Of a stretch of 64,000 nucleotides of DNA, positions 1-64,000 are shown piece by piece. The notes under the pieces were generated by a model. It made no database searches. It saw only the letters and a list, made by a program, of their open reading frames with translations, and had not been told where the DNA came from. Source of the stretch: Armatimonadota bacterium (lineage in GTDB: Bacteria; Armatimonadota; Fimbriimonadia; Fimbriimonadales; Fimbriimonadaceae). The translations under genes were made by a program, and so were the position numbers. The first letter of the stretch is position 1, and every line of letters starts with the position of its first letter. The stretch spans positions 1 through 64,000 of the forward strand of contig JANYCU010000016.1 of NCBI GenBank assembly GCA_025360125.1, in the 5' to 3' direction.

Positions 1-98
1 CGAAGCCTGGACAAAGCAAGCTTCTCAGCAGGGTCTTTCACAAACGTTCTCTCCCCCAATAGTTTAGGAGATGGAATCTTAATTGATTGTTTTAGCAT
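1..98 (-). CDS. N-terminus of an unidentified protein (cut by window edge)
   Basis: An open frame starts at an ATG at 98 and runs off the left edge, giving about 32 residues beginning MLKQSIKIPSPKLLG. A stop codon lies in frame a few codons upstream, so this ATG is the only start available. A CATAAT hexamer lies about 11 bases before it and could be a -10 box. The fragment is too short to assign a family. It could be spurious, but no other frame is convincing here. Confidence 0.4.
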   Translation of the reverse strand, partial: MLKQSIKIPSPKLLGERTFVKDPAEKLALSRL

Positions 99-143
99 TG
101 ATCTTCATGATTATGTTAGTCATGAAGCTTGACTGTACAGACC

Positions 144-605
144 CTACATCGAGAAGTCGCCGTAAAGCGTCTGAATGTACGAAACCTGACCCATGTGATA
201 AGTCATGTTCCAAGCAGGGAAGCCCATGACTTCTCTCAGCGTGTACTGACCTTTGCCCCACGGCAAATCAATCACGACGTCCATTTCTGAATCAGGAAAA
301 CCATTAACGGCGTCCTTCATCTTCTCAAGGTTCGCCCGGCCAGCCGCCTCACACTCGTCAAGGGTGGTCATCTTTGCTTTAGCTTCTTCAAATCCGCCAA
401 AAAGGGCCGGATCAAAGCCTCGCGAAGCCAAAAGTCCAGGAACCCAAGTCGGACAAAGGGCGACTTCTTGAGCTTGGTCAAGGGTCGAGCGACCGTTATC
501 GAGTGGCTTCCAGTCAAGCTTGTCTGCGGCAACTTTTCGTGCCGTAACCATGAAATTGTCGAACGATTGCACCGCATCGGCGATGATGAACTCTTTAACT
601 GTCAT
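144..605 (-). CDS. DinB/YfiT-like four-helix-bundle protein
   Basis: This 153-residue protein resembles the DinB superfamily of small metal-binding helical-bundle proteins, which include thiol-dependent transferases. The C-terminal NMTYHMGQVSYI segment fits the family's last-helix metal-binding signature. The usual histidine in the second helix is not evident where LDQAQEVALCPTW stands, so metal binding may be altered. I chose the ATG at 605; a TTG 13 codons upstream would overlap the pyrF stop codon. The upstream DNA carries a GTCTACTA half-site (626-633) resembling the palindromic motif at 8.56 and 9.16 kb. The family is fairly clear; the substrate is unknown. Confidence 0.7.
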   Translation of the reverse strand: MTVKEFIIADAVQSFDNFMVTARKVAADKLDWKPLDNGRSTLDQAQEVALCPTWVPGLLASRGFDPALFGGFEEAKAKMTTLDECEAAGRANLEKMKDAVNGFPDSEMDVVIDLPWGKGQYTLREVMGFPAWNMTYHMGQVSYIQTLYGDFSM

Positions 606-644
606 AACGGATACAGTATATATTCGTCTACTAAAAATTGTCAA

Positions 645-1313
645 CTATTTTAACTGATCGATAACATAATCCAGATCTTCGGCCTCAGTGAGGGCTCGTC
701 CCATTACCAGGTAACTCGCGCCGTCCGCGATTGCTTGGTGTGGCGTAGCAAATCGTTTCTGGTCGTGCGACTCTCCGCCCGGCAACCGGATTCCAGGGGT
801 GACGATCAGTGCTTTCGGACCCAGACTTGTCCGCAGGGAAGTGATTTCGAGGGGGGAAGAGATCACCCCGTCGATGCCGCATTTGATCGCAAGGCTCGAC
901 ATTCGTAGCATTTGATCTTCCATTGTGCGGGAGATGCCCACCTGAGCAAGTTCTGAGTCGTCCAGCGAAGTAAGGACGGAAACTCCCATCAGTAGCGGAC
1001 GATCCGGCACGTCGGCAGCCGCTTGCATCATTTCGGACCCACCCGCCGTGTGAAGGGTTGTCATCCACACTCCATATTTCGCCGCTTCTTTGACGGCCAG
1101 GGCAACGGTGTTGGGAATGTCGTGGAATTTCAAGTCGAGAAAGATGTTCTCGGCCCCTGCATCCTGAAGGGTAGCGACAACGCTGAGGGAGTGAGCGAGG
1201 ACGAGCGAATGTCCAATTTTGAAGCGCTTTATATGAGGAGAGAGTTTTTGTACGGTCTGGGTGGCTGTTTCGAGATCGCTGGTGTCCAGCGCGCAGATTA
1301 TTTGATCAAGCAC
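645..1313 (-). CDS. pyrF: Orotidine 5'-phosphate decarboxylase
   Basis: PyrF decarboxylates OMP to UMP in the last step of de novo pyrimidine synthesis, in the cytoplasm. The catalytic DLKFHDIPNT motif is intact near residue 60, and the phosphate-binding end VTPGIRLPGG...DGASYLVMGRAL is present. At 222 residues the length is normal for the short bacterial class. The GTG at 1313 begins directly at the first beta strand (LDQIICALDTSD); 12 further residues upstream look non-native. TTGCCT and TATGCT spaced by 16 bases lie just upstream, ending 8 bases before the GTG. No other pyr genes are in the window. Confidence 0.93.
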   Translation of the reverse strand: MLDQIICALDTSDLETATQTVQKLSPHIKRFKIGHSLVLAHSLSVVATLQDAGAENIFLDLKFHDIPNTVALAVKEAAKYGVWMTTLHTAGGSEMMQAAADVPDRPLLMGVSVLTSLDDSELAQVGISRTMEDQMLRMSSLAIKCGIDGVISSPLEITSLRTSLGPKALIVTPGIRLPGGESHDQKRFATPHQAIADGASYLVMGRALTEAEDLDYVIDQLK

Positions 1314-1321
1314 AAATAAAG

Positions 1322-1349
1322 AGCATACCTGGTGGCAATTGACAGGCAA
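1322..1349 (-). promoter_or_regulatory. Probable pyrF promoter
   Basis: Read on the minus strand, TTGCCT (1344-1349) and TATGCT (1322-1327) are separated by 16 bases, and the -10 ends 8 bases before the GTG. Transcription would start at or next to the start codon. Confidence 0.45.
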
Positions 1350-1378
1350 AAAAAATCCCCTCGAACAAATTCGAGGGG
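1348..1378 (-). terminator. Rho-independent terminator of the 4.8-1.4 kb operon
   Basis: A perfect 9-bp stem CCCCTCGAA/TTCGAGGGG with a 4-base loop is followed, on the minus strand, by a run of eight T. It lies 16 bases past the stop codon of the gene at 1394-2713. Confidence 0.9.
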
Positions 1379-1393
1379 ACCGCTGGTTTCGCG

Positions 1394-2713
1394 TTAAAAT
1401 CGCGAATTTGATGACAGGTACTGAAGAACTGGAAGGGTCGGAGTTTGTTTACTACTTCCACCTGATTCTCCGCTGTTTCCGCGTCGCATCTTGTAAAAGA
1501 CTGCCCATCCAAATTCGCTGATCGGAATTGCGTTGGTATGAAGTTCGCTAATCACACTTGATACCGCGTCAGCAAACACCCCAACCGTTTTTCCATCCTT
1601 ATAAAGCGAATAGACAGAATCACCCGCCATCGTCGACTGCATCTGCGAAATTCGTCCGGTTTTCAATTCTTCTTCGCCAAATGTCTTTCCGCCCATTGCA
1701 GGTCGAGGCACTTGGTAAAACGCGAAAACGGTGATTCCTTTCATGGCAAACTGCTGAAGGACTTCTGACTTCTTGACCATGCTCGACGTATCCGTCGCAA
1801 TCTCGGTGTTGACGCCAGCAAACCAGTCTCGCCCGTCAATATTCGCTCCCGCTCCTGTGTAGAAGAAGAACAAAGTCGAATCCGCTGGCATTCGTGCGGC
1901 GAGGGCCTTTGCCGAAGACAAAATCTTGATTGCGCTGGAGTTCGAAACGACTTCGATATTGGCCGAATCATATCCTGCCGAATTCGAAAGGGTATCTTTC
2001 AAAATCGCCGCGTCATCTAACGCGTGGGGCATCTGAAGTCCAGGAAGCTTATTGTCACCGTTCGAAATGATCAATGCATATTTTGTCGCAACTGTCGGAA
2101 CAAAGCCACCCGGTGAAATTGGGCCAGTTTGAACCGTTCCCAACTTGCTGGCGTCAACAATGTTGACGATTTGACCGCTGCCATTTGGCGACGTGGTCGT
2201 GCCAGAACTTGTTGAAGAAAGTTCTTCGGGCGACATGATCTCCGTATCAACCTTCCAGTTCGGAGTCGAAATCTTTGCCGCCAGCGCCTTCCGCTTATCG
2301 TTGGCGTTCAGCTTGGTATAGATCGCGTTCAAAACGTAAACCGCTTCATTGCTAACTTGCTTTCGGTTGACCAAGCCTTCTAATTCGTCTGCCGCCGTTC
2401 GCAAATGTGAGCTCGATGCGTCGCCAGTCGAACTCAGCCCGAGTCGGTACTCGCAATACGCTCCCAAAAAATTAGGAGAGTAGGCAGCGCCGTTGCGCCA
2501 CTTTCGTTGCTCGGTGACCGGGCCAGGCAACATCGTTGCCTTTTCTGCGTCATCCGCACGCACGGCTTTTGCCTGTTTGAAAGCTTTCCGTGCTTCCTCC
2601 CACTTGCCAGCTTTTGCGGCCTTCAGTCCAGCATCATAGGTTCCCACCCACGATTGGCCAAATGCCATCCCGGCTAGTGCTAGCCCAACAATCCCTGTAA
2701 ATACTCTTCGCAT
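1394..2713 (-). CDS. Secreted TPR plus degenerate caspase-fold protein
   Basis: The 439-residue product has a signal peptide (1-20, ending FGQ), a TPR-like helical region (about 21-160) and a C-terminal domain (about 211-400) that follows the caspase/peptidase C14 pattern: KYALIISNGDN, then DDAAILKDTL, then a hydrophobic strand LFFFYT. The catalytic positions are lost: the usual GHGA is GAGA (287-290), and the strand that should end in the catalytic D-x-C reads FAFYQVPRPA (about 331-339). It is therefore probably a pseudo-protease with a binding or structural role outside the inner membrane. An AGGA Shine-Dalgarno sequence precedes the ATG at 2713. It is the last gene of a three-gene operon, 10 bases after the barrel gene. 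Confidence 0.75.
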   Translation of the reverse strand: MRRVFTGIVGLALAGMAFGQSWVGTYDAGLKAAKAGKWEEARKAFKQAKAVRADDAEKATMLPGPVTEQRKWRNGAAYSPNFLGAYCEYRLGLSSTGDASSSHLRTAADELEGLVNRKQVSNEAVYVLNAIYTKLNANDKRKALAAKISTPNWKVDTEIMSPEELSSTSSGTTTSPNGSGQIVNIVDASKLGTVQTGPISPGGFVPTVATKYALIISNGDNKLPGLQMPHALDDAAILKDTLSNSAGYDSANIEVVSNSSAIKILSSAKALAARMPADSTLFFFYTGAGANIDGRDWFAGVNTEIATDTSSMVKKSEVLQQFAMKGITVFAFYQVPRPAMGGKTFGEEELKTGRISQMQSTMAGDSVYSLYKDGKTVGVFADAVSSVISELHTNAIPISEFGWAVFYKMRRGNSGESGGSSKQTPTLPVLQYLSSNSRF

Positions 2714-2723
2714 GTGTCTATCC

Positions 2724-3851
2724 TTATTTTGTAAATTTATAACTGAGCATAACGGCAAAGTCTCTGCCGCCGCCTCTTGGGAAACCATAGTTCAGGTCCA
2801 AAGAAAATGGCATTGAAGTTGGATGGTATCCAAGTCCAAACGTAAACGTGTTTCGGTCGGAAAGTTGAGCGCCGCCCGAAGCAATTCGCGAATATCCAAC
2901 TCGGAACGGAATCGTAAATCCGTCTCGAACAACATTATATTCAGCGCCAACCCCGAAAACTAATTGGCTCGACCGATCAAAAATGCCCGATCCGCTGCCA
3001 CCAAAGAAGTACGAACCTTGAACGCCCGTAACCATAAAGTCATCCTTCCCACGAATATTGTCTTTTCGAGAAGCCAGTCCAAATGAAACTTGACCAGGAA
3101 TGACGTCATAAAGCGATGAACTGAAAGTATTCGAGCTGAGTTTGATCGGAGTTCGAATGCTGCCGCCGAACGTCGTGTTCTTACCCGACGGAATATTTTG
3201 GAAACCAGCAACGAGTCCCACGCCAAAAGTCGAAGCCGCATTGTCCGAGCTGATTAGCTGGGTAGGCGGGTTGCCCGGTACAAAGCCGTTTTGTCGGTCG
3301 CTCAGGTTCAGGTTCGCAACCGTCAGACCCCAACCGAATGATTTGTTGCCCTCAGAATTTGCTCGGCCAATCGCAAAGGTATAGAAATCGGTCTTGGCTC
3401 GAAGCTCTTCTTGGTACGTCGCATTGTTAAATGCGCCAATCGTAATGTTCGTTCCCGAACGGAAGTCATCGATGTAGCCGCCCGTCTGGTAGCTAAATCC
3501 GAAAGTACCGCCACTCTTCATCGGCACCGCGTAACCGATATGGGTGAACTGGTTCTTTCCAGAGACGCCAGTCGAAGAAAGCGTAGGATTTGCCAACGAA
3601 CCAAACATTTGAGTGGAGGTTCGAGGGAGATTTCGCATGGAAAAGCTGAAGGTCTTATCGGAAATGAATCCAATTCCTGCCGGATTATTCAGAATGCTGA
3701 AAGTGTCCGCCGAGGTAACCCCAAACGCACCGCCCGCGCCCATCGATCGACTACCAGCGTCGAGCGTATTAAGCAGGTCAGGTATTTGCGCCATCGCAGA
3801 ACCAGCGGTTCCAACGACTCCAAATGCTACGATCAAAATCCGATTCTTCAT
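2724..3851 (-). CDS. Outer-membrane beta-barrel protein, PorV/UPF0164-like
   Basis: This 375-residue protein has a signal peptide ending SAMAQ. Next comes a block characteristic of PorV/PorQ, UPF0164 and FadL-like barrels: a DAGSRSMGAGGAFG segment, then SILNNPAGIGF. The rest alternates short amphipathic strands with Gly/Asn/Ser turns and ends YKFTK, as expected for a roughly 14-strand outer-membrane barrel. It sits between an Ig-like secreted protein and a caspase-fold protein with spacers of only 12 and 10 bases, so the three are very likely co-expressed. PorV-type barrels act as shuttles for secreted cargo in type IX secretion. No other component of that system is in the window, so this role is only a possibility. 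Confidence 0.8.
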   Translation of the reverse strand: MKNRILIVAFGVVGTAGSAMAQIPDLLNTLDAGSRSMGAGGAFGVTSADTFSILNNPAGIGFISDKTFSFSMRNLPRTSTQMFGSLANPTLSSTGVSGKNQFTHIGYAVPMKSGGTFGFSYQTGGYIDDFRSGTNITIGAFNNATYQEELRAKTDFYTFAIGRANSEGNKSFGWGLTVANLNLSDRQNGFVPGNPPTQLISSDNAASTFGVGLVAGFQNIPSGKNTTFGGSIRTPIKLSSNTFSSSLYDVIPGQVSFGLASRKDNIRGKDDFMVTGVQGSYFFGGSGSGIFDRSSQLVFGVGAEYNVVRDGFTIPFRVGYSRIASGGAQLSDRNTFTFGLGYHPTSMPFSLDLNYGFPRGGGRDFAVMLSYKFTK

Positions 3852-3863
3852 GAATGTTTCTAA

Positions 3864-4835
3864 TTATCCCCCGGGGTGAATGGTTACTTCCTGTCTTACC
3901 GCTACATTGCCGGCCTTGTCCAGGGCAGATACAACTATTTTAAAGGTGGTTGGCATACCAGATCGATATCGAAGCCGGCCGGTCCATCGCCACGTATTGT
4001 TGCCGACATCCTTCCACGCAATCCGCGCTGCGCGAGTGAAGAACGAGCCATCGGTTCGTTGAATGACAACATCGATTCCAGTTAGGTCAACCGCACCAGA
4101 AAATTGATCGGCCACGTCGACGATAACATTGATGTCGCTTCGAGGTCGAATTGGGCTGGTTGACTGAGGAAATTGGATGATTGAATTCGGTGCCTTACGG
4201 TCAATCGTCAAGGGAATCGAATAGCTCAAGGTATTGCCCGCTTGATCTTTCGCGGAGAGCGCAATGTTCTGCGAACCATCGTTCTCAAGTGTCGAAGAAT
4301 CATAGTTGACCGAAAGATTTGTTTCCGTCGTTCCCGTATTGTTGGGAATGTCGGCGCCGCCAACCGTGATGCGCCACTCCTTCATGTTCGCTTCAAGAAT
4401 CTTGAAGAAAATCGGGATCGTGCCTTTCGAAAATGAGTTTTGCGCAGGGGTGAATTCCAGCAGCTTCGGAGTCTTGGTGTCAACCTTCACGTTCAGGTTA
4501 ACCGGAGCGTACGTGTTGCCGAGTTCGGTTGCTGTGACCGCGATGGTGTAGTCGCCTTGAGCAACCGACGGAGAAAAGTTGAGGGGAAGCGTTCCGGTGA
4601 AGTTACCGTTAAAGTCCGGGTTTACCGTCGTGGATACCGTAGTCGAACCACTGGGACTCGTGACAACCGCCTGGACCGTGATTTGAACGTGGGCTCCATT
4701 TCCCGTAAAGTTGAGTGTGTTAGTCGATCCTAACCAAGCACCGTTTGTTGGAGTTGTGACGCTAAAAGTACCTGCGAACGCAGACAATGCGGAACAGATT
4801 CCCGCCACGATTAAACCAAATCGAATGACTTTCAT
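3864..4835 (-). CDS. Secreted Ig-like domain protein
   Basis: The 323-residue product has a signal peptide (about 1-21, ending SAFAG) followed by about three beta-rich Ig-like/FN3-like modules. Signs are repeated edge-strand patterns such as GDYTIAVTATE, SLSAKDQAGN-type sequence and KIVVSALDKAGNVAV, and DTKTPKL and DRKAPNS linkers typical of bacterial Ig repeats. No enzymatic motif and no C-terminal anchor is visible. AGGAAAGG precedes the ATG at 4835, making this the promoter-proximal gene of the operon. Its place ahead of a PorV-like barrel suggests a cell-surface or periplasmic scaffold. The exact function is unknown. Confidence 0.75.
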   Translation of the reverse strand: MKVIRFGLIVAGICSALSAFAGTFSVTTPTNGAWLGSTNTLNFTGNGAHVQITVQAVVTSPSGSTTVSTTVNPDFNGNFTGTLPLNFSPSVAQGDYTIAVTATELGNTYAPVNLNVKVDTKTPKLLEFTPAQNSFSKGTIPIFFKILEANMKEWRITVGGADIPNNTGTTETNLSVNYDSSTLENDGSQNIALSAKDQAGNTLSYSIPLTIDRKAPNSIIQFPQSTSPIRPRSDINVIVDVADQFSGAVDLTGIDVVIQRTDGSFFTRAARIAWKDVGNNTWRWTGRLRYRSGMPTTFKIVVSALDKAGNVAVRQEVTIHPGG

Positions 4836-4861
4836 ATTTACCTTTCCTAACCGTTCTTGAC

Positions 4862-5671
4862 TTAGTTCCCTGAGTTTAACCGAATGCAGTGGTCAATGAA
4901 CTCTGCAACGCCACCTTCTTCATTACTTTTAACGACGATTTGGGCGAGCGATTTGACTTCTGGTAAGGCATTTTCTACCGCGCCAGCCGTCCCAACCCAT
5001 TCCAGCATCTCGATATCGTTCCGATAATCGCCGATTGCGGCGATCTCAGAGCGATCCAAGTCTAAATACTGAGCCAGTTTCGCAAGTCCATTACCCTTAT
5101 TGGCATTACACGGCAAGATTTCCAGGTATTCCGGTCCACTTTCCGTTAATTGAGCTGCTTTTGTCTCCTCAAGAAAACAAAGTTTTTGACGATGCAATTG
5201 GACTTCAGGTTCGGGACATATCAAGACAATTTTGAAAAGCGGTTTGACTCGAAGCGCTTCGTAACCCAGGATTGGAATCTCGATTCCCCGAACAAGCTGT
5301 TTGTATTTGGTCAACCATTCCGAATCTTGCAGGGTCGAAATTCCTTCTTCGGCGTACGCCGAGACGTGGATGTCGTGCTCCTTGGCGTAGTTGAGAAGGA
5401 ACTCCTGGGTGTCCTTCTCGAGAAATTCGGTGCCGATCGTCTCGTGCCCGTGGTTCAAAACCTGCGACCCGTTGGAACAGATGAGTGGGCCTGGGAAGGC
5501 GAACGGGGCAATGATGCGCTTGGTGCTTTGGAACGCCCGACCCGTGGCGATGGTGAGGGTGATGCCGTGCTGATGAGCGGATGCGAAAGCGGCGATGAGA
5601 CTGGGGTGGATGGTTTGGTCAACGCGTAGCACGGTGCCGTCCAAATCCAACGCAATTAACTTAATCCCCAA
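4862..5671 (-). CDS. Cof-type HAD-IIB phosphatase
   Basis: A cytoplasmic haloacid-dehalogenase phosphatase of the Cof/YidA class, acting on small phosphorylated metabolites. Motif I is ALDLDGTVL at residues 6-14 with both catalytic Asp. Motif II is TIATGRA, followed by CSNGSQ. The C2 cap occupies the middle, and motif IV is IGDYRNDIEMLEWVG. At 269 residues the length is typical. The TTG at 5671 lies immediately before motif I and is preceded by GGGAGAG. A longer reading would translate repetitive DNA (the 'GRRDADPP' repeat), so it was rejected. Gene 26 bases upstream of the Ig-like gene on the same strand but with repeats before it; the substrate cannot be told. Confidence 0.88.
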   Translation of the reverse strand: MGIKLIALDLDGTVLRVDQTIHPSLIAAFASAHQHGITLTIATGRAFQSTKRIIAPFAFPGPLICSNGSQVLNHGHETIGTEFLEKDTQEFLLNYAKEHDIHVSAYAEEGISTLQDSEWLTKYKQLVRGIEIPILGYEALRVKPLFKIVLICPEPEVQLHRQKLCFLEETKAAQLTESGPEYLEILPCNANKGNGLAKLAQYLDLDRSEIAAIGDYRNDIEMLEWVGTAGAVENALPEVKSLAQIVVKSNEEGGVAEFIDHCIRLNSGN

Positions 5672-6355
5672 ATTCTCTCCCGGTACAGAGATTATGACGC
5701 CGTCGGCGGGGTGGTTGATGCCTGTACGGTGTCTTTCGTTTGGAGGGTCGGCGTCCCGCCGTCCAAAATGAACTTGGAGGAGAGGAACGAAGTTCCCCAG
5801 CATCTGGCGTGTCAGCGTCATCCCGATTCATCGGGACCGCCGTCCTATCTTCGTTCGCGAAGTGAACCTTGGGAGGAGGAATGACCTGTCCGCCGAAGTA
5901 CTTTGATGAAGGCGGAAGTTCCCCAGCATCTGTCGTGTCAGCGACATCCCGATTCATCGGGACAGCCGTCCAAAAAGGATAAGTGTCCTTGTGTAAGTAA
6001 GAGAGGATCAAACTTCACAAGCATCCGTTGTCTCGGCAACGTCCCGAGAGCCTAGGCGAAACGGGGACTGCCGTCCAAAAGGCGACAAAGGTTGGTGGGT
6101 CAAAGTATGGTGGGTCGGCGTCCCGCCGTCCAAAAGCCGTGGAGGAGGGGAACCTAGCGGTCATGCCAAGTGCGTCCGTACGCAATTCTTCCATTTTCTT
6201 CCCTTTGGTGGGTCGGCGTCCCGCCGTCCATCCTCGTTCGCGAAGCGAACCTTGGAGTGGAAAAGCCCTTAAAAAATTAATGCCAAAAGGGCATGGATTT
6301 TTGAGGGACGAAGTTCCCAGAGCCTGCTTCGCTGAGAACCTATCCCACCCACGAC
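5672..6355. repeat. Non-coding block of dispersed palindromic repeats
   Basis: No convincing gene occurs in these 684 bases. The block holds three copies of the hairpin CGGCGTCCCGCCG inside GGGTCGGCGTCCCGCCGTCC (about 5745-5764, 6111-6130, 6210-6229). It also has a module repeated twice with about 90% identity (about 5786-5845 and 5913-5970) that contains the hairpin CCCGATTCATCGGG, and a GTTCGCGAAGCGAAC hairpin (about 6235-6249). Related units recur at 6947-7005 and in degenerate form at 10.4-11.1 kb, so this is a genome-dispersed REP-like family. Confidence 0.75.
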
Positions 6356-6817
6356 TCAATTCTCAAACTGGTGAATGTTCTTTTTCACATATGATCCCGC
6401 AACCACAAACAGCGCCCCCATAGCCGCCGCGCCAAGAAACACTGGCACCATATAGATCAAGAACCCCACTCCAAGAGCCATAACCGGGAATCCGGTCGTT
6501 GGCTTGTCCGCTGCTGCAACGCTCGCAAGCACAACGCCGATCACCAGGTATGTCGCGATGACCATTACCGAAAGTATGATCAGCCAGCCATGCCAAAGTA
6601 GCAGATGCGCGCAGAAATAGACTCCGCTCGAAAAGACGCTCCGATGCCGAGCCGCGGCATATTGAGGCGGCGAAGGAGCTTGCCCCGCTCGTATCTGGCC
6701 CGCAACGATCGCCGGACTAATCCCCGCCTGAAATTGCGCCAGAAGCCAAGCCTGATCCACGAAAGAAATATTCCCGCCCGCATTCGCAATCAACTGCTGC
6801 CAATCGGTGAAGGTCAT
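6356..6817 (-). CDS. Small multi-pass membrane protein, unknown function
   Basis: The 153-residue product has a soluble N-terminal stretch (about 1-60) with DWQQLIANAGG and FQAGISP, then three hydrophobic segments: HLLLWHGWLIILSVMVIATY, a Val/Ala-rich helix and GFLIYMVPVFLGAAAMGALF. It ends VKKNIHQFEN. I do not recognise the family. ATG at 6817 is preferred because a TACAAT hexamer ends 6 bases before it (see the promoter entry). The gene stands alone between two stretches of REP-like repeats. Confidence 0.65.
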   Translation of the reverse strand: MTFTDWQQLIANAGGNISFVDQAWLLAQFQAGISPAIVAGQIRAGQAPSPPQYAAARHRSVFSSGVYFCAHLLLWHGWLIILSVMVIATYLVIGVVLASVAAADKPTTGFPVMALGVGFLIYMVPVFLGAAAMGALFVVAGSYVKKNIHQFEN

Positions 6818-7230
6818 AGCCAAATTGTATCAGACTTGATTTCCGGCTGCTTGGGAACTTCCGCCTTCGTCAAAGTACATCGGCGGACAGGTCGTTCCTC
6901 TCCTCCAAAGGCGTCCTTCCCGAATAATTCTTCCTGTTTCTTCCCTTGGTGGGTCGGCGTCCCGCCGTCCATCTTGGTTCGCGACGCGAACCCTGGGATT
7001 GAAGGAGCAAAGCTCCCAAAAGCCTGCAAGCACTTTGGCCTGGAGGAAGAGTTCCGAAGCAACCAGGAGCCTTCTACTTGTCAGCCGAAGCGCTTGCGCC
7101 AAAGAGGCACAAACTTAAAGCCTGGTGCCCTGACTTTTCAATTGACTTGTCCAACCAAGTTAACAAGGAAGTTGAATCCGCTGGGCAGTGGGTGGCTCAT
7201 TAAATTGCAAACTTTTCACAGTGCGGTGGC
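6818..7230. repeat. Non-coding region with REP-like repeat copy
   Basis: No gene is supported. Positions 6925-7005 repeat about 75 bases of the block at 6185-6255, including the CGGCGTCCCGCCG hairpin and a GTTCGCGACGCGAAC hairpin. The remainder (7006-7230) shows nothing recognisable. Confidence 0.6.
6824..6829 (-). promoter_or_regulatory. -10 box of a probable leaderless promoter
   Basis: TACAAT on the minus strand ends 6 bases before the ATG at 6817, leaving no room for a ribosome-binding site. Confidence 0.5.
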
Positions 7231-7689
7231 CTAGGTTCGCCCCCGTTTCAGATGTGCATCATGCATTTTCTTTGAATCTTCAATTGGGTCCATTTGACCT
7301 AAATTGAACGCACGACCCCGCCTCTTTGGTCCAAACAGCCTTGCAAACTCGCTCTTGAACTGCTCCAAAGTAGAAAACTCTTCGTCAATATTTTCATCGT
7401 AATTAAATCCGTCTTGACCTGGCCTCCTTCCATGTGCATCAAAATGCGAATAGTTTCCTTTGGAATCACCAAAGACGAAGCCGCGAGTGAATACCAATCC
7501 TCGAGGATCAGGCATTAGGAGGTAGCCTAGGCCATACCCATTCCAATCGCTTTTTGAGACGTATTCTTCTGGATATAACCACTCTTCCTGGCCGGCTGCA
7601 ATATAACGATGGGCTCTCGATTTTATGATGAAGTTGATTTGTCGAACCTCTTCCTCGTTAAGGGACCTTCCAATTTGGATGCTCGGCAT
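7231..7689 (-). CDS. Hypothetical protein, 152 residues
   Basis: Soluble, acidic protein with no signal peptide or membrane segment. Notable stretches are SLNEEEVRQINFIIKSRAH, WLYPEEYVSKSDW, and a Gly/Asp-rich middle containing FVFGDSKGNYSHFDAHG; the C-terminus is basic (HLKRGRT). I do not recognise it. The ATG at 7689 has GGAG about nine bases upstream; a longer reading by 13 codons extends into repeat B and is less likely. It lies in the accessory zone, divergent from the RAYT gene, so a recently acquired gene is plausible. Confidence 0.5.
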   Translation of the reverse strand: MPSIQIGRSLNEEEVRQINFIIKSRAHRYIAAGQEEWLYPEEYVSKSDWNGYGLGYLLMPDPRGLVFTRGFVFGDSKGNYSHFDAHGRRPGQDGFNYDENIDEEFSTLEQFKSEFARLFGPKRRGRAFNLGQMDPIEDSKKMHDAHLKRGRT

Positions 7690-7720
7690 ATTAAGCACTC
7701 CGGATCGGAAATATGCCGGA

Positions 7721-7816
7721 CGAGTCACGCTGTGAGCGGGGATAAATTGCTGTGGCCTGCGTACCCGACAATCTGCGGAGCTGAGAGGATACGCAGGAAG
7801 AATCGCTTAAGGCATC
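7721..7816 (+). repeat. Repeat B, copy 1 (contains left REP of the RAYT element)
   Basis: These 96 bases are about 95% identical to 8662-8756. An 8-bp stem CCTGCGTA/TACGCAGG encloses the unit. The part at 7773-7801 (CTGCGGAGCTGAGAGGATAC and onward) recurs inverted at 8381-8408, on the other side of the transposase gene. Confidence 0.85.
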
Positions 7817-7839
7817 AATCTGCGAGGTAAAACTCCCCC

Positions 7840-8373
7840 ATGCTGAGAGAGGGGAAGCCGAATTTCAATAAGCGAAAGTCGTTCAACACGTTTTGGCACT
7901 CCCACTACCTCACCTTTTCAACTCATCATCGTCGAAAATATCTTCTCGACGACCGAATCTGTGAAGTCTTGGCCGAGCGCATCAACGAGGCGTCGAAGGA
8001 GCTCAACTTTGCGGTTTTAGCCTACGTTTTCATGCCCGATCATGTTCATTTGCTCATTCATCCCATGAATGAGTTTTATGACATCGCGGCCATCCTTAGC
8101 GCGATCAAAAAAGGGCCTTCGAAGCGGGCGAAGAACCAGAAGTGGATATCGACGGCGCTTTGGGAACGCGGCGGAGGATATGATTCGAACATCTTTAGTC
8201 CGAAGCCGCGCCAAGACTGCATCGCCTATATCCTGCAAAACCCGGTTCGGAAAGGGTTGGTTGAATCGTCGTTGGAATTTCGATGGTCGAGTGCGAATTG
8301 GACTGTAACCGGAGCCGAGGGTGATATTCGGTGTAACCATTTTTGGACGCTTGAACACGGTAAAGCGTTGTAG
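7840..8373 (+). CDS. REP-associated tyrosine transposase (RAYT, Y1 HUH family)
   Basis: A 177-residue single-strand DNA nuclease of the IS200-like Y1 class, which mobilises REP palindromes. The HUH motif is intact (YVFMPDHVHLLIHP, His68 and His70), as is the catalytic tyrosine (Tyr130 in CIAYILQNPVRKGL). The start at 7840 gives the usual N-terminal strand YLTFSTHHRRKYLL. The gene lies between inverted REP copies at 7773-7801 and 8381-8408, the standard arrangement for RAYTs, so these are its likely substrates. With both catalytic motifs intact it may be active. A derived, dead relative is at 54021-54482. Confidence 0.92.
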   Translation: MLREGKPNFNKRKSFNTFWHSHYLTFSTHHRRKYLLDDRICEVLAERINEASKELNFAVLAYVFMPDHVHLLIHPMNEFYDIAAILSAIKKGPSKRAKNQKWISTALWERGGGYDSNIFSPKPRQDCIAYILQNPVRKGLVESSLEFRWSSANWTVTGAEGDIRCNHFWTLEHGKAL

Positions 8374-8380
8374 GAGGGCT

Positions 8381-8408
8381 TTTCCTGCTTATCCTCGCAG
8401 CTTCGCAG
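8381..8408 (-). repeat. REP, inverted copy downstream of RAYT
   Basis: Read on the minus strand this is CTGCGAAGCTGCGAGGATAA then GCAGGAAA. It matches 7773-7801 and 8713-8741 with few mismatches and closes the RAYT element as the opposite-orientation copy. Confidence 0.8.
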
Positions 8409-8411
8409 GTG

Positions 8412-8507
8412 GTCGGCGAGCCACTGGGTGGGCTAGATTGTTTTGATTCATGTCTTCACCGGGTGGCACGGTCAGCGACCGCTGCAATGCTGAGAGTTGT
8501 CCGTGTT
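8412..8507 (+). repeat. Repeat C, copy 1
   Basis: About 96 bases, over 90% identical to 8758-8854. It contains the small hairpin GGTCAGCGACC. It is non-coding and follows the RAYT element directly. Confidence 0.85.
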
Positions 8508-8535
8508 TCCTTCTCCCCGGCTCCTAAACTTTCCC

Positions 8536-8659
8536 CTTTCTCCCATTTTCATGAAACAAGAGATAGTAGACATACGTCTATTATAGTAGACCTAAAAATT
8601 CGATGGGATGGGAAACAATCAACGGTCGACGTTACTTCTACGAGACCACATACGTTGAC
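8536..8659 (+). repeat. Repeat A, copy 1 (promoter/operator plus gene start)
   Basis: These 124 bases match 9129-9252 with only a few substitutions at a constant offset of 593. The repeat carries the operator-like palindrome and the first codons of the small gene that is complete at 9196. Confidence 0.9.
8564..8591. promoter_or_regulatory. Operator-like palindrome, copy 1
   Basis: Two AGTAGAC units exactly 20 bases apart flank a GTCTA in the opposite orientation, giving TAGAC-4-GTCTA and GTCTA-6-TAGAC inverted repeats. A TATTAT/TATAGT -10-like sequence lies inside. The layout suits a dimeric repressor covering a promoter; BlaI/MecI-type regulators bind comparable GTAGAC-like palindromes, but the actual regulator is unknown. 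Confidence 0.55.
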
Positions 8660-8664
8660 GACGA
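8603..8664 (+). pseudogene. Truncated 5' copy of the 9196-9501 gene
   Basis: The first 18 or so codons (MGWETINGRRYFYETTYVD) match the start of the intact gene at 9196, with the same upstream region. The frame then runs into repeat B at 8662, and everything after that is unrelated repeat sequence. This is a broken duplicate, not a working gene. Confidence 0.75.
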
Positions 8665-8756
8665 GTCACGTTGTGAGCGGGATAAACTGCTGTGGCCTGC
8701 GTACCCGACAATCTGCGAAGCTGCGAGGATACGCAGGAAGAATCGCTTAAGGCATC
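8662..8756 (+). repeat. Repeat B, copy 2 (contains a third REP)
   Basis: A 95-base near-identical copy of 7721-7816, with REP sequence at 8713-8741. It abuts repeat A copy 1 and repeat C copy 2, so the fragments are joined differently from the first set. Confidence 0.85.
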
Positions 8757-8757
8757 C

Positions 8758-8854
8758 GTCGGCGAGCCACTGGGTGGGCTGGGTTGTTTTGATTCATGTC
8801 TTCAACCGGGTGGCACGGTCAGCGACCGCTGCGAAGCTGAGAGTTGCCCGTGTT
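8758..8854 (+). repeat. Repeat C, copy 2
   Basis: A 97-base copy of 8412-8507 lying directly after repeat B copy 2. Confidence 0.85.
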
Positions 8855-8887
8855 TTTTTCCATGGGCGAACATGCCAATTTCTGCAA

Positions 8888-8893
8888 TACAAT
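8888..8893 (+). promoter_or_regulatory. -10 box of the DUF433 gene
   Basis: TACAAT ends 6 bases before the ATG at 8900, the same leaderless spacing seen elsewhere in the window. Confidence 0.5.
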
Positions 8894-8899
8894 TAAGTG

Positions 8900-9109
8900 A
8901 TGACCATGGATCAAACAGTATGGCAATGTGCGGATCGAATGAGTGGCCTTGTTTGCTTCATGGGCACTCGAATTCCGATCTCGACCCTATTTGACCATGT
9001 CCGGGCCAATGAACTGAGCGACTTCTTTGTCAATTTTCCCGATGTTTCGCAGGAAATGGCAGAAGTCGTGTTAGAATCTACTCCCCAGAATTCATCGCAC
9101 TGGCCTTAG
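8900..9109 (+). CDS. DUF433 family small protein (antitoxin-like)
   Basis: A 69-residue protein matching the DUF433 pattern: residues from CADRMSGLVCFMGTRIPIST (compare GxPvirGTRipv) through LFDHVRANELSDFFVNFPDVS and QEMAEVVLES. The family has a winged-helix-like DNA-binding fold and often pairs with PIN-like DUF5615 toxins as an antitoxin. No such toxin gene follows; the next 86 bases lead into repeat A. The ATG at 8900 is favoured over a GTG one codon earlier because of the TACAAT spacing. It may be an orphan antitoxin or a captured regulator inside the repeat array. Confidence 0.72.
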   Translation: MTMDQTVWQCADRMSGLVCFMGTRIPISTLFDHVRANELSDFFVNFPDVSQEMAEVVLESTPQNSSHWP

Positions 9110-9128
9110 CTTTTGAACCTTTTCAGCT

Positions 9129-9252
9129 CTTTCTCCCATTTCCATGAAACAAGAGCTAGTAGACATACGTCTATTATAGTAAACCTAAAAAATCGATGGG
9201 ATGGGAAACAATCAACGGTCGACATTACTTCTACGAGACCACATACATTGAC
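9129..9252 (+). repeat. Repeat A, copy 2 (intact gene)
   Basis: The second copy of the 124-base unit. It contains the operator-like palindrome at 9157-9184, with one mismatch (AGTAAAC) in the distal half-site, and the start of the intact gene at 9196. Confidence 0.9.
9157..9184. promoter_or_regulatory. Operator-like palindrome, copy 2
   Basis: Same arrangement as 8564-8591, covering the probable -10 (TATTAT or TATAGT) 15-18 bases before the ATG at 9196. Confidence 0.55.
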
Positions 9253-9501
9253 TGCGAACGAGTTCGCCACTGCCGGGGCCAAGGCAAACAAGCCGAAGAC
9301 GCCGCCGCGCGCGTTCACCAAGAGAAGCAAGAGCGAACCACCGACCTCGCCCGAGTGCGCGCGCTCCAAATTTACGACCAACGCGTCGACCACATGGTCG
9401 CCACCTTCGCTTCCATCGTCCGCCAATCCCTCCAGCAAACCCTCAATCCCGCTGGCTACTACTACCTCCGAGGTCAATGGAGGAAAAGAAGATCGAAATA
9501 G
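9196..9501 (+). CDS. Small protein of unknown function, first gene of operator-linked pair
   Basis: A 101-residue basic, mostly helical protein. The N-terminus MGWETINGRHYFYETTYID is a short aromatic-rich motif. The middle (about 25-70) is Gln/Glu/Arg-rich and likely coiled coil, and the end is RGQWRKRRSK. I recall small proteins starting GW-x-x-x-NGRRYYY next to a 200-residue partner in Planctomycetes and Chloroflexi genomes, none with a known function; this is memory, not a search. The intact promoter/operator, the truncated duplicate at 8603 and the downstream partner support a real gene. The function is unknown. Confidence 0.6.
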   Translation: MGWETINGRHYFYETTYIDCERVRHCRGQGKQAEDAAARVHQEKQERTTDLARVRALQIYDQRVDHMVATFASIVRQSLQQTLNPAGYYYLRGQWRKRRSK

Positions 9502-9513
9502 TCAAAAATGATT

Positions 9514-9584
9514 CCCCTTCCCCTTTTCGCTCCAAATGGCATCAAGCACCGGATCAAAAGTTGACGGAGCTAAAGGGGGAAGGG
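9514..9584. repeat. Long imperfect hairpin between the paired genes
   Basis: CCCCTTCCCCTTT (9514-9526) and GCTCC (9529-9533) pair with GGAGC (9566-9570) and AAAGGGGGAAGGG (9572-9584) around a loop of about 32 bases. No T-run follows, so a simple intrinsic terminator is unlikely. An RNA structure limiting read-through, or an element end, is possible. Confidence 0.5.
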
Positions 9585-9828
9585 CAAGGGATGGGGGTCA
9601 ATTGAAATGAACCAGCAAAAGTCCAAATCCTTGCCACCAAGCCTTGCATCAAAGAAAAACTTATGTCAACGAAAGCACCAGAAAGATATCTCTTTTAGCT
9701 AAGAGAGATAGGTGAACCATATCCATCAAAAGGAATCGAAAAAGAATGGTGAACCTTGAGAGTTGGCAAAGCAGCAAACCGAAAAAAGTCCAATCTTCCG
9801 CGGACCAAAGGAGGCAATCCAATCCAAT

Positions 9829-10398
9829 ATGACCAATCAAACCCAACAAATTGAACTGAACACCCAACATCTAAACCTCACCCAATCCGAACCTATGTCA
9901 CCCGCCCGGGCCGAAGAACTCGGCGCCGACATTCGGCGCATCGCCCTCGAGGCTCTGCGCGGAATCACCCGGCCAAACCAGGAACCGTGCGTCGCAATCG
10001 CGTGCAACATCGACCAAACCATCGCCGAAGTCGAATCCAAAGTCCATGCCATGCGCCAAGAATTCCAATACGAAGACGCCAACCCATTCGACAAACTCGT
10101 CATCGAACAACTCCTCCTCGCCTGGGTGCAATGGTACGTCGCCGGATGGCTATTAGAAGGGGAACTCTCTCGGGACCGAACCTGGCGCGAAAACCACTAC
10201 TTCACCAAACGCTACCATCAATGCCAATTCCGACTCTCCAAAGCCATCGACCAATTAGCCCGAATCCGCCAAATCAGCGGCTCCTATCTCATCCTCGAAA
10301 CCAGAGCCGAAAAAGAAGCCAAAGCGGAACGAAGACGTCAAGAACAAGCTAAATGGGACACCAGCATGCCATCAACAAAACGCCGAGGCCGAGCTTGA
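9829..10398 (+). CDS. Conserved protein of unknown function, second gene of operator-linked pair
   Basis: A 189-residue soluble, highly helical protein. The central part, NPFDKLVIEQLLLAWVQW, then HYFTKRYHQCQFRLSKAIDQL and ARIRQI, resembles a recurrent uncharacterised family whose members read ERLLVERVxxCWLQ...YYxRRxDRAHRRYLxALKxLAxVRxL, which I recall mainly from Planctomycetes and Chloroflexi. The C-terminus is basic (KAERRRQEQAKW...TKRRGRA). A full AAGGAGG (9808-9814) stands 14 bases before the ATG at 9829, and no nearer start codon exists. It lies downstream of the small gene and ends where another repeat block begins. Nucleic-acid binding is a guess from charge only. Confidence 0.65.
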   Translation: MTNQTQQIELNTQHLNLTQSEPMSPARAEELGADIRRIALEALRGITRPNQEPCVAIACNIDQTIAEVESKVHAMRQEFQYEDANPFDKLVIEQLLLAWVQWYVAGWLLEGELSRDRTWRENHYFTKRYHQCQFRLSKAIDQLARIRQISGSYLILETRAEKEAKAERRRQEQAKWDTSMPSTKRRGRA

Positions 10399-11259
10399 AT
10401 CCTAACTCCTCTCTTCTCTTCGCCCTAGCGAAGCTAGCCCATTCGCCCTTGATGTCTCAGCATCATCCCGAGAGCCTTTGGCGAATCGGGACGCGCAGCC
10501 AGCCCCTCCGAAATTTAGGAAGCTTTTTTTTCACGGCCGTTCAAAATGCAAAAACTGGCGAAATCTGGGTGCTCCCAAGTGCCACCCAGACAAACTCTCC
10601 ACCGAAGCAGGGGGAGAGCCCTTGTCAAAAAGTGCCGCAAAGGCACGTTTTTCTGAGGTGGCGAGCGAAATCACTCAAAAAGTAAGTGAAAACGCGTGAT
10701 GAGCTTGACGAGGGGGATGATTCAGGACCTTAAATTCAACGAAGCAGGCTTCGAAGGCCAAAGCGATTGCAGGCAATCGCACTCCCAAGGATCGCTTCGC
10801 GATCAAGAACAGGCCCCTGGGAACTTCGTTCCTCTGCCTATCCTCCGACTTCCCATCCAGCATCAATTAACCATGACCAATTTCCATTTCATTTTAGAAC
10901 GATTAATATGTATCAGCCTTCCTGGGGCCCAACGGGCGGAAATACCTCTGCCCAGTCTGGAGCTCCGCCTTGCGGAGCAAAGGACTGGGTTAGATGATCG
11001 AAACTGTCCAAGTCCCAGGAGCAACGCGACCCGGCGATTATCGCCGCTTCTCCAAACTCGCCTATGTCGTCTCGGCGATATCCCGAAAGGCTCACCGCAT
11101 CGGGACGCCCCTCGCCCCTCCACCAACAAATTCCGAAACCTCGCGAAAGCCCTGAACTTTCGATCACGACCAGCCAATGATAAGGGCAGGGGCTCCCGTC
11201 GAACACCAATGTTCTGGTGCGTCACGAGATCCTTTGAACTTGGAAACTGGGTAGGAAAT
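10399..11259. repeat. Non-coding block rich in hairpins and dispersed repeats
   Basis: No gene is supported in these 861 bases. Two units of a 'TCCCGA(g/a)AG(c/g)CT...GC(g)AATCGGGACG' type occur at about 10462-10500 and 11064-11110. Perfect or near-perfect hairpins follow one another: GCGATTG-4-CAATCGC (10763-10780), GATCGC-TTC-GCGATC (10790-10804), GGAAC-TTC-GTTCC (about 10819-10831), and a compound hairpin CCCAGTC/GCTCCGC...GCGGAGC/GACTGGG (10951-10989). These resemble the blocks at 5.7-7.0 kb. The HDOD gene begins at its right end. Confidence 0.65.
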
Positions 11260-12132
11260 ATGGTCATCGATGCAGAAGCTTTAGTTATACGAAAACGACT
11301 CGAACAGTCGCTCAAAGAACTCCCACCGCTGCCAACTGCAGTCGCGAAGGTACTCGATGAAACCAATCGTCAGGATCCCGACATGCACAAGATTGACGAG
11401 ATCGTCTCCGGTGACCAAGCCCTTGCATCCAAAGTTTTACGGATCGTGAACTCTGCCTATTACGGCCTCTCCCGACAAGTGACCAGCGTCCACCAGGCTG
11501 TCCTCATACTGGGCATCCAACAAATTCGAACCATCACCCTCAGCGTCGGCTCCATTTCTGCCTTCAATTCACGTGGCCCGGTCGATACCGAAGGAATGAG
11601 ACGATTTTGGCAGCACTCGTTCGCCACTGCCGCAACCTGCACCGCGCTTTGCTCCAAACTCAACGTCGACCGAAAGACGGCAGACGAAGCTTCTACGATC
11701 GGAATTCTCCACGACGTCGGACGAATGTTCTTCTACTGCAACTTTAAAGCGAACTATCAGAAGCTCGTGTCGAAAGCACTATCTGATGGCACTACCTACG
11801 AACAAGAAGAATACGCATTCCTAGGCGATACTCACGCCGGAATCGGTGCAATCGTTGCCGATAAATGGGAGCTACCCGAAAAAATCGTTGATGGAATTCG
11901 ACTTCACGAAGGACCATTCGAAGGCGAAATCGCACTTCCTGCTGCAATTTTGGCCGTCGCGGACTGGCTCAACAAGGGCTATTACTATGAAGGCAAAGGA
12001 CCAATTGATCCGATCGCTCCAGAACTCCTTGAGGCTTTAGGCTTATCCGAAGAAGCGATCCAAGAAATTGGCGAGAAGATACGGAATAAGGTTGACGAAG
12101 CCAGCCAAATTTACGGAATGTTAGCGGCTTAG
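11260..12132 (+). CDS. HDOD domain signalling protein
   Basis: A 290-residue cytoplasmic protein made of one HDOD domain. Hallmarks are the N-terminal LKELPPLPTAVAKVLDETN, DQALASKVLRIVNSAYYGL, VSSVHQAV-type LILGIQQIRTI and the HD-like TIGILHDVGRMF; the second half contains HAGIGAIVADKWELPEKIVDGIRLHE. HDOD proteins are regulatory relatives of HD phosphodiesterases, often tied to motility and signalling. AGGA lies 5 bases before the ATG at 11260, so a much longer upstream reading, which would translate repeats, was rejected. fliD follows 14 bases later, so a link to flagella is likely. Confidence 0.88.
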   Translation: MVIDAEALVIRKRLEQSLKELPPLPTAVAKVLDETNRQDPDMHKIDEIVSGDQALASKVLRIVNSAYYGLSRQVTSVHQAVLILGIQQIRTITLSVGSISAFNSRGPVDTEGMRRFWQHSFATAATCTALCSKLNVDRKTADEASTIGILHDVGRMFFYCNFKANYQKLVSKALSDGTTYEQEEYAFLGDTHAGIGAIVADKWELPEKIVDGIRLHEGPFEGEIALPAAILAVADWLNKGYYYEGKGPIDPIAPELLEALGLSEEAIQEIGEKIRNKVDEASQIYGMLAA

Positions 12133-12146
12133 TTTTCGAGGGCAAG

Positions 12147-14408
12147 ATGAGTTTATTACAGAGCACCAGTGGGATTTCTTTTGGCGGTATTGCCAGCGGT
12201 TTAGATACCGAAGGCATCATCACCAAGCTCATCGCAATCGACAAAAGCTCAGTCGCGCGTTTGACCAGGCAAAAGGCGATTCTGCTTCAAAAAGCAGATC
12301 TTTATTCAACTTTTAAGAACCAGATTTCTGGAATTGCTCAGGCAGCCAACGCTCTAACTGCTCCCGACTCGTTTAAAGCGGTCGGAATTTCGGTAACCGA
12401 TCCAGCTGTCATTTCGGTCATGACGACAACGGGTGCCCAGCCTGGCAGCTACGACTTCAAAGTCTCAAAACTCGCCCAAGCCCAAAAGATTTCCTCAACC
12501 GCCCAAGCGTCAACGACAGCAGCCCTCGGACAATCCGGACAATTCGTTGTTAACGGAAAAGTCGTCACGGTCGACGCCACCGACTCACTCCAATCCATCG
12601 CCGGGAAAGTAAATGCTCTCAACAATGGCGTAGCTGCAGGCGTCGTCAATGGTGGAACGGGCCAAGCGTTCTTAACCTTTACCGCATCTTCAACTGGGCT
12701 CGTCAACAAGCCAGAACTCTCCGATTTATCCGGCTCAACCCTATCATCGCTCGGCATTCTCGCCGGAGCTGCGACGGTTCGGCAGGCTATTCCTAACGGA
12801 GCCGCAAGCTTCAGCCTCAGCTCAAGTTCGACGGCAGTGGGAGGAATTCTCGGCGGGGCAGGCCTCGCACCTCAAACTGTTCAAGTGAACGGTGTCAACG
12901 TATCGATCGACTTGTCAACGGATAGCCTCCAGGCTATTGCCGACAAAATTAACTTAGCCAGCGTTGGCGCAGCCGCGTCGGTTGTTACCTCGGTGGATAA
13001 AGGAGTGACGAAATATTCGCTTCAGATCAGGGGAGCTAGTTCGACTCCGACATTTACCGACTCAAACAACACACTCGCGTCGCTCGGAATTCTCCAACAA
13101 GGGGCCGGCCATGAACTTATCGCTGCTCAAGATGCCCAATACACGATTGACAATGTTGCTTTAACCAGTGCTACCAACACGATTGAAAACGTCGTTGTTG
13201 GCACCAAAATCACGCTTCTCAAAGCCGACGCGACAACTCCAGCGAGTTCGACGCTCAACCTATCCAACGATGCCGGAGCAGTTGGTGCAAAAGTGAAAGG
13301 AATCATGGGTGCGTTCAACCAGACGCTCGCTTTCATCTCACAGAACAGTCAATTTGATGCGGCAACCTTTGCATCTGGCCCACTGTTTTCTGACAGTATC
13401 GTTCGACAATTCCAATCGTCCGTCCATTCCACGCTGTTAAGCAACGTTCCTGGACTAACTGGAAAGTACAAGAACCTCATTGATATCGGTTTCAGCCTAG
13501 ACACCACGGGCAATATGCAGGTCGACGATACCAAACTTCAGGCTGCCATCACGGCCGACGCCCAAAGCGTCCAACAAATTTTCCAGAATTTTGGTAGGTC
13601 AACATCAGGAACCCTGAGCTATGTTTCCAGTACCTCGGCGACGGTTTCGTCAAATATTGTGCCCTACGATGTGAACATCACGCAGGTCGCGACCAAGACG
13701 CAATACGTCGCTGCGACCACAAAGACTGGTCCCAACACCACGTCGGAAAAACTGACGTTTTCGGGCAGTATGTTTGGCGCCGGAAACGTTGACCTAACCA
13801 TCGATATTGGGGCTTCAATGTCCGATATCGTCAGCAAAATTAATTCGGATCCTCGTCTCAAAGACTTGCTCATTGCCAGCGATAACGCAGGCAAGCTTCA
13901 AATCGACAGTACTCGATTTGGGACAAACGGACTCTTTAATGTCGTGAGCAACCAATCGCCGCTCGCCACGAACTCTGGCGTCGGATTTGCCGCAGGGTCG
14001 CTGGTTAACGGACTCGATGTAACTGGAACCATTGCAGGCCAAACCGCGACTGGCGTCGGCCAGTTCTTAACTGGTGACAAAACTAACACCGTTGCCAACG
14101 GATTACAACTGCAATACACTGGCTCGACAACCGGAATGATCGGTTCAATCAATTTTACAAGTGGTCTTATTGGCGTTCTTAATAACACACTAAATACCTT
14201 TACTGACTTCACCAATGGCCAAACGGTTACTGGACAAAAGAGTCTGCAAGCTCAGGCGACAACGATCCAATCTCAAATCGATTCTGTCAATAAGCGAGCC
14301 GATGACCGAGCGACCGAACTAAGAGCCAAGTTTACGATCATGGAGCAGAAGATCCAACAGTTGCAAGCACAAGGCAACCAATTGGCCACCTTATTGCCAG
14401 TCAAGTAA
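12147..14408 (+). CDS. fliD: Flagellar hook-associated protein 2 (filament cap)
   Basis: FliD caps the flagellar filament and directs flagellin assembly. The N-terminal D0 region is typical (ISFGGIASGLDTEGIITKLI, then KQKAILLQKADLYSTF-like coiled coil). Hook-IN type modules follow, with repeated QVNGVNVSIDLSTDSLQAIA-like segments. The C-terminus is the conserved coiled coil from SLQAQATTIQSQIDSVNKRA to LQAQGNQLATLLPVK. At 753 residues it is clearly longer than the roughly 460-residue enterobacterial protein because the surface-exposed middle is enlarged. GAGGG precedes the ATG. No other flagellar gene is in the window; only the HDOD gene is linked. Confidence 0.92.
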   Translation: MSLLQSTSGISFGGIASGLDTEGIITKLIAIDKSSVARLTRQKAILLQKADLYSTFKNQISGIAQAANALTAPDSFKAVGISVTDPAVISVMTTTGAQPGSYDFKVSKLAQAQKISSTAQASTTAALGQSGQFVVNGKVVTVDATDSLQSIAGKVNALNNGVAAGVVNGGTGQAFLTFTASSTGLVNKPELSDLSGSTLSSLGILAGAATVRQAIPNGAASFSLSSSSTAVGGILGGAGLAPQTVQVNGVNVSIDLSTDSLQAIADKINLASVGAAASVVTSVDKGVTKYSLQIRGASSTPTFTDSNNTLASLGILQQGAGHELIAAQDAQYTIDNVALTSATNTIENVVVGTKITLLKADATTPASSTLNLSNDAGAVGAKVKGIMGAFNQTLAFISQNSQFDAATFASGPLFSDSIVRQFQSSVHSTLLSNVPGLTGKYKNLIDIGFSLDTTGNMQVDDTKLQAAITADAQSVQQIFQNFGRSTSGTLSYVSSTSATVSSNIVPYDVNITQVATKTQYVAATTKTGPNTTSEKLTFSGSMFGAGNVDLTIDIGASMSDIVSKINSDPRLKDLLIASDNAGKLQIDSTRFGTNGLFNVVSNQSPLATNSGVGFAAGSLVNGLDVTGTIAGQTATGVGQFLTGDKTNTVANGLQLQYTGSTTGMIGSINFTSGLIGVLNNTLNTFTDFTNGQTVTGQKSLQAQATTIQSQIDSVNKRADDRATELRAKFTIMEQKIQQLQAQGNQLATLLPVK

Positions 14409-14452
14409 GCATAACACGCGACAGAATGGGCTCCGTGTTCGTCTAGATCAGC

Positions 14453-15529
14453 GTGCCAGACTCAATTCGCGAACAGATCGAGTCGCGTGAAGCCCTCTAT
14501 CTTTCTCCTTTAGCGATCAAAGCCTCCGAAAGCCTTGGTCGACCCAAGCCAGAGGCGGATGATCCGGTAAGAACCTGTTTTCAGCGAGATCGGGACCGAA
14601 TTCTTCATGCAAAGTCCTTCCGTAGGCTCAAACACAAAACCCAAGTCTTCATCGACCCGCTGGGAGATCATTACCGAACTCGACTTACCCACACGCTCGA
14701 GGTCGCTCAAATTGCCAGAACGATTGGACGCGCGCTTCAGCTCAACGAAGACCTCATCGAAGCCATCGCGCTGGGCCATGATGTGGGCCACTCGCCGTTT
14801 GGCCATGCCGGTGAACGAGCCCTGGATGAAGCGATCAAAGAGTATTGGTTCCGATACGAAGGGGCGGAAACGAACCATCAAGACTCTTTGCCGATGGAGT
14901 CAGAGTCGTGGCAAGAACCCCGCCACTTTCGGCACTACGAGCAGTCGCTTCGCATCGTCGACATTCTCGAAGATCTGAACCTCTCCGAAGAGGTCAGACT
15001 CGGAATCGGTGGCCACAGTAAGGGGCGCAAAGACTTGACCGCGATGGACGGCGAACCTGTTTCGAGTCTTGAGGCTGCGGTGGTGAGGGTCAGCGACCGA
15101 ATCGCCTATCTCAACCACGACATTGACGACGCACTGCGGTCTGGAATTATCACTGCGGTGCCAGCTGAGTTCCAAATCCTCGGTACAACGTATTCGCAAA
15201 GAATCGGGATCCTCGTCGAAGACGTGATCAAGCAAAGCTTTGACAAGCCATTTGTAGGGGTGTCGCCCCATTTCCTCGACAAGATGAATGTTTTAAAAGA
15301 GTGGATGTTTGAGAATGTTTACTTGCGATATCCGGTCGTCTTTCCCGACGTCGATAAGGCGGCAAACTTGGTGAAGGAGCTTTTTGTTCACTTTTGTGCG
15401 CCTGGCTCACTTCCACCTGGATATTCTGGATTGCAGGGCGCAGTTGACTATGTGGCGGGGATGACGGATCGATTTGCGATCGAAACTTATGAGACCCTTA
15501 AACTTCCTGCCGCTTGGGAGAGACGATAA
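14453..15529 (+). CDS. dgt: dGTP triphosphohydrolase-like HD protein
   Basis: Hydrolyses dNTPs (classically dGTP) to the nucleoside and triphosphate in the cytoplasm. The metal-binding H...HD...D set is present: RTRLTHTLEVAQIARTIGRAL, AIALGHDVGHSPFGHAGERAL, and the downstream RVSDRIAYLNHDIDDALRSG. At 358 residues it belongs to the shorter dGTPase-like class rather than the roughly 500-residue E. coli type. The GTG at 14453 gives the usual N-terminus (SREALYLSPLAIKASESLGR). recG begins 31 bases later with its own promoter. Confidence 0.92.
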   Translation: MPDSIREQIESREALYLSPLAIKASESLGRPKPEADDPVRTCFQRDRDRILHAKSFRRLKHKTQVFIDPLGDHYRTRLTHTLEVAQIARTIGRALQLNEDLIEAIALGHDVGHSPFGHAGERALDEAIKEYWFRYEGAETNHQDSLPMESESWQEPRHFRHYEQSLRIVDILEDLNLSEEVRLGIGGHSKGRKDLTAMDGEPVSSLEAAVVRVSDRIAYLNHDIDDALRSGIITAVPAEFQILGTTYSQRIGILVEDVIKQSFDKPFVGVSPHFLDKMNVLKEWMFENVYLRYPVVFPDVDKAANLVKELFVHFCAPGSLPPGYSGLQGAVDYVAGMTDRFAIETYETLKLPAAWERR

Positions 15530-15548
15530 TAGGTCGTCAAACGTCTAG

Positions 15549-15554
15549 TATAAT
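15549..15554 (+). promoter_or_regulatory. -10 box of a leaderless recG promoter
   Basis: A perfect TATAAT ends 6 bases before the GTG at 15561, so the transcript would begin at or one or two bases from the start codon. Confidence 0.65.
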
Positions 15555-15560
15555 GCGAAT

Positions 15561-17774
15561 GTGTCCGGTGTTATGAGTCAGGGACTTGAAACAGAAGTTC
15601 AATACGTCAAGGGGGTCGGTCCCCGCGTGGCTGCGCTGTATAAAAAAATCGGAGTCGCGACGGCAGAAGACATCTTGTTTCACTTGCCTCGGCGGTATCA
15701 GGATCGCCGAAACATCCCGCCTATTTCAAAGGCCCGTCCGGGCGAAGTTGTCACCATTCGAGGTCGGGTTCGAAGGGTAGAGGCGAGACCTATTGGCGGA
15801 GGGCGAGTGTTGTTAAAAGCGATTGTCGAAGACTCATCGGGGGCCATCTGCCTGACATGGTTCAACCAACCATGGGTGAAAAAGCAACTCGAAGAAGCGG
15901 ACCAAATCATCGCTTACGGCTTGGTCAAAGCAGGAGCGAACCTCGATGAAATGAGTTCTCCGGAGTGGGAAGCGATCGAAGCTGACGATGATGGTGAGGC
16001 GTTTGCCCAAATCGTTCCCGTTTATCCGCTCACCGACGGGCTTCAACAAAAGACCGCTCGAAACGCCGCTCGGTCAGCACTCGATAATTTCCTCTACGCC
16101 GTCGAGGACCCGCTTCCGCCGTCACTGTTGCAGAGCCAAAAACTGCGGGACCTCCAGTGGTGCTTGCGTCAAATCCATCATCCCGACAGTGAAGAATCTC
16201 GGATTCAGGCGCGCCGCCGCATTGTGTTCGAAGAATTTCTCTATATGCAACTGGAACTGGCAATGCGACGAGCCGCGACGCAGCAAGAACTCGGAATCGC
16301 GTTCCCAATCGCTGCCCTCGAAGCGGGGGAGATTCCAATGGTTCGCGAAGACGTTTCCGAATATGACGTGAAGACAAAACGGACTGCTTCAGTCTCGACT
16401 CCTCAAGATTTGTTCTTCAAAGTTGAGTCGGAAAAGCGGGAAGGAGAACCGCTTTGGCAACAAATAGAGCGAATGTTGCCATTCGAAATGACTGGAGCCC
16501 AAAGCCGAGTCGTTCGCGAAGTTCTCAGCGATATGGCGTTACCTCACCCGATGAACCGCCTTGTGCAGGGCGACGTTGGCTCCGGAAAAACTGCTGTTGC
16601 CGCGGCGTGCATGCTCGCGGCGGTGCGCAGTGGCTATCAATGCGCGCTTATGGCACCGACCGAAATCCTTGCGGAGCAACACTTCAAAAATCTCAAAAAT
16701 TATTTCGAACCGCTCGGAATTCATGTCGAACTCCTGGTCGGAAAACTAGGAAGTAAGGACCGCAAAAACGCCTATCAGAAGATCGAAAGCGGTGCAGCTC
16801 AAGTTGCAGTTGGTACACACGCGATCATTCAAGAAGGCGTCAAATTTCAAAGCCTTGGTTTCGTCGTGGTCGATGAGCAGCACCGATTTGGCGTTCTCCA
16901 GCGCAAAGCAATTCGTGATAAGGGTTTTGGAAATCCTGATGTTCTCGTCATGACCGCGACTCCGATTCCGAGAACGCTAACCATGACCATTTTCGGCGAT
17001 CTGGATATTTCGATCATCGACGAACTCCCGCCCGGGCGTAAGGCGATCAAGACCCACTATAAACGTCCGTTCGAGCGGGAATCGGTTTACAACAAGGTCA
17101 AGGAACTCGTTCAACAGGGTCGGCAAGCCTATGTCGTTTGCCCGATGGTGAGCGAAAACGAGAAGATGATGGCACAGGCGGCCGAAGAGCTTTATTCGCA
17201 ACTTAGCACTGGAGCGTTTTCCGAATTCCGAGTTGGCCTCCTCCACGGACAGATGAAGTCAGCGATGAAGGATGAAGTCATGGCCGCTTTCCGAAAAGGC
17301 GAGATTGATATTTTGGTCGCGACCACCGTCATCGAAGTTGGCGTCGATGTTCCAAACGCGTCCGTTATGGTCATCGAGGACGCAAATCGTTTTGGCTTAG
17401 CCCAACTGCATCAACTCCGAGGTAGAGTCGGTCGTGGCGAGTTTCAGTCGTTCTGCATCCTCATTTCCGATGCCAAGTCCGAAGAGGTAATGCGCCGAAT
17501 GGACATCATGGTGAGTACCACCGATGGGTTCAAAATCGCTGAGGAGGATCTCGAAATCCGAGGCCCGGGCAACATCGCCGGAACCGACCAAAGTGGCTCA
17601 CTTGACTTCAAGGTCGCCGACCTTCTACAAGATTCAAAGCTCCTTGAAGTGGCAAGGCAAGCCGCCTTACGAATCATCGAGAAAGACCCAAATTTGAATG
17701 GCGCCGAGTGGACCAAGGTGCGGCATCGAATCAAACAGCGAAGGTCTGACGTCGCGTTGATCACGGTTTCTTGA
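15561..17774 (+). CDS. recG: ATP-dependent DNA helicase RecG
   Basis: RecG remodels stalled replication forks and branches Holliday junctions. The N-terminal wedge/OB region is present (YVKGVGPRVAALYKKIGV, VVTIRGRVRRVEARP). Helicase motif I is GDVGSGKTAVA (about 335-345), motif II DEQHRFGVLQR (about 438), motif III TATPIPRTL, and the C-terminal TRG region holds the motif VGVDVPNASVMVIEDANRFG then LHQLRGRVGRG. At 737 residues the length is normal. GTG at 15561 is chosen for its -10 spacing; an ATG four codons later is an alternative. Confidence 0.96.
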   Translation: MSGVMSQGLETEVQYVKGVGPRVAALYKKIGVATAEDILFHLPRRYQDRRNIPPISKARPGEVVTIRGRVRRVEARPIGGGRVLLKAIVEDSSGAICLTWFNQPWVKKQLEEADQIIAYGLVKAGANLDEMSSPEWEAIEADDDGEAFAQIVPVYPLTDGLQQKTARNAARSALDNFLYAVEDPLPPSLLQSQKLRDLQWCLRQIHHPDSEESRIQARRRIVFEEFLYMQLELAMRRAATQQELGIAFPIAALEAGEIPMVREDVSEYDVKTKRTASVSTPQDLFFKVESEKREGEPLWQQIERMLPFEMTGAQSRVVREVLSDMALPHPMNRLVQGDVGSGKTAVAAACMLAAVRSGYQCALMAPTEILAEQHFKNLKNYFEPLGIHVELLVGKLGSKDRKNAYQKIESGAAQVAVGTHAIIQEGVKFQSLGFVVVDEQHRFGVLQRKAIRDKGFGNPDVLVMTATPIPRTLTMTIFGDLDISIIDELPPGRKAIKTHYKRPFERESVYNKVKELVQQGRQAYVVCPMVSENEKMMAQAAEELYSQLSTGAFSEFRVGLLHGQMKSAMKDEVMAAFRKGEIDILVATTVIEVGVDVPNASVMVIEDANRFGLAQLHQLRGRVGRGEFQSFCILISDAKSEEVMRRMDIMVSTTDGFKIAEEDLEIRGPGNIAGTDQSGSLDFKVADLLQDSKLLEVARQAALRIIEKDPNLNGAEWTKVRHRIKQRRSDVALITVS

Positions 17775-17808
17775 TGGCTTTCGGCTGACGGCTGACGGTC
17801 CTCTGTTC

Positions 17809-17814
17809 TATAAT
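17809..17814 (+). promoter_or_regulatory. -10 box of a leaderless rhodanese promoter
   Basis: A perfect TATAAT ends 5 bases before the ATG at 17820. A CTGACG about 18 bases upstream (17785-17790) could be the -35. Confidence 0.6.
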
Positions 17815-17819
17815 TGGGT

Positions 17820-18146
17820 ATGAACGAAGTACCAGTCATTTCCCCCGTTGAACTCAGATCGGAGCTTGACGCCGGGGTAGACCTGTTGCTAGTCGATGTT
17901 CGAGAACCCGATGAACTCGAAATAAGCGTCCTCCCCAATGTCGTCCACATCCCTATGGATGATCTCGCTTCGAGATTCGAAGAAATTCCGAAAGATGCCA
18001 ATATTGTGATGATCTGCCGAACCGGAAATCGAAGTGGCAAAACAACCGACTTCTTATTGCAACAAGGTTATACCAATGTAAGAAACTTGGCGACCGGAAT
18101 GAATGGATACGCAACCACAGTCGACTATACGATGAAAACATATTAA
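17820..18146 (+). CDS. Rhodanese-like sulfurtransferase domain protein
   Basis: A single-domain, 108-residue rhodanese. It has the LLLVDVREPDELEISVLPN strand/helix pattern, the IPMDDL segment and the catalytic loop CRTGNRSGK (Cys near residue 74), followed by the typical GYTNVRNLATGMNGY end. These proteins carry persulfide on the active-site cysteine and pass sulfur to acceptors; the partner is unknown. The ATG at 17820 fits the TATAAT spacing better than a GTG two codons earlier, which lies inside the -10 box. Confidence 0.92.
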   Translation: MNEVPVISPVELRSELDAGVDLLLVDVREPDELEISVLPNVVHIPMDDLASRFEEIPKDANIVMICRTGNRSGKTTDFLLQQGYTNVRNLATGMNGYATTVDYTMKTY

Positions 18147-18175
18147 CAAAGAGTTATTATCAGATAAAAATAAGT

Positions 18176-18181
18176 TACAAT
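18176..18181 (+). promoter_or_regulatory. -10 box upstream of the TPR/zinc-ribbon gene
   Basis: TACAAT ends 7 bases before the ATG at 18189. Confidence 0.45.
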
Positions 18182-18188
18182 CGTCGGA

Positions 18189-19313
18189 ATGGATCCCGAA
18201 CTGCAGTCTCAACTGGATGAAGCAAATGCACTGCTGTCGCAGCGTAAGTACGACGAAGTAGCGCAATTCGTTCAACCGCTTCTGATCCGAGATACGGGGG
18301 GGCAAGCCCAGCGGTTGTTCGGAATGTCCCAGCTAGGCCTCGGCAAATTCCAAGAAGCAGTCCATATCCTCATGTCTGCGGCTCAATTAATGCCGAACGA
18401 TCCTACAGTTGCATTTGCCCTCGGCAACGCGATGAGCCAAAACGGCCAAACCGAAGGAGCTCGTGCATCCTTCGAGCGAGCGTTAGGCCTCAATCCTAGT
18501 CATCCCGGAGCTCAGCTCGGTTACCTCAATAGTAGCAAGACCCTTGCCGACCAAGCCGAGGCAAAGAACCCGATGAAGGCTATCGAGTGGCTCTATGGGC
18601 CGTGGCAAATGGACACGACCAATATTGAACTTGGACAACGTATTCTCGACATCTATATCAAGAACGGCTGGAATGATTCCGCCCGACAATTTGTCGATTT
18701 GATGCCCGCCCGCATCAAGAATTCCGACACCGTCGTCGCAAAGCTCAAAGCCTTGCCGTTCGATGCTCCGCCGATCGACATGTCAAATATCCCCGGCGTA
18801 ACGACGACGGGTGGTCCAGCGCCGACATTCGAAGCTTGTCCATTTTGCAAGCAACAAATCATGTCGGGTCTCTTCCAATGTCCCCATTGCAAGATGTCCA
18901 TCCGCGCCCAGCGAAACATGCCGGGCGGCAACTATAAGCCCGAATGGCAAGAAGTCACGCTCAACATTACGTGTTGGATCGGTATAGCTCTCGGTGCATT
19001 CATGTTTCTCTCCGTTTTCTTATTGCATGCCCAGGCAACGACCGCGGGGTCGTTCTCGCTCCTCGTGGGGGGAGTGATTGTCGTCTCAAATATCTTGATT
19101 CTGAATCGGAACGATACGTGGATGGCGGTCTCCAAAATCCTCTATATCATCAGCGCAATGAGAAGTGTGACGTGCGGCTGTCTATCATTTAGCTCGATGG
19201 GCAAAGTCTATGGGGAAACTCGCCAAGCCATGATGATTGAATTCATTATTCTCATGATTGTCGGCGCTTATAGCGGCCTCATGGCCTACCTTCTCAACCA
19301 CGAAGGGGAATAG
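18189..19313 (+). CDS. TPR, zinc-ribbon and multi-pass membrane protein
   Basis: The 374-residue protein has three parts. Residues 1-190 are TPR repeats (ALLSQRKYDEVAQFVQPLL, AFALGNAMSQNGQTEGARAS, WNDSARQFVDLMP). A zinc ribbon CPFCKQQIMSG...CPHCK follows at about 218-237. Four hydrophobic helices complete it (ITCWIGIALGAFMFLSVFLL, SLLVGGVIVVSNILIL, a helix around 315-335, and MIEFIILMIVGAYSGLMAYL). The soluble part would face the cytoplasm. This layout suggests a membrane-anchored adaptor; I do not recognise a characterised member. It has its own leaderless-type promoter and stands alone. Confidence 0.75.
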   Translation: MDPELQSQLDEANALLSQRKYDEVAQFVQPLLIRDTGGQAQRLFGMSQLGLGKFQEAVHILMSAAQLMPNDPTVAFALGNAMSQNGQTEGARASFERALGLNPSHPGAQLGYLNSSKTLADQAEAKNPMKAIEWLYGPWQMDTTNIELGQRILDIYIKNGWNDSARQFVDLMPARIKNSDTVVAKLKALPFDAPPIDMSNIPGVTTTGGPAPTFEACPFCKQQIMSGLFQCPHCKMSIRAQRNMPGGNYKPEWQEVTLNITCWIGIALGAFMFLSVFLLHAQATTAGSFSLLVGGVIVVSNILILNRNDTWMAVSKILYIISAMRSVTCGCLSFSSMGKVYGETRQAMMIEFIILMIVGAYSGLMAYLLNHEGE

Positions 19314-19409
19314 CCGTTTGCCGTCAGCCGAAAATCGAGTGATGCGAGCCGCTAGCTGAAACGAACATTTCCAATACTCATCTTGCTCACTGCACGTCAT
19401 AAAGGTGAG

Positions 19410-20789
19410 ATGATCCTCGCATCCTTCCTCATGACTGCAGTCATGCCTAAGTCCAGGGTCGTAATCATCTCGCCCCAAGAATCGGCTCTGGACTACTCAA
19501 ACAGTTTAGGGAACAGTGACCTCCCGCCGACTGGAAAGAAGAGCGAGCGAAAGACCTATCTCATCAACGACGGCCCCTACGCCAGGCAAGAGATCGCGGG
19601 CGTGTTACCATTCGTGGAGAGCACCAAAGTCGAATTCGTCGTTCGATTTAACGAGGACAAGACAATCACGGCATGGCGACCAGATGGAACTCTGATTCAG
19701 GGCGTTAAAATGCCCTTGGAGAAGTTCTTGCCCGCGTTTGACTATTCTCCATACGGAGACACTATAGTCGTCTGGAGTCAGTCAACATTCAGCCCATACC
19801 AAAACGTCTTGCATTCTGAACCAGAACATATTCATATTACGGAAGAACGTTACTTTGAAAGTTTCCTGTTTGCCTACGCAACAGTCGCGTCATTTTGGGA
19901 AGGCAAGAGTTATGTTGTCTGGAGTGACTTTGAGAAGCCGAAGTCAGCCATGATCAATGTTCCATTTCAAATCGACTTTTGCCACGAGAGTGTTGGATCA
20001 CTTCCCCTCAGAGTCGGAGCTTCCTGTATTGTCGATGGATCCAATTTTGAAATCTTAAATCTTCGAGATGTCGTGGGAGATGGCACCAAAGCAATCGTTG
20101 ATATCCGTCAGCACCCCGAACTCCCTAAGCGGCAATTCCTCACAATGCCCGAGGTGGATTGGCGTGACCAAATTGCAAAATATGGAATGCCTTCTCTCAC
20201 GGCTAAAACGAGGAATCCACACTTTGAACTAGGCTACTGGGGGGAAAAAGTGGCCGGAGAGGACATGATGTATTCCGCCAGTGGAGAGATTCCATTCGAT
20301 CATTGGAAACGAATTCGAATTGACAAGCTGATCCACTTGACGGGGTATTTCGGCCAAATTGCGATGCGCCCCAAGATCACTCTTGTCAAGCCAGGACGGA
20401 GAGCTGCCCAAGCCGTCGATCTCCATCTTCGGGCCATCTGGTACCAGGCCCCAATGAGCTGCCGATACATTCCGGGATACGACGAAGAGCCTGAAACTAT
20501 GCCCGCCCGCAAATACAAAGTGGCTTGCGGCGGCTCTGAGTACATTATCCTGAATCGACACTTTGGCGCGTCTAAGTCACATTTCAGTCACGAAGTCTAC
20601 AAGGTGAATGGCAAGGAAAGAGAAGCAGACCTAGTTGACGTTTGGGTGCCAGGAAACTTCGACCAAGAGCGATTCACGGTCGATGAGAAGACCCATACCC
20701 TCCGATGCGAAGGCAGAATGCTCAATGTTCGTCATTCGCCAAAGTGGGAACTGCTTGGAGCCTATCAAGACGGAAAAGTGATTCCATAG
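19410..20789 (+). CDS. Hypothetical protein with possible signal sequence
   Basis: A 459-residue protein beginning MILASFLMTAVMPKSRVVII, which could be a short signal or anchor. The rest is predominantly beta-rich and soluble, with many Trp and Tyr (VVWSQSTFSPYQN, FWEGKSYVVWSDFEKPK, YEFKHWKR-like DHWKRIRIDKL). No catalytic signature is visible. AAAGGTGAG directly precedes the ATG at 19410; a TTG nine codons upstream is possible. It is followed by the HEAT-repeat gene on the same strand after 88 bases. Function unknown. Confidence 0.6.
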   Translation: MILASFLMTAVMPKSRVVIISPQESALDYSNSLGNSDLPPTGKKSERKTYLINDGPYARQEIAGVLPFVESTKVEFVVRFNEDKTITAWRPDGTLIQGVKMPLEKFLPAFDYSPYGDTIVVWSQSTFSPYQNVLHSEPEHIHITEERYFESFLFAYATVASFWEGKSYVVWSDFEKPKSAMINVPFQIDFCHESVGSLPLRVGASCIVDGSNFEILNLRDVVGDGTKAIVDIRQHPELPKRQFLTMPEVDWRDQIAKYGMPSLTAKTRNPHFELGYWGEKVAGEDMMYSASGEIPFDHWKRIRIDKLIHLTGYFGQIAMRPKITLVKPGRRAAQAVDLHLRAIWYQAPMSCRYIPGYDEEPETMPARKYKVACGGSEYIILNRHFGASKSHFSHEVYKVNGKEREADLVDVWVPGNFDQERFTVDEKTHTLRCEGRMLNVRHSPKWELLGAYQDGKVIP

Positions 20790-20877
20790 AAAGCTTGTCA
20801 AATCATTGGCGAAACGATTGAGACGCTGTCGGGTAACCGCTTGGAGTATCATCCGTCAAACCTTCGAGGGGTTGAAG

Positions 20878-22380
20878 ATGAAGGTTAGTTTTGTTATCGT
20901 TATTGCATCGTTGATGGGATTTGCCGCTGGTCAGAACCAGATCAATCAAACGCGATCTAACCAATCTCGCGTCGACTACATCCGCCTTCTCGGAAAAGAA
21001 AAACCCGATGCGTCATTGCTTCGCGATTTGATGGATGCCATTTCAGCCAAGGACCAGTCGGTCCGCCTGGAAGCCCTGCGCGTTTGGCAACTAGTGGGCA
21101 AAGATTATTACCAGCTGATTTCATCGAATTTACAAACAAGGGAAGATAATCAGGCCCACCAAAATTGGCAGCAACAACTCATCAGCAAGATTGAACCGAG
21201 GCCCGATGATAGCGTCGAGGTTACAAAAGAATCGGTCAGAACGATGTGCGGCATGGGACGGACGGCTGAGTCGATTTGCCCTCCGATGTTTAGATGTGGA
21301 TTGAGGGGCGGGAAATCGCTCTCAGATTTGGTCACGGAAAAGCTGACTGTTTGGGGGCATTTACATCCGGATCACTTAGCTGAACTTCTTGAAGATACAA
21401 ATCCTGACGTTGTTTTGAATGCTTGGCAGGGCCTGGAGACCGCTCGGCAAAAGGAGCAACTTACCCATGCCACAGTAATGATCAATCGATCCGACTGGCA
21501 ATCAAGAGCGGTTGGTGCCTATATGATCTCGGGCGCTTGGCCCGAGAAGGCGGTGGATTTGTTGGTGCCGATGCTCGATGATGCCGATAAGAAAGTTCAC
21601 ATGACTGCCCACGCTAATATTTTCTTCAGCATGTCCGATCAGCAAGCATTCGACATATTGGCGAACAATCTCCTTTCGATCAATCTGAGAAAAATGGCGG
21701 TAGAGCATCTGAGGATCAAACCATCATCCAGAAAGGAACAACTCCTGAGAAAATTGATCTATTCGCCGGAGGAACCGATTCGTATAGAAGCAGTTGCGGC
21801 CTTCTTTGTGAATGACGAAAAGAAGGATCCAGTACTCCTTTTGAAACTTCAATCCGATCCGTCAAAGGTCATTCACAAAATGGCTTTGGAGATCGGTGCA
21901 AGGGCCGAAATGACCGAATTGTTACCGTTCGTCAAGGACGGACTTCTGTCTTCGGATCCAGAGAGGCGCGGATTGGCGCTTTGGGCTGCTGGCAAAGTTC
22001 CCAATGGAGGTGATCTATCTCGTGAAATGGTGCGGGCAGTCGAGCTTGGCATCGACTTTAACTACACAACTTATCCTGCTTTTGACGATCCGCGATTTAA
22101 AGGATTGCTTGAGTATTGTCTTAATTCTAAAATAGCCCAGGTTCGAAATCTTGTCCAGCTCCGCTACGAGCATGAATTGACCGGGCCATTCCCTAAGGAC
22201 ATTATTCTTCGATTGGCAAATGATGAGGACCCTTTTGTTTCCGAATCGATGATCGAGAAGCTGGCCAAAATTCCCGACTCTTGGGCTCACGAAGCCCTGC
22301 TTGATTTTGCAAAATCGAAGGATCTGTCAAAGCAACGCGCGGCCATTCGTGCCTTGGGAACCGGGGAGAAGTCAAAGTAG
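20878..22380 (+). CDS. Secreted HEAT/armadillo-repeat protein
   Basis: The 500-residue product has a signal peptide (MKVSFVIVIASLMGFAAGQ) followed by repeated helix pairs of HEAT type: QSVRLEALRVWQLVG, NPDVVLNAWQGLETA, KKVHMTAHANIFFSM, EPIRIEAVAAFFVND, SDPERRGLALWAAGK, KQRAAIRALGTG. A cysteine-containing insert (CGMGRTAESICPPMFRCG) lies near residues 125-142. Such repeats serve as protein-protein scaffolds in the periplasm or outside the cell; no partner is indicated. The GAGGGG sequence upstream supports the ATG at 20878. It is convergent with miaB, 29 bases away. Confidence 0.75.
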   Translation: MKVSFVIVIASLMGFAAGQNQINQTRSNQSRVDYIRLLGKEKPDASLLRDLMDAISAKDQSVRLEALRVWQLVGKDYYQLISSNLQTREDNQAHQNWQQQLISKIEPRPDDSVEVTKESVRTMCGMGRTAESICPPMFRCGLRGGKSLSDLVTEKLTVWGHLHPDHLAELLEDTNPDVVLNAWQGLETARQKEQLTHATVMINRSDWQSRAVGAYMISGAWPEKAVDLLVPMLDDADKKVHMTAHANIFFSMSDQQAFDILANNLLSINLRKMAVEHLRIKPSSRKEQLLRKLIYSPEEPIRIEAVAAFFVNDEKKDPVLLLKLQSDPSKVIHKMALEIGARAEMTELLPFVKDGLLSSDPERRGLALWAAGKVPNGGDLSREMVRAVELGIDFNYTTYPAFDDPRFKGLLEYCLNSKIAQVRNLVQLRYEHELTGPFPKDIILRLANDEDPFVSESMIEKLAKIPDSWAHEALLDFAKSKDLSKQRAAIRALGTGEKSK

Positions 22381-22409
22381 CTATCCAGGAAACGGGTTTG
22401 GCACTTTGT

Positions 22410-23795
22410 CTATATCAACTCAGCAACCAAGCCGGCTCGGAGTCCTTTAGTCGCTTTTACTTTGGCAATTCGCCCGATTCGATCGGGTGGACCTTCAAGT
22501 TGGATGAGTCGGAAGCATCGGCTAAATCCCTGAACCATCGCCTTATTCTTGTTAGTCTGGCTCTCGATCAGAACCTCGAATTCTTTGCCAACCTGCGCCT
22601 GGTTAATTTCAGCCATGATGCCGTTCTGCAGAGTGATCAATTCATTGATTCGGTGTTTTTTGACATCAGGAGCGATCTGATCGTCCCACGTTCCCGCCGG
22701 AGTGCCTGGTCGTGGGGAGTAGGCAAACATATACGCGCCATCAAAACGGAAATCCCGAACCGCTTGCAACGTGCCCTGATATTCTTCCTCAGTTTCACCC
22801 GGGAATCCAACGATCAAATCGGTGGAAATCGAGCATGAAGGGATGGACTCCCGAACTTCGGCAACAATGTCAGAAAAGCTCTCCAACGTGTACAGCCGTT
22901 TCATCCGCTTCAACTCACTATTTGAACCAGCCTGCAACGGCATATGGACTTGTTCCATCACTTGCGGAATGTCACGAATGGCCTGGATAACATCGCTTTT
23001 AAAGTCCCGAGGATATGGCGACGTAAAGCGAATTCGCTCGATGCCGTCCACCTTTGAAACCAGGTACAAAAGCTCCGAAAAGGGAACCTTGCCTTCGAGC
23101 ATATTCTTGCCGTACGAATTCACGGTCTGACCAAGCAATGTGACCTCTTTAGTTCCCGTATCAGCAAGTCGACGCACTTCGTCGAGAATATCAGCGGTCG
23201 GCCTTGAGCGTTCTCGACCACGAGTGGTCGGCACAATACAAAAGGTACAAAACTTATCGCAGCCGTACTGGATCGGCACATAGGCTTTTAGCTTAGCTTC
23301 ACGTCCAACGTGCCGAATCGGCATGTCCGAAACGATTGCCCCGCTCCGTTCAGGCAAGTCAAGGCGGACCTGAAAAGCCTGGTTCAACATCGCTTCTTGG
23401 ACCAATACAGGAATCTCGGAAAGATTTCCCGTTCCAACAACAAAATCGACATGGGGCGCACGTTGGTGGATTTCTTTTGCCCGGAGTTGAGCCATGCACC
23501 CGCACACTCCGATTACCGTATCAGGTCGAGCCCGCTTGACGAAAGCCAGTTCACCAAGCATCGAAAATGCTTTATCCTCTGGCTTCTTGCGAACCGAACA
23601 AGTGTTGAGCAGAATGACCTGGGCCTCGCCAATCGAATCAGAAGGCGTGAGGCCAATTTGCTCGAGGTACAGGGCCATTTGCTCGCTGTCCTCTTCGTTC
23701 ATCTGACAACCCCAAGTCTGCACAAAGTAAGTGGCCTTTCTCGGTTTGGGCCGCTCAGAAAGGGTCAAACTTTGTCGGGTTAAAGTTGTGGACAT
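22410..23795 (-). CDS. miaB: tRNA-2-methylthio-N6-dimethylallyladenosine synthase
   Basis: A radical-SAM methylthiotransferase that converts i6A37 to ms2i6A37 in tRNAs reading UNN codons. The N-terminal cluster cysteines are in VQTWGCQMNEEDSEQ, LLNTCSVRKK and VCGCMAQL. The radical-SAM CxxxCxxC is GCDKFCTFCIVP, and a C-terminal TRAM domain (FEVLIESQTN...KVKATKGLRAGLVAELI) is present. The 461-residue length is standard. The ATG at 23795 gives SLTLSERPKPRKATYFVQT ahead of the first domain. It is divergent from the VKOR-DsbA gene. Confidence 0.96.
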   Translation of the reverse strand: MSTTLTRQSLTLSERPKPRKATYFVQTWGCQMNEEDSEQMALYLEQIGLTPSDSIGEAQVILLNTCSVRKKPEDKAFSMLGELAFVKRARPDTVIGVCGCMAQLRAKEIHQRAPHVDFVVGTGNLSEIPVLVQEAMLNQAFQVRLDLPERSGAIVSDMPIRHVGREAKLKAYVPIQYGCDKFCTFCIVPTTRGRERSRPTADILDEVRRLADTGTKEVTLLGQTVNSYGKNMLEGKVPFSELLYLVSKVDGIERIRFTSPYPRDFKSDVIQAIRDIPQVMEQVHMPLQAGSNSELKRMKRLYTLESFSDIVAEVRESIPSCSISTDLIVGFPGETEEEYQGTLQAVRDFRFDGAYMFAYSPRPGTPAGTWDDQIAPDVKKHRINELITLQNGIMAEINQAQVGKEFEVLIESQTNKNKAMVQGFSRCFRLIQLEGPPDRIGRIAKVKATKGLRAGLVAELI

Positions 23796-23853
23796 TGGGA
23801 ACTTCTAGGATACCTGCTAGGTTCATTTCTGCATGACAGCCCTCGCAAAACCG

Positions 23854-23859
23854 TATACT
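23854..23859 (+). promoter_or_regulatory. -10 box of the VKOR-DsbA gene
   Basis: TATACT ends 6 bases before the GTG at 23866. This decides the start against an ATG at 23833 that would lie upstream of the promoter. Confidence 0.55.
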
Positions 23860-23865
23860 CAAGGG

Positions 23866-24999
23866 GTGAGTACGGTAACTCTCAACAGAATCCTCATTCT
23901 TTTCGGCGCAATTGGCCTTTTTGTGGCCAGCGTATTGTCGTCCGAAACGCTTTTGCACAAAACTATTCCTTGCACAGCTGGTGGTGGATGTGCCGCCGTT
24001 GCCCACAGTGAATATTCCAAGTTCATGGGGACTCCAGTCGCGTACTTTGGATTCGTTGGCTACCTCATCTTGACGGCAATCGCGGTCACGAGAGGCATGA
24101 CTGGAAAATACGACTCACGGCTCTTCACTATCGGCGGATATGGATTCTCTGCGGTCGGAATGATCGCCAGCATTTACCTTCAGTACATCAGCTTTACGGT
24201 CATTGGACAAAAGTGTGCTTGGTGCATCGCTTCCGCAATCGACATGATTTTGACATTCGTGGTCTACACCCTCATGTTTAGCCGTTTGGGCGTTGAAGAA
24301 TTGGCCGAGCCGCCTGCCAAAGATGTTCGAGTCCTTTTTCAGGGTCTAGCCGCGGTAATGCTGGCGATGGTTGCCGCATCCGTTGTCATTTTCCGAAGTC
24401 CCGAAAGCAATGCCATTGTGCTCAAAGACGAAGTGGTCAGCCGATTGGTTCCTGAGCCAAGAAGCCTCCGAAACCAACTTGGCCCCGACGATGCTCCCGT
24501 TACCCTGATCGAATACGCCGACCTTTGCTGTCCCCAATGCCGCGAAGCATTTCCCAAGATTCATGAACTCATCGGTAAGTATCCTGGCCGAATTCGAATC
24601 GTGTATCGTCACTTCCCAATCTTTAACCTTCCGGGTCACGAGATGTCAACTTATGCGATCATGGCTTCAGAAATCGCCGCTCAAAAAGGGAAGTTCTGGC
24701 AGTTTGCCGACGCGTTTGTTGCGCCTCAAGAAGCACCACGAACCCAAGAAGGGGTTAATGAAATTGCCCAGACGGTTGGAGTTACTGCCGCAGAAATCGT
24801 CGCAGCTAGTCAGGACACCTCGTCGCAGCCGAACATGAATTTAGCTCGGGACTTCAAGGAAGCGCTCGAAGTCTTCGACATTAAGAGCACGCCAACTTTT
24901 ATGCTCTACGTAAAAGGAAAGCCCGTTAAAAAAATGTTGCTGATGGGAATGCTGGCCGAACTCGAGACACCTGAATATCAGAGCCTGCTAAAGCCGTGA
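23866..24999 (+). CDS. VKOR-DsbA fusion, disulfide bond formation protein
   Basis: The 377-residue fusion joins an inner-membrane vitamin-K-epoxide-reductase domain to an extracytoplasmic DsbA-like thioredoxin domain. Together they would oxidise exported protein thiols and pass the electrons to quinone. The VKOR half (about 1-150) has four to five membrane helices, the loop cysteines of CTAGGGC (near 33-39) and the active-site CAWC (Cys117, Cys120). After another membrane anchor, the thioredoxin half carries CPQC (Cys222-Cys225), cis-Pro in [10 protein letters not shown] and the FRHFP-like YRHFPIF. Its stop codon overlaps the mnmA start by 4 bases. Confidence 0.93.
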
Positions 25000-26120
25000 G
25001 AAAGAAACCAACCGTTCTAGTTGCCATGTCGGGCGGAGTCGACAGCAGTGTCGCCGCCGCCCTCATGAAGAAGCGGGGCTACGATGTCATTGGTCTGACC
25101 ATGCAGATCTGGCAGGAAAGTCAAACCGATCCTCGCCATGCCGGATGCTGTTCGCTTGGTGCCGTCGAAGACGCCCGCCGAGTCGCACGAGTCTTAGACA
25201 TTCCTCACTATGTAATGAACTTTAAAGAGGAGTTCCGCAAGAACGTCATTGAAAACTTTGTTGAAGAGTACGCAAAAGGCCGAACGCCAAATCCGTGCGT
25301 GCAATGCAACCGCCATGTCAAGTTCGAAATCTTGATGCAGAAAATGGTCGAATTAGGGTGCGATAAGTTGGTGACAGGGCACTATGCCCGGATCCGGCAT
25401 CGAAACGGCAAGGCAGAACTTCTCAAGGCCAGAGCCAAAGATAAAGACCAAAGCTACGTTCTGTACATGCTCGGTCATGAGCAACTGAAGAACGTACTTT
25501 TCCCCATGGGTGAAATGCCCTCGAAATCGATGGTGCGCGGACTTGCCAAGGACCTGGGACTTCACCTGTACGACAAGCCGGATAGCCAAGAAATCTGTTT
25601 TGTCAGCGAAGCCGGAGGCTACAAAGAGTTCCTTCGCAAGCAACGTCCGGAGATGTTCTCCGAGGGCAAGGTCCTCGACATGGAAGGCAACGAAATCGGA
25701 AACCATGCCGGCGTCGCGGACTTCACCATCGGTCAGCGAAAGGGCGTCAAAATTGCGTCAAACGACGGCAAGCCACTTTACGTCATTGGCCTTCAGCCAA
25801 AGACTCAAACGGTCATTCTCGGAAGGGAATCTGACCTGATGCAAAAAGAAGTGTTGCTCGAAGACGTCTACTGGACTTCTGAAATAACCGAACCAACCGA
25901 GGTGAAAGCAAAGATTCGGTACAACATGGAACCCATCTCGGCGATTATTTATCCCGGAAGCATTCCCAAAATCGTTTTCAAAAAACCAGTCAAGGCAGTC
26001 ACTCCCGGACAAATGGCGGTCGCTTATCGCGGCGCTACCGTGGTGGCAGGTGGGCTCATTTCCGACTCAAATCGCAAAACGAGTGCGCCAAAAATGGTCC
26101 CTGAACTCGTCTCGGTTTAA
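24996..26120 (+). CDS. mnmA: tRNA-specific 2-thiouridylase
   Basis: MnmA adenylates and thiolates U34 of tRNA-Lys, -Glu and -Gln. It has the PP-loop [12 protein letters not shown] (about 9-20), the catalytic cysteine pair in [12 protein letters not shown] and in SQEICFV, and the C-terminal beta-barrel ending in [16 protein letters not shown]. At 374 residues the length is normal. The GTG start shares GTGA with the stop of the VKOR-DsbA gene, so translation is probably coupled. The pairing of a disulfide-forming enzyme with a thiolation enzyme may reflect shared sulfur chemistry or only convenience. Confidence 0.96.
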
Positions 26121-26220
26121 CCTTGCACGAATCGTCAAAATGGATTTTCTGCTGAAACACATCCGAAAAACGCATCGTCACCCTTCGGCTCGGCGTAAAA
26201 TGTCCAATAAGGAGTATTAG

Positions 26221-26454
26221 ATGAGCGATAACAATAACGACAGTAATGGCATGCTTTACCTTTTGGCCGGAGTAGGCCTCGGCGCAATCATCGGTGCCGC
26301 CGCAGGTTTACTATTTGCACCAAAGCCTGGTACAGAGACGCGAGACGATTTGACCGAGAAGTTCAATGAACTCAAAGGCAAAACCGAAGAGTGGATCAAC
26401 GAACAAAAGGCCAAACGAGCTGCAGCACCAGCCACCGAAGAATTAGGCGTTTAA
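26221..26454 (+). CDS. YtxH-like small membrane protein
   Basis: A 77-residue protein with one N-terminal membrane helix (LYLLAGVGLGAIIGAAAGLLF) followed by the family hallmark APKPGTETRDDL and an amphipathic tail (EKFNELKGKTEEWINEQKAK). YtxH-like proteins are often stress-induced and of unclear function. AAGGAG lies 9 bases before the ATG. A TAAAAT hexamer at about 26196-26201 may be the -10. It is the first gene of a four-gene run to 29515. Confidence 0.85.
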   Translation: MSDNNNDSNGMLYLLAGVGLGAIIGAAAGLLFAPKPGTETRDDLTEKFNELKGKTEEWINEQKAKRAAAPATEELGV

Positions 26455-26463
26455 GAGAATCCT

Positions 26464-27681
26464 GTGACGGCGAAGTCTGTCGATTGGAGAATTATCCTAT
26501 GGGTTGCGACCGCGTTCGCAACCCTTTGGTTTCTGTACATGGTCAGGGGCATTCTCCTGCCATTCATCATTGCTATTCTCATTTCAGCCCTCCTGGGTCC
26601 ATCGTTCCGTTGGCTGAAAAAGAAAGGATGGGGTGCCTCGTTTGCGGCTCTCGTTCCGATGTTGCTCTTTTTTGGCGTGTTATTCGTTGGTCTTCTGGCC
26701 CTCGCGCCAGTCATCACCAACCAAGTTGGCGGTCTTAAAGACGGCGCGGAGCAGTTGGTCACCAAGCTTGCCAAGCCTGACCCGCTCGATAACTTCTTTC
26801 TGCGTGGCAACCCGCTCAACCGAATGAAGCAAGCGGAAGTCAAGGAACCCGTTGACCAATTTCTGCAAAGCAATTCAGACTTGTTGACCCGGTTTAACCT
26901 GCCGACTACTAAGCGCGAAATCATCGGCCAGTACGTCGAGCCTCAGCGTGAGCAGATCAAAACCACGATTCAAAGCGTGATCAAAGGCTCGCTCAGCGTC
27001 GCGACCGGATTCGTTTCCCAGGCCTTCACCCTCATCTTCGTTCCGCTCCTGGTCTGGTTTATTCTTCCCAACACCGAGGCGTTCAAGAAGAAGATCATCA
27101 ACTTCATTCCGCCCCAACTAAGGACGTCGTCGGTCGATCTTGCCGACGATATCGGTGATGTTTTTAGCAACTACCTGCGGGGGGTTGCGATTGCCGTCTT
27201 TGGCTATATGGCGTTCATGGCCATCCTTCTTTCGATCCTGGGGGCACCGTACGGGCTGCTTCTCGGCTGCATGTTTGGCATGATCTATCTGATTCCGTAT
27301 CTCAGCGTCATGATCAGCGCGACGACTCTCTTCCTCGTTACCGGATTCAGTGGTCGAGACCATTGGCTCGGCGTCCATTTTTCTTCGTCGTGGGCCTTTG
27401 CCGGAATCCTCGTTGCAATCTACGTTACGTGCCACTTTATTTTCGACAGCGCGGTGTATCCGCGGTTCGTCGGCAAGGCGGTTGGCCTGGACCCAATCGT
27501 TTCCATGTTTGTGATCTTCTGTGGTGGCGCATTGTTCGGCTTGCCCGGAATGATTCTTGCTTTTCCCGTTGCGGGTTGTGTGAAAGTCTTGCTTGACCGG
27601 CTGATAAAGGTCACGAATTCAGTGAATGTGGAACTGACCCTTCCTGAAATCCCGTTGAGGCATAGAGAGGAAGCCTTATGA
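26464..27681 (+). CDS. AI-2E family (PerM/TqsA-like) transporter
   Basis: A 405-residue inner-membrane protein of the AI-2 exporter superfamily. It shows paired N-terminal helices (FATLWFLYMVRGILLPFIIAI, LVPMLLFFGVLFVGLLALAP), a soluble loop of about 130 residues, and a C-terminal helix bundle including FVPLLVWFILPNTE, YLRGVAIAVFGYMAFMAILL, GLLLGCMFGMIYLIPYL and VGLDPIVSMFVIFCGGALFGLPGM, the conserved family end. Substrates in the family range from AI-2 to ions or are unknown. The GTG at 26464 follows the YtxH gene by 9 bases. Its stop overlaps the next ATG. Confidence 0.9.
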   Translation: MTAKSVDWRIILWVATAFATLWFLYMVRGILLPFIIAILISALLGPSFRWLKKKGWGASFAALVPMLLFFGVLFVGLLALAPVITNQVGGLKDGAEQLVTKLAKPDPLDNFFLRGNPLNRMKQAEVKEPVDQFLQSNSDLLTRFNLPTTKREIIGQYVEPQREQIKTTIQSVIKGSLSVATGFVSQAFTLIFVPLLVWFILPNTEAFKKKIINFIPPQLRTSSVDLADDIGDVFSNYLRGVAIAVFGYMAFMAILLSILGAPYGLLLGCMFGMIYLIPYLSVMISATTLFLVTGFSGRDHWLGVHFSSSWAFAGILVAIYVTCHFIFDSAVYPRFVGKAVGLDPIVSMFVIFCGGALFGLPGMILAFPVAGCVKVLLDRLIKVTNSVNVELTLPEIPLRHREEAL

Positions 27682-28493
27682 TTGCCCTGTTAACTGCCCT
27701 TTATTTCACCTATCCAAGTCCGACGTTTAAGGGTCCGAGCTATTATTTTGCGAAGGGCTCAGAGTCAAAGTTCAACGTGAGGATTCAGTTTGAAGGTTAC
27801 ATTCCCCTGTTCGGGGGAAGAGAAGGCAAAGCTGATGTCAATATGGTGGTTCGGGCGACAGGTGTTGAACCAAAGCAGGCCGAGATGCAGTCAGTAGACT
27901 CCGAAATTATTGATCTTAAAGCCGTGGCATTTGGGTCAACATTGCCGTTAAACAAGAACAACATTGGCATGTTTTTTCCTAGGGCCGTCGCTACGTTCGA
28001 TTCGACTGGCGAAGTAAAACTAAATGAAGCCCCGGACATCAAAATGCCGGTTAAACTCCCCGGATTAGACTCAAAACGACTGCCCGAGATTAGTTACGTT
28101 CCTCTCATTATTGATCGTGTGGCGGCGGCAGGTGGAACTCCATTTGAGTTCTCGCGAAAATTTAATGGCGCGGTGATGAAATATAAAGTCATACCGGGCG
28201 TTCAGGATGAATTTAAGGAAGAGTTCACGATCGAAGTCAGCCAAGAAAGCGATAGCTTTGAAGATGCTTACGGCAACCCAATTCCTGAGGAGGGAGCGAA
28301 ATCGATGCTCAAAACGGTTTTGACCGGAAAGGGAAGTGCCACGTTCAATATGGAAAAGCAGATGTTTGACAAGGTGGTCGTTGAAACAAACGCGGCGAGC
28401 GATGTCACGGTCATCAAAACTGGAAAAACTTCGAAGAGATCGCTGAAAACAACCCTCACCATTGTGCGTGATGGGGTTAAGATAGACAAATGA
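27678..28493 (+). CDS. Secreted or periplasmic protein of unknown function
   Basis: The 271-residue product starts MIALLTALYFTYPSPTFKGP, a weak signal-like stretch, followed by a beta-rich soluble protein with alternating hydrophobic strands (KADVNMVVRATGVEP, EEFTIEVSQES, KRSLKTTLTIVRDGVKI). It resembles the many bacterial proteins that measure or bind through a DUF6263-like beta fold, but I cannot confirm this. ATGA overlaps at both ends couple it to the AI-2E transporter and to the M28 peptidase. Confidence 0.65.
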   Translation: MIALLTALYFTYPSPTFKGPSYYFAKGSESKFNVRIQFEGYIPLFGGREGKADVNMVVRATGVEPKQAEMQSVDSEIIDLKAVAFGSTLPLNKNNIGMFFPRAVATFDSTGEVKLNEAPDIKMPVKLPGLDSKRLPEISYVPLIIDRVAAAGGTPFEFSRKFNGAVMKYKVIPGVQDEFKEEFTIEVSQESDSFEDAYGNPIPEEGAKSMLKTVLTGKGSATFNMEKQMFDKVVVETNAASDVTVIKTGKTSKRSLKTTLTIVRDGVKIDK

Positions 28494-29515
28494 TTTCTCT
28501 CGGAATCGCTTTCGCTCTAAGCAATATTCTCGTTGACGACGCTTATCTTGACATGATCGAAGCGTCTGATCTCAAGCGAATTGTCTCGTTCTTGGCTTCC
28601 GATGAGCTCAAGGGAAGAAATACTCCTTCACCTGGCCTTGATATGGCCGCAGATTTTATCGCCGCCGAGTTCAAAAGGTTCGGAGTTAAGCCTGGTAATG
28701 GAGACTCTTATTTCCAATTGGCTGAATGGACAAGGGGCAAAAAAGCGGACCAGAAAGAAATGGGCGCGACGGTCAGAAATGTTATTGGAATCATTCCAGG
28801 ATCCGATCCGATTCTCGCAAAGCAATACGTAGTTGTTTCGGGCCACTACGATCATCTCGGTGAGCAAAAGTTGACCGACATCAACGCAAATGCGGACCGC
28901 ATATACAACGGCGCAAATGACGACGGAAGCGGAACTGCTGGCGTGGTGGAAATCGCACGTGCTCTTGCAGGAGAAAAGCCGAAGCGAACCATCATCTTGG
29001 TCACTTGGTTCGGCGAGGAAAAGGGGCTGGTCGGCTCAACGTACTACGTCAATCACCCGATCTTTCCGCTGAAAGACACTATTGCAAACATCAACCTTGA
29101 GCAGATTGGGCGTACCGATGATCTCGAAGGTCCGCGAGTCAACGCCGGATCACTAACGGGATTCAATTTCAGTTCAATCGGGACGACGTTTGCTGCCGTC
29201 GGCAAGAAGATGGGTACGGAAATCTCCGGGCATCCTACGTCGTCAGCGTCGTTCTTTGGCCGAAGCGACAATGTTTCATTTGCCCGATTCGGAATTCCGG
29301 CCCATACGCTTTGTACCGCCTTCGAATACCCCGACTACCATAAGGTTTCCGATCACTTTGAAAAGCTTGATTACGAGAATATGGCAAAGATTGTCAAGGT
29401 CTCGGCGGCCACGCTTCTCGAAATCGCCAATGCCGCCGGAAAGCCAACCTGGAACAAAGATGAACCCGGTGCCGCTCGGTATATTGCTGCGGCAGAGAAA
29501 CTCGCCGGTGGATAG
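28490..29515 (+). CDS. M28 family zinc aminopeptidase
   Basis: A 341-residue co-catalytic zinc peptidase, probably exported (MISLGIAFALSNILVDDAY). The metal and catalytic residues are all visible: His and Asp in SGHYDHLG, Asp in YNGANDDGSGTAGV, Glu-Glu in WFGEEKGLVGS, an acidic ligand in NINLEQIGRTDD, and His in PDYHKVSDHFEKL. The order fits family M28, which removes N-terminal residues from peptides. The ATG overlaps the previous stop by 4 bases. It ends the operon that begins with the YtxH gene. Confidence 0.92.
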   Translation: MISLGIAFALSNILVDDAYLDMIEASDLKRIVSFLASDELKGRNTPSPGLDMAADFIAAEFKRFGVKPGNGDSYFQLAEWTRGKKADQKEMGATVRNVIGIIPGSDPILAKQYVVVSGHYDHLGEQKLTDINANADRIYNGANDDGSGTAGVVEIARALAGEKPKRTIILVTWFGEEKGLVGSTYYVNHPIFPLKDTIANINLEQIGRTDDLEGPRVNAGSLTGFNFSSIGTTFAAVGKKMGTEISGHPTSSASFFGRSDNVSFARFGIPAHTLCTAFEYPDYHKVSDHFEKLDYENMAKIVKVSAATLLEIANAAGKPTWNKDEPGAARYIAAAEKLAGG

Positions 29516-29556
29516 ATACGGTCCGGCTCGATCGATGCGAAGTTAACCCAAAGATC

Positions 29557-31194
29557 ATGTTCGCGCCCCTTTTTGCCCTCGTCGCCACTTTTGCGCAACA
29601 ATCTACACGGAATCCGCTCGTCACCGAAACCCTGGATCAGGCTATTCCACACGTCTTTAGGGACAAGAGATACAAGGTCGAATTCGACTTAGATCTTGCC
29701 GACGCACCGGTCGTTTACTCGTTCAGTAAACCTACTGATCCCCAAACCGATCTGGAGAATTTCTGTAAGGCACTGTTCTTAGAAACGGAATTTGACGAAT
29801 CGAGGATGACGGTTAAGATTAAGAAGAGCCAATACTTGGCCAAGAAGAATCGAAAAGCAGAAATTGCAACTTTCATTGACAAGCTTAGATTGATCGACGG
29901 TCCACTTCTCAATTCCGATCCGAATCAAATTTATGCCCAAGCAGTGAAATTGGCAATGGCCGCAAAAAGTGAACCGGACCGGGTCCAAAAAGCCTTGCTC
30001 ATACATAAGTCGGAAATCCTGCGATACTTACTTCGCACTCCAGATATGATCCTAGTTCGTTCCTTACTCAGCGGGAGCTCTCTTGGAATCTTAGGTGCCC
30101 GTTGTTCAAATCTCAACCATGTCTTGATTTCCCCTGATTCAATTCCCTATCTCAACCAGTATTTGACGGGAAAGGGAATCTCAACCCTCGATTTTGTCAA
30201 ATATCGAGTAGCACCTGCAGAAACAGCGAGCGTCGAGCATATCGGCGACCAACTCCGAACGGAGGCACTTAAGATCGCCGAAAAGAATCCGATTCCACTG
30301 GTGAAGCACAGCTCTGACGATCAAGGTTTTGCCACCACTCTTTGCTTCGTCTCTCCCGACGATGTCAAACGGGTTGGCTTTTGTTTCTCAACGTTTGACG
30401 ATGTCCTTCATCCCGAAACGATCAACATCTCACCCGAAGTCCTTAAAAAGAAGATTGAGCCAATATCGCTCTTTGAGTCGCCAACTTTTACAATCAATTC
30501 TCTTGGCACACTTGCCCAAGATCTCGACGCGAACTTTGCCAGTTGGCTCTCGCCCCGCCCGCTTTGGTTGCTCGAAAAAAGTGCATTTGCCTGGAACAAT
30601 AATTTCAGCTATGGTCTCAGTGCTAAGTTAGAACATGATTGGCTATCCATTTATTGCTCAGCCCTGCCAATGTCATTAAGTTCCAAGGCCTGGAAGCCGT
30701 TCTTTAAGATTCGAGAATTGTACGATGCAAAAACGGTGCGTCGGTCAGAATTGTTGTCCGCTATTTCCTCGTTACCAGAATCGTCCATCCGTGGACTCGA
30801 AGAAATCGGAGCCGATTTCCAGGCTATGCCAAGGCACTACTTGGTTTTGACATCGGGAATCCGGCTCTTTCGAGCTTACTTAGCCTGCTTAGGGTCCAAA
30901 ACGGACAGCTCGCCGTTCGCCAGAAAGTTCACTTACGATCAGTTACCCGTTAAGGCTAAAAAAGACTTTCTCGCGTTCTTTTCTTCCCAATACATTTGGG
31001 ATAACTACACTCAGTTGTTTCACCCCGCCAATCTTCCACGGCTTTCCACGACACTATTCAGCGTCTCCTATGATCCGATCAGTGAAGGTAATACAAATAA
31101 CTTCCTCCAAGTCGACTTCCCTCCTGACTGGAATCCGATTCCTTTAAACGCACCTCTAACTTTCCCGGTTTCTACCGAGAACATGGTGCCCTGA
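29557..31194 (+). CDS. Large secreted protein of unknown function
   Basis: A 545-residue protein with a short signal-like N-terminus (MFAPLFALVATFAQQ). The body is mixed alpha/beta with no recognisable domain. Notable features are a Lys-rich block (KIKKSQYLAKKNRKAE), a possible receptor-like segment ISLFESPTFTINSLG and a Pro-rich end (PPDWNPIPLNAPLTFPVS). It begins 41 bases after the M28 gene, so it may belong to that transcript, and is followed by a bidirectional terminator. I do not recognise it. Confidence 0.65.
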   Translation: MFAPLFALVATFAQQSTRNPLVTETLDQAIPHVFRDKRYKVEFDLDLADAPVVYSFSKPTDPQTDLENFCKALFLETEFDESRMTVKIKKSQYLAKKNRKAEIATFIDKLRLIDGPLLNSDPNQIYAQAVKLAMAAKSEPDRVQKALLIHKSEILRYLLRTPDMILVRSLLSGSSLGILGARCSNLNHVLISPDSIPYLNQYLTGKGISTLDFVKYRVAPAETASVEHIGDQLRTEALKIAEKNPIPLVKHSSDDQGFATTLCFVSPDDVKRVGFCFSTFDDVLHPETINISPEVLKKKIEPISLFESPTFTINSLGTLAQDLDANFASWLSPRPLWLLEKSAFAWNNNFSYGLSAKLEHDWLSIYCSALPMSLSSKAWKPFFKIRELYDAKTVRRSELLSAISSLPESSIRGLEEIGADFQAMPRHYLVLTSGIRLFRAYLACLGSKTDSSPFARKFTYDQLPVKAKKDFLAFFSSQYIWDNYTQLFHPANLPRLSTTLFSVSYDPISEGNTNNFLQVDFPPDWNPIPLNAPLTFPVSTENMVP

Positions 31195-31198
31195 ATAG

Positions 31199-31233
31199 AA
31201 AGCCCAGACCACTAAAATGCAGTCGGGGCTTTT
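31199..31233. terminator. Bidirectional intrinsic terminator
   Basis: AAAGCCCAGAC pairs with GTCGGGGCTTT (one mismatch) with an A-run before and a T-run after, between two convergent genes. Confidence 0.75.
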
Positions 31234-31253
31234 GAGCCCTGTGCCTTGAATTC

Positions 31254-32291
31254 CTAATTCGTGGGAACCCTAATCTTCCCGTCAATGATGTCTTTGGTAA
31301 TTTCGTCGATCCGTTTGATCGTCGCGTCACCAACAATGGCTTTGGTGTACTTCATTTCGCTCAAGCCGACGCCCTTCGACTTCAGGTCATAGGTCTTGAA
31401 GCCTGCTTCAAACTTGCCATCCTTTAAGTCCTTGATGGTTTGGAAAACTGCTTCGTCGCAGTGCTTGATCATCGAAGTCAAAACCGATCCTTTGGCTTCT
31501 CCATCTTGGTCGCTATCGACGCCGATGGCATATTTCTTCGACACCCGTGCTGCTTCGATGACGCCAATTCCACATCGACCTGCCGCGTGGTAAACGACGT
31601 CGGCGCCTTGGTTAAACAGCACCATGGCGTTCTCTTTACCCGCCTGAGTGTCAATCCAATTCTCCGTGTATTTACCCGGAAAAACTTCAATTTTGGGATT
31701 AGCGTAAAGCGCACCCGCCCGATATCCGGCCTCAAATTTGAGGATCAAATCGATCTTCATTCCGCCGACGAAGCCAACTTTTCCGGTCTTCGAAGTTGCT
31801 CCCGCAACATATCCGGCTAAGAAACTGCCTTGCTCTTCGGCAAACAAGAGCGACCGAACGTTGTCCATTTTGATTGGCGCATCGATGATGGCGAATTTTG
31901 TATTTTTGTGCTTTGGTGCAACCGCCAGTAGCGCGTCATTTTGGGTAATTCCGACCGCAATAACGAGGTCAAATCCCTGCTCTGCGAGGGTGTCTAAATT
32001 AACTTCATAATCCTTCTCGTTCTTACTGTCAACGGTCTGGATCTCAACGCCCAGCTCTGACTTTGCCCGCTCAAGACCAGCGTTTGCAGAGTCATTAAAC
32101 GACTTGTCGCCTTTGCCACCTGAGTCAAAAACCATTGCAACTCGAAGCTTTTTGCCACTCGGAATTGGACCATTGTTCGTTGCCGTCGAAGTTGAAGAAT
32201 TATTGCTTTCGTTGTTCGTTGCACTCCCTGTGCAACCAGTAAGTAGCACAGCGATTGAAGCTGCCACCAAGCCAAGTGTTAATGCTTTCAT
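31254..32291 (-). CDS. BMP (basic membrane protein) family substrate-binding lipoprotein
   Basis: A 345-residue periplasmic lipoprotein of the BMP/PnrA type, which binds purine nucleosides for ABC import. The lipobox is VLLTGC (Cys20), followed by a Ser/Asn/Thr-rich linker. The Bmp fold is marked by LRVAMVFDSGGKGDKSFNDSA, GFDLVIAVG, NTKFAIIDAP, EQGSFLAGYVAG, GKVGFVGGM, DVVYHAAGRCGIGV and YAIGVDSDQD. No ABC permease or ATPase gene is nearby, so the transporter must be encoded elsewhere or the protein is a lone binding protein. Confidence 0.93.
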   Translation of the reverse strand: MKALTLGLVAASIAVLLTGCTGSATNNESNNSSTSTATNNGPIPSGKKLRVAMVFDSGGKGDKSFNDSANAGLERAKSELGVEIQTVDSKNEKDYEVNLDTLAEQGFDLVIAVGITQNDALLAVAPKHKNTKFAIIDAPIKMDNVRSLLFAEEQGSFLAGYVAGATSKTGKVGFVGGMKIDLILKFEAGYRAGALYANPKIEVFPGKYTENWIDTQAGKENAMVLFNQGADVVYHAAGRCGIGVIEAARVSKKYAIGVDSDQDGEAKGSVLTSMIKHCDEAVFQTIKDLKDGKFEAGFKTYDLKSKGVGLSEMKYTKAIVGDATIKRIDEITKDIIDGKIRVPTN

Positions 32292-32371
32292 GAGAATCTC
32301 GCGTACCGTACAAGGTAAACTAAGCTGATTATGGCCCAGAATCCCTCTGCGCCAATAGGAGTTCCCCTAGA

Positions 32372-32980
32372 TTGATTACGTGTAATCTCACCAAACTTGA
32401 ATCCGCTGTCGATCAAATGCGCAAAGCATATCCAAAACTTTTGGCCGCCGATGCTGCCCTCGTTGCAACTGCCCTCAGCATCACTGGTCGCCACGCCAAA
32501 GCTGTTTACGAAGGTGAGTATTTTGTTTGGCCCGACGATAACCAAAAGCTTATGCTCTCCATGTCGGGACATTTGCAATCGGTAAACCAAGTCATCGAAG
32601 AAAATGCTCCCAAGAAGCTTTCAAAGGCTGCCCAGTTGCTTGCACCAGAAGAAGAGCCAGTCACGGTTAATATCGGTCTCGCGCCAAACGTTTCTGCTGG
32701 CGAAGCAGTTCTCAATAGTCGAGAAGACTTGAAAACCATGCTGTCGGATGTCCTTCAGGGCGGAGTCGAGTTCCTTTATGGCGCACAGGACATTGGTTGG
32801 CAATGGGCACTCGATCGAGCAAATTGGAACACCATTTCTGATGGTGACCTCAGTCGACGAATCAAGGTCAAAGCCCTCTTCACCGAAGGCGCAGTAGGAG
32901 TTGAACAGGGAACCAACACCAAAAAGCGCGGTAAGAAGGCCGAAGAAGTACCCGCCGCTGCCGTCGTCGCTGCAGAATAA
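32372..32980 (+). CDS. Hypothetical protein, 202 residues
   Basis: A soluble protein without signal peptide, beginning at a TTG (32372) preceded by AGGAG at 10 bases. The N-terminal part is helical (LTKLESAVDQMRKAYPKLL, AALVATALSITGRHAKAVYEG), the middle is acidic, and the C-terminal tail is Lys/Ala-rich (KKRGKKAEEVPAAAVVAAE). An internal ATG at 32417 is a less likely start. I do not recognise a family. It is transcribed alone and followed by a strong terminator. Confidence 0.6.
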   Translation: MITCNLTKLESAVDQMRKAYPKLLAADAALVATALSITGRHAKAVYEGEYFVWPDDNQKLMLSMSGHLQSVNQVIEENAPKKLSKAAQLLAPEEEPVTVNIGLAPNVSAGEAVLNSREDLKTMLSDVLQGGVEFLYGAQDIGWQWALDRANWNTISDGDLSRRIKVKALFTEGAVGVEQGTNTKKRGKKAEEVPAAAVVAAE

Positions 32981-32991
32981 GGAAACGATTC

Positions 32992-33029
32992 AAAAAAAAG
33001 CCAGTTTGTATTTCAAACTGGCTTTTTTG
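32992..33029. terminator. Strong bidirectional intrinsic terminator
   Basis: A perfect AAAAAGCCAGTTTG/CAAACTGGCTTTTT stem with a 5-base loop separates two convergent genes. Confidence 0.95.
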
Positions 33030-33042
33030 CATTTCCTCCTAA

Positions 33043-34020
33043 TTACAGTGTCTCCGTAACCTTACTCAGGTGCCTCGCTTTATCCGGGTCGAGACCTCTT
33101 GACCTGGCCACATGTAGAGCAAGCCACTGGCCAACCATAATGTCCCAGATCGGATAGATCGGCTCCATTTCCTGCGAGCGAGCGAGCGGACGGTCGACTT
33201 CGAGGATCTCACATCCTTGGTTGCGGAGGCCAGTGAGGGCTCCGAAATACGAAATAGCGGCACTACCGTGGCCAGCGAGGGCCTTCGGGCCGTGCTCAAA
33301 GTCCGCCGCACTATAGGCTTTGCAAGGCACCAACGCGCATTCCATGAGCTTCAGAGCCGTTTCTAGTGCGGTACAGAAGCCGTAACCACGAGCAATCGCA
33401 AACACCGGGTTACATCGGTTCAATGGACCTGAGAATTCTTGAGCGATTTTCCGGCTGGATTCGATCCAAGCATTGTCCGGCAAGGTTGGTTCTGGCAAAT
33501 CTCCGCCCATTGCCCGAACCAGTTGGTACAGAGCAAGCAGAGTAGATGTGTAAGTCTTGGTCGCGGCTACGGAATCTTCCTTTCCACCGTTGAGCAAAAG
33601 AGTATGAGTGGCTACCGTCGTCAAGCGAGAATCGGCCGTGTTGGTGATTCCCAACGTTACATGCCCTTGATCGCGCATATAGCTGAGGACCTCGGCAACG
33701 TCCGGAGCTGCTCCACTTTGCGAAATTCCAATCGCCAAACAGCGACGATACTTAATATTGCTCTTGTATCGAGTGATCACGCTCGGAGCTGCTAAGGAAA
33801 CCGGAATACCAAGGTGAATTTCAATCAGATACCGCGCATAAAGGGCGGCGTTGTCGCTCGATCCCCTCGCGGCCAGCAGCACCATATCGAACTCGCGCTG
33901 ACCATTGAAAAAGCCCTTGAGACTCTCGAAATAGGGAGAAGCATTGGCCGCCAATAAATCTGGCTGTTGTCGTATTTCGCGTTCCATCGCGATTCCCAGA
34001 GGAAGAACATCCGTTGGCAT
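33043..34020 (-). CDS. Double-SIS sugar-phosphate isomerase/aminotransferase-like protein
   Basis: A 325-residue protein made of two SIS domains, like the isomerase half of GlmS or AgaS-type deaminase/ketose isomerases, and lacking the glutaminase domain. Signature pieces are LLAARGSSDNAALYARYL, AIGISQSGAAPDVAEVL, LGITNTADSRL, NGGKEDSVAATKTYTSTLLAL, FAIARGYGFCTALETALKLMEC and YSAADFEHGPKAL. It acts on amino-sugar phosphates in the cytoplasm; the exact substrate is unknown. The ATG at 34020 is preferred, with a TAATCT hexamer 7 bases upstream. It is divergent from the lipoprotein gene at 34122. Confidence 0.9.
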   Translation of the reverse strand: MPTDVLPLGIAMEREIRQQPDLLAANASPYFESLKGFFNGQREFDMVLLAARGSSDNAALYARYLIEIHLGIPVSLAAPSVITRYKSNIKYRRCLAIGISQSGAAPDVAEVLSYMRDQGHVTLGITNTADSRLTTVATHTLLLNGGKEDSVAATKTYTSTLLALYQLVRAMGGDLPEPTLPDNAWIESSRKIAQEFSGPLNRCNPVFAIARGYGFCTALETALKLMECALVPCKAYSAADFEHGPKALAGHGSAAISYFGALTGLRNQGCEILEVDRPLARSQEMEPIYPIWDIMVGQWLALHVARSRGLDPDKARHLSKVTETL

Positions 34021-34109
34021 CACGTTAAGATTACTTCAAGTGGTGGTTTATTCACCCTACGGATAGCTCATTCAAGGGTAACCCTGCCCCAAAGAATCGA
34101 ACCAAACGA

Positions 34110-34115
34110 TATACT
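34110..34115 (+). promoter_or_regulatory. -10 box of the 34122 lipoprotein gene
   Basis: TATACT ends 6 bases before the ATG at 34122. Confidence 0.55.
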
Positions 34116-34121
34116 TCACAC

Positions 34122-34565
34122 ATGAGCCGATTTTTGATTCTCACCGCCGTTGCCTTCTTCACCATCGGATGTGGCAACAATGAGTCCCAAAATCAAACGG
34201 CGGCCAGCAACAATACGTCGGTTACGATGGTTCGCCCCACAGAAAAAGACCTCGGACCGACCACGATGAAGGATTTTGCCACCGCTTCAGGATTGAAGGC
34301 ATATCCAGGTACGGAATCCGCCGAGGGCAAAATGTATGATCACGGTGACCAAGTGATCAAATATGTCTTTAATATTTTGACCAGAGATACGACAGAGAAG
34401 ATCGATGAGTTTTACAAGAGTCAAGGAATGGACGTGGCAAATCCTGTAATGCCCATCGGCTCGACAAAATCTGGTGCTCAGGTCAAGATCGACATCGCAA
34501 AGCAAACCGACGGTAAAAACTTGATCACGATAAAGGGACTAGTCAATGCGAAGAAGAAATCGTAG
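34122..34565 (+). CDS. Small lipoprotein of unknown function
   Basis: A 147-residue lipoprotein. The signal is MSRFLILTAVAFFTIGC with Cys17 as lipidated residue, followed by an Asn/Gln/Ser/Thr-rich linker and a compact alpha/beta domain (GLKAYPGTESAEGKMYDHGD, YVFNILTRDTTEKIDEFYKSQGM, VKIDIAKQTDGKNLITIKG). The domain resembles proteins that hold a bulky-phase, stress-related BON- or PASTA-like fold only loosely, so I assign no family. It is transcribed alone from a leaderless-type promoter. Confidence 0.7.
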   Translation: MSRFLILTAVAFFTIGCGNNESQNQTAASNNTSVTMVRPTEKDLGPTTMKDFATASGLKAYPGTESAEGKMYDHGDQVIKYVFNILTRDTTEKIDEFYKSQGMDVANPVMPIGSTKSGAQVKIDIAKQTDGKNLITIKGLVNAKKKS

Positions 34566-34609
34566 ATCAGTAAATTGATTCGCAGCTCAAAGTTGGTCAT
34601 TGCGCCGCG

Positions 34610-35908
34610 TTATGCAGGCTCGGTATTGCGAAAAGTAATTTGGATAGATGCCCCGTGCTCAACTGGGAGAAAAGCTATTTGCCCACCCCTTCCCTCGACA
34701 AACCGTTTCACAACGGCTAGGCCAATTCCGACTCCACCATCAGATCTATTCCGAGCCGAATCGACCCGAAAGAATCGCTCAAAAGCAGCCTGCCCGTCGT
34801 GCACCGAAAGGCCTGGTCCCTCATCAGAAATCAGCAAGATGGCCTTGTCTCGTTGGGTAACGAGGGAGATTATAACAATGGAGTTGGGCGGAGCATGCTT
34901 TCGAGCGTTGTCAAGAATGTTCGTCAGGATGATGTTCAATTCGTCGGGCAGGATCTTCACCATCGCCGGACTCAGTTGGCGGCTTATTTGAAACGCTAAA
35001 TCAGGCTGACGATTCAACCATTCATCAATGACATGATCTACAACGGGAGCCAGGTCGACCGCAACTATATCCGAAAAAGGCATTCGGGCTGACATCAGCA
35101 AGGTGTCGATCACCTGGGTCAGACGTTCAATTTCGGAGAGCATTGCCGTGATTGCATTTTCGTACTCTTCAACCATTCGTGGCTTCAATTGCAGAGTTTC
35201 GATTCGCGTACGCAAGATGGCCAACGGTGTCCGAAGTTCGTGCGCGGCATCCGACGCGAACTGCTTTTGGAGCAAATTTGAATGACGAATTCGTTCGAGC
35301 AACGCATTGAGGGCAGCTGTGAGCGTCTTAAATTCAGCATCGTCCGATGTGCTGAGGCGTTCATCATCCAGTAATCCCGAAAGCAGCGAAGCCGAATCGA
35401 CTAGCTCGTACACGGGTCGCAAGAACATTGCGCCGCCGTACCAAGCTACGAGCGCGGTGATAAAGGTTAATGGAAGCCAAAGAACAACGAGGACCAAGGC
35501 CAACTGGTTCAACCCAGCCTCTGTCTCTCGCCATGAACTAGACGCAACGACGATGATATTTGAATACGATTTTCCGACAAGTAGCGTATCGTCTTGCTTT
35601 GCCGAACCCACGAAAAACGGCGTCGGTTTACGCTGTGAAGAAGCGAGAACTCCCTGACTCAGGGAATAAGCGGTCACCGAGATTCCGGGAAAGTCCTCGC
35701 TTTCCTCGGATAAAGATTCGGGACCTTTCCACTCATGATTCACCCTGTCGATTACCAACGAAAGTTCTTGGTACCGGCGATTAAGCGCTTGAGACCGAAC
35801 CACAACAAGGACAATTCCAAATACGACGGCCATGCCGAACGAGACCGTTAGGGAAATGAGAACGGTAAGCCGGACCCTATGGCTGCGGAGGAACTTTGGC
35901 AAGGACAT
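34610..35908 (-). CDS. Sensor histidine kinase of two-component system
   Basis: A 432-residue membrane sensor kinase. It has an N-terminal helix (about 14-37), an extracytoplasmic sensor of about 100 residues, a second membrane helix (LVLVVLWLPLTFITALVAWY), a HAMP-like linker, the phospho-acceptor box SDAAHELRTPLA (His223), the N-box NILDNARKHAP, and G-boxes SDEGPGL and GVGIGLAVVKRF. It begins inside the response-regulator gene (32-base overlap) with GGAAGGGGG before the ATG at 35908. The cognate regulator and the PepSY gene behind it suggest an envelope or metal-type signal; the ligand is unknown. Confidence 0.93.
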   Translation of the reverse strand: MSLPKFLRSHRVRLTVLISLTVSFGMAVVFGIVLVVVRSQALNRRYQELSLVIDRVNHEWKGPESLSEESEDFPGISVTAYSLSQGVLASSQRKPTPFFVGSAKQDDTLLVGKSYSNIIVVASSSWRETEAGLNQLALVLVVLWLPLTFITALVAWYGGAMFLRPVYELVDSASLLSGLLDDERLSTSDDAEFKTLTAALNALLERIRHSNLLQKQFASDAAHELRTPLAILRTRIETLQLKPRMVEEYENAITAMLSEIERLTQVIDTLLMSARMPFSDIVAVDLAPVVDHVIDEWLNRQPDLAFQISRQLSPAMVKILPDELNIILTNILDNARKHAPPNSIVIISLVTQRDKAILLISDEGPGLSVHDGQAAFERFFRVDSARNRSDGGVGIGLAVVKRFVEGRGGQIAFLPVEHGASIQITFRNTEPA

Positions 35909-36554
35909 ACCCCCTTCCACGGACTGTGTGAATGATGCGCGGATGACCGAAAGACTCTGTCTTCTTCCTCAGATAATTGATGTAGATTTCAATAATGTTT
36001 TCAGACCGATAGCCTTCATCCTTCCAAACCTTTTGAAGGATCCGAGGTTTTGAGACAACACAGTCTGCTTGCTCAACCAAGAATTCTAGCAAGGCAAACT
36101 CGGTGGAGGACAGGAATATCTCCCGGTTGCTCAATGATCCAGTGCGGTCTTTTGGATTCAAGGTCAGGTGATGCCAGGATAACTCGGCTCCGGCCTTCTT
36201 CGCCCGACGTAACAACGCCCGAATTCGAACCAGCAGTTCGTCGAGCTTAAACGGTTTGACGAGGTAGTCGTCACCTCCGACATCGAATCCAGCAACCACG
36301 TCGGTCACATCGTCTTTTGCGGTAAGAAAAAGTACAGGACAAGAATTACCTTGGTCGCGCAACGTAGCGACCATGTCGAGTCCATTTAGGATTGGCATCA
36401 TCACATCGACAACAAGTAAATCAGCCGATGGTGCCAGCTTGAGTCCTTCATGACCATTCGACGCAGCCAGACACTGGTAACCACTTTCTGTCAGTGCTTC
36501 GCACAACAGCTCTGCCATGACTTTTTCGTCCTCGACTACTAAGATGCGATCCAC
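35877..36554 (-). CDS. OmpR-family response regulator
   Basis: A 225-residue regulator. The receiver domain has the acidic pair VVEDEK, phospho-acceptor Asp50 in LLVVDVMMP, Thr/Ser in FLTAKDD and Lys100 in DYLVKPF. The C-terminal winged helix is typical (LSSTEFALLEFLVEQADCVVSKPRILQKVW, then IIEIYINYLRKKTE and HTVRGRGYVL). The GTG at 36554 begins directly at the receiver. It is co-transcribed and overlapping with the kinase gene; targets are unknown. Confidence 0.95.
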   Translation of the reverse strand: MDRILVVEDEKVMAELLCEALTESGYQCLAASNGHEGLKLAPSADLLVVDVMMPILNGLDMVATLRDQGNSCPVLFLTAKDDVTDVVAGFDVGGDDYLVKPFKLDELLVRIRALLRRAKKAGAELSWHHLTLNPKDRTGSLSNREIFLSSTEFALLEFLVEQADCVVSKPRILQKVWKDEGYRSENIIEIYINYLRKKTESFGHPRIIHTVRGRGYVLAKVPPQP

Positions 36555-36638
36555 AAGATTGAGTTGGTACAGGTTTCCGCCCGCTCCCGGTCAATTCAAT
36601 TCTATCGAATGATCGGGAGCGTTTGGCTGCCAAGCAGT

Positions 36639-37028
36639 TTATTTGATGAACTTTGTCAGTGCGTCTTTCATTTCGGCGGCTTCTGCTTCAGGTGTTCCAC
36701 CCTCGGTTGCTCCCGCTTTGCCAGTCATTGGATCTACGTCTACTTCAGTTATCTTGTGGTTCTTAACCGTCACGACTCCATAGACCCAGTGACCCTCGTC
36801 CCACTCGAAGATCGCCATAACCGCTTTACCGCCCGCCTTATCTTCTGCGGCTTTCATCGCAGCTGAAGGCGTGATTTTCGACGTCGGTTTTGTCATCGCA
36901 ACTTCTTTTTGCTGCTTTTGGAGCATAACCGACCCCTTGGCAAAGGCAAGAGTGGACAATGATGTAACGATGGAAACGGCCCCAAATATGGCAAGGGCAT
37001 TAACCAAGATGCTAATTTTGTTTTTCAT
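36639..37028 (-). CDS. Secreted PepSY-domain protein
   Basis: A 129-residue protein with a signal peptide (MKNKISILVNALAIFGAVSI...STLAFA) and one PepSY-like domain: SAAMKAAEDKAGGKAVMAIFEWDEG, WVYGVVTVKN, KITEVDVDPMTGK. PepSY domains often inhibit or modulate exported enzymes or sense metals or redox. It lies 84 bases upstream of the response-regulator start on the same strand, so it may be co-regulated with the two-component system. The ATG at 37028 follows GTGAG. Confidence 0.85.
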   Translation of the reverse strand: MKNKISILVNALAIFGAVSIVTSLSTLAFAKGSVMLQKQQKEVAMTKPTSKITPSAAMKAAEDKAGGKAVMAIFEWDEGHWVYGVVTVKNHKITEVDVDPMTGKAGATEGGTPEAEAAEMKDALTKFIK

Positions 37029-37204
37029 AAAACTCACGAAATGGCGACCACCGTTGGCGCGGTTACCTGACTTAGTTAACGACTTTGACGTCAGCCAAAA
37101 CCTGTGAAGATGTCAAGAAATGGGGTCTCACCGCAACATGTCGGTGAACCTTTATAATCTTCAAGCGTGAGAATCATGTAAAGTAGCATCAACAAACTAG
37201 CTCA

Positions 37205-38422
37205 ATGGACATTCAACTCACACAAAACCTAAGAAGAACGGTGACGATTGCGCTAATCGCTTCGACGGCAATATCCCAGGCCCAATCTCCCAAAGAACTA
37301 GTTCATGCTGCATTCAATTCGCGTGACATAATTCGGTCGGCCAAGCTACTGAAGCAATCCGCCACCCGGACATCCGACAGTCTTGGAGCCTATCCGCTCA
37401 CGCGAATAGAGACCGCTTTTGGCTCTTCCCCCGATGTCCAAGGTGGCGAAGACCTCACCCTCTTCCAACCTATCGATCTCTTCAACAAATCGCGCTTCGG
37501 TAGAGCGACAGGCAAAGCCGGAATCTCGCAAGCCCAAGCTAACCTTCGACAAGCCTATATCGATGTTCAACTTGAAGTCCTCATTGCATACGCAAATTGG
37601 AACAACGCCCGAGGACTACAAAAAAACGCCGAAGACCAACTGACCTTGGTCAAACGGATGAAAGAGATCACCGACCGCCGGGCGGAACTTCGAGCAATTC
37701 CTGAGTTGCAAAAATCGAGAGCCGACTTAGAAGTCGAAAAGCAAACCCAAGTGTTAAACGATCGCAAAGCAAATGCCGAAGCGGCGCGAGTGAGCTTGAC
37801 TCAAGTGGTTGGCAGTGACTTTAAAACATTCGACGATAAATCTACAATCGATCTTCAACCCGATTGGATCGCAACGACCCAAGTCGAACTCTCCCGTCCC
37901 GAACTCCTCGTGATCCATTCCGACATTGCCTCAAACCGAGCCGATTCGGCCCAAGCTCGAAGCACCCAACTACCAGATCTTGAACTTCAATTTCGACGAA
38001 GTCCGTGGTCCAGTGGCCAAGAACAATATGGCGCTCGCCTGCAATTTGTGATTCCCTTATGGGATCACGGCGCATCTCGCAACCGAGCCAACGCATCCGA
38101 TTTGAAAGCCCAAGCAGCTCAAGCTCAATACTCTGACCTCCTCAAGAAAGCCAATGCAGAAGTGAAAGTCGCGGACATCCAGCTTGAATCGGCCAAAAAA
38201 TCGGTCGTGGCTTACACAAAATTGGTCGAATTCGCTCGCGAATTTGTCGCAAAATCGGAACGAGGATTCGAGCTCGGAGCGAGTACCCTCATTGACGTTC
38301 TCGATGCCAAGCGTGCCCTCTCCGATGCGACCGACTCTCTGGCAAACGCGCTACTTGCCCGAGATTTGGCGGTCACGGCAGGATTGAAGGCCCGAGGACA
38401 ATTGTTGGAGGAACCAAAGTGA
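37205..38422 (+). CDS. TolC-family outer membrane efflux protein
   Basis: A 405-residue outer-membrane channel protein with signal peptide (ending SQAQS). The two long coiled-coil halves typical of TolC proteins are visible: LRQAYIDVQLEVLIAYANWNNA and KANAEAARVSLTQVVG in the first, KKANAEVKVADIQLESAKKS and FELGASTLIDVLDAKRALSDA in the second. It would form the trimeric exit duct of the RND pump encoded directly behind it. The GTGA overlap with the next gene shows coupling. Confidence 0.92.
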   Translation: MDIQLTQNLRRTVTIALIASTAISQAQSPKELVHAAFNSRDIIRSAKLLKQSATRTSDSLGAYPLTRIETAFGSSPDVQGGEDLTLFQPIDLFNKSRFGRATGKAGISQAQANLRQAYIDVQLEVLIAYANWNNARGLQKNAEDQLTLVKRMKEITDRRAELRAIPELQKSRADLEVEKQTQVLNDRKANAEAARVSLTQVVGSDFKTFDDKSTIDLQPDWIATTQVELSRPELLVIHSDIASNRADSAQARSTQLPDLELQFRRSPWSSGQEQYGARLQFVIPLWDHGASRNRANASDLKAQAAQAQYSDLLKKANAEVKVADIQLESAKKSVVAYTKLVEFAREFVAKSERGFELGASTLIDVLDAKRALSDATDSLANALLARDLAVTAGLKARGQLLEEPK

Positions 38423-39927
38423 AACGAATTTGGATAGGAATCCTAACCTGCATTGCGGTTATTGGCTGTAAAGGTGGAACTGCAGCGGAGGCGGAACCAG
38501 AAGCTGGACCGATCGCGGTCAAAACCGCGAAGGCAGTGTCCAAAACAATTCGGAGCCTGTTGCCAGTTGACGGAGTGTTCTCGCCCGCCCAAGGAGACAT
38601 TGCCAAGCTTGCCCCTGCTCAGCCAGGAAAACTGGCTATTGTTTTGGTGAAAGAAGGTGACACGGTTAAGGCGGGTCAACTGCTGGCGAGCCTCGACAAA
38701 AATATCCTATCGGCCCAACAGGCTAGTGCCCAGTCTGGAGCCGAGGCCGCGAACTCACAGGCGAAACAATCCGAAATCGGAGTCCGATCAGCAAAAGCCG
38801 ACTACGAATCCTCTGTAACTGCTGCTGAACTAGCCTTAGAAACGGCAAAGGCCCAACGAACCAGCGATGTCGACCAAGCCAAAGCCGATCTGAAGAGGCT
38901 GCAAGCCGGAGCTCGACCTCTCGAAGTGGGCCAAGCCGAACAGTCGGTCCGCCAGGCTCAAGTCTCTCGCGATAAGGCCCACCAAGAGTACGTTCGGAAT
39001 CAAAAGCTCTTCAAAGAAGGATTCGTCTCCGGTCAAGACCTGGATGCGAGCAAAGCGACGTTTGACCTTACTGACTCAAGCCTTATTCAGGCCAAACAAC
39101 AGCTTGCCCTCCTCAAGGAGGGTGCCCGTACCGAAGATCTGAAAGCCGCCGAAGATAGGCTCGCCTCCGCTAAGGAATTGGGTCGAAAACGAGTTTTGCA
39201 AGCACAAGCCGAGCTTGACCGAGCTCAAAACGGCAAGCTGACGGTTAGGGCCAAGCAAAGTGAAATGGTTGCCGCTTCGGCCCTCGCCCGACAAAAATTG
39301 GCCGATGCGATGGCCGCAGTGCAAACTGCCAAGAACGGAGAGATTCGAGCCCCATTTGCCGGAATCATCAGTCGAAGATTCTTGAACAAAGGGGACTCGG
39401 CTGATTCTGTCACACCCGTATTCGAACTCGTTCGACTCGGTTCAAAGAGCGACTTTGTTGGCTCCGTGTCGCCCAGAGACGCTGGTTCACTGGTCAAGGG
39501 TATGAGGGTGGCGATGAAGGATGCCACTCAAGCGACCGGAACTCTCGGTGCAATTGGAATTCCTGACGCTCAATCAGGCCAAGTTATGGTTCGAATCATG
39601 TTTGGGCCAATTGGTGAAACTACTGCAGGTTCGTCTGCAACCGTCAATATCGTTGTTAAAACTCTCGCCAGCGTCGTGTCCGTCCCCGAAACGGCCATTG
39701 TAACCCGGGAGGGCAAATCCTATGTCTTCGTTGTCAATGCCGGTGTCGCCAAACTGATCGAAGTCCAAAAGGGTCCCGCCGACAGCGGATTTGTAGCGAT
39801 CGAAAAAGGCCTGAAAGTTGGCGATGAAGTTATCCTCGTCGGACAGCAAGGATTATCGGACGGAGCGAAGGTCGAGGTCGACAAACCAGAATCAGACGAA
39901 AAGAAGAAGCCAGAGGGCGACAAGTGA
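38419..39927 (+). CDS. RND efflux membrane fusion (adaptor) lipoprotein
   Basis: A 502-residue adaptor. The lipobox is IAVIGC (Cys15). The split lipoyl/barrel-sandwich domain is seen at GKLAIVLVKEGDTVKAGQLLASLD and EIRAPFAGIISRRFLNKGDS. Between them lies an unusually long alanine/glutamine-rich coiled-coil hairpin (about 110-300), and the C-terminal beta domain ends in VGDEVILVGQQGLSDGAKV. It would bridge the RND pump and TolC channel. GTGA overlaps exist at both ends of the gene. Confidence 0.94.
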   Translation: MKRIWIGILTCIAVIGCKGGTAAEAEPEAGPIAVKTAKAVSKTIRSLLPVDGVFSPAQGDIAKLAPAQPGKLAIVLVKEGDTVKAGQLLASLDKNILSAQQASAQSGAEAANSQAKQSEIGVRSAKADYESSVTAAELALETAKAQRTSDVDQAKADLKRLQAGARPLEVGQAEQSVRQAQVSRDKAHQEYVRNQKLFKEGFVSGQDLDASKATFDLTDSSLIQAKQQLALLKEGARTEDLKAAEDRLASAKELGRKRVLQAQAELDRAQNGKLTVRAKQSEMVAASALARQKLADAMAAVQTAKNGEIRAPFAGIISRRFLNKGDSADSVTPVFELVRLGSKSDFVGSVSPRDAGSLVKGMRVAMKDATQATGTLGAIGIPDAQSGQVMVRIMFGPIGETTAGSSATVNIVVKTLASVVSVPETAIVTREGKSYVFVVNAGVAKLIEVQKGPADSGFVAIEKGLKVGDEVILVGQQGLSDGAKVEVDKPESDEKKKPEGDK

Positions 39928-42900
39928 AACTGACGGATTGGGCAATCCGTAACATCCGTCCGATCGTTTTTCTTACCGCAATCCTCTGTATTGCCGGAAT
40001 CTCGATCTACCGAACGTTCCCCGTTTCGATTCTTCCCGATGTCACTTTTCCCCGGGTCGTTGTGATCGCTGAGTCGGGGGATCGACCGACGAAAATGGTC
40101 GAGATTTCCATCACTCGACCCCTCGAAGAGTTGCTCGCAACCGTACCGGGCGTCAAACGAATCCGGTCCAAAATTAGCCGAGGTTCGACCGAGGTCAGCG
40201 TCGATTTCCTCGATGGCACCGACATCATTGTCGCTGAACAGTTGGTCAACGCTAAGGTCAATCAGGTCTTGCCTCAACTGCCAACCGGAACTTCGACCGA
40301 AGTCGAACGGATGAACGCAACTGTTTTTCCCGTCATGGGTCTAACCCTCAGCTCGACCTCCCTAACCCAAACCGAACTCTGGAGCCTAGCTTCCTTTTCC
40401 CTCAAACCACGCTTGTCTCGGGTAGACGGCGTCGCTCGCGTTGTGATTCAGGGCGGTCGTCCCCCCGAAATTGAAGTCGCTATTCGCCCCGGCGACTTGG
40501 CCAGCGCAGGGCTATCACCAACCGATATCGTCACTGCGATTCAGGCCAGCAACATTGTTCGCTCAGTTGGCAGGCTCAATTCCGAATACCAACAGCTTCA
40601 CGTCATCGTCAACGGAGAACACACCCAACTCAAAGATGTCGAGAATGTAGTTGTAACTCAAAAGTCAGGCAAGACGGTTCGCCTGTACCAAGTCGCTGAA
40701 GTCAAGCTATCAACGGAAGACCGGACCACCATCGTCTCCGCGAATGGGACTGAGTCGGTTCTTTTGAACATGATTCGCCAACCATCTGCGAACTCGGCTG
40801 CGATGGTTGACGCAGTCAATCAGGAGTTAGCCAGCCTCAAGTCGTCTTTGCCTAAGGATGTAAAGATCGGAACCTACTACGATCAATCCATTCTTATTCA
40901 TGAAGCGGTCGGCAGTGTCCGCGATGCCGTCATCATTGGAGCCGTTCTTTCGGTCTTCGTCCTGCTCCTCTTCCTTCGCGACCTTCGGGCAACCTTTGTG
41001 ACCGCCAGTATCATCCCGATCACCCTCCTTCTCACCTTTCTCCTGATGCGGCTGGCCGGGCTATCGATGAACCTGATGACCCTCGGTGCTTTGGCGGTCA
41101 GTATCGGACTTATTATCGACGACGCAATCGTCGTTGTCGAATGCGTTTTTCAAAACCTCGACAAATCTGAGAATCTGTTTGGTGCGGTGAAAATGGCATC
41201 GGGGCAAATCGCCGCTCCGATGATTTCATCGACGGTGACCACGGTGGTCGTATTCCTTCCTCTGGCGTTTCTCCAGGGCGTTGCTGGTGCCTTCTTCTCG
41301 GCCCTCGCGATAACGCTCACGATGTCGTTACTCGTGTCCCTGGTGCTGGCCCTTGCCCTTAGCCCGAGCCTCTGCGCCGCTTTCCTGCGAGCCCGAGGCA
41401 GTCACGAGACGAAAGTCGGGATGGGTGCCAAGTTTTACACCGCGATTCTAAAGCAACTCCTCAGAAAGCGCTGGCTTTGCGCCCCTATAATCCTGCTGAC
41501 CTTGTTTGGTACCTGGTTCATCGGCAACCGCCTCCAATCCGGCTTCATGCCCGCCATCGACGAAGGAGCTTTCGTCTTAGACTATTGGAGTCCAACCGGG
41601 TCCTCGCTTGAGGAAAGCAACCGATTACTGAAGAAGGTTGACGACATTCTCCTTTCGACCCCAGAAATTGCCACCTTCTCTCGCCGAACTGGAACCGAAC
41701 TCGGGTTCGCCATCACCGAGCCGAATCGAGGTGACTACGCGATCATGCTCAAACCAAACCGAAAGCGGGGCATTGAGGAAGTCATTGCCGACGTTCGGGC
41801 GAAAGTAAAAGACCAAGTGGGCGGGCTCGATGTCGAATTCATCCAAGTGCTCCAAGATCTCATTGGTGACCTGGCCGGAAACCCGAATCCGATCGAAGTC
41901 AAACTCTTTGGCGAAGATAAAGCGCAGGTCGAGACCGTCGCGAAGGACTTGGCCGAAAAACTTAGCAAAGTGAAAGGATTGGTTGATGTAAAATCGGGCC
42001 TCGTCGAGTCTGGACCTGAGCTTCAATTTATACCTAACCCAAACGCGGTCGCACGACACGGAGTCACCAATGACGCAATTAGCGATCAGCTTAATGGCTC
42101 GATGCTCGGTATTGTTGCCACGAATCTCATTCAAGGAGATCGCCAAATCCCCGTCCGAGTGAGACTGCCAGCCGCCCTCCGGAGCAACATGGATCAGGTC
42201 GGCCGACTTCCCATCATGACCCCAACGGGTAAGGTTCCGCTCAAGGACCTCGGCGAATTAGTCCATGTGGCTGGCACCACCCAATCGGCACGCGAAGACC
42301 AGCTTCGAGTCGTCAATGTCACGGCTGGACTCGAGAACGTCGACCTCGGAACTGCGGTTAAAGGCGTTCAATCCGTCCTTAAAGAAGCCAAATTCCCCAG
42401 TGGAGTGTCCGCGAAATTGGCGGGTCAGTACCTCAGCCAAACCGAATCGTTCCAAAACCTGCTGCTGGTGCTCGGCACGTCGGTTCTGCTCGTCTTCACT
42501 GTCATGATGTTCCAATTCCGCAGCTTTCAGGCGCCGATAGTGGTTCTCATTCTCATGCCGCTTTCGCTCTTTGGTGCTGTCCTTGCGCTATTCGTTACCA
42601 AAACCGCGATGAATGTCTCATCCTTTATGGGTGTTATCATGCTGGCTGGCGTCGTGGTCAAAAATGGAATCCTTCTGCTCGATCGGGCGCAAAGCTTGAT
42701 TCAAGAAGGGGCTCCTCCCGATGTTGCCGTGCTTGGCGCGGTCCAAGCGCGGCTCCGACCAATCCTTATGACCACACTCACCGCAATTCTTGGCCTCTTG
42801 CCGCTCGCTTTCGGACTTGGTGCCGGAGCCGAAATGCAGAAGCCGCTAGCCGTCGCCGTCGTTGGTGGTCTTGCGTTTTCAACCGTCCTAACATTGCTTA

Positions 42901-42965
42901 TTGGCCCAGTTCTCTATGCTTCCTTCATGTTGCTAAAGAAAAGTAGAGAATTGGTGCCTGAATAG
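39924..42965 (+). CDS. RND efflux pump inner-membrane permease
   Basis: A 1013-residue HAE1-type RND transporter. It shows the N-terminal AIRNIRPIVFLTAILC, PVSILPDVTFPRVVV, and the TM4 proton-relay Asp pair in SIGLIIDDAIVVVE. The periplasmic RND docking and porter motifs, such as FAITEPNRGDYAIMLKPNRKRG, are present, and the second-half TM10-12 region includes MLAGVVVKNGILLLD and RLRPILMTTLTAILGLLPLAFG. The D-D pair argues for drug/small-molecule rather than CzcA-type metal export, but substrates remain unknown. It is last in the three-gene efflux operon and ends 10 bases from a convergent gene. Confidence 0.95.
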   Translation: MKLTDWAIRNIRPIVFLTAILCIAGISIYRTFPVSILPDVTFPRVVVIAESGDRPTKMVEISITRPLEELLATVPGVKRIRSKISRGSTEVSVDFLDGTDIIVAEQLVNAKVNQVLPQLPTGTSTEVERMNATVFPVMGLTLSSTSLTQTELWSLASFSLKPRLSRVDGVARVVIQGGRPPEIEVAIRPGDLASAGLSPTDIVTAIQASNIVRSVGRLNSEYQQLHVIVNGEHTQLKDVENVVVTQKSGKTVRLYQVAEVKLSTEDRTTIVSANGTESVLLNMIRQPSANSAAMVDAVNQELASLKSSLPKDVKIGTYYDQSILIHEAVGSVRDAVIIGAVLSVFVLLLFLRDLRATFVTASIIPITLLLTFLLMRLAGLSMNLMTLGALAVSIGLIIDDAIVVVECVFQNLDKSENLFGAVKMASGQIAAPMISSTVTTVVVFLPLAFLQGVAGAFFSALAITLTMSLLVSLVLALALSPSLCAAFLRARGSHETKVGMGAKFYTAILKQLLRKRWLCAPIILLTLFGTWFIGNRLQSGFMPAIDEGAFVLDYWSPTGSSLEESNRLLKKVDDILLSTPEIATFSRRTGTELGFAITEPNRGDYAIMLKPNRKRGIEEVIADVRAKVKDQVGGLDVEFIQVLQDLIGDLAGNPNPIEVKLFGEDKAQVETVAKDLAEKLSKVKGLVDVKSGLVESGPELQFIPNPNAVARHGVTNDAISDQLNGSMLGIVATNLIQGDRQIPVRVRLPAALRSNMDQVGRLPIMTPTGKVPLKDLGELVHVAGTTQSAREDQLRVVNVTAGLENVDLGTAVKGVQSVLKEAKFPSGVSAKLAGQYLSQTESFQNLLLVLGTSVLLVFTVMMFQFRSFQAPIVVLILMPLSLFGAVLALFVTKTAMNVSSFMGVIMLAGVVVKNGILLLDRAQSLIQEGAPPDVAVLGAVQARLRPILMTTLTAILGLLPLAFGLGAGAEMQKPLAVAVVGGLAFSTVLTLLIGPVLYASFMLLKKSRELVPE

Positions 42966-42975
42966 CCAACGGTTT

Positions 42976-44013
42976 CTAAAAATCGAATCCACCAAGTGAA
43001 AAAGAGCCCTTATGATTCATTATCGGTGCGAGGATTCCGAGAAATGGCCTCACTCGCTTGATTTTTGAATTTGCGATAAAGTTCGCCTTATCCTGTGCGC
43101 TCGAAAATGGATCGCTTCCACTTCTCAATCCTGTGGCAACAGCTAAAACTAGCTCTTTGGAGGCACTACTGAATTTTGTATCCTTGCTAGCCGAGAGTTC
43201 TTTCCAAAGGGGATTTGATTGACCCAAATCGGCCATGAAATCACGGTGGATTTGTCCGAGTCGTTTTTCAGCTTCCTCGGTCCGTTCCTTCAACCCTTTG
43301 AAGTACTCCTCGTAGATCTTTGCAGCGGCAGAATTTTGAATTGGTTTGCCCCATGCCTTGATCGTGAGCCCGCTTAAAGTAAATGAGACATATGGATAGT
43401 TTCTAATGGCTTCTTCGATGCTTACCGGAAAGGCCTTTTCATTGGGTAGAACTCCTCCTTCTACTGCTGCCGATCCCCTTAGTTTTCCGAGCAAAGTGGT
43501 CGAGGGCATTCGGGCGAGGTTGAGCCTAACGGAAACCTCCTTGTCGTCGGTGGCAAGTACTAACTCGCAGGATAATTGAAGTAATACTGGGTTCGTCTTA
43601 GTTAGTCTCGTATTTGATGAAGTCATAACCGTCGAACTTAACTGGTCAAACCAATACTGAGGGATATTGCCAGCAGGGGTAGGACGTTCAAGCGGCTTAG
43701 AGGATGCTCCTGCTTCTTCTTGCACGAAGAGGTCCATGAGTTCTTTTTTCATTCGAATATAGAACTCGAGTTTTTCTAGACTCGGGAAAATGAAAATTAC
43801 GCCGTTACCATGGCTTTGAGCTACTAACCCTACTGGACGTAGCAACGGGTCCAACTCGCTGACTTTCGTGCACGCTTGCAGTTTCTCGATTGTTTTTGGC
43901 TCAATCGTTCCCTCTTGATAACCCAACAAGAAAGTCGGTGCCAAAGCTATGCCTTGCGTGGAATCCAGCCCAAAGCACAGCGATTTTAGAAATACAATTG
44001 TTGCAAGGATCAA
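42976..44013 (-). CDS. Hypothetical secreted protein, second gene of coupled pair
   Basis: The 345-residue product begins at a TTG that shares TTGA with the stop of the upstream gene, so translation is coupled. The N-terminus MILATIVFLKSLCFGLDS looks like a signal peptide. The body is mixed, with the segments GVIFIFPSLEKLEFYIRMKKEL, SVRLNLARMPSTTLLGK and the glycine-rich end NHKGSFSLGGFDF. I do not recognise it. It shares genomic company only with the 44010-44543 gene. Confidence 0.6.
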   Translation of the reverse strand: MILATIVFLKSLCFGLDSTQGIALAPTFLLGYQEGTIEPKTIEKLQACTKVSELDPLLRPVGLVAQSHGNGVIFIFPSLEKLEFYIRMKKELMDLFVQEEAGASSKPLERPTPAGNIPQYWFDQLSSTVMTSSNTRLTKTNPVLLQLSCELVLATDDKEVSVRLNLARMPSTTLLGKLRGSAAVEGGVLPNEKAFPVSIEEAIRNYPYVSFTLSGLTIKAWGKPIQNSAAAKIYEEYFKGLKERTEEAEKRLGQIHRDFMADLGQSNPLWKELSASKDTKFSSASKELVLAVATGLRSGSDPFSSAQDKANFIANSKIKRVRPFLGILAPIMNHKGSFSLGGFDF

Positions 44014-44543
44014 GATCCTCCTCCGCCTCCTTCATCGGCATTTGTTTCCGACCAAGTCGTTGTTCGGTCAGTATATGTGCGTTCGTTCCGGCTCCAAGCA
44101 AAAGTAACCCAACCAAATGACAGCCATCCTGTAACGGTGTACACTTCTCCGGCGAGTGTCTCGGTAGCATCAGAAAGTGGACCTGCGTCTGATGAACCAT
44201 ATGCGCTATGCTTCGTAACATCAGTCACTGTTACCTTCTTTCCAACCGCAACATCGAACGTATGGTCAAATGTGTAGTGTTCCCACAATGTGTTGTAAAT
44301 TGTCGTAAATGGAGTTGTCCAATTTGAATTGTCGTTCGCCGAACCAGTACACAAGTTGTAAAGGTATTCGTCCCTGACCACTTGACGACTTCCCGCCATT
44401 AAGGTTTCAGTTGTTGAGTATGTTACTGGCGTCGCACGATGAGTAGTAACATTGACGTTCCTCGTGTCCCCGAGCGTTTGCGCGCTAACCTTTGCTCCCA
44501 GCATACATAAAGTTAGCGTAGCGATTGATAGAGAAGTCTTCAC
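44010..44543 (-). CDS. Hypothetical secreted protein, first gene of coupled pair
   Basis: A 177-residue protein with a signal peptide (MKTSLSIATLTLCMLGAKVSAQ). The mature part is rich in Thr, Ser, Trp and Tyr with a likely beta structure (VTTHRATPVTYSTTETLM, YTVTGWLSFGWVTFAWSRNE) and ends GGGGGS. The GTG at 44543 is supported by an excellent promoter, TTGACA-17-TAGACT-6-GTG. Function unknown; exported surface protein is a guess. Confidence 0.65.
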   Translation of the reverse strand: MKTSLSIATLTLCMLGAKVSAQTLGDTRNVNVTTHRATPVTYSTTETLMAGSRQVVRDEYLYNLCTGSANDNSNWTTPFTTIYNTLWEHYTFDHTFDVAVGKKVTVTDVTKHSAYGSSDAGPLSDATETLAGEVYTVTGWLSFGWVTFAWSRNERTYTDRTTTWSETNADEGGGGGS

Positions 44544-44549
44544 GTTTTT

Positions 44550-44578
44550 AGTCTAATTTACTTAGCAGGGGCTGTCAA
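44550..44578 (-). promoter_or_regulatory. Leaderless promoter with consensus -35
   Basis: On the minus strand TTGACA (44573-44578) and TAGACT (44550-44555) are spaced by exactly 17 bases, and the -10 ends 6 bases before the GTG at 44543. This is the clearest leaderless promoter in the window. Confidence 0.8.
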
Positions 44579-44630
44579 TACTTTTTTTGCCGCATTTGTT
44601 TTATCTATCGTCACGGTCATCAAAGCCGAC

Positions 44631-44636
44631 CATAAT
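44631..44636 (+). promoter_or_regulatory. -10 box of the S4 gene
   Basis: CATAAT ends 6 bases before the ATG at 44643. Confidence 0.45.
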
Positions 44637-44642
44637 AAGCGA

Positions 44643-44909
44643 ATGAGAACCGTTGAAATATGGAGCGAATACATCACCCTCGGCCAGTTGTTAAAACTAA
44701 CCGACACCATTGCATCCGGTGCATTGGCGAAGCAATATTTGGCTCAATACACGCCAATTGTCAACGGGGAACCCGATAACCGTCGCGGACGAAAGATTCG
44801 CCCAGGCGATGAAGTGCATTTCTCCGATGGACTCAAAGTTAAGGTTGAGGCAAAGAAAGAAATTTTGGCGTCGGAGCGCTTCAACGAGCCCACCAAATCG
44901 TCTGAATAG
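44643..44909 (+). CDS. YaaA/YbcJ-like S4 RNA-binding domain protein
   Basis: An 88-residue single S4 domain. The hallmark sequence is EYITLGQLLKLTDTIASGAL then AKQYLAQYTPIVNGEPDNRRGRK, followed by IRPGDEVHF, which matches the YaaA/YbcJ class that binds structured RNA. In Firmicutes the relative yaaA lies between dnaN and recF, but here the neighbour is an S1/P1 nuclease gene starting 2 bases later, so the two are probably co-transcribed. Confidence 0.88.
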   Translation: MRTVEIWSEYITLGQLLKLTDTIASGALAKQYLAQYTPIVNGEPDNRRGRKIRPGDEVHFSDGLKVKVEAKKEILASERFNEPTKSSE

Positions 44910-44911
44910 TA

Positions 44912-45775
44912 ATGATTCTCAAACGAGCGTTTGTCGTTGGTTTCGCCGCCGCCAGTTGCTGTTCACAGGCCTGGGACCTCAATGGCCATCGAATCGTCGC
45001 CCAAATTGCGTGGGATACGATGAAGCCAGCAACGCGAACCTGGGTGACTTCGCTTCTGAAAGATTTCCAACCCGATGGGGCGACCGCCTACACAACAATG
45101 GCCGGAGCCGCCAGCCTTGCCGACGATTACAAGCACCATCCCAAAGGTTCGCCGCTCAAGGTCCACCACACCTGGAGCAACATGCACTTCGTCGATTACA
45201 TACTCAGCAGCTCGCCCAAACTCGAATTAAGCTCAAAGCATCAAGAGAACGACACGGTCATATTCGCGATCAACGAGGCAACAAAAGCCTTGCGCGGGAA
45301 GCCATCAAATTTCACGGACCAAGGCAAAGCCTGGAGCCTTGCAATGCTCATCCACTTTGTCGGAGACATTCATCAACCAATGCACTGCATCGATAGTGAC
45401 GATTCGGGTGGCAATGGATTCGTTCTTGAATTTAATGGTTCGATCAAGAACCTCCACGCTCTTTGGGACGACGTCGCAACCGAAAAATACAAGCTTCGCC
45501 GGAAGCATCCCCAAGAAGCCATCCAAGCCGCCGCAACCGATATTGAGCAATTGGTGCCTATTTCAAGTGTAGGAAGCCTCGGATTCGGACCCGTCGGCTG
45601 GTCAACCGAAAGCTTTCATTTGGGAGTTGAACACGGCTACGGCGGAGCCGTCAAGGACGGACCCCAAACCGACGATTATCTCAAAAATTGGCAGGAAATT
45701 GGTATCAAACGGATTGCCACCGCAGGCTATCGCCTCAAAGCCCTTCTTGAGGCAATAGCACCGAAGACTCATTAG
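44912..45775 (+). CDS. S1/P1-type zinc nuclease, secreted
   Basis: A 287-residue exported nuclease of the S1/P1 (phospholipase C-like) family, which cleaves single-stranded nucleic acids and 3'-phosphomonoesters with three zinc ions. The signal peptide ends CCSQA, so the mature chain starts with Trp21, the expected first zinc ligand. Further ligands are His26 (NGHRIVAQIAW), His/Asp in HHTWSNMHFVDY, and HFVGDIHQPMHC plus LHALWDD. The length is typical. It follows the S4 gene by 2 bases. Confidence 0.93.
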   Translation: MILKRAFVVGFAAASCCSQAWDLNGHRIVAQIAWDTMKPATRTWVTSLLKDFQPDGATAYTTMAGAASLADDYKHHPKGSPLKVHHTWSNMHFVDYILSSSPKLELSSKHQENDTVIFAINEATKALRGKPSNFTDQGKAWSLAMLIHFVGDIHQPMHCIDSDDSGGNGFVLEFNGSIKNLHALWDDVATEKYKLRRKHPQEAIQAAATDIEQLVPISSVGSLGFGPVGWSTESFHLGVEHGYGGAVKDGPQTDDYLKNWQEIGIKRIATAGYRLKALLEAIAPKTH

Positions 45776-45814
45776 TGCGGTTCAAACTCCAATTCGGTTA
45801 GACTATCGGGGTCC

Positions 45815-48601
45815 ATGGCAGAATCCATCAATCGTCGCACCTTCATCACCGGAGCGGGCCTAACTGTTCTCAGTAGCGCGCTCCTTTCTCGAGAAGTTTT
45901 GGCTGAGCCCAGCCAAACGCTGCGACGAAAATCGACCACTAAGACAAAAGGGAAGTCGAAGGGGTTCCGAGAATCTGTCGCTAGTGTTAGTGGAATTCCC
46001 CTCGGCGGAATCGGGGCAGGATCGGTTGAAATTCGACCCGACGGATACTTCGCCGATTGGCTCATTTTCAACATGGGCGGATGGTCGCCCGAACAACCCG
46101 ACCACGAAAAGGGCCCGGCGCCAGATATGGGCCGAGACGGCCTTCGATTCTTTGTGCGATGTGCTCAGAAAGGTAAGAGTCCTCAGCTTCGCCGCCTTGG
46201 TCTTCGCGAGGATCAAAACGATCTCTATTCGCTAGCCTACGCAATGCCCGTGCAAGGCATTGAGTTCGACGGAAAGTTCCCGTTTGCGACTCTGAATTAC
46301 GTCGATGAATCCCTTCCCGTCGAAATCACAGGCCTAGCCTTTGCCCCAATCATTCCCCACGACGCCCGAACCAGCGCCACTCCTGGTTTCACCATGGCGT
46401 TCAAGGTTCGAAACACGTCAAATTCTGCCGTCGATGTTTCGCTCATGGGCACCCTCAGAAACCCATTGGCAACTGGAGCCGCCGACCGTGCTTTAACCAA
46501 CACCTTGTCCCAAGCGAACGGAACCTCCACGATATCCCTCACCACTGAGGCAACGCAAGGTCGCAAATCGGTCCACGGAAGTATGGCCCTTTCGGTGACT
46601 GGTGGAAAGGCGAGTACGATCGCGGGAGGATACCGTTGGTACCTCAGCAATGGTGGATGGGGAGGTTCGAGGGGTTATGGGACGGCTCACTACTCTTACC
46701 TTCATGCTTACTATCGAGACGGACATTTTCCTTCATCGACGAATTCAAGGTCTCTCGATGACGTCTTGAGAGATTTCACCGATGCTCAGATTGAATCGAT
46801 GTCTCAAGGCGAACTTTTCGCCGCTGCCGATCGCCTCTATACCGATTCCTTCTTCAAAGAGTTCTTCGACCGTATCAAGGTGATTGACGAAGAGCAATTT
46901 AAGAGCAAAGCGGGGATGACAAACCTGATGAAGGAGTGTCGGGATCGCCTCAACCATTTCAGTGGCAAGGATCGAAATCATTCGACGTGGGGAGACGTTG
47001 CCCTCGAATCGACGATTCACCTCGCCCCCGGCGAAGAAAGGGAAATCCGATTTGTCCTCAGTTGGTTCTTCCCGAACCACTTCAGCCAACTGGGTCCCAA
47101 CCTCGGCCACCAATACGAGCACTGGTTTGATAACGCGCTCGCCGTCAACAAATTCTTGGTTGCCAACCATGCCGAGCATCGAGCCAAAACCATTTCGTTT
47201 GCCGAAACGATGCTTTCGACCAATGTCGAACCGAACGTTTCATTCGCATGGGGCGCCCAACTCACCACCCTGATCAAGTCGAGTTGGTGGTGTAAAGATG
47301 GCCGATTCGCCATCTGGGAGGGCCTCGGCTGTTGTGGCCTTCATACGACCGACATCACTTACCAAGGCTCGTTCCCAATCATCGCGCTGTTCCCTGAATT
47401 GCAGCTTCGCCAAATCAACATGGGTGCAGCATTCCAACGGGCAGACGGCCGCATTCCGCACTTCTTCGCACCCGACTTGCTCCACGTCGATAACGGCTTC
47501 GATCGCGTCGATATGAATCCGCAATACGTCATGATGGTCTGCCGGGACTACCTCTGGACGGGCGACCGTAAGTTCGCGCAAGACAACTGGAACCAAGTTG
47601 TTCGCGCAATGGCGAGTACGCAAGCCCTCGACGGAGACGGCGACGGAGTTCCCGACCGCGATACCCGCCGAAACACTTACGACCAGTGGGACCTCGAAGG
47701 GTCGCCATCGTACATCTGCAGCCTTTGGCTTGGTGCCCTTAGATCGGCCATCCGTTTAGCCCATGACCTTGGCCACACAGCAGAAGAGTCGATGTGGACC
47801 GCTCTGCTCGAAAAGGCAAGCCGGAACTTCATCAAGCGATTGTGGAATGGCGAGTACTTCAACCTTTGGGTGAGCGAGAACGGCATGGACGAATGTTGCA
47901 TGAGCGACCAACTCAGCGGCGAATGGTACACCGGAATGATGGGCATCGGACACTCGGTTCCCCATGCAAACCTCATCGGCGCGGTTGATGCCGTATACAA
48001 GCACAACTTTGACTTCGAATTTGGCCTTCGCAACGCAACTTATCCGGCGAATCGAAAGCCTCACTTCCGAACCCACGCGAACTTCCAAGCTGCCGGAAAC
48101 TGGACTGGAATTGAGTATGCAAATGCCGCGCTCATGATCGAGCTTGGCCGAGTCCACGAAGGTCTCCAAGTCATTCGGTCGGTGCACCAGCGATACGAGC
48201 GCAGCGGTAGGCGTTGGAATCACGTCGAATGTGGTGACCATTACTTCCGGGCGATGTCCAGTTGGACGACCCTCTTGGCCCTAACAGGCTTGCGGCTGGA
48301 CGTTCCTAATCATCAATTGACGGTCGGTCCAAAAATCGATGACCTCGTCGCCCCCTGGTTCACCCCAACTGGCTATGGAGTCATGGCAAAGCAACGAAAT
48401 CATATTGAAATAGATTGTCGTTCTGGCTCTCTTAGCTTTAAGAAGCTACTTTTGTCCGGAAACCATAAAGTGGCTCACCTTTCAATTGGAGGAAAGACGA
48501 TCTCAGCCATGTCCAGCAAATCTGAAGGCGGATTATTACTCGAATTGAGCGATTTGCTCGTGATCACATCCGGAAAAAGCTTGATGATAGCACTCGAATG
48601 A
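45815..48601 (+). CDS. Tat-exported GH116 (GBA2-like) beta-glucosidase
   Basis: A 928-residue enzyme of the GH116 bile-acid beta-glucosidase/glucosylceramidase group. The twin-arginine signal is INRRTFITGAGL (Arg7-Arg8). The N-terminal beta domain starts GIPLGGIGAGSVEIRPDGYF and DWLIFNMGGWSPEQ. The catalytic alpha-barrel has VTYQGSFPIIALFPEL-like ITYQGSFPI, the DGDGDGVPDRD-type segment with YDQWDLEGSPSYICSLWLGAL, and CMSDQLSGEWYTGMMG. It hydrolyses beta-glucosides or beta-xylosides in the periplasm. It lies 39 bases after the nuclease gene and has a TAGACT hexamer 10 bases before its ATG. Confidence 0.9.
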   Translation: MAESINRRTFITGAGLTVLSSALLSREVLAEPSQTLRRKSTTKTKGKSKGFRESVASVSGIPLGGIGAGSVEIRPDGYFADWLIFNMGGWSPEQPDHEKGPAPDMGRDGLRFFVRCAQKGKSPQLRRLGLREDQNDLYSLAYAMPVQGIEFDGKFPFATLNYVDESLPVEITGLAFAPIIPHDARTSATPGFTMAFKVRNTSNSAVDVSLMGTLRNPLATGAADRALTNTLSQANGTSTISLTTEATQGRKSVHGSMALSVTGGKASTIAGGYRWYLSNGGWGGSRGYGTAHYSYLHAYYRDGHFPSSTNSRSLDDVLRDFTDAQIESMSQGELFAAADRLYTDSFFKEFFDRIKVIDEEQFKSKAGMTNLMKECRDRLNHFSGKDRNHSTWGDVALESTIHLAPGEEREIRFVLSWFFPNHFSQLGPNLGHQYEHWFDNALAVNKFLVANHAEHRAKTISFAETMLSTNVEPNVSFAWGAQLTTLIKSSWWCKDGRFAIWEGLGCCGLHTTDITYQGSFPIIALFPELQLRQINMGAAFQRADGRIPHFFAPDLLHVDNGFDRVDMNPQYVMMVCRDYLWTGDRKFAQDNWNQVVRAMASTQALDGDGDGVPDRDTRRNTYDQWDLEGSPSYICSLWLGALRSAIRLAHDLGHTAEESMWTALLEKASRNFIKRLWNGEYFNLWVSENGMDECCMSDQLSGEWYTGMMGIGHSVPHANLIGAVDAVYKHNFDFEFGLRNATYPANRKPHFRTHANFQAAGNWTGIEYANAALMIELGRVHEGLQVIRSVHQRYERSGRRWNHVECGDHYFRAMSSWTTLLALTGLRLDVPNHQLTVGPKIDDLVAPWFTPTGYGVMAKQRNHIEIDCRSGSLSFKKLLLSGNHKVAHLSIGGKTISAMSSKSEGGLLLELSDLLVITSGKSLMIALE

Positions 48602-48632
48602 TTATCGCCTGAAAGCTGAAAGCTGAAATTCG

Positions 48633-48718
48633 TGGTGCGGGAGGAGAGAGTCGAACTCTCACAGCTATTAACCGCTGGAACCTAAATCCAGTGCGTCTAC
48701 CAATTTCGCCACTCCCGC
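48633..48718 (-). tRNA. tRNA-Leu(UAG)
   Basis: A class II tRNA with a GCGGGAG/CTCCCGC acceptor stem, D arm GGCGAAATTGGTAGACGC, anticodon stem-loop CTGGA-TTTAGGT-TCCAG (anticodon TAG, reading CUN codons), an extra arm of about 13 bases and a T arm GAGAG-TTCGACT-CTCTC. The 3' A plus CCA is encoded (48633-48636). No integration-like duplication of its 3' end is seen nearby. Confidence 0.97.
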
Positions 48719-48737
48719 AACGAAGCGTCTAGTTTAC

Positions 48738-49328
48738 CTAGCCGCGACCGCCTTTCTTCTTCTTCGGAGGAGTTGGGTCTACTGGTGGGCTAGGAAGCGG
48801 ATCGCCGACCTTGATCGGCTTACCATGTTTTTTCAATTTCAACTTCAACAATGGCTGAAGCCTGTCCCACTCTTCCTTCGTCACAAATTTGGCGTGAGTG
48901 TCCGTAAAAACAACTCCTCTCTTGCCATCGGGCCAGACCTTCGTTTCATAAAACAAAGGCGTCTGAGATGCCTGTTCCAAAGTATTCAAAAGTGAACCCG
49001 CGAGGCACATATTGAATTGGAATTGTCCCCCAGGCGGATTGATTGTTTTGAATACTTTCTCGTTCTTCGAATACGGCATCAAGAATTTATAGAGCTGCGA
49101 GGTGCTTTGGACATAGGGAATCATGTCGTCATAGTCAGACATGAGGATCATCGTCGCAATTCCGGTCTGCTTCAGGTTTGACAAGGTTGCAGTTTGGGCA
49201 GCCGTAACAGTCGGTGGCGAAATCTTTCCTGGCTTAGCTCGTTGCCCAGTCCCAGCATGAGCGTTGCCTTGGCAAAAGGCAATTCCAGACAACGACACCA
49301 AACTAACGGCCAAGACAAAGAGCTTCAT
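48738..49328 (-). CDS. Secreted pseudopilin-derived protein
   Basis: A 196-residue protein with a signal peptide (MKLFVLAVSLVSLSGIAFCQG). It then has LSNLKQTGIATMILMSDYDD and MIPYVQSTSQLYKFLMPYSK, plus FNMCLAGSLL and VVFTDTHAKFVTKEEWDRL, the globular head seen in DUF1559/H-X9-DG-like prepilin proteins. The usual prepilin N-terminal helix is absent, so it is a secreted soluble derivative. The tail is Pro/Lys-rich (PPVDPTPPKKKKGGRG). The C-terminal 150 residues are homologous to those of the neighbouring 49399-50328 product, so they are tandem paralogues. Confidence 0.75.
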   Translation of the reverse strand: MKLFVLAVSLVSLSGIAFCQGNAHAGTGQRAKPGKISPPTVTAAQTATLSNLKQTGIATMILMSDYDDMIPYVQSTSQLYKFLMPYSKNEKVFKTINPPGGQFQFNMCLAGSLLNTLEQASQTPLFYETKVWPDGKRGVVFTDTHAKFVTKEEWDRLQPLLKLKLKKHGKPIKVGDPLPSPPVDPTPPKKKKGGRG

Positions 49329-49398
49329 TACTGGTGAAGACGAAACCTATTCTGACTTCGTTGCGCAATACTGCCTATTTTCTACTTTGGTGATGGCC

Positions 49399-50328
49399 TT
49401 AATTAGTGGGTCTTGTGGGTGGAATAGTTGCTCCAGGCGGAATTGGTTTCCCCGTTCGCTTTATTTTAAGCTTTAGCATCGGTTGCATTCGATCCCACTC
49501 TTCGGCGGTAACTACCTTAACATGACTGTCCGCGTAAGCTACGCATCGCTTCCCGTCCGGCCATGCAACAGATTCGAAAAGTAATGGAGTCTCGGCTGGA
49601 GACTCAAGTGCCGTTGAAGACACTCCCGCCAGACTCATATTGAAACGAAACTCTCCGCCCATCGGGTTCCTATCTTTCAAGATCTCTCTATTCTTGAGGT
49701 AGGGCATCAGGACATCGAATAACTGAGGTGTACTTTGCACATACGGAAAGATATCATCGCTATCGGCCAGGTAAATCATTGCCCCCGTTGCGATTTGCTT
49801 CATATTGCTGATGGTTACGGTTCGATCGGCTGTCGAAGCTTGCTGCGGAGTAGGTTCCTTTGCCATTTCCTTGAGCGTGCTTGGCGAGAAATCCTCACGA
49901 GGAGTCAGGGCAATGATCGCTTGGCGACGGATATAGGTCAACCGAAACTTGAGCGCACTAGGAGACACATTTGAAGCGGGGCGGGAGGAAAATGGAACGT
50001 CTAATTTGTATCCCATCAGGAATTCGCCTTTACCATCTACATCGTCTTTGGATGTCCAAATGACATTGGCGAGTTGCATAAGCATCTGTGGATCAATGCT
50101 TGGTCGACCCGTTTCTGGCCCAGAAATGGTTCCACCGCTGCTGAAACTCAATTGCATGAGCGACATCAAATTGTCCTTCGAGGTCGTAATGTCAACCGCA
50201 ATTAATTCGTTGGGCAGCGATGCCACCGTGTAGGTTGTTGGCCGATTGCTGCCAAGCGGGTCGGTCCCTTGGCCAAAGCTCATCGCAGACAAAAGAAGAA
50301 ACGGAAGAACTAAAGAAACTGGTTTCAT
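49399..50328 (-). CDS. Secreted pseudopilin-derived protein, longer paralogue
   Basis: A 309-residue protein with a signal peptide (MKPVSLVLPFLLLSAMSFGQG). An N-terminal domain of about 130 residues, beta-rich and not recognised, precedes the same pseudopilin-type head as in the next gene: ISNMKQIATGAMIYLADSDD, IFPYVQSTPQLFDVLMPYLK, FNMSLAGV and VAYADSHVKVVTAEEWDRM. ATG at 50328 is chosen over a TTG two codons upstream. The three genes from 50850 to 48738 run in the same direction with small gaps. The two paralogues' upstream leaders share CGTCTTCA next to the start. Confidence 0.75.
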   Translation of the reverse strand: MKPVSLVLPFLLLSAMSFGQGTDPLGSNRPTTYTVASLPNELIAVDITTSKDNLMSLMQLSFSSGGTISGPETGRPSIDPQMLMQLANVIWTSKDDVDGKGEFLMGYKLDVPFSSRPASNVSPSALKFRLTYIRRQAIIALTPREDFSPSTLKEMAKEPTPQQASTADRTVTISNMKQIATGAMIYLADSDDIFPYVQSTPQLFDVLMPYLKNREILKDRNPMGGEFRFNMSLAGVSSTALESPAETPLLFESVAWPDGKRCVAYADSHVKVVTAEEWDRMQPMLKLKIKRTGKPIPPGATIPPTRPTN

Positions 50329-50346
50329 TGCCAATGAAGACGAATC

Positions 50347-50850
50347 TTAGTCAGTCTTCGTTGCGGAAAACTGGGCTTCACCAACCACCTTAACGTAGCC
50401 ATCAAGGTGAATGATCTCCTTGAATTGGACCGGAAAAGGGAACATATCCGCTTTCACAATTGGGTTGATCTGCTCGATTTGGTTCGCAACCATGTTCTTT
50501 AGGCCCGCCCCGAACGCCTCGGCTGAAAGCAACTCAACCGACACCGAATCCTCGCCGTTGAGCTTAAGAATCGCATGCGCAGTAGCTTGAATCGGAACCA
50601 AAACAGTTTTAATCGCTTCAATATGGATGCCGTCAGGTTGTACGTTTACCGAAAAATCATGCAGACCTCCGGGCTGGAGCTTTTCCAAAAAGACCGCTAT
50701 CGACTGGTTCTTGATAATGGCCACAAATTGCATGTCGCCATTGCTGTGTTCGATGTCGTGCGTATCGATAATAAGCGGACCTCCGCTAATCGTTGCCTCA
50801 TCAATCAACAGCCCAATCGGGGTCATCAACCACGTCAACGTTGTCGACAT
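50347..50850 (-). CDS. DUF2993/LmeA-like lipid-binding-type protein
   Basis: A 167-residue soluble protein without a clear signal peptide. The pattern SGGPLIIDTHDIEHSNG, GLHDFSVNVQPDGIHIEAI and FKEIIHLDGYVKVVGEAQF, plus a helical middle GAGLKNMVANQIEQINP, resembles DUF2993 (LmeA-like) tubular lipid-binding folds, but the match is from memory. GGTGAG immediately precedes the ATG at 50850. It is divergent from the GHL10 gene at 50912 and upstream of the two secreted paralogues by 18 bases. Confidence 0.6.
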   Translation of the reverse strand: MSTTLTWLMTPIGLLIDEATISGGPLIIDTHDIEHSNGDMQFVAIIKNQSIAVFLEKLQPGGLHDFSVNVQPDGIHIEAIKTVLVPIQATAHAILKLNGEDSVSVELLSAEAFGAGLKNMVANQIEQINPIVKADMFPFPVQFKEIIHLDGYVKVVGEAQFSATKTD

Positions 50851-50898
50851 CTCACCAATTTGAATGACGCTTCCCGAACCCACCCCAAGAATTTACCG

Positions 50899-50904
50899 TA
50901 CAAT
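50899..50904 (+). promoter_or_regulatory. -10 box of the GHL10 hydrolase gene
   Basis: TACAAT ends 7 bases before the ATG at 50912, which sets the start 16 codons inside the longest possible reading. Confidence 0.5.
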
Positions 50905-50911
50905 TAACGTA

Positions 50912-52396
50912 ATGTCCTTGTTGCTCGCTACGATGATGATGGCTAAATTCACCGTCCAACAATCACTTCCCGAAATCCCTCGCGAGTTTCGAGGAGCCTG
51001 GGTTGCCACCGTTGCGAACATCGATTGGCCCTCAAAACGAGACTTATCGACCGATCAGCAAAAGGCTGAATTGCTTAAGGTCATCAAAAACGCTCACGCA
51101 CTCCACCTGAACGCACTCATTCTTCAGGTCCGCCCGCACGGCGATGCGCTATACCCATCCAAGCTTGAGCCTTGGAGCGAGTACCTCACTGGTCAACAAG
51201 GAAAAGCACCAAACCCTGCCTGGGACCCCCTCGAATTTGCCGTCAATGAATGCCATCAAAGAGGCATCGAATTGCACGCATGGTTCAATCCATACCGAGC
51301 CAATCATCCATCCCAAACGGGCCCCTGTTGTGATTCGCATATCTGCTGCACAAACCCGGAATGTGTCAAGTCATACGACAAGTTCGCTTGGATGGATCCC
51401 GGCGAACCAACCATTCAACGGCACTCCCGTGACGTCATTCTTGACGTCGTGAAGCGCTACGACATTGACGGAGTCCACCTCGATGACTACTTCTATCCGT
51501 ACCCAATTTACGACGGCAGCAAGCAAAAAATTGAATTCCCCGATGGACCCAGTTGGACAAAGTACGTCAAGGGTGGGGGAACATTAAGTCGAGGAGATTG
51601 GCGACGAAGGAACTGCGACGACTTCATTGAGAACCTTTATACGGGCATTAAGAAGATTAAACGGAATGTGAAATTTGGCATCAGTCCGTTTGGCATCGCT
51701 CGTCCTAACGTGCCCGCCGGAATCAAGGCTGGCGTTGATCAGTACAACGACCTCTACGCCGACGCGCAAAAGTGGCTCGAAAATGGGTGGTGCGATTACT
51801 ATGCGCCGCAGCTCTATTGGGCGATCAATTCCCCCGGTCAACCGTACGAACCGCTCCTCAAGTATTGGATCAAAGAAAACAAAATGAATCGACACGTCTG
51901 GGCCGGACTCTACACCAGCCGCCTCGACCCGAAAGAAGGGAACTACAAGACGTCAGAGATCATCGATCAAGTCGCCATTTCTCGGAAGGATCAGCCTAGC
52001 GAAGGGAACATTCATTTCAGTTACAAAGCCTTGGCCCTCAATAATCAGAACATTGCTGGTGCATTGGAAAAGGGCCCCTACGCCCACCAAGCCTTTATTC
52101 CCGAGTCGCCGTGGCTTGGTGACAAGCAACCTCGTAGCCCCCGAATGATCAAGAAAGACGGCGTCTCGTTTGAAGTCTCTAAAGATGACCAGTTCATGGC
52201 GGTCTGCTATGGCACCCTCAAGGATCCAAGCCAAGGGAATGTACCCGGAAACGTCCAATGGGGTCACTGGCAAACCTATCACTCAGGCGACCGAATTAGC
52301 TTTGTTTTGGCGGCCAAAGGGCCAATTGCTTCGGTGACGTTTAGCAATACGGGCATCGCGAGCGAACCGACGATTAGCCAACCGACAGCGAATTGA
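50912..52396 (+). CDS. GHL10 (DUF187) family glycosyl hydrolase-like protein
   Basis: A 494-residue protein, probably exported (MSLLLATMMMAKFTVQQS). It has the GHL10/DUF187 TIM-barrel signatures: REFRGAWVATVANIDWPSK near the start, ALILQVRPHGDALYPSKLEPWSEYLTG, ELHAWFNPYRAN, YDIDGVHLDDYFYPYP and FGISPFGIARP, GWCDYYAPQLYW. Members are linked to cell-wall or extracellular glycan hydrolysis. A cysteine-rich insert (CCDSHICCTNPEC) near residues 142-155 is unusual. The C-terminus (about 390-494) is a beta-rich accessory domain. Its 3' end overlaps the convergent kinase gene by 23 bases. Confidence 0.88.
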   Translation: MSLLLATMMMAKFTVQQSLPEIPREFRGAWVATVANIDWPSKRDLSTDQQKAELLKVIKNAHALHLNALILQVRPHGDALYPSKLEPWSEYLTGQQGKAPNPAWDPLEFAVNECHQRGIELHAWFNPYRANHPSQTGPCCDSHICCTNPECVKSYDKFAWMDPGEPTIQRHSRDVILDVVKRYDIDGVHLDDYFYPYPIYDGSKQKIEFPDGPSWTKYVKGGGTLSRGDWRRRNCDDFIENLYTGIKKIKRNVKFGISPFGIARPNVPAGIKAGVDQYNDLYADAQKWLENGWCDYYAPQLYWAINSPGQPYEPLLKYWIKENKMNRHVWAGLYTSRLDPKEGNYKTSEIIDQVAISRKDQPSEGNIHFSYKALALNNQNIAGALEKGPYAHQAFIPESPWLGDKQPRSPRMIKKDGVSFEVSKDDQFMAVCYGTLKDPSQGNVPGNVQWGHWQTYHSGDRISFVLAAKGPIASVTFSNTGIASEPTISQPTAN

Positions 52397-53618
52397 AATC
52401 CCCTTTCGGCAACACAATGCTAAAGGTCGTACCCCGGTTTTGGGCGCTATCGACATGAATCGAGCCCCCGTGCGCCTCGACGATGTGCTTCACAATGCTC
52501 AGGCCAAGACCCGTGCCGCCTCCGGCTCGACTCCGAGCCTTATCAACCCGGTAAAACCGCTCAAACAGTCGCGGCAAGTGCTCGTCAGGAATTCCGATTC
52601 CCGTATCGGTCACATCAAATCGGATGAATTCGCCAAGGTCAGTCAAATGGATATCAACCCCGCCTTCGTTGGTGTACTTCAGTGCGTTCTCGACCAAATT
52701 CACGACGACCTGGGTCATCTGCGATGCATTGGCTTCAATATCTAAGTCCTCGGGTCCTTCGTACGTCAACGAAAGATTCTTCTCTTTGGCCTGCGGAGCC
52801 AACAGGTTGAGTGTGTAGCGAATAATCCCGCCAAACTCGCATGGGCCCTTTCGCACCGGGCTCGATTCGCTGGTGCTGAGTACTAACAGGTCATGGGTGA
52901 TGCTCGTCAAGCGGTCAATTTCCGTAATGATCCGGGGAAGGTACTTGGCGCGAAGCTTCTTGTCATCGTCGTCAATCATCGACTCGGCATAAACCCGAAT
53001 AACCGTCATCGGCGTTCGCAACTCATGGCTGACGTTCGCGACAAAGTCCTTTCTGATGCGCTCCATTCGCCGGAGATCGGTTATTTCTACCAATGACAAG
53101 TAAATACGCCTCGGCAAGTCTGTGGTCGTCCAGGCGCGAGCAACGCAAATGCGTTCCTTCGGAAAGCTAAACGTAATTTCCGTTTCAATGACCGAAGCCT
53201 CTTGGCTGGCATTTAACGCTAATTGCTCAAGTTCGACCGATAGCGTGACCGCAAGAAGCGATCGACCGAGTGGATTCTCGAATCCAAACAATAACTGGGC
53301 AAATCGATTGGCGTAGGCAATTTGCGCCCGGTCATCGCAGACGAAAATTCCAATCTCAAGTCCGTCAGCAAACGCGTCAACCGCTGATTTTTGAGTTCGA
53401 GCAATCTCTCCAAGTGTTTCGTTTTGGTCGGTTTTTCTCGCTAAGTCCACTTCAACTGAAATTATTTCTCGCTGCAATACGTTGCAAAGTGCAATGATGC
53501 CAATTGCAAGCGGAACTGCGAGCCAGATCCAGGCACCAGAAGCAATGCCAACCGCAAGAACGCCGATTGCCAAAAAAATGCCGATAATCAGCGAGCGCCG
53601 GGACGCAATTTCGCTCAC
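52374..53618 (-). CDS. PhoR-like sensor histidine kinase with PAS domain
   Basis: A 414-residue kinase with two short membrane helices at the N-terminus (about 10-46) and no periplasmic sensor. A PAS-like domain follows (about 80-180: GLEIGIFVCDDRAQIAYANR), then the His box VANVSHELRTPMTV (His198), N-box NLVENALKYTNEG and G-boxes DTGIGIPDEH and GGTGLGLSIVKHI. The layout is that of PhoR, which controls PhoB and phosphate response. No response regulator is adjacent. Transcription diverges from the P-II gene. Confidence 0.9.
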   Translation of the reverse strand: MSEIASRRSLIIGIFLAIGVLAVGIASGAWIWLAVPLAIGIIALCNVLQREIISVEVDLARKTDQNETLGEIARTQKSAVDAFADGLEIGIFVCDDRAQIAYANRFAQLLFGFENPLGRSLLAVTLSVELEQLALNASQEASVIETEITFSFPKERICVARAWTTTDLPRRIYLSLVEITDLRRMERIRKDFVANVSHELRTPMTVIRVYAESMIDDDDKKLRAKYLPRIITEIDRLTSITHDLLVLSTSESSPVRKGPCEFGGIIRYTLNLLAPQAKEKNLSLTYEGPEDLDIEANASQMTQVVVNLVENALKYTNEGGVDIHLTDLGEFIRFDVTDTGIGIPDEHLPRLFERFYRVDKARSRAGGGTGLGLSIVKHIVEAHGGSIHVDSAQNRGTTFSIVLPKGDFNSLSVG

Positions 53619-53681
53619 AAGGATGAAGACGCATCAAAAGCCGCTTTCGAATCGTCTAACTTTAGGTAATTTGGGATAAAA

Positions 53682-54017
53682 GTGAAGCGAGTCGAAGCAT
53701 ATATTCAAGTAGGCAAGTTAGATGCCGTCCAGGATGCCCTCTTTAAAGCAGGAATCCAAGGTCTCAGCGTGGTGCCCGTCCGTGGTTATGGTCGGCAAAT
53801 GGGCAATACTGCTGGAGCCAAGTCAAAGAGCCCAGCACTGCTGCCAAAAATTAAGATCGATGTTGTCGTGGCGGATTCAATGCTCGAAACCGCGGTCCAA
53901 GCAATTATCAGTTCCGCGAAAACGGGCGAAATCGGAGACGGAAAAATTTTCATTTCGGAAATCGTCGAAGCAATCCGGGTTCGAACGGGCGAGAAAGGCG
54001 ATACCGCCCTCGACTAA
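53682..54017 (+). CDS. Nitrogen regulatory protein P-II family
   Basis: A 111-residue trimeric signal protein that senses ATP/ADP and 2-oxoglutarate. The fold is clear (MKRVEAYIQVGKLDAVQDAL, VPVRGYGRQMG, PKIKIDVVVADSM, GDGKIFISEIVEAIRVRTGEKG). The T-loop NTAGAKSKSPALL lacks the tyrosine that GlnB uridylylation uses, so control by GlnD-type modification is unlikely. No amtB or glnA is nearby. A RAYT-derived gene begins only 3 bases after its stop. Confidence 0.9.
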   Translation: MKRVEAYIQVGKLDAVQDALFKAGIQGLSVVPVRGYGRQMGNTAGAKSKSPALLPKIKIDVVVADSMLETAVQAIISSAKTGEIGDGKIFISEIVEAIRVRTGEKGDTALD

Positions 54018-54020
54018 TGT

Positions 54021-54482
54021 ATGGCCAGCCAACGGTGGGATAATTTTTCAATTTGGCGCGGACGCCTGCCCCATTGGCGGGCCGACAACGTCGCTTATTA
54101 CGTCACCTTTCGCCATAAGCGGGACCTTGATGAATTTGAGCGCAGCAAGCTCCTGGTTAACCTGATGAAGCCAGACGGCAAGGCGTGGGATTTGGTCATT
54201 GCTTGCGTGTTACCCGCCCAAACTGAACTCATTTTTCGAGTGACCGAGGGCAACGAGCTAAGCGATATCGTGGAGAAAGCCAAGAAACGCACAGGAAAAG
54301 ACATCATCAAGAAATCAGGTGAAAAGTGGCCGCCATTTTACGATGAAAGCTACGACCACATCATTCGCGATGATGCTGAGTTTGAAGAGTTCTGGACCAA
54401 AATCCTGGAGTCCGCTGTGGAACTTGAATTGGTCGAAGAGCCCGGCGAGTACCCAGACTTGTATGTTGCTGGGGCACCATAG
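54021..54482 (+). CDS. Catalytically dead RAYT-like (Y1 transposase-derived) protein
   Basis: The 153-residue product has the frame of a REP-associated tyrosine transposase: LPHWRADNVAYYVTFRHKRD at the N-terminus, the strand DLVIACVLP before the active site, YDHIIRDDAEFEEFWTKIL and LELVEEPGEYPDLY. The HUH motif expected after CVxP is QTE (PAQTELIF, 65-72), so both histidines are lost, and the usual catalytic Tyr before I-L-x-N-P-V is Lys127. It cannot nick DNA in the normal way. The ATG lies 3 bases after the P-II stop, so it is co-transcribed. A domesticated nucleic-acid-binding role is possible. Confidence 0.75.
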   Translation: MASQRWDNFSIWRGRLPHWRADNVAYYVTFRHKRDLDEFERSKLLVNLMKPDGKAWDLVIACVLPAQTELIFRVTEGNELSDIVEKAKKRTGKDIIKKSGEKWPPFYDESYDHIIRDDAEFEEFWTKILESAVELELVEEPGEYPDLYVAGAP

Positions 54483-54536
54483 TTGCACTTCGTGCGTTCA
54501 AAACCGCGAAACTAAACGTCTACACTACAAGAGCTT

Positions 54537-55970
54537 ATGCAGAACGCCGGAAAAGTTGGAGTATTAGTGGTCGCGTTTTTCGCAATGCTTTACATGGCCT
54601 ACGCGATGATCGGCAAGAACTTGCTTGCCCCTAAGCCAGTCAACTACTTTGCGAAGTTTCAGGATGCTGGCGGAGTCTCGTCCGGAACCCGTATTCTTAT
54701 GGCTGGCGTCAATATCGGCACAATTACCGATGTCAAATTGATGTCCTCAAGGGAAGCGAAAATGACTCTCGCCGTTTCCCCCGGAATCCATATTCCCAAA
54801 GGTGCGCAAGCGCAACTTCCTGCAAGCCTCACCGGAATCGGCGAAAACGTTGTCCTCATTGTTCCTCCCGCGACGCCCCAAGGCGACCTCGAACCTGGCG
54901 GAGAACTGATCGGAATTCGACAAGGTGCCCTCGATAACATCCTTCCGAACGGGAAAGAAGCGGTTCAAGAATTAACGAAAACAATGGCAGCGTTCCGCCA
55001 TCTACTCGAAGACAAGGGGATGATGAACAACATCAACCAGTTAGTGGTCTCGACCAACAAAACTATGGGCGAATTCGGCAAGACTGCCGGAACCATGAAT
55101 AACTTGATGGCGAACAACCAAAACACGTTGGTGAAAACCCTCAAAGATGCATCGGCCATGATGGCGAACATGAAGGGGATGACCGACGAACTGCTTGCCA
55201 TGACCAAAGGCGGCAAGATGCAAAATGACCTGAAACTGACATTAACCAATATTCGGGAAGCATCAGAAAAAGGAAATAAGCTCATTTCAGAACTCTCCAA
55301 GGTAATGAGCGATCCGGAAATGTTGGCCGCGATCAAGGGAACCAGCGCCAACATGAAGACGATCACCGACAGTGGTGTCAAGATTGCCGCCACCGGAGAG
55401 TCAATTGCTGCAAATGTTGACAAGATGGCCAAAGATGGGCCGGCTATCACAAAGAAACTGGAAGAACTCTTAAGCAACGCAAACTCCTTGGTCTCAAAGT
55501 TTTCCGGCATGGCAGAAGACGTAAAAGGTGCGATCAAAACCGTGAACGCCACCCTTAGCGGAAGTCATTCAGGTCCAAAATTTGAAACTCACCTTGATAT
55601 TCTTCAGGAATCAAAACCAAGTTTCACTCGGTCCGATTTCACCCTTGTCTTCCCTGAATCGAGCGGAGGAAGCATCCATTTCGGCCTTTATGACGCGTTC
55701 GAAGGGAACAAGCTAATTGCCCAAGTCGGAAAGAAAATTGACGATCGGTTGCAATTGCGGTACGGGATATTTGCATCTAAGCCGAGTTTTGGGGTAGATT
55801 ATTCGTTCGGTCCCAAGGCATCGCTTCGGGCGGATGTGTTCAGTTTGAACAATCCAACCTTCGATGTCAGACTCCGATATAGTATCGGTAAAGATCTTTC
55901 CGGCTGGTTTGGCATGGATCGTATTTTTAGGGATAACGCGCTGACAGTAGGAATTGGAATCAAGCACTAG
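54537..55970 (+). CDS. MCE/MlaD-family lipid transport protein
   Basis: A 477-residue protein anchored by an N-terminal helix (VGVLVVAFFAMLYMAYAMIG). The MCE domain follows (VNYFAKFQDAGGVSSGTRIL then MAGVNIGTITDVKL and IPKGAQAQLPASLTGIGENV), as in MlaD-type lipid-trafficking proteins. A long helical, Met/Thr/Asn-rich region comes next (about 150-330; repeated NLMANNQNTLVKTLKDAS-type segments). The C-terminus (about 350-477) is a beta-rich domain like an outer-membrane barrel end (RLQLRYGIFASKPSFGVDYSF ... GIGIKH). It likely links inner and outer membranes. Its MlaE/MlaF partners are not here. Confidence 0.85.
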   Translation: MQNAGKVGVLVVAFFAMLYMAYAMIGKNLLAPKPVNYFAKFQDAGGVSSGTRILMAGVNIGTITDVKLMSSREAKMTLAVSPGIHIPKGAQAQLPASLTGIGENVVLIVPPATPQGDLEPGGELIGIRQGALDNILPNGKEAVQELTKTMAAFRHLLEDKGMMNNINQLVVSTNKTMGEFGKTAGTMNNLMANNQNTLVKTLKDASAMMANMKGMTDELLAMTKGGKMQNDLKLTLTNIREASEKGNKLISELSKVMSDPEMLAAIKGTSANMKTITDSGVKIAATGESIAANVDKMAKDGPAITKKLEELLSNANSLVSKFSGMAEDVKGAIKTVNATLSGSHSGPKFETHLDILQESKPSFTRSDFTLVFPESSGGSIHFGLYDAFEGNKLIAQVGKKIDDRLQLRYGIFASKPSFGVDYSFGPKASLRADVFSLNNPTFDVRLRYSIGKDLSGWFGMDRIFRDNALTVGIGIKH

Positions 55971-56002
55971 TGTCAGCGATACCACTGGAGAAGATTTAAT
56001 AG

Positions 56003-56500
56003 ATGAAGGTAATCCTGAATCAAACTGTACCAAAAGTCGGCAAAGCCGGAACTGTTGTTGTCGTAGCCGATGGCTTTGCCCGGAATTACCTTTTCCCGCG
56101 AAAGTTGGCGATTGTTGCTGATCGAAACCAAGTTGCTGCATTGGATAAGCGAAACGCCCGAATGGCTGAAAAGCTCGGCGCGGTCAAATCCGATGCAGAA
56201 ACCCTCAAGGCAAAGCTCGATGGCCAAGTTGTCAAGATGGAAACCAAAGTCGGTGCTGATGGCGTTCGACTCAACGGTGCCATTACATCGCAAAACATCG
56301 CTGATGCGATCAAGGCGCAATTGGGCGTTACATTGGAGAAGCGACAAGTCGCTCTTCACGACCCAATCAAGCGACTCGGAACATTCTCAGTCGAGCTCGA
56401 TCTTCACGCTCACGTTGACGCGCACATCTCTGTCGAAGTCTTCGACCCAGCACTGATCCCAGTTGTTGAAGAAGACGAAGAAGAAGCCGTTACCGCCTAG
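56003..56500 (+). CDS. rplI: 50S ribosomal protein bL9
   Basis: A 165-residue ribosomal protein L9. The N-terminal domain has MKVILNQTVPKVGKAGTVVV then VADGFARNYLFPRKLA, the linking helix is KRNARMAEKLGAVKSDAETL, and the C-terminal domain includes GSITSQNIADAI-like GAITSQNIADAI and HVDAHISVEVFDP. A GGAGA motif precedes the ATG. The acidic tail EEDEEEAVTA is longer than usual. A strong terminator follows. rpsF, ssb and rpsR, its common neighbours, are absent. Confidence 0.95.
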   Translation: MKVILNQTVPKVGKAGTVVVVADGFARNYLFPRKLAIVADRNQVAALDKRNARMAEKLGAVKSDAETLKAKLDGQVVKMETKVGADGVRLNGAITSQNIADAIKAQLGVTLEKRQVALHDPIKRLGTFSVELDLHAHVDAHISVEVFDPALIPVVEEDEEEAVTA

Positions 56501-56517
56501 TTTTTAAGCAAGGAATT

Positions 56518-56555
56518 AAAGACCTCAGAACCTCGGTTCTGGGGTCTTTTTTTGT
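56518..56555 (+). terminator. Intrinsic terminator after rplI
   Basis: AAAGACCTCAGAAC pairs with GTTCTGGGGTCTTT around a short loop and is followed by a run of T. Confidence 0.9.
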
Positions 56556-56567
56556 TCTTTATCCGAC

Positions 56568-56583
56568 TATAATAATAGTAGAC
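56568..56583 (+). promoter_or_regulatory. -10 and GTAGAC half-site before the NTase pair
   Basis: TATAAT (56568-56573) ends 10 bases before the ATG at 56584, and ATAGTAGAC (56575-56583) abuts the start codon. The AGTAGAC element is the same half-site found in the operator-like palindromes at 8.56 and 9.16 kb. Confidence 0.45.
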
Positions 56584-56763
56584 ATGAAGCGCACGGATCT
56601 GCTCGATACGGATATCGAAATGCACAAGAAGCAAGTCCTATTGGTGCGCGAGAAGGGGCCAGTCTGGTGCGTTCAAAAAGCCATTCAAATGAGCGACGAG
56701 TCCCGTGAGGCTTTCCCTGAACAAACGAAGAGCGCAATAAGGAAGTTAACGAGGAAGCCGTGA
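56584..56763 (+). CDS. Small 59-residue protein, possible antitoxin partner
   Basis: A short ORF, MKRTDLLDTDIEMHKKQVLL to IRKLTRKP, mostly helical and charged. It shares GTGA with the following nucleotidyltransferase gene and has a TATAAT box and a GTAGAC operator-like half-site directly in front. It is too small to assign by motif. Translational coupling and the matching -10 make it credible as a gene. It resembles the small upstream partner of toxin-antitoxin-type nucleotidyltransferase pairs only in layout. Confidence 0.55.
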   Translation: MKRTDLLDTDIEMHKKQVLLVREKGPVWCVQKAIQMSDESREAFPEQTKSAIRKLTRKP

Positions 56764-57338
56764 CGTCTATTCGCGCTATCGTTGAAAACCTCATCCCAGT
56801 CTTCGAAGAGCTTGAAATACCGTATATGGTTGGAGGTTCATTTGCCAGCAGCGCATGGGGCTTCCCGCGACAAACCCATGACATCGACATCGCGGTTTAC
56901 CTTTCGACAATCGGTGCCCAAAGTCTATTTGAACTGGTAAAGGACGATTTTATGGTCAGCGAGTCGGACATGAAAGACGCGGTTAAATCAACCGACACTT
57001 TTAGGGCATTTCAGATGATCCACTTTGAAGAGACTTTCAAAGTGGACGTCTTTGTTCTCCATCAAAATGAATATTCGGAAGTATCCATGACTCGAAGTGT
57101 TCCGTATGAGCTATTTCCTGGGCTAAGCGTTCAATTCGCTTCTCCCGAAGACACAGTGATCACGAAATTGCGCTGGTTCTTGCTGGGAAATAAAGTAAGC
57201 GACAAGCAATGGAATGACATTCTGTTGGTCTTAGAGAAGTGTCATGGCCAACTGGACGAGGGGTATATGTCCCGCTGGGCCACCCATTTTGAGGTGCTCG
57301 ACCTTTTGCGAGATGCTCAATCACAAGCCAAAGTCTGA
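56760..57338 (+). CDS. Nucleotidyltransferase-fold protein (AbiEii/DUF6036-like)
   Basis: A 192-residue protein of the DNA polymerase-beta-like nucleotidyltransferase superfamily. It has YMVGGSFASSAWGFPRQTHD with the GG-S and the metal-binding DIDIAV, followed by KVDVFVL as the third acidic position, and PEDTVITKLRW later. Such genes occur as AbiEii-like toxins or as MNT-type components. The GTG start overlaps the previous small ORF by 4 bases. The two form an isolated pair next to rplI. The activity is unproved. Confidence 0.75.
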   Translation: MTSIRAIVENLIPVFEELEIPYMVGGSFASSAWGFPRQTHDIDIAVYLSTIGAQSLFELVKDDFMVSESDMKDAVKSTDTFRAFQMIHFEETFKVDVFVLHQNEYSEVSMTRSVPYELFPGLSVQFASPEDTVITKLRWFLLGNKVSDKQWNDILLVLEKCHGQLDEGYMSRWATHFEVLDLLRDAQSQAKV

Positions 57339-57388
57339 ATGCTTTCTTAATCCCCTTACTGAAAGCCGAAAGCCTGACAAATAATTAA

Positions 57389-57772
57389 GGGATCCGGTCA
57401 AAGCTGCCTTGCGGCCACTCCAACAGGATCCCAAAATTGTGCCTTCTCACTATTTCGCCGAAGCTCCACACCAAAAAGACTTTTGTCCTTTCCGGTGTCT
57501 AGCCGAAGCTAAACACCATGAAGACTTTTTTGCTTTGGTCGCACTCCGCCGAAGCTCGGTGCAATTCTTAGCTGTCCTTTCCGGGCCTGGCCGAAACCAA
57601 GCACCTTCAAGACGTTTGCTTCTGCGATCGGCTTGCGCTCCTCGCTTTCTGCGGTTTGTCTTCGTTTTGTGATTTGCTTGCGCTCTTCACTGAAGACAAT
57701 ATTAGTATCACACATCTGAAATTGAAATGCAACAAAAGATTCGCGAAGTTATCCACAATTAGTGTGGATAAC
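57389..57772 (+). repeat. Long repeat D, copy 1
   Basis: It begins with GGGATCC-type sequence that re-forms GGATCCC about 40 bases on, then shows hairpins with a CGAA tetraloop such as GGTGTCTAGC-CGAA-GCTAAACACC (about 57498-57521) and variants. It ends in a well-conserved 120-base tail shared with copy 2. The tail includes the inverted TTATCCACA (57749-57757) and TGTGGATAA (57763-57771). Confidence 0.75.
57749..57771. promoter_or_regulatory. Inverted DnaA-box pair, copy 1
   Basis: TTATCCACA and its exact inverse TGTGGATAA are separated by 5 bases. Both match the bacterial DnaA box consensus perfectly. Confidence 0.6.
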
Positions 57773-57828
57773 TAAAGGGCTAATGTTAAGGGCTAAGTGC
57801 ACGAAAATAAGTATCCGCACATGAAAAT

Positions 57829-58123
57829 GGGATCCAATCAAAGTTGCCTTGCGACGACTCCAACGGGATCCCAAATTCTTTGTCTTTCAAGGTTTCTTGC
57901 CGGAGCGCGATTCCTGTCAGACTTGCCCTTTCAGGTGTCTAGCCGAAGCTAAACACCGTCAAGACATTTGCTCGAGTGCTGGGCCGGAGCTCGGCTCTCA
58001 GAGCGTTTGTCTTCGTTTTGTGATTTGCTTGCGCTCTTCACTGAAGACAATATTAGTATCACACACTTAAATCGCAAATGCAACAAAAGATTCGTGAAGT
58101 TTTCCACATTTGGTGTGGATAAC
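57829..58123 (+). repeat. Long repeat D, copy 2
   Basis: Matches copy 1 at its head (GGGATCC...GGATCCC), the GGTGTCTAGC-CGAA-GCTA hairpin and the tail (about 58007-58123) at roughly 90%, with the middle shortened. It ends in TTTTCCACA (58100-58108) and TGTGGATAA (58114-58122) with the same 5-base spacer as copy 1. Confidence 0.75.
58100..58122. promoter_or_regulatory. Inverted DnaA-box pair, copy 2
   Basis: One consensus box (TGTGGATAA) and one with one mismatch (TTTTCCACA), same 5-base spacer as copy 1. Confidence 0.55.
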
Positions 58124-58296
58124 TGTTTAGGGAAGTTGACAGTCGGTAGTTGGCAGTTAATTGCTTCAAGTCAAGGTCCAAAAAACATCAACTAAGTCAT
58201 TTCTACCAACTAGTAGCTGCAAACGGGCAACTGGCTTCAGTCCTTGTTTGTATTTCGCATGTCCGGACTTGTTGGGACCGAAGCTGAATATGTTGT

Positions 58297-59184
58297 ATGA
58301 TTCAATCAGTGGTTGCGACCAGCCTGCTTGTTCTCGGCATGATGCAGGACTCTTACGAACGGAGGGTCGAAAAGATCGTGACTAAGCTCGACCCGTTGCC
58401 ATTCGAGTCGTTCAGCAAGAATCAGGCAGACCTTGACCGTTTCAAGAAAGCGTTTCCAGCCTTTTCCCCCGAATCCCCATATAGCGATGGCCATTCATCA
58501 GTTTATCAACTGGTCGCTCACCCTCGTCATACGGCGGCGTACCAAAACCTGAGCGGATTCGTTGAATGGAGGAAAGCACCACCAAAAGCGACTGTGGTGG
58601 TGAACGAAGCCAAATTTGCCGCCGCCAAAGTGGACGCAGACGGCAGCACTTACCTCAACCGACTAATGTTGTCGCACCTCTTCCTAACAGAGCAGGACGC
58701 CTTGTTGGTTTTCCAGGAACTGGCAACCAGAAAGCAACTCGATCTCAAGCCCAATAAGTTCGGACAAACCCCGCTCATGCTCGCAGCTGAAGCCGGATGG
58801 CAACAAATCACCGATCAACTTCTCAGACTTCGTGCCTCTCGAACAGCCAAAGATATCGAGGGCCATGACGTTATCGACTATCTGAAATTTGCACGACCCG
58901 AAGTAAAGATCGGGGAAGTCGCCCAGCGAGAAGTCTTTACGGTTGAGCTGGTTGCCGATGTTCTCTATAAGGGGAGCAATGCCACCGACAAGAAGCGAAT
59001 CTTCAAGGTCATGAACGACTGGCTATCAAACCCATACAGGTTCACGTGCGGAAACTATCCAGAGGGAATGTTCAACTTGAAGTGGCCAACGCCGCGAGGC
59101 AAGAAAAAGAAAGAAACACCAGCCCAATATATTATCGATAAGCCCAACCGGCCGTTCGACCTCCGAAATCCACCACCCAAGTAG
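58297..59184 (+). CDS. Secreted ankyrin-repeat protein
   Basis: A 295-residue protein with a short signal-like start (MIQSVVATSLLVLGMMQ). Residues about 150-200 form ankyrin repeats: LKPNKFGQTPLMLAAEAGWQ, ITDQLLRLRASRTAKDIEGH then DVIDYLKFA. The C-terminal region is basic and Pro/Lys-rich. A TATGAT hexamer overlapping the ATG would suit a start at the GTG four codons on (58309). Secreted ankyrin proteins mediate protein contacts; the partner is unknown. Confidence 0.75.
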   Translation: MIQSVVATSLLVLGMMQDSYERRVEKIVTKLDPLPFESFSKNQADLDRFKKAFPAFSPESPYSDGHSSVYQLVAHPRHTAAYQNLSGFVEWRKAPPKATVVVNEAKFAAAKVDADGSTYLNRLMLSHLFLTEQDALLVFQELATRKQLDLKPNKFGQTPLMLAAEAGWQQITDQLLRLRASRTAKDIEGHDVIDYLKFARPEVKIGEVAQREVFTVELVADVLYKGSNATDKKRIFKVMNDWLSNPYRFTCGNYPEGMFNLKWPTPRGKKKKETPAQYIIDKPNRPFDLRNPPPK

Positions 59185-59389
59185 CAAAAAGGGAAATTGA
59201 TTGCCCGTCAAGGCCAACTTCCTCCTTATCTTTCTGCCGACTGGCAATTGCGAACTCTCAACCGATCAAAGCTACTCTAACTTTCCACTTTCAGCGAGAC
59301 AAGTCTCGCAGGACAAAGCGCCGATAAATCGACGCACTCCACACCAGACTTTTCCCGCTAGCAGCTAAAAGCTGAAAGCTAGAAGCTCC

Positions 59390-60547
59390 TTAGTCTTTAT
59401 ACGGATCGCGGATATCCTTGCCCGCCATCGCGACTCCCAAAGGAGTCAGCGTGTGCAGAACCCGAACGGTCTCAGAGTGATGCTCCAGCACCCGGTGCAG
59501 CCGCTTGTAGCATTGCGGAGCCTCGTCGACGTCTGCGCCGCGAAGCGACACGTTCATCCGTTTGATCCAACGGCTCATATCTTCTTTCGAGATTGCGCCG
59601 TCCTTACCGTTTTTACCCTTCGCTTGCGAGCGCGACATGACTCGTCCTGCGCCGTGTACCGTAGAATACAAAGCCGAGCGAGACAGTTCAGATTCGACGC
59701 CTTCGAGGATGACGCTATTATCACCCATCGAGCCGCCGACGAACCCACGCTGACCCGGGAACGCCGGAGTAGCGCCTTTTCGCACCACCCAATATTCCTG
59801 CCCATCGTGAGTCTCCTTCCAGGCAAAGTTGTGATGGTTATGAACTTCGTCCACAATCGTGCCTCTCAAGATTTTTGCGACCCTTGCGCACACCCAGTCA
59901 CGTCCCGCATAGGCATACTCGCCCGCAATGCGCATCGCTTCCAGGTAGTCCTCGCCATCAGCTTTTTCGGTCGAGAGCCAGGTGATGCCTTCGGCAATCT
60001 GATTCTGTCCCTTCGCAAGGTCCATAAAATGCTCGGCAATGCCGTAACCAAGTCCGCGTGAACCAAAGTGCACGCCAACCCAGATCCGACCTTGTTCGTC
60101 CGAGAAGATATCGACGTAGTGGTTTCCACTTCCGACGGTTCCCAGTTGCGCCCGTGCCTTGTCCTTGCGAGACTTCAACACGGGCATCTTCCAGGCTTCA
60201 TCGTCGAAGAGCGGATGGTCCACTTCTTCATTGTTTGCGCGTCCTATGCCAAACGAGATCTTCTTCACGATCTCGTCCATGTACGGATTGATCTTGGATT
60301 TGACCTTAATTGCGTCTACATCCAGCCGAACGGCTTTATTGCCACAGGCAATGTCGTAGCCGATACCACTGGGTGAGATTCGATGTCTATAGGCAACCAC
60401 GCCCCCGATAGGGACGCCATAGCCGACGTGATGGTCTGCCATCAGCGCCAATCGCTCCGCACCCGTGGCTCGAGCGTTGTCGAGTTGTTTCAGGGCCTCC
60501 GGAAAAACCGGATCCCCCCAACACGGAATGTTATCAATGAGCTTCAT
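59390..60547 (-). CDS. rtcB: RNA-splicing ligase RtcB
   Basis: A 385-residue GTP- and metal-dependent RNA ligase that joins 2',3'-cyclic-phosphate and 5'-OH ends. Core motifs are GVPIGGVVAYRHRISPSGIG, YDIACGNKAVRLDV (metal Cys), RAQLGTVGSGNHYVDI, VGVHFGSRGLG, VHNHHNFAW and the guanylylated His of STVHGAGRVMSRSQA. ATG at 60547 begins MKLIDNIPCWGDPVFPEALK; a 37-codon upstream extension is not supported. No archease gene is adjacent. The length is near the usual 400-480 residues but on the short side. Confidence 0.93.
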   Translation of the reverse strand: MKLIDNIPCWGDPVFPEALKQLDNARATGAERLALMADHHVGYGVPIGGVVAYRHRISPSGIGYDIACGNKAVRLDVDAIKVKSKINPYMDEIVKKISFGIGRANNEEVDHPLFDDEAWKMPVLKSRKDKARAQLGTVGSGNHYVDIFSDEQGRIWVGVHFGSRGLGYGIAEHFMDLAKGQNQIAEGITWLSTEKADGEDYLEAMRIAGEYAYAGRDWVCARVAKILRGTIVDEVHNHHNFAWKETHDGQEYWVVRKGATPAFPGQRGFVGGSMGDNSVILEGVESELSRSALYSTVHGAGRVMSRSQAKGKNGKDGAISKEDMSRWIKRMNVSLRGADVDEAPQCYKRLHRVLEHHSETVRVLHTLTPLGVAMAGKDIRDPYKD

Positions 60548-60641
60548 GGACAAGGATACGTAGACGTGCGGAAGCAGAGAAAGGTTCACTTGGAGCGTGG
60601 GAAGCGGAAACCAAGGGCGAGTAAGAAGCGACTGAAAGCCT

Positions 60642-60671
60642 TTGACAAACTGAATCAACGTGTGCGAGACT
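60642..60671 (+). promoter_or_regulatory. Promoter of the effector-like gene
   Basis: TTGACA (60642-60647) and GAGACT (60666-60671) are spaced by 18 bases and the -10 ends 8 bases before the ATG at 60680. Confidence 0.5.
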
Positions 60672-60679
60672 CTCTTAAT

Positions 60680-61759
60680 ATGGCAAAATCGCCCTTAACT
60701 AATTACGAAGCCGAGTATCGCCACGAGCCTTTGATAGATTGGCACCATTATTCAGAAGATATAGGTGAGTGGGCGATTTCTGATACATGTCTGGACTACG
60801 GGTTCAAGCTTGGGTCTTCATATAAGAATTTCACGCAACCTCAAACTGAATCCATAATCGCAGTAGCTATTTCAAAAATTTGGAGAGCAAAACGCCTTAA
60901 GCAGAAAAAGCCTTTGATCGTTACCGCAGAAGCTCTCGGTGGGAATGATGCCAAGTCTCGCGGAGAGATAGAACCCTACTGGCAATTGTTTACTCCTGAA
61001 GCGCTTTTTCAAGAGAATGAACAACTATCCCTTCAAAAGAAGGCCATGGAGACTCTGACAAATTTTGTATTGTGTGAGACGAGAATTGGCGATGGAGTTC
61101 AACTTGGTATTAAGTTGAAACCATACCCTGGAGGGTATGCGCAGGCCAAAATCGAAGGTACTGAGAGTTCACTCGGGCTAATTTATGGCTGTACCGCCAA
61201 CGAAGCTTTGCTCATCCTGCAGTATTTGGTTCAGGAAAGATTTTTGACCGTGGGAGAAGATAGTGGTGCCGTTTATAGCCACTTTTATCTTACACCGAAT
61301 GGATATCTTAAAGAGTCAGAAATCAGAGCCGGACATTCATTTGCCCGAAGCCACATATTTATGGTATGTAGATTCGTTGACGATTTTGAATCAGTGTTTA
61401 CTGATTGCATACGGCCGTTAGGAGAATTGGAGGACGTCCGTTGCGCGATCGTAAGAGTGAAAGACGTTCACAGCATCGAAAAGATTGATGACCAAATTTT
61501 AAGGATGATTGATGAGGCATCTGTTGTTCTTGTCGACCTCACAGATCACAGTTTCAATGTAGCTTTTGAGGCTGGCTATGCTCTTTCAAAGGGAAAGCCA
61601 ATAGTCTGGTCGATGAAGAAGCCGGAAGGACGACTGGATTTACCTTTCGATATCCAAAGCCACAACATCATCCTGTGGGAAGAGGACAAACTCGACGAAT
61701 TCAAGACTACATTGCATTTTCGTTTGCTCGCGGCTTTTGACTCGTTGGTGTCAAAATAG
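60680..61759 (+). CDS. Winged-helix plus nucleoside 2-deoxyribosyltransferase-like protein (defence-type effector)
   Basis: A 359-residue protein. Residues about 165-215 look like a winged helix (NEALLILQYLVQERFLTVGE then SHFYLTPNGYLKESEI). The C-terminal domain (about 225-359) matches the nucleoside deoxyribosyltransferase-like/TIR-like fold: HIFMVCRFVDDFESVF, IDEASVVLVDLTDHSFNVAF with the presumed catalytic Glu in EAGYALSKGKPIVW, and LPFDIQSHNIILWEEDKLDE. I recall proteins with a helix-turn-helix and exactly this 'FD.....HILWED' end as predicted nucleotide- or NAD-consuming immunity effectors. The N-terminus (1-165) is not recognised. It sits between rtcB and a transposon. Confidence 0.75.
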   Translation: MAKSPLTNYEAEYRHEPLIDWHHYSEDIGEWAISDTCLDYGFKLGSSYKNFTQPQTESIIAVAISKIWRAKRLKQKKPLIVTAEALGGNDAKSRGEIEPYWQLFTPEALFQENEQLSLQKKAMETLTNFVLCETRIGDGVQLGIKLKPYPGGYAQAKIEGTESSLGLIYGCTANEALLILQYLVQERFLTVGEDSGAVYSHFYLTPNGYLKESEIRAGHSFARSHIFMVCRFVDDFESVFTDCIRPLGELEDVRCAIVRVKDVHSIEKIDDQILRMIDEASVVLVDLTDHSFNVAFEAGYALSKGKPIVWSMKKPEGRLDLPFDIQSHNIILWEEDKLDEFKTTLHFRLLAAFDSLVSK

Positions 61760-61844
61760 CCAACGTCTTGTAGACTAACTGTTGCGAACTCGGTCATGCA
61801 ACCTGCCGCGAACGGCGTCGCAGAGCCGATCAATTAACCAAAAA

Positions 61845-61908
61845 CGACCCGGAGGGTCCAAGACGGTAGCCAGGGTGTCGAAGCGAGCTTGCGAGCGCAG
61901 ACCCCTGG
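61845..61908 (+). repeat. Left inverted repeat of the IS200-type element
   Basis: A 64-base sequence starting CGACCCGGAGGGTCC and ending ACCCCTGG that recurs inverted at 62454-62516 with about 85-90% identity. An inner, weaker inverted pair follows at about 61926-61948 (CCCCGACCCCGGAGGG). Confidence 0.85.
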
Positions 61909-61974
61909 ATAGATCAACAAAAACCCCGACCCCGGAGGGTGTCGCAGATCCGTTCGTGATAACATTCCATATAA

Positions 61975-62415
61975 ATGCCATCTACCTACTACAGCCTTCA
62001 CAACCATTACGTTTTCAGCACCAAGAACCGTGATCCATCTCTGCATGAAAATCTCATCCATCAAACCCACGAATATCTCGGAGGGATCATCCGTGGGCTC
62101 GGTGCCAAACCCGTTATGATCGGCGGCGTTTCCGACCACGTGCATTTCCTAATCGGTCAAAAGACCACTCATTGCCCGGCCGATCTGGTTAGAGAAATTA
62201 AGAAATCATCAACGGATTGGTTACGAATCGAACAACCAGACTTTTCTTGGCAGGAGGGCTACGGAGTGTTTTCTGTAAGCCCGGAACGCCTTGACGCTGT
62301 TACCAAGTACATCGTGAAACAACCGGAACATCATACGAAGAAAACGTATCGCGAAGAGTGGATAGAGCTTTTGAAATATGCCCGGATCGAATTCGAAGAG
62401 AGCCAATTTGATTAG
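61975..62415 (+). CDS. IS200/IS605-family Y1 transposase (TnpA)
   Basis: A 146-residue HUH transposase. It has the N-terminal strand YYSLHNHYVFSTKNRDPSL, the HUH motif GGVSDHVHFLIG (His55 and His57), and the catalytic tyrosine Tyr112 in TKYIVKQPEHH, followed by the typical TYREEWIELLKYARIEF. The ATG follows TATAAA by a few bases. Catalytic residues are intact. It lies inside inverted repeats of about 64 bases, which IS200 elements normally lack, so it is probably the version of the family that travels with terminal inverted repeats. Confidence 0.92.
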   Translation: MPSTYYSLHNHYVFSTKNRDPSLHENLIHQTHEYLGGIIRGLGAKPVMIGGVSDHVHFLIGQKTTHCPADLVREIKKSSTDWLRIEQPDFSWQEGYGVFSVSPERLDAVTKYIVKQPEHHTKKTYREEWIELLKYARIEFEESQFD

Positions 62416-62453
62416 TTCTGCGACCCGCTGGGTCGGAAGAAAATATGACCTGT

Positions 62454-62516
62454 CCAGGGGTCTACGCTCCTTCGTCGCTTCGACACCCTGGCTACCATCT
62501 TGGACCCTCCGGGTCG
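62454..62516 (-). repeat. Right inverted repeat of the IS200-type element
   Basis: Complement of 61845-61908 (read CGACCCGGAGGGTCC to ACCCCTGG on the minus strand) with a few substitutions. Confidence 0.85.
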
Positions 62517-62517
62517 C

Positions 62518-62958
62518 CTAATCAGAAATTGCAAACTGAGTCCGCGCTGGCTGAATCGAACTTTCGTTGACGTCAAAATTCATCTTCAGCTTCGCCATAA
62601 CCCGGAAAGCCAACCAGTAAATCACCAACCCATACCCAATCGCAATCCAATCGGCGCACTCGACTGGCCGCCCAAGGCTATCGACGTGGAAATTACCAAA
62701 CTGGTCCTGTAGCATTCCCAGCGGAGCAAACGCCACCCGCTCAAACCAAAAATACTGACTAACATCGACACCGTATTCGCATCCATGGGGAGTCGAAATA
62801 TTTGCAATCGGAATCCGACTCAGCACCGCAACCACAGCAAAGAGCAGCGGATACCCAATCAGCCAGGCTCGCGGCGAACCAATCTTCATCTTAGCAACCA
62901 GCCCGGCCAACAAGTAGGGGACTGCCATCATGAGGCAAAACAGAAGAAAGCTCAGCAT
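62518..62958 (-). CDS. Small membrane protein of unknown function
   Basis: A 146-residue protein with two to four hydrophobic segments (MLSFLLFCLMMAVPYLLAGL, AWLIGYPLLFAVVAVLS, WIAIGYGLVIYWLAFRVM) and a soluble loop (STPHGCEYGVDVSQYFWFER). The end, NVNESSIQPARTQFAISD-like, directly abuts the inverted repeat of the transposon; the element may have landed right behind or slightly into the gene, so its original C-terminus may be altered. The ATG at 62958 is chosen over a TTG three codons upstream. I do not recognise it. Confidence 0.6.
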   Translation of the reverse strand: MLSFLLFCLMMAVPYLLAGLVAKMKIGSPRAWLIGYPLLFAVVAVLSRIPIANISTPHGCEYGVDVSQYFWFERVAFAPLGMLQDQFGNFHVDSLGRPVECADWIAIGYGLVIYWLAFRVMAKLKMNFDVNESSIQPARTQFAISD

Positions 62959-63011
62959 CCAATTCAATTGTCGGATGTTTGGTATTCGAGCACTATATCT
63001 CGGGTCAGGAT

Positions 63012-63040
63012 TTGGCTAACTCAGGTTTCTAGCGTAATAT
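63012..63040 (+). promoter_or_regulatory. Leaderless promoter of the edge-cut gene
   Basis: TTGGCT (63012-63017) and TAATAT (63035-63040) are spaced by 17 bases, and the -10 ends 6 bases before the ATG at 63047. Confidence 0.65.
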
Positions 63041-63046
63041 TGCAAT

Positions 63047-64000
63047 ATGCCCATGTTGGTCGCGATGACTTTGCTGCTATTGGCTCATCCGAAAGCTGCT
63101 GAAAATCAAGATATCCAAAAGTCATTAAGACTTTGGAAGGAATTCGGTCGACCAAATGCCGTTGACCAGAATTTTTGGAACGGTAATCCTTCATACCGAA
63201 CGGAGCATTTTGAGGAGAGTCGAGAGCTCTCTGTCGCCTTGGGGCAAGCCGAGAAAGGCGACCTTAAGCCGATTGAGAAAGTTGTAATAAGTCTGGCCAA
63301 AAAGGTGCATACCTGGGACATGCTTGATGAAGAATGGCTCGGATCAGCTAAGAAATTCAACTTAGAAGGCAGGACCGCAATGCTGATCTATAAGCACCTA
63401 GTCAATGACTATCTTGATTTCAAACCTGTTCAACCTGTTTTGGATTCGCTCAAGAAGTTGCAAAAAAAGAACCTAATAGGAAAGCGGTGGAAATTCGCCC
63501 GAAGCATTGACGATTTTGTTATTGAACTGACTGAGACTGCCAAACCTACCGACCACCCACCAGGGAGCATTGAGGCGGCGGTCGATAATCTCACCCAGAT
63601 CAATGATCCTGATTTCTTTCTTTGGCGTCAAAATGGCCGGAAAACGGAGCCTCAGCAATATGCTCCGATCCGCGCAAAGGGCCTCGATGCCATCCCTGCA
63701 CTAGCAAACGCGCTCGGCACAAGAAGACTTACGAGAAGTTTTGAACCATTCGTCATGAATCGCCGTTCTCAAATATCGCCCGTAAGCGATTTCGTGCGAG
63801 ATTTGATTAAAATAATTGCCGACGATGAACTTGCTTCAGGTTCCATCGACAAGAAGTTTGTCTTAGATTGGTACGATGCGAAACAAAAAGGCAAGATCAA
63901 GGATTGGATCGTTTCACGGCTTTTTGTGGAACCAAAGAATTATCACCCATACGCAAGTCCCTGGGCATTTGAGTCCTTAGCCAAGAAGTATCCGTACCTG
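63047..64000 (+). CDS. Unknown exported protein, cut by right window edge
   Basis: An open frame of 318 codons continues past the window end. It begins MPMLVAMTLLLLAHPKAAEN, a short signal-like stretch. The following part is helical and charged (KSLRLWKEFGRPNAVDQNFW, LDSLKKLQKKNLIGKRWKF, VRDLIKIIADDELASGSID). No catalytic motif is seen, and I do not recognise a family. The ATG at 63047 (or an in-frame ATG at 63053) fits the promoter spacing. Confidence 0.7.
   Translation, partial: MPMLVAMTLLLLAHPKAAENQDIQKSLRLWKEFGRPNAVDQNFWNGNPSYRTEHFEESRELSVALGQAEKGDLKPIEKVVISLAKKVHTWDMLDEEWLGSAKKFNLEGRTAMLIYKHLVNDYLDFKPVQPVLDSLKKLQKKNLIGKRWKFARSIDDFVIELTETAKPTDHPPGSIEAAVDNLTQINDPDFFLWRQNGRKTEPQQYAPIRAKGLDAIPALANALGTRRLTRSFEPFVMNRRSQISPVSDFVRDLIKIIADDELASGSIDKKFVLDWYDAKQKGKIKDWIVSRLFVEPKNYHPYASPWAFESLAKKYPYL

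Follow-up and report, generated by a model that had tools for sequence, protein, structure and literature searches.

Two small genes of an Armatimonadota genome (4.13 Mb, 98.6% complete) lie side by side behind a perfect palindrome, and the locus raises the question of which regulator would recognize this palindrome and what kind of protein the genes encode. The window analyzed here is a stretch of 64,000 nucleotides, positions 1 to 64,000 of contig JANYCU010000016.1. A first-pass annotation had described both open reading frames, the palindrome and a second copy of the promoter region at 8536-8664, and had proposed a many-copy cassette, mobile or stress-inducible, with an operator of its own. 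All of the described elements are present in the window.

Layout of the gene pair

7840-8373, plus strand: RAYT-type Y1 transposase gene, a neighbor outside the pair (PF01797, E 1.7e-10)
8536-8664, plus strand: shortened duplicate of the operator region and ~20 codons (129 nt, 94% identity to 9129-9257)
8665-8890, no strand: dispersed REP-like repeat DNA that ends the duplicate (46 matches in the genome)
9160-9173, no strand: predicted LexA (SOS) operator, palindrome TAGAC-ATAC-GTCTA, from comparative genomics
9196-9501, plus strand: N part, ORF for a 101-aa protein with the pattern GW..NGR.Y.Y, beginning MGWETINGRHYFYET
9502-9828, no strand: spacer between the N and C ORFs (327 nt)
9829-10398, plus strand: C part, ORF for a 189-aa helical-bundle protein

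The spacer holds a 22-nt inverted repeat (9512-9533/9566-9587) and pieces of the dispersed repeat, and a search within it for a sense-strand terminator found none. In the nearest relative, G097, the N and C ORFs overlap and a spacer of this type is absent. Compared with G097, dN/dS was ~0.75 for the N part and 0.52 for the C part, and the second codon position was the most conserved in both genes; both look to be under purifying selection in this comparison.

The duplicate stops ~20 codons into the N ORF and runs into REP-like DNA, direct copies of which lie at 7719-7826 and 8412-8513. Because it is surrounded by REP-like repeats next to a RAYT gene, the duplicate is a local rearrangement, and we rejected it as proof of a mobile cassette. 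The neighbors of the pair are the RAYT gene, a DUF433-like ORF and an unrelated ORF at 10696-12132 (HDOD-like by eye), with no integrase, recombinase or primase among them. The proposal of a mobile cassette at this site was not borne out, since the window copy has no recombinase and no other mobile machinery of its own.

Two further observations concern the surroundings. REP-like repeats span 7719-8860, with the RAYT gene at 7840-8373, and the DUF433-like ORF is short (8897-9109; PF04255, 7.9e-6) and lies directly upstream of the pair. A paralogous family whose members start with MxFxxWxxLI was seen at 6356-6823 (minus strand), L022 1613-2290 and L063 2097-2765; its members lie near the pair, directly after the family copy on C6 and, on C10, adjacent to a weak SOS-like box.

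The palindrome as a candidate LexA operator

The palindrome, TAGACATACGTCTA, begins 36 nt before the N start codon, overlaps a -10-like TATTAT (9172-9177) and occurs again at 8567-8580 in the duplicate. The palindrome exceeds chance expectation. Exact matches to TAGAC-N4-GTCTA number seven in the 4.13 Mb of the genome, against two for the reversed control: two in the window, one each on C37, C5 and C41, and two on C56 (81460 and 366282). The site at C56:366282 lies directly before recA, and four of the seven lie at divergent family copies or at the shortened duplicate. At all seven N starts of this genome, the duplicate included, the box lies 21-36 nt upstream and has 0 to 2 mismatches, within an element close to TAGACnTACGTCTA that is followed by a TATAAT-like sequence; the copies compared have N parts 25-36% identical to that of the window copy.

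Sites with one mismatch precede genes for a Y-family (IMS) polymerase (PF00817, 1.9e-30), recQ and DinB-family genes. The survey of the regulon in this genome was purely a pattern search. Across the genome, one-mismatch sites showed no enrichment over the control (53 against 103). Taken singly, such a site is therefore weak evidence, and it carries weight only in promoter position of a known SOS gene. Across phyla the SOS core consists of lexA, recA, dinB and umuDC; by 2021, 17 LexA motifs had been reported (PMC8565304). In the LexA papers that we searched, we found neither the TAGAC-N4-GTCTA motif nor a LexA operator for Armatimonadota.

The genome encodes LexA (C39:188087, E 5.7e-22) and RecA (C56, E 1.2e-131). 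The exact box stands before recA in three genomes of the same genus, G084, G096 and G097, while several other recA promoters of the genus have degenerate boxes or none. In all 17 lexA promoters examined, from this genome and 16 relatives of its bacterial family, GTAGAC and GTCTAC flank the -10 region. There the half-sites are 18-19 nt apart, as opposed to 4 nt in the palindrome, and the N4-spaced form itself is absent from all 17. The lexA promoter of an order-level relative, G173, lacks this half-site arrangement. Near the N gene, the box lies no more than 60 nt from the start in four of six relatives of the same bacterial family, and another copy, G131_C352, has a one-mismatch box farther upstream. 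Outside the bacterial family none of 33 copies has the box with fewer than four mismatches.

The palindrome also precedes recA and other repair genes, and its half-sites lie in the lexA promoters; it is therefore most simply, and best, read as this clade's LexA operator. SOS control of the pair is strongly supported by these promoter patterns, and in this lineage the pair is probably turned on by DNA damage. The earlier guess of a stress-inducible module fits this reading, as the palindrome matches an SOS operator. If so, LexA would bind at 9160-9173 over the -10 region and repress the pair, and DNA damage would switch it on.

The same box could instead be an operator specific to the cassette, bound by the N protein itself in an autoregulated selfish unit. 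The box is found at every copy in this genome and was kept in the shortened duplicate, and distant copies carry a family-specific leader (described below) that could serve as a self-operator. However, the box precedes recA in G084, a genome without any family member, half-sites occur in the lexA promoters of genomes that lack the family, and the box is missing from the copies outside the bacterial family. In these sequences the recA boxes largely refute a self-bound operator, and we give that reading very little credence.

In a separate observation, genes for DNA methyltransferases or restriction-modification enzymes (MmeI-like, type II MTase and HsdM-like, by eye) adjoin SOS-like boxes or family copies at G000:C41:66373, C22:198879, C56:81460 and the C28 copy (L025).

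A two-part protein family

This genome contains six N-domain copies in addition to the duplicate remnant, and five C-domain copies. Three paralogs carry both domains in one ORF (C6, 436 aa; C28, 304 aa; C56, 323 aa), so the window pair is a split form of one protein; on C37 the N and C parts are adjacent, and the C19 copy at 67.9 kb is an N part alone. No integrase or primase gene adjoins any of the copies of this genome that we inspected.

When species genomes were scanned, 30 loci came up, two of them running into the edge of a contig; they belong to Armatimonadetes, Chloroflexi, Planctomycetes, Actinobacteria (Rubrobacter, Coriobacteriaceae and Actinomycetospora) and Acidobacteria (one partial). 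The scan thereby confirmed the first-pass statement of an uncharacterized family present in Planctomycetes and Chloroflexi. Of 28 assessable loci from several phyla, 26 have the two parts side by side or joined in one gene, with 11 distinct fused genes, and it is well supported that they are the halves of one unit. The check that had been suggested came out in favor of a linked partner; the palindrome was absent from the 33 copies examined outside this bacterial family. A few C parts lack a full N part, and one of them (G264) is joined to a different, zinc-motif-like N-terminus.

The distribution within the phylum is patchy. Among 291 genomes the N part was found in 14, the C part in 16 and both in 11, and in the same genus 3 of ~21 genomes have the family. 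The claim of many copies per genome holds for this genome (six copies and a remnant) and for G131 (four), but not in general, as most carriers have one or two copies and most genomes of the phylum none.

Neither protein matched a family above cut-off in Pfam, PHROGs, NCBIfam or PADLOC. Searches with tblastn against plasmids and phages returned nothing for the N part, and for the C part one plasmid match and no phage match. A scan of viral contigs for the family found nothing.

Two small adjacent genes that overlap in G097, in a family that is patchy and multi-copy, might suggest a toxin-antitoxin pair induced by the SOS response. Against this, 11 distinct genes encode the halves as a single protein, the model of a fused member is confident (see below), a lone N part exists on C19, and there is no match to a toxin or antitoxin family in the four libraries named above. 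A toxin-antitoxin function is accordingly very improbable.

Distant copies and their mobile-element context

In ten loci that we picked because their upstream genes are large, the distant copies are preceded by AAA_25 helicases and DnaB-like, D5_N/DUF5906 or Prim-Pol proteins. Phage (tyrosine) integrases or large serine recombinases lie downstream of several distant copies, and the Singulisphaera acidiphila plasmid pSINAC02 has a P4-type primase gene ahead of a fused member. A mobile-element ancestry of the family is likely.

Most distant copies, from several phyla, share a leader, AAGCGGSGCA-N11-GTAACACAA, just before the N start. With at most four mismatches and within 90 nt of the start, it was found at 22 of 33 starts, a set that includes G096 and G105, as against 0 of 894 control windows, where the lowest score was 5 (one window). 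Several further starts match the leader if its last base is allowed to fall on the start codon. G096 has an SOS box together with a partial leader (GTAGCACAA) and on this sequence looks like an intermediate between the two arrangements. The loci with the leader before the N gene are L122-L150, L076, L078, L081 and the Singulisphaera locus L199. Rfam returned only tRNAs and no known RNA family for the motif. We also considered the leader as an attachment site, which was not supported, as it is usually single and stands before the N gene.

The distant copies also bear on whether the pair is a host-beneficial effector of the SOS response, for example a damage checkpoint or a repair accessory, with only an incidental link to mobile DNA. 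All copies of this genome have an SOS box, there are signs of purifying selection, and the copies lie outside recognizable mobile elements, with two of them adjoining restriction-modification genes. Yet most genomes of the genus do without the family, the N parts within this genome are only 25-36% identical to that of the window copy, remnants exist, and several distant members reside in mobile elements. On balance we regard a host effector as unlikely.

Structure models

An AlphaFold2 model of a fused member (L137; pLDDT 87, pTM 0.81) comprises an N part with a short beta region, a 55-residue helix and a basic hairpin, and a C part that forms a helical bundle with a terminal hairpin. In the fused C6 paralog the N part (residues 1-100) was modeled with a pLDDT of at least 90 as a three-stranded sheet, a long helix and a hairpin, and for the window N part a three-stranded sheet, a 55-residue helix and a hairpin are predicted. 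The packing of a three-stranded sheet against a helix is reminiscent of the arm-binding domains of integrases. The N part may bind DNA, and the structural searches gave no match to set beside this suggestion: Foldseek against PDB and BFVD returned nothing at E 0.001, and a profile search of PDB sequences found nothing. The matches from VIA-align were all generic helical bundles (CorA, allergens and designed proteins, Z up to 8.7), which we did not read as a relationship. The fold searches used queries other than the N-terminal sheet by itself.

A proposed mobile-element protein under SOS control

Our best guess is that the family is an accessory protein for DNA transactions of mobile elements, here placed under SOS control. 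The window pair would be a split two-part protein gene, repressed by LexA and induced by damage, a reading to which we assign a probability of roughly 0.7 on the sequence evidence. The computations directly showed which operator this is (from comparative genomics), that the two parts pair and fuse, that the family is patchy and that distant copies have a mobile context; the protein's role may lie in element replication or excision. The family would have come from integrative or plasmid-like elements and been acquired patchily, and in this genome its copies would have multiplied, repeatedly decayed and come under SOS control. A more specific version, which we put forward tentatively and at somewhat less than even odds, is that in one Armatimonadota lineage a LexA operator of a type not reported before took the place of the leader of a widespread, uncharacterized two-part DNA-transaction protein of integrative elements, and that a multiplied mobile-element gene thereby joined the SOS response.

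This arrangement resembles SOS regulons with lineage-specific LexA operators (PMC8565304) in that a promoter palindrome is common to recA and a Y-family polymerase and half-sites occur at lexA; unlike in those reported regulons, the regulated two-part family is uncharacterized. It also resembles SPbeta (PMC8270828) and ICEBs1 (PMC11841131), where element-borne genes are coupled to host DNA damage, whereas the copies here come without the rest of an element and match no named family in sequence. For a phylum in which our paper searches turned up no LexA motif, the proposed operator gives a candidate SOS site and predicts damage-responsive genes. It would also link an orphan multi-phylum family, which none of the curated libraries searched picked up, to both the DNA-damage response and mobile elements, which makes its function approachable.

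The closest parallel on a plasmid is the hypothetical protein SINAC_RS37445 of pSINAC02 (WP_154673957.1), a fusion of N and C parts that matches both profiles. In contrast to the window pair, it lies on a planctomycete plasmid, has the leader motif in a variant form and lacks the TAGAC-N4-GTCTA box. An alphaproteobacterial plasmid family encoded beside HGGxSTG proteins (e.g. WP_259986499.1) shares a conserved C-terminal strand-like motif, and at the Armatimonadetes locus L125 an HGGxSTG protein likewise follows the C part. Homology of the C part to this family was not established, the profile comparison being weak (probability 4, E 0.01). C-part-like uncharacterized proteins followed by HGGxSTG proteins were seen on plasmids of Sulfitobacter, Microvirga and Methylobacterium (L200, L201 and L203). 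Finally, at L199 7653-7704 the annotated GTG start of SINAC_RS37445 omits the conserved N-terminus MGWKIRRNGRRYYY, and judging from this conservation the gene start is probably misannotated, too far downstream.
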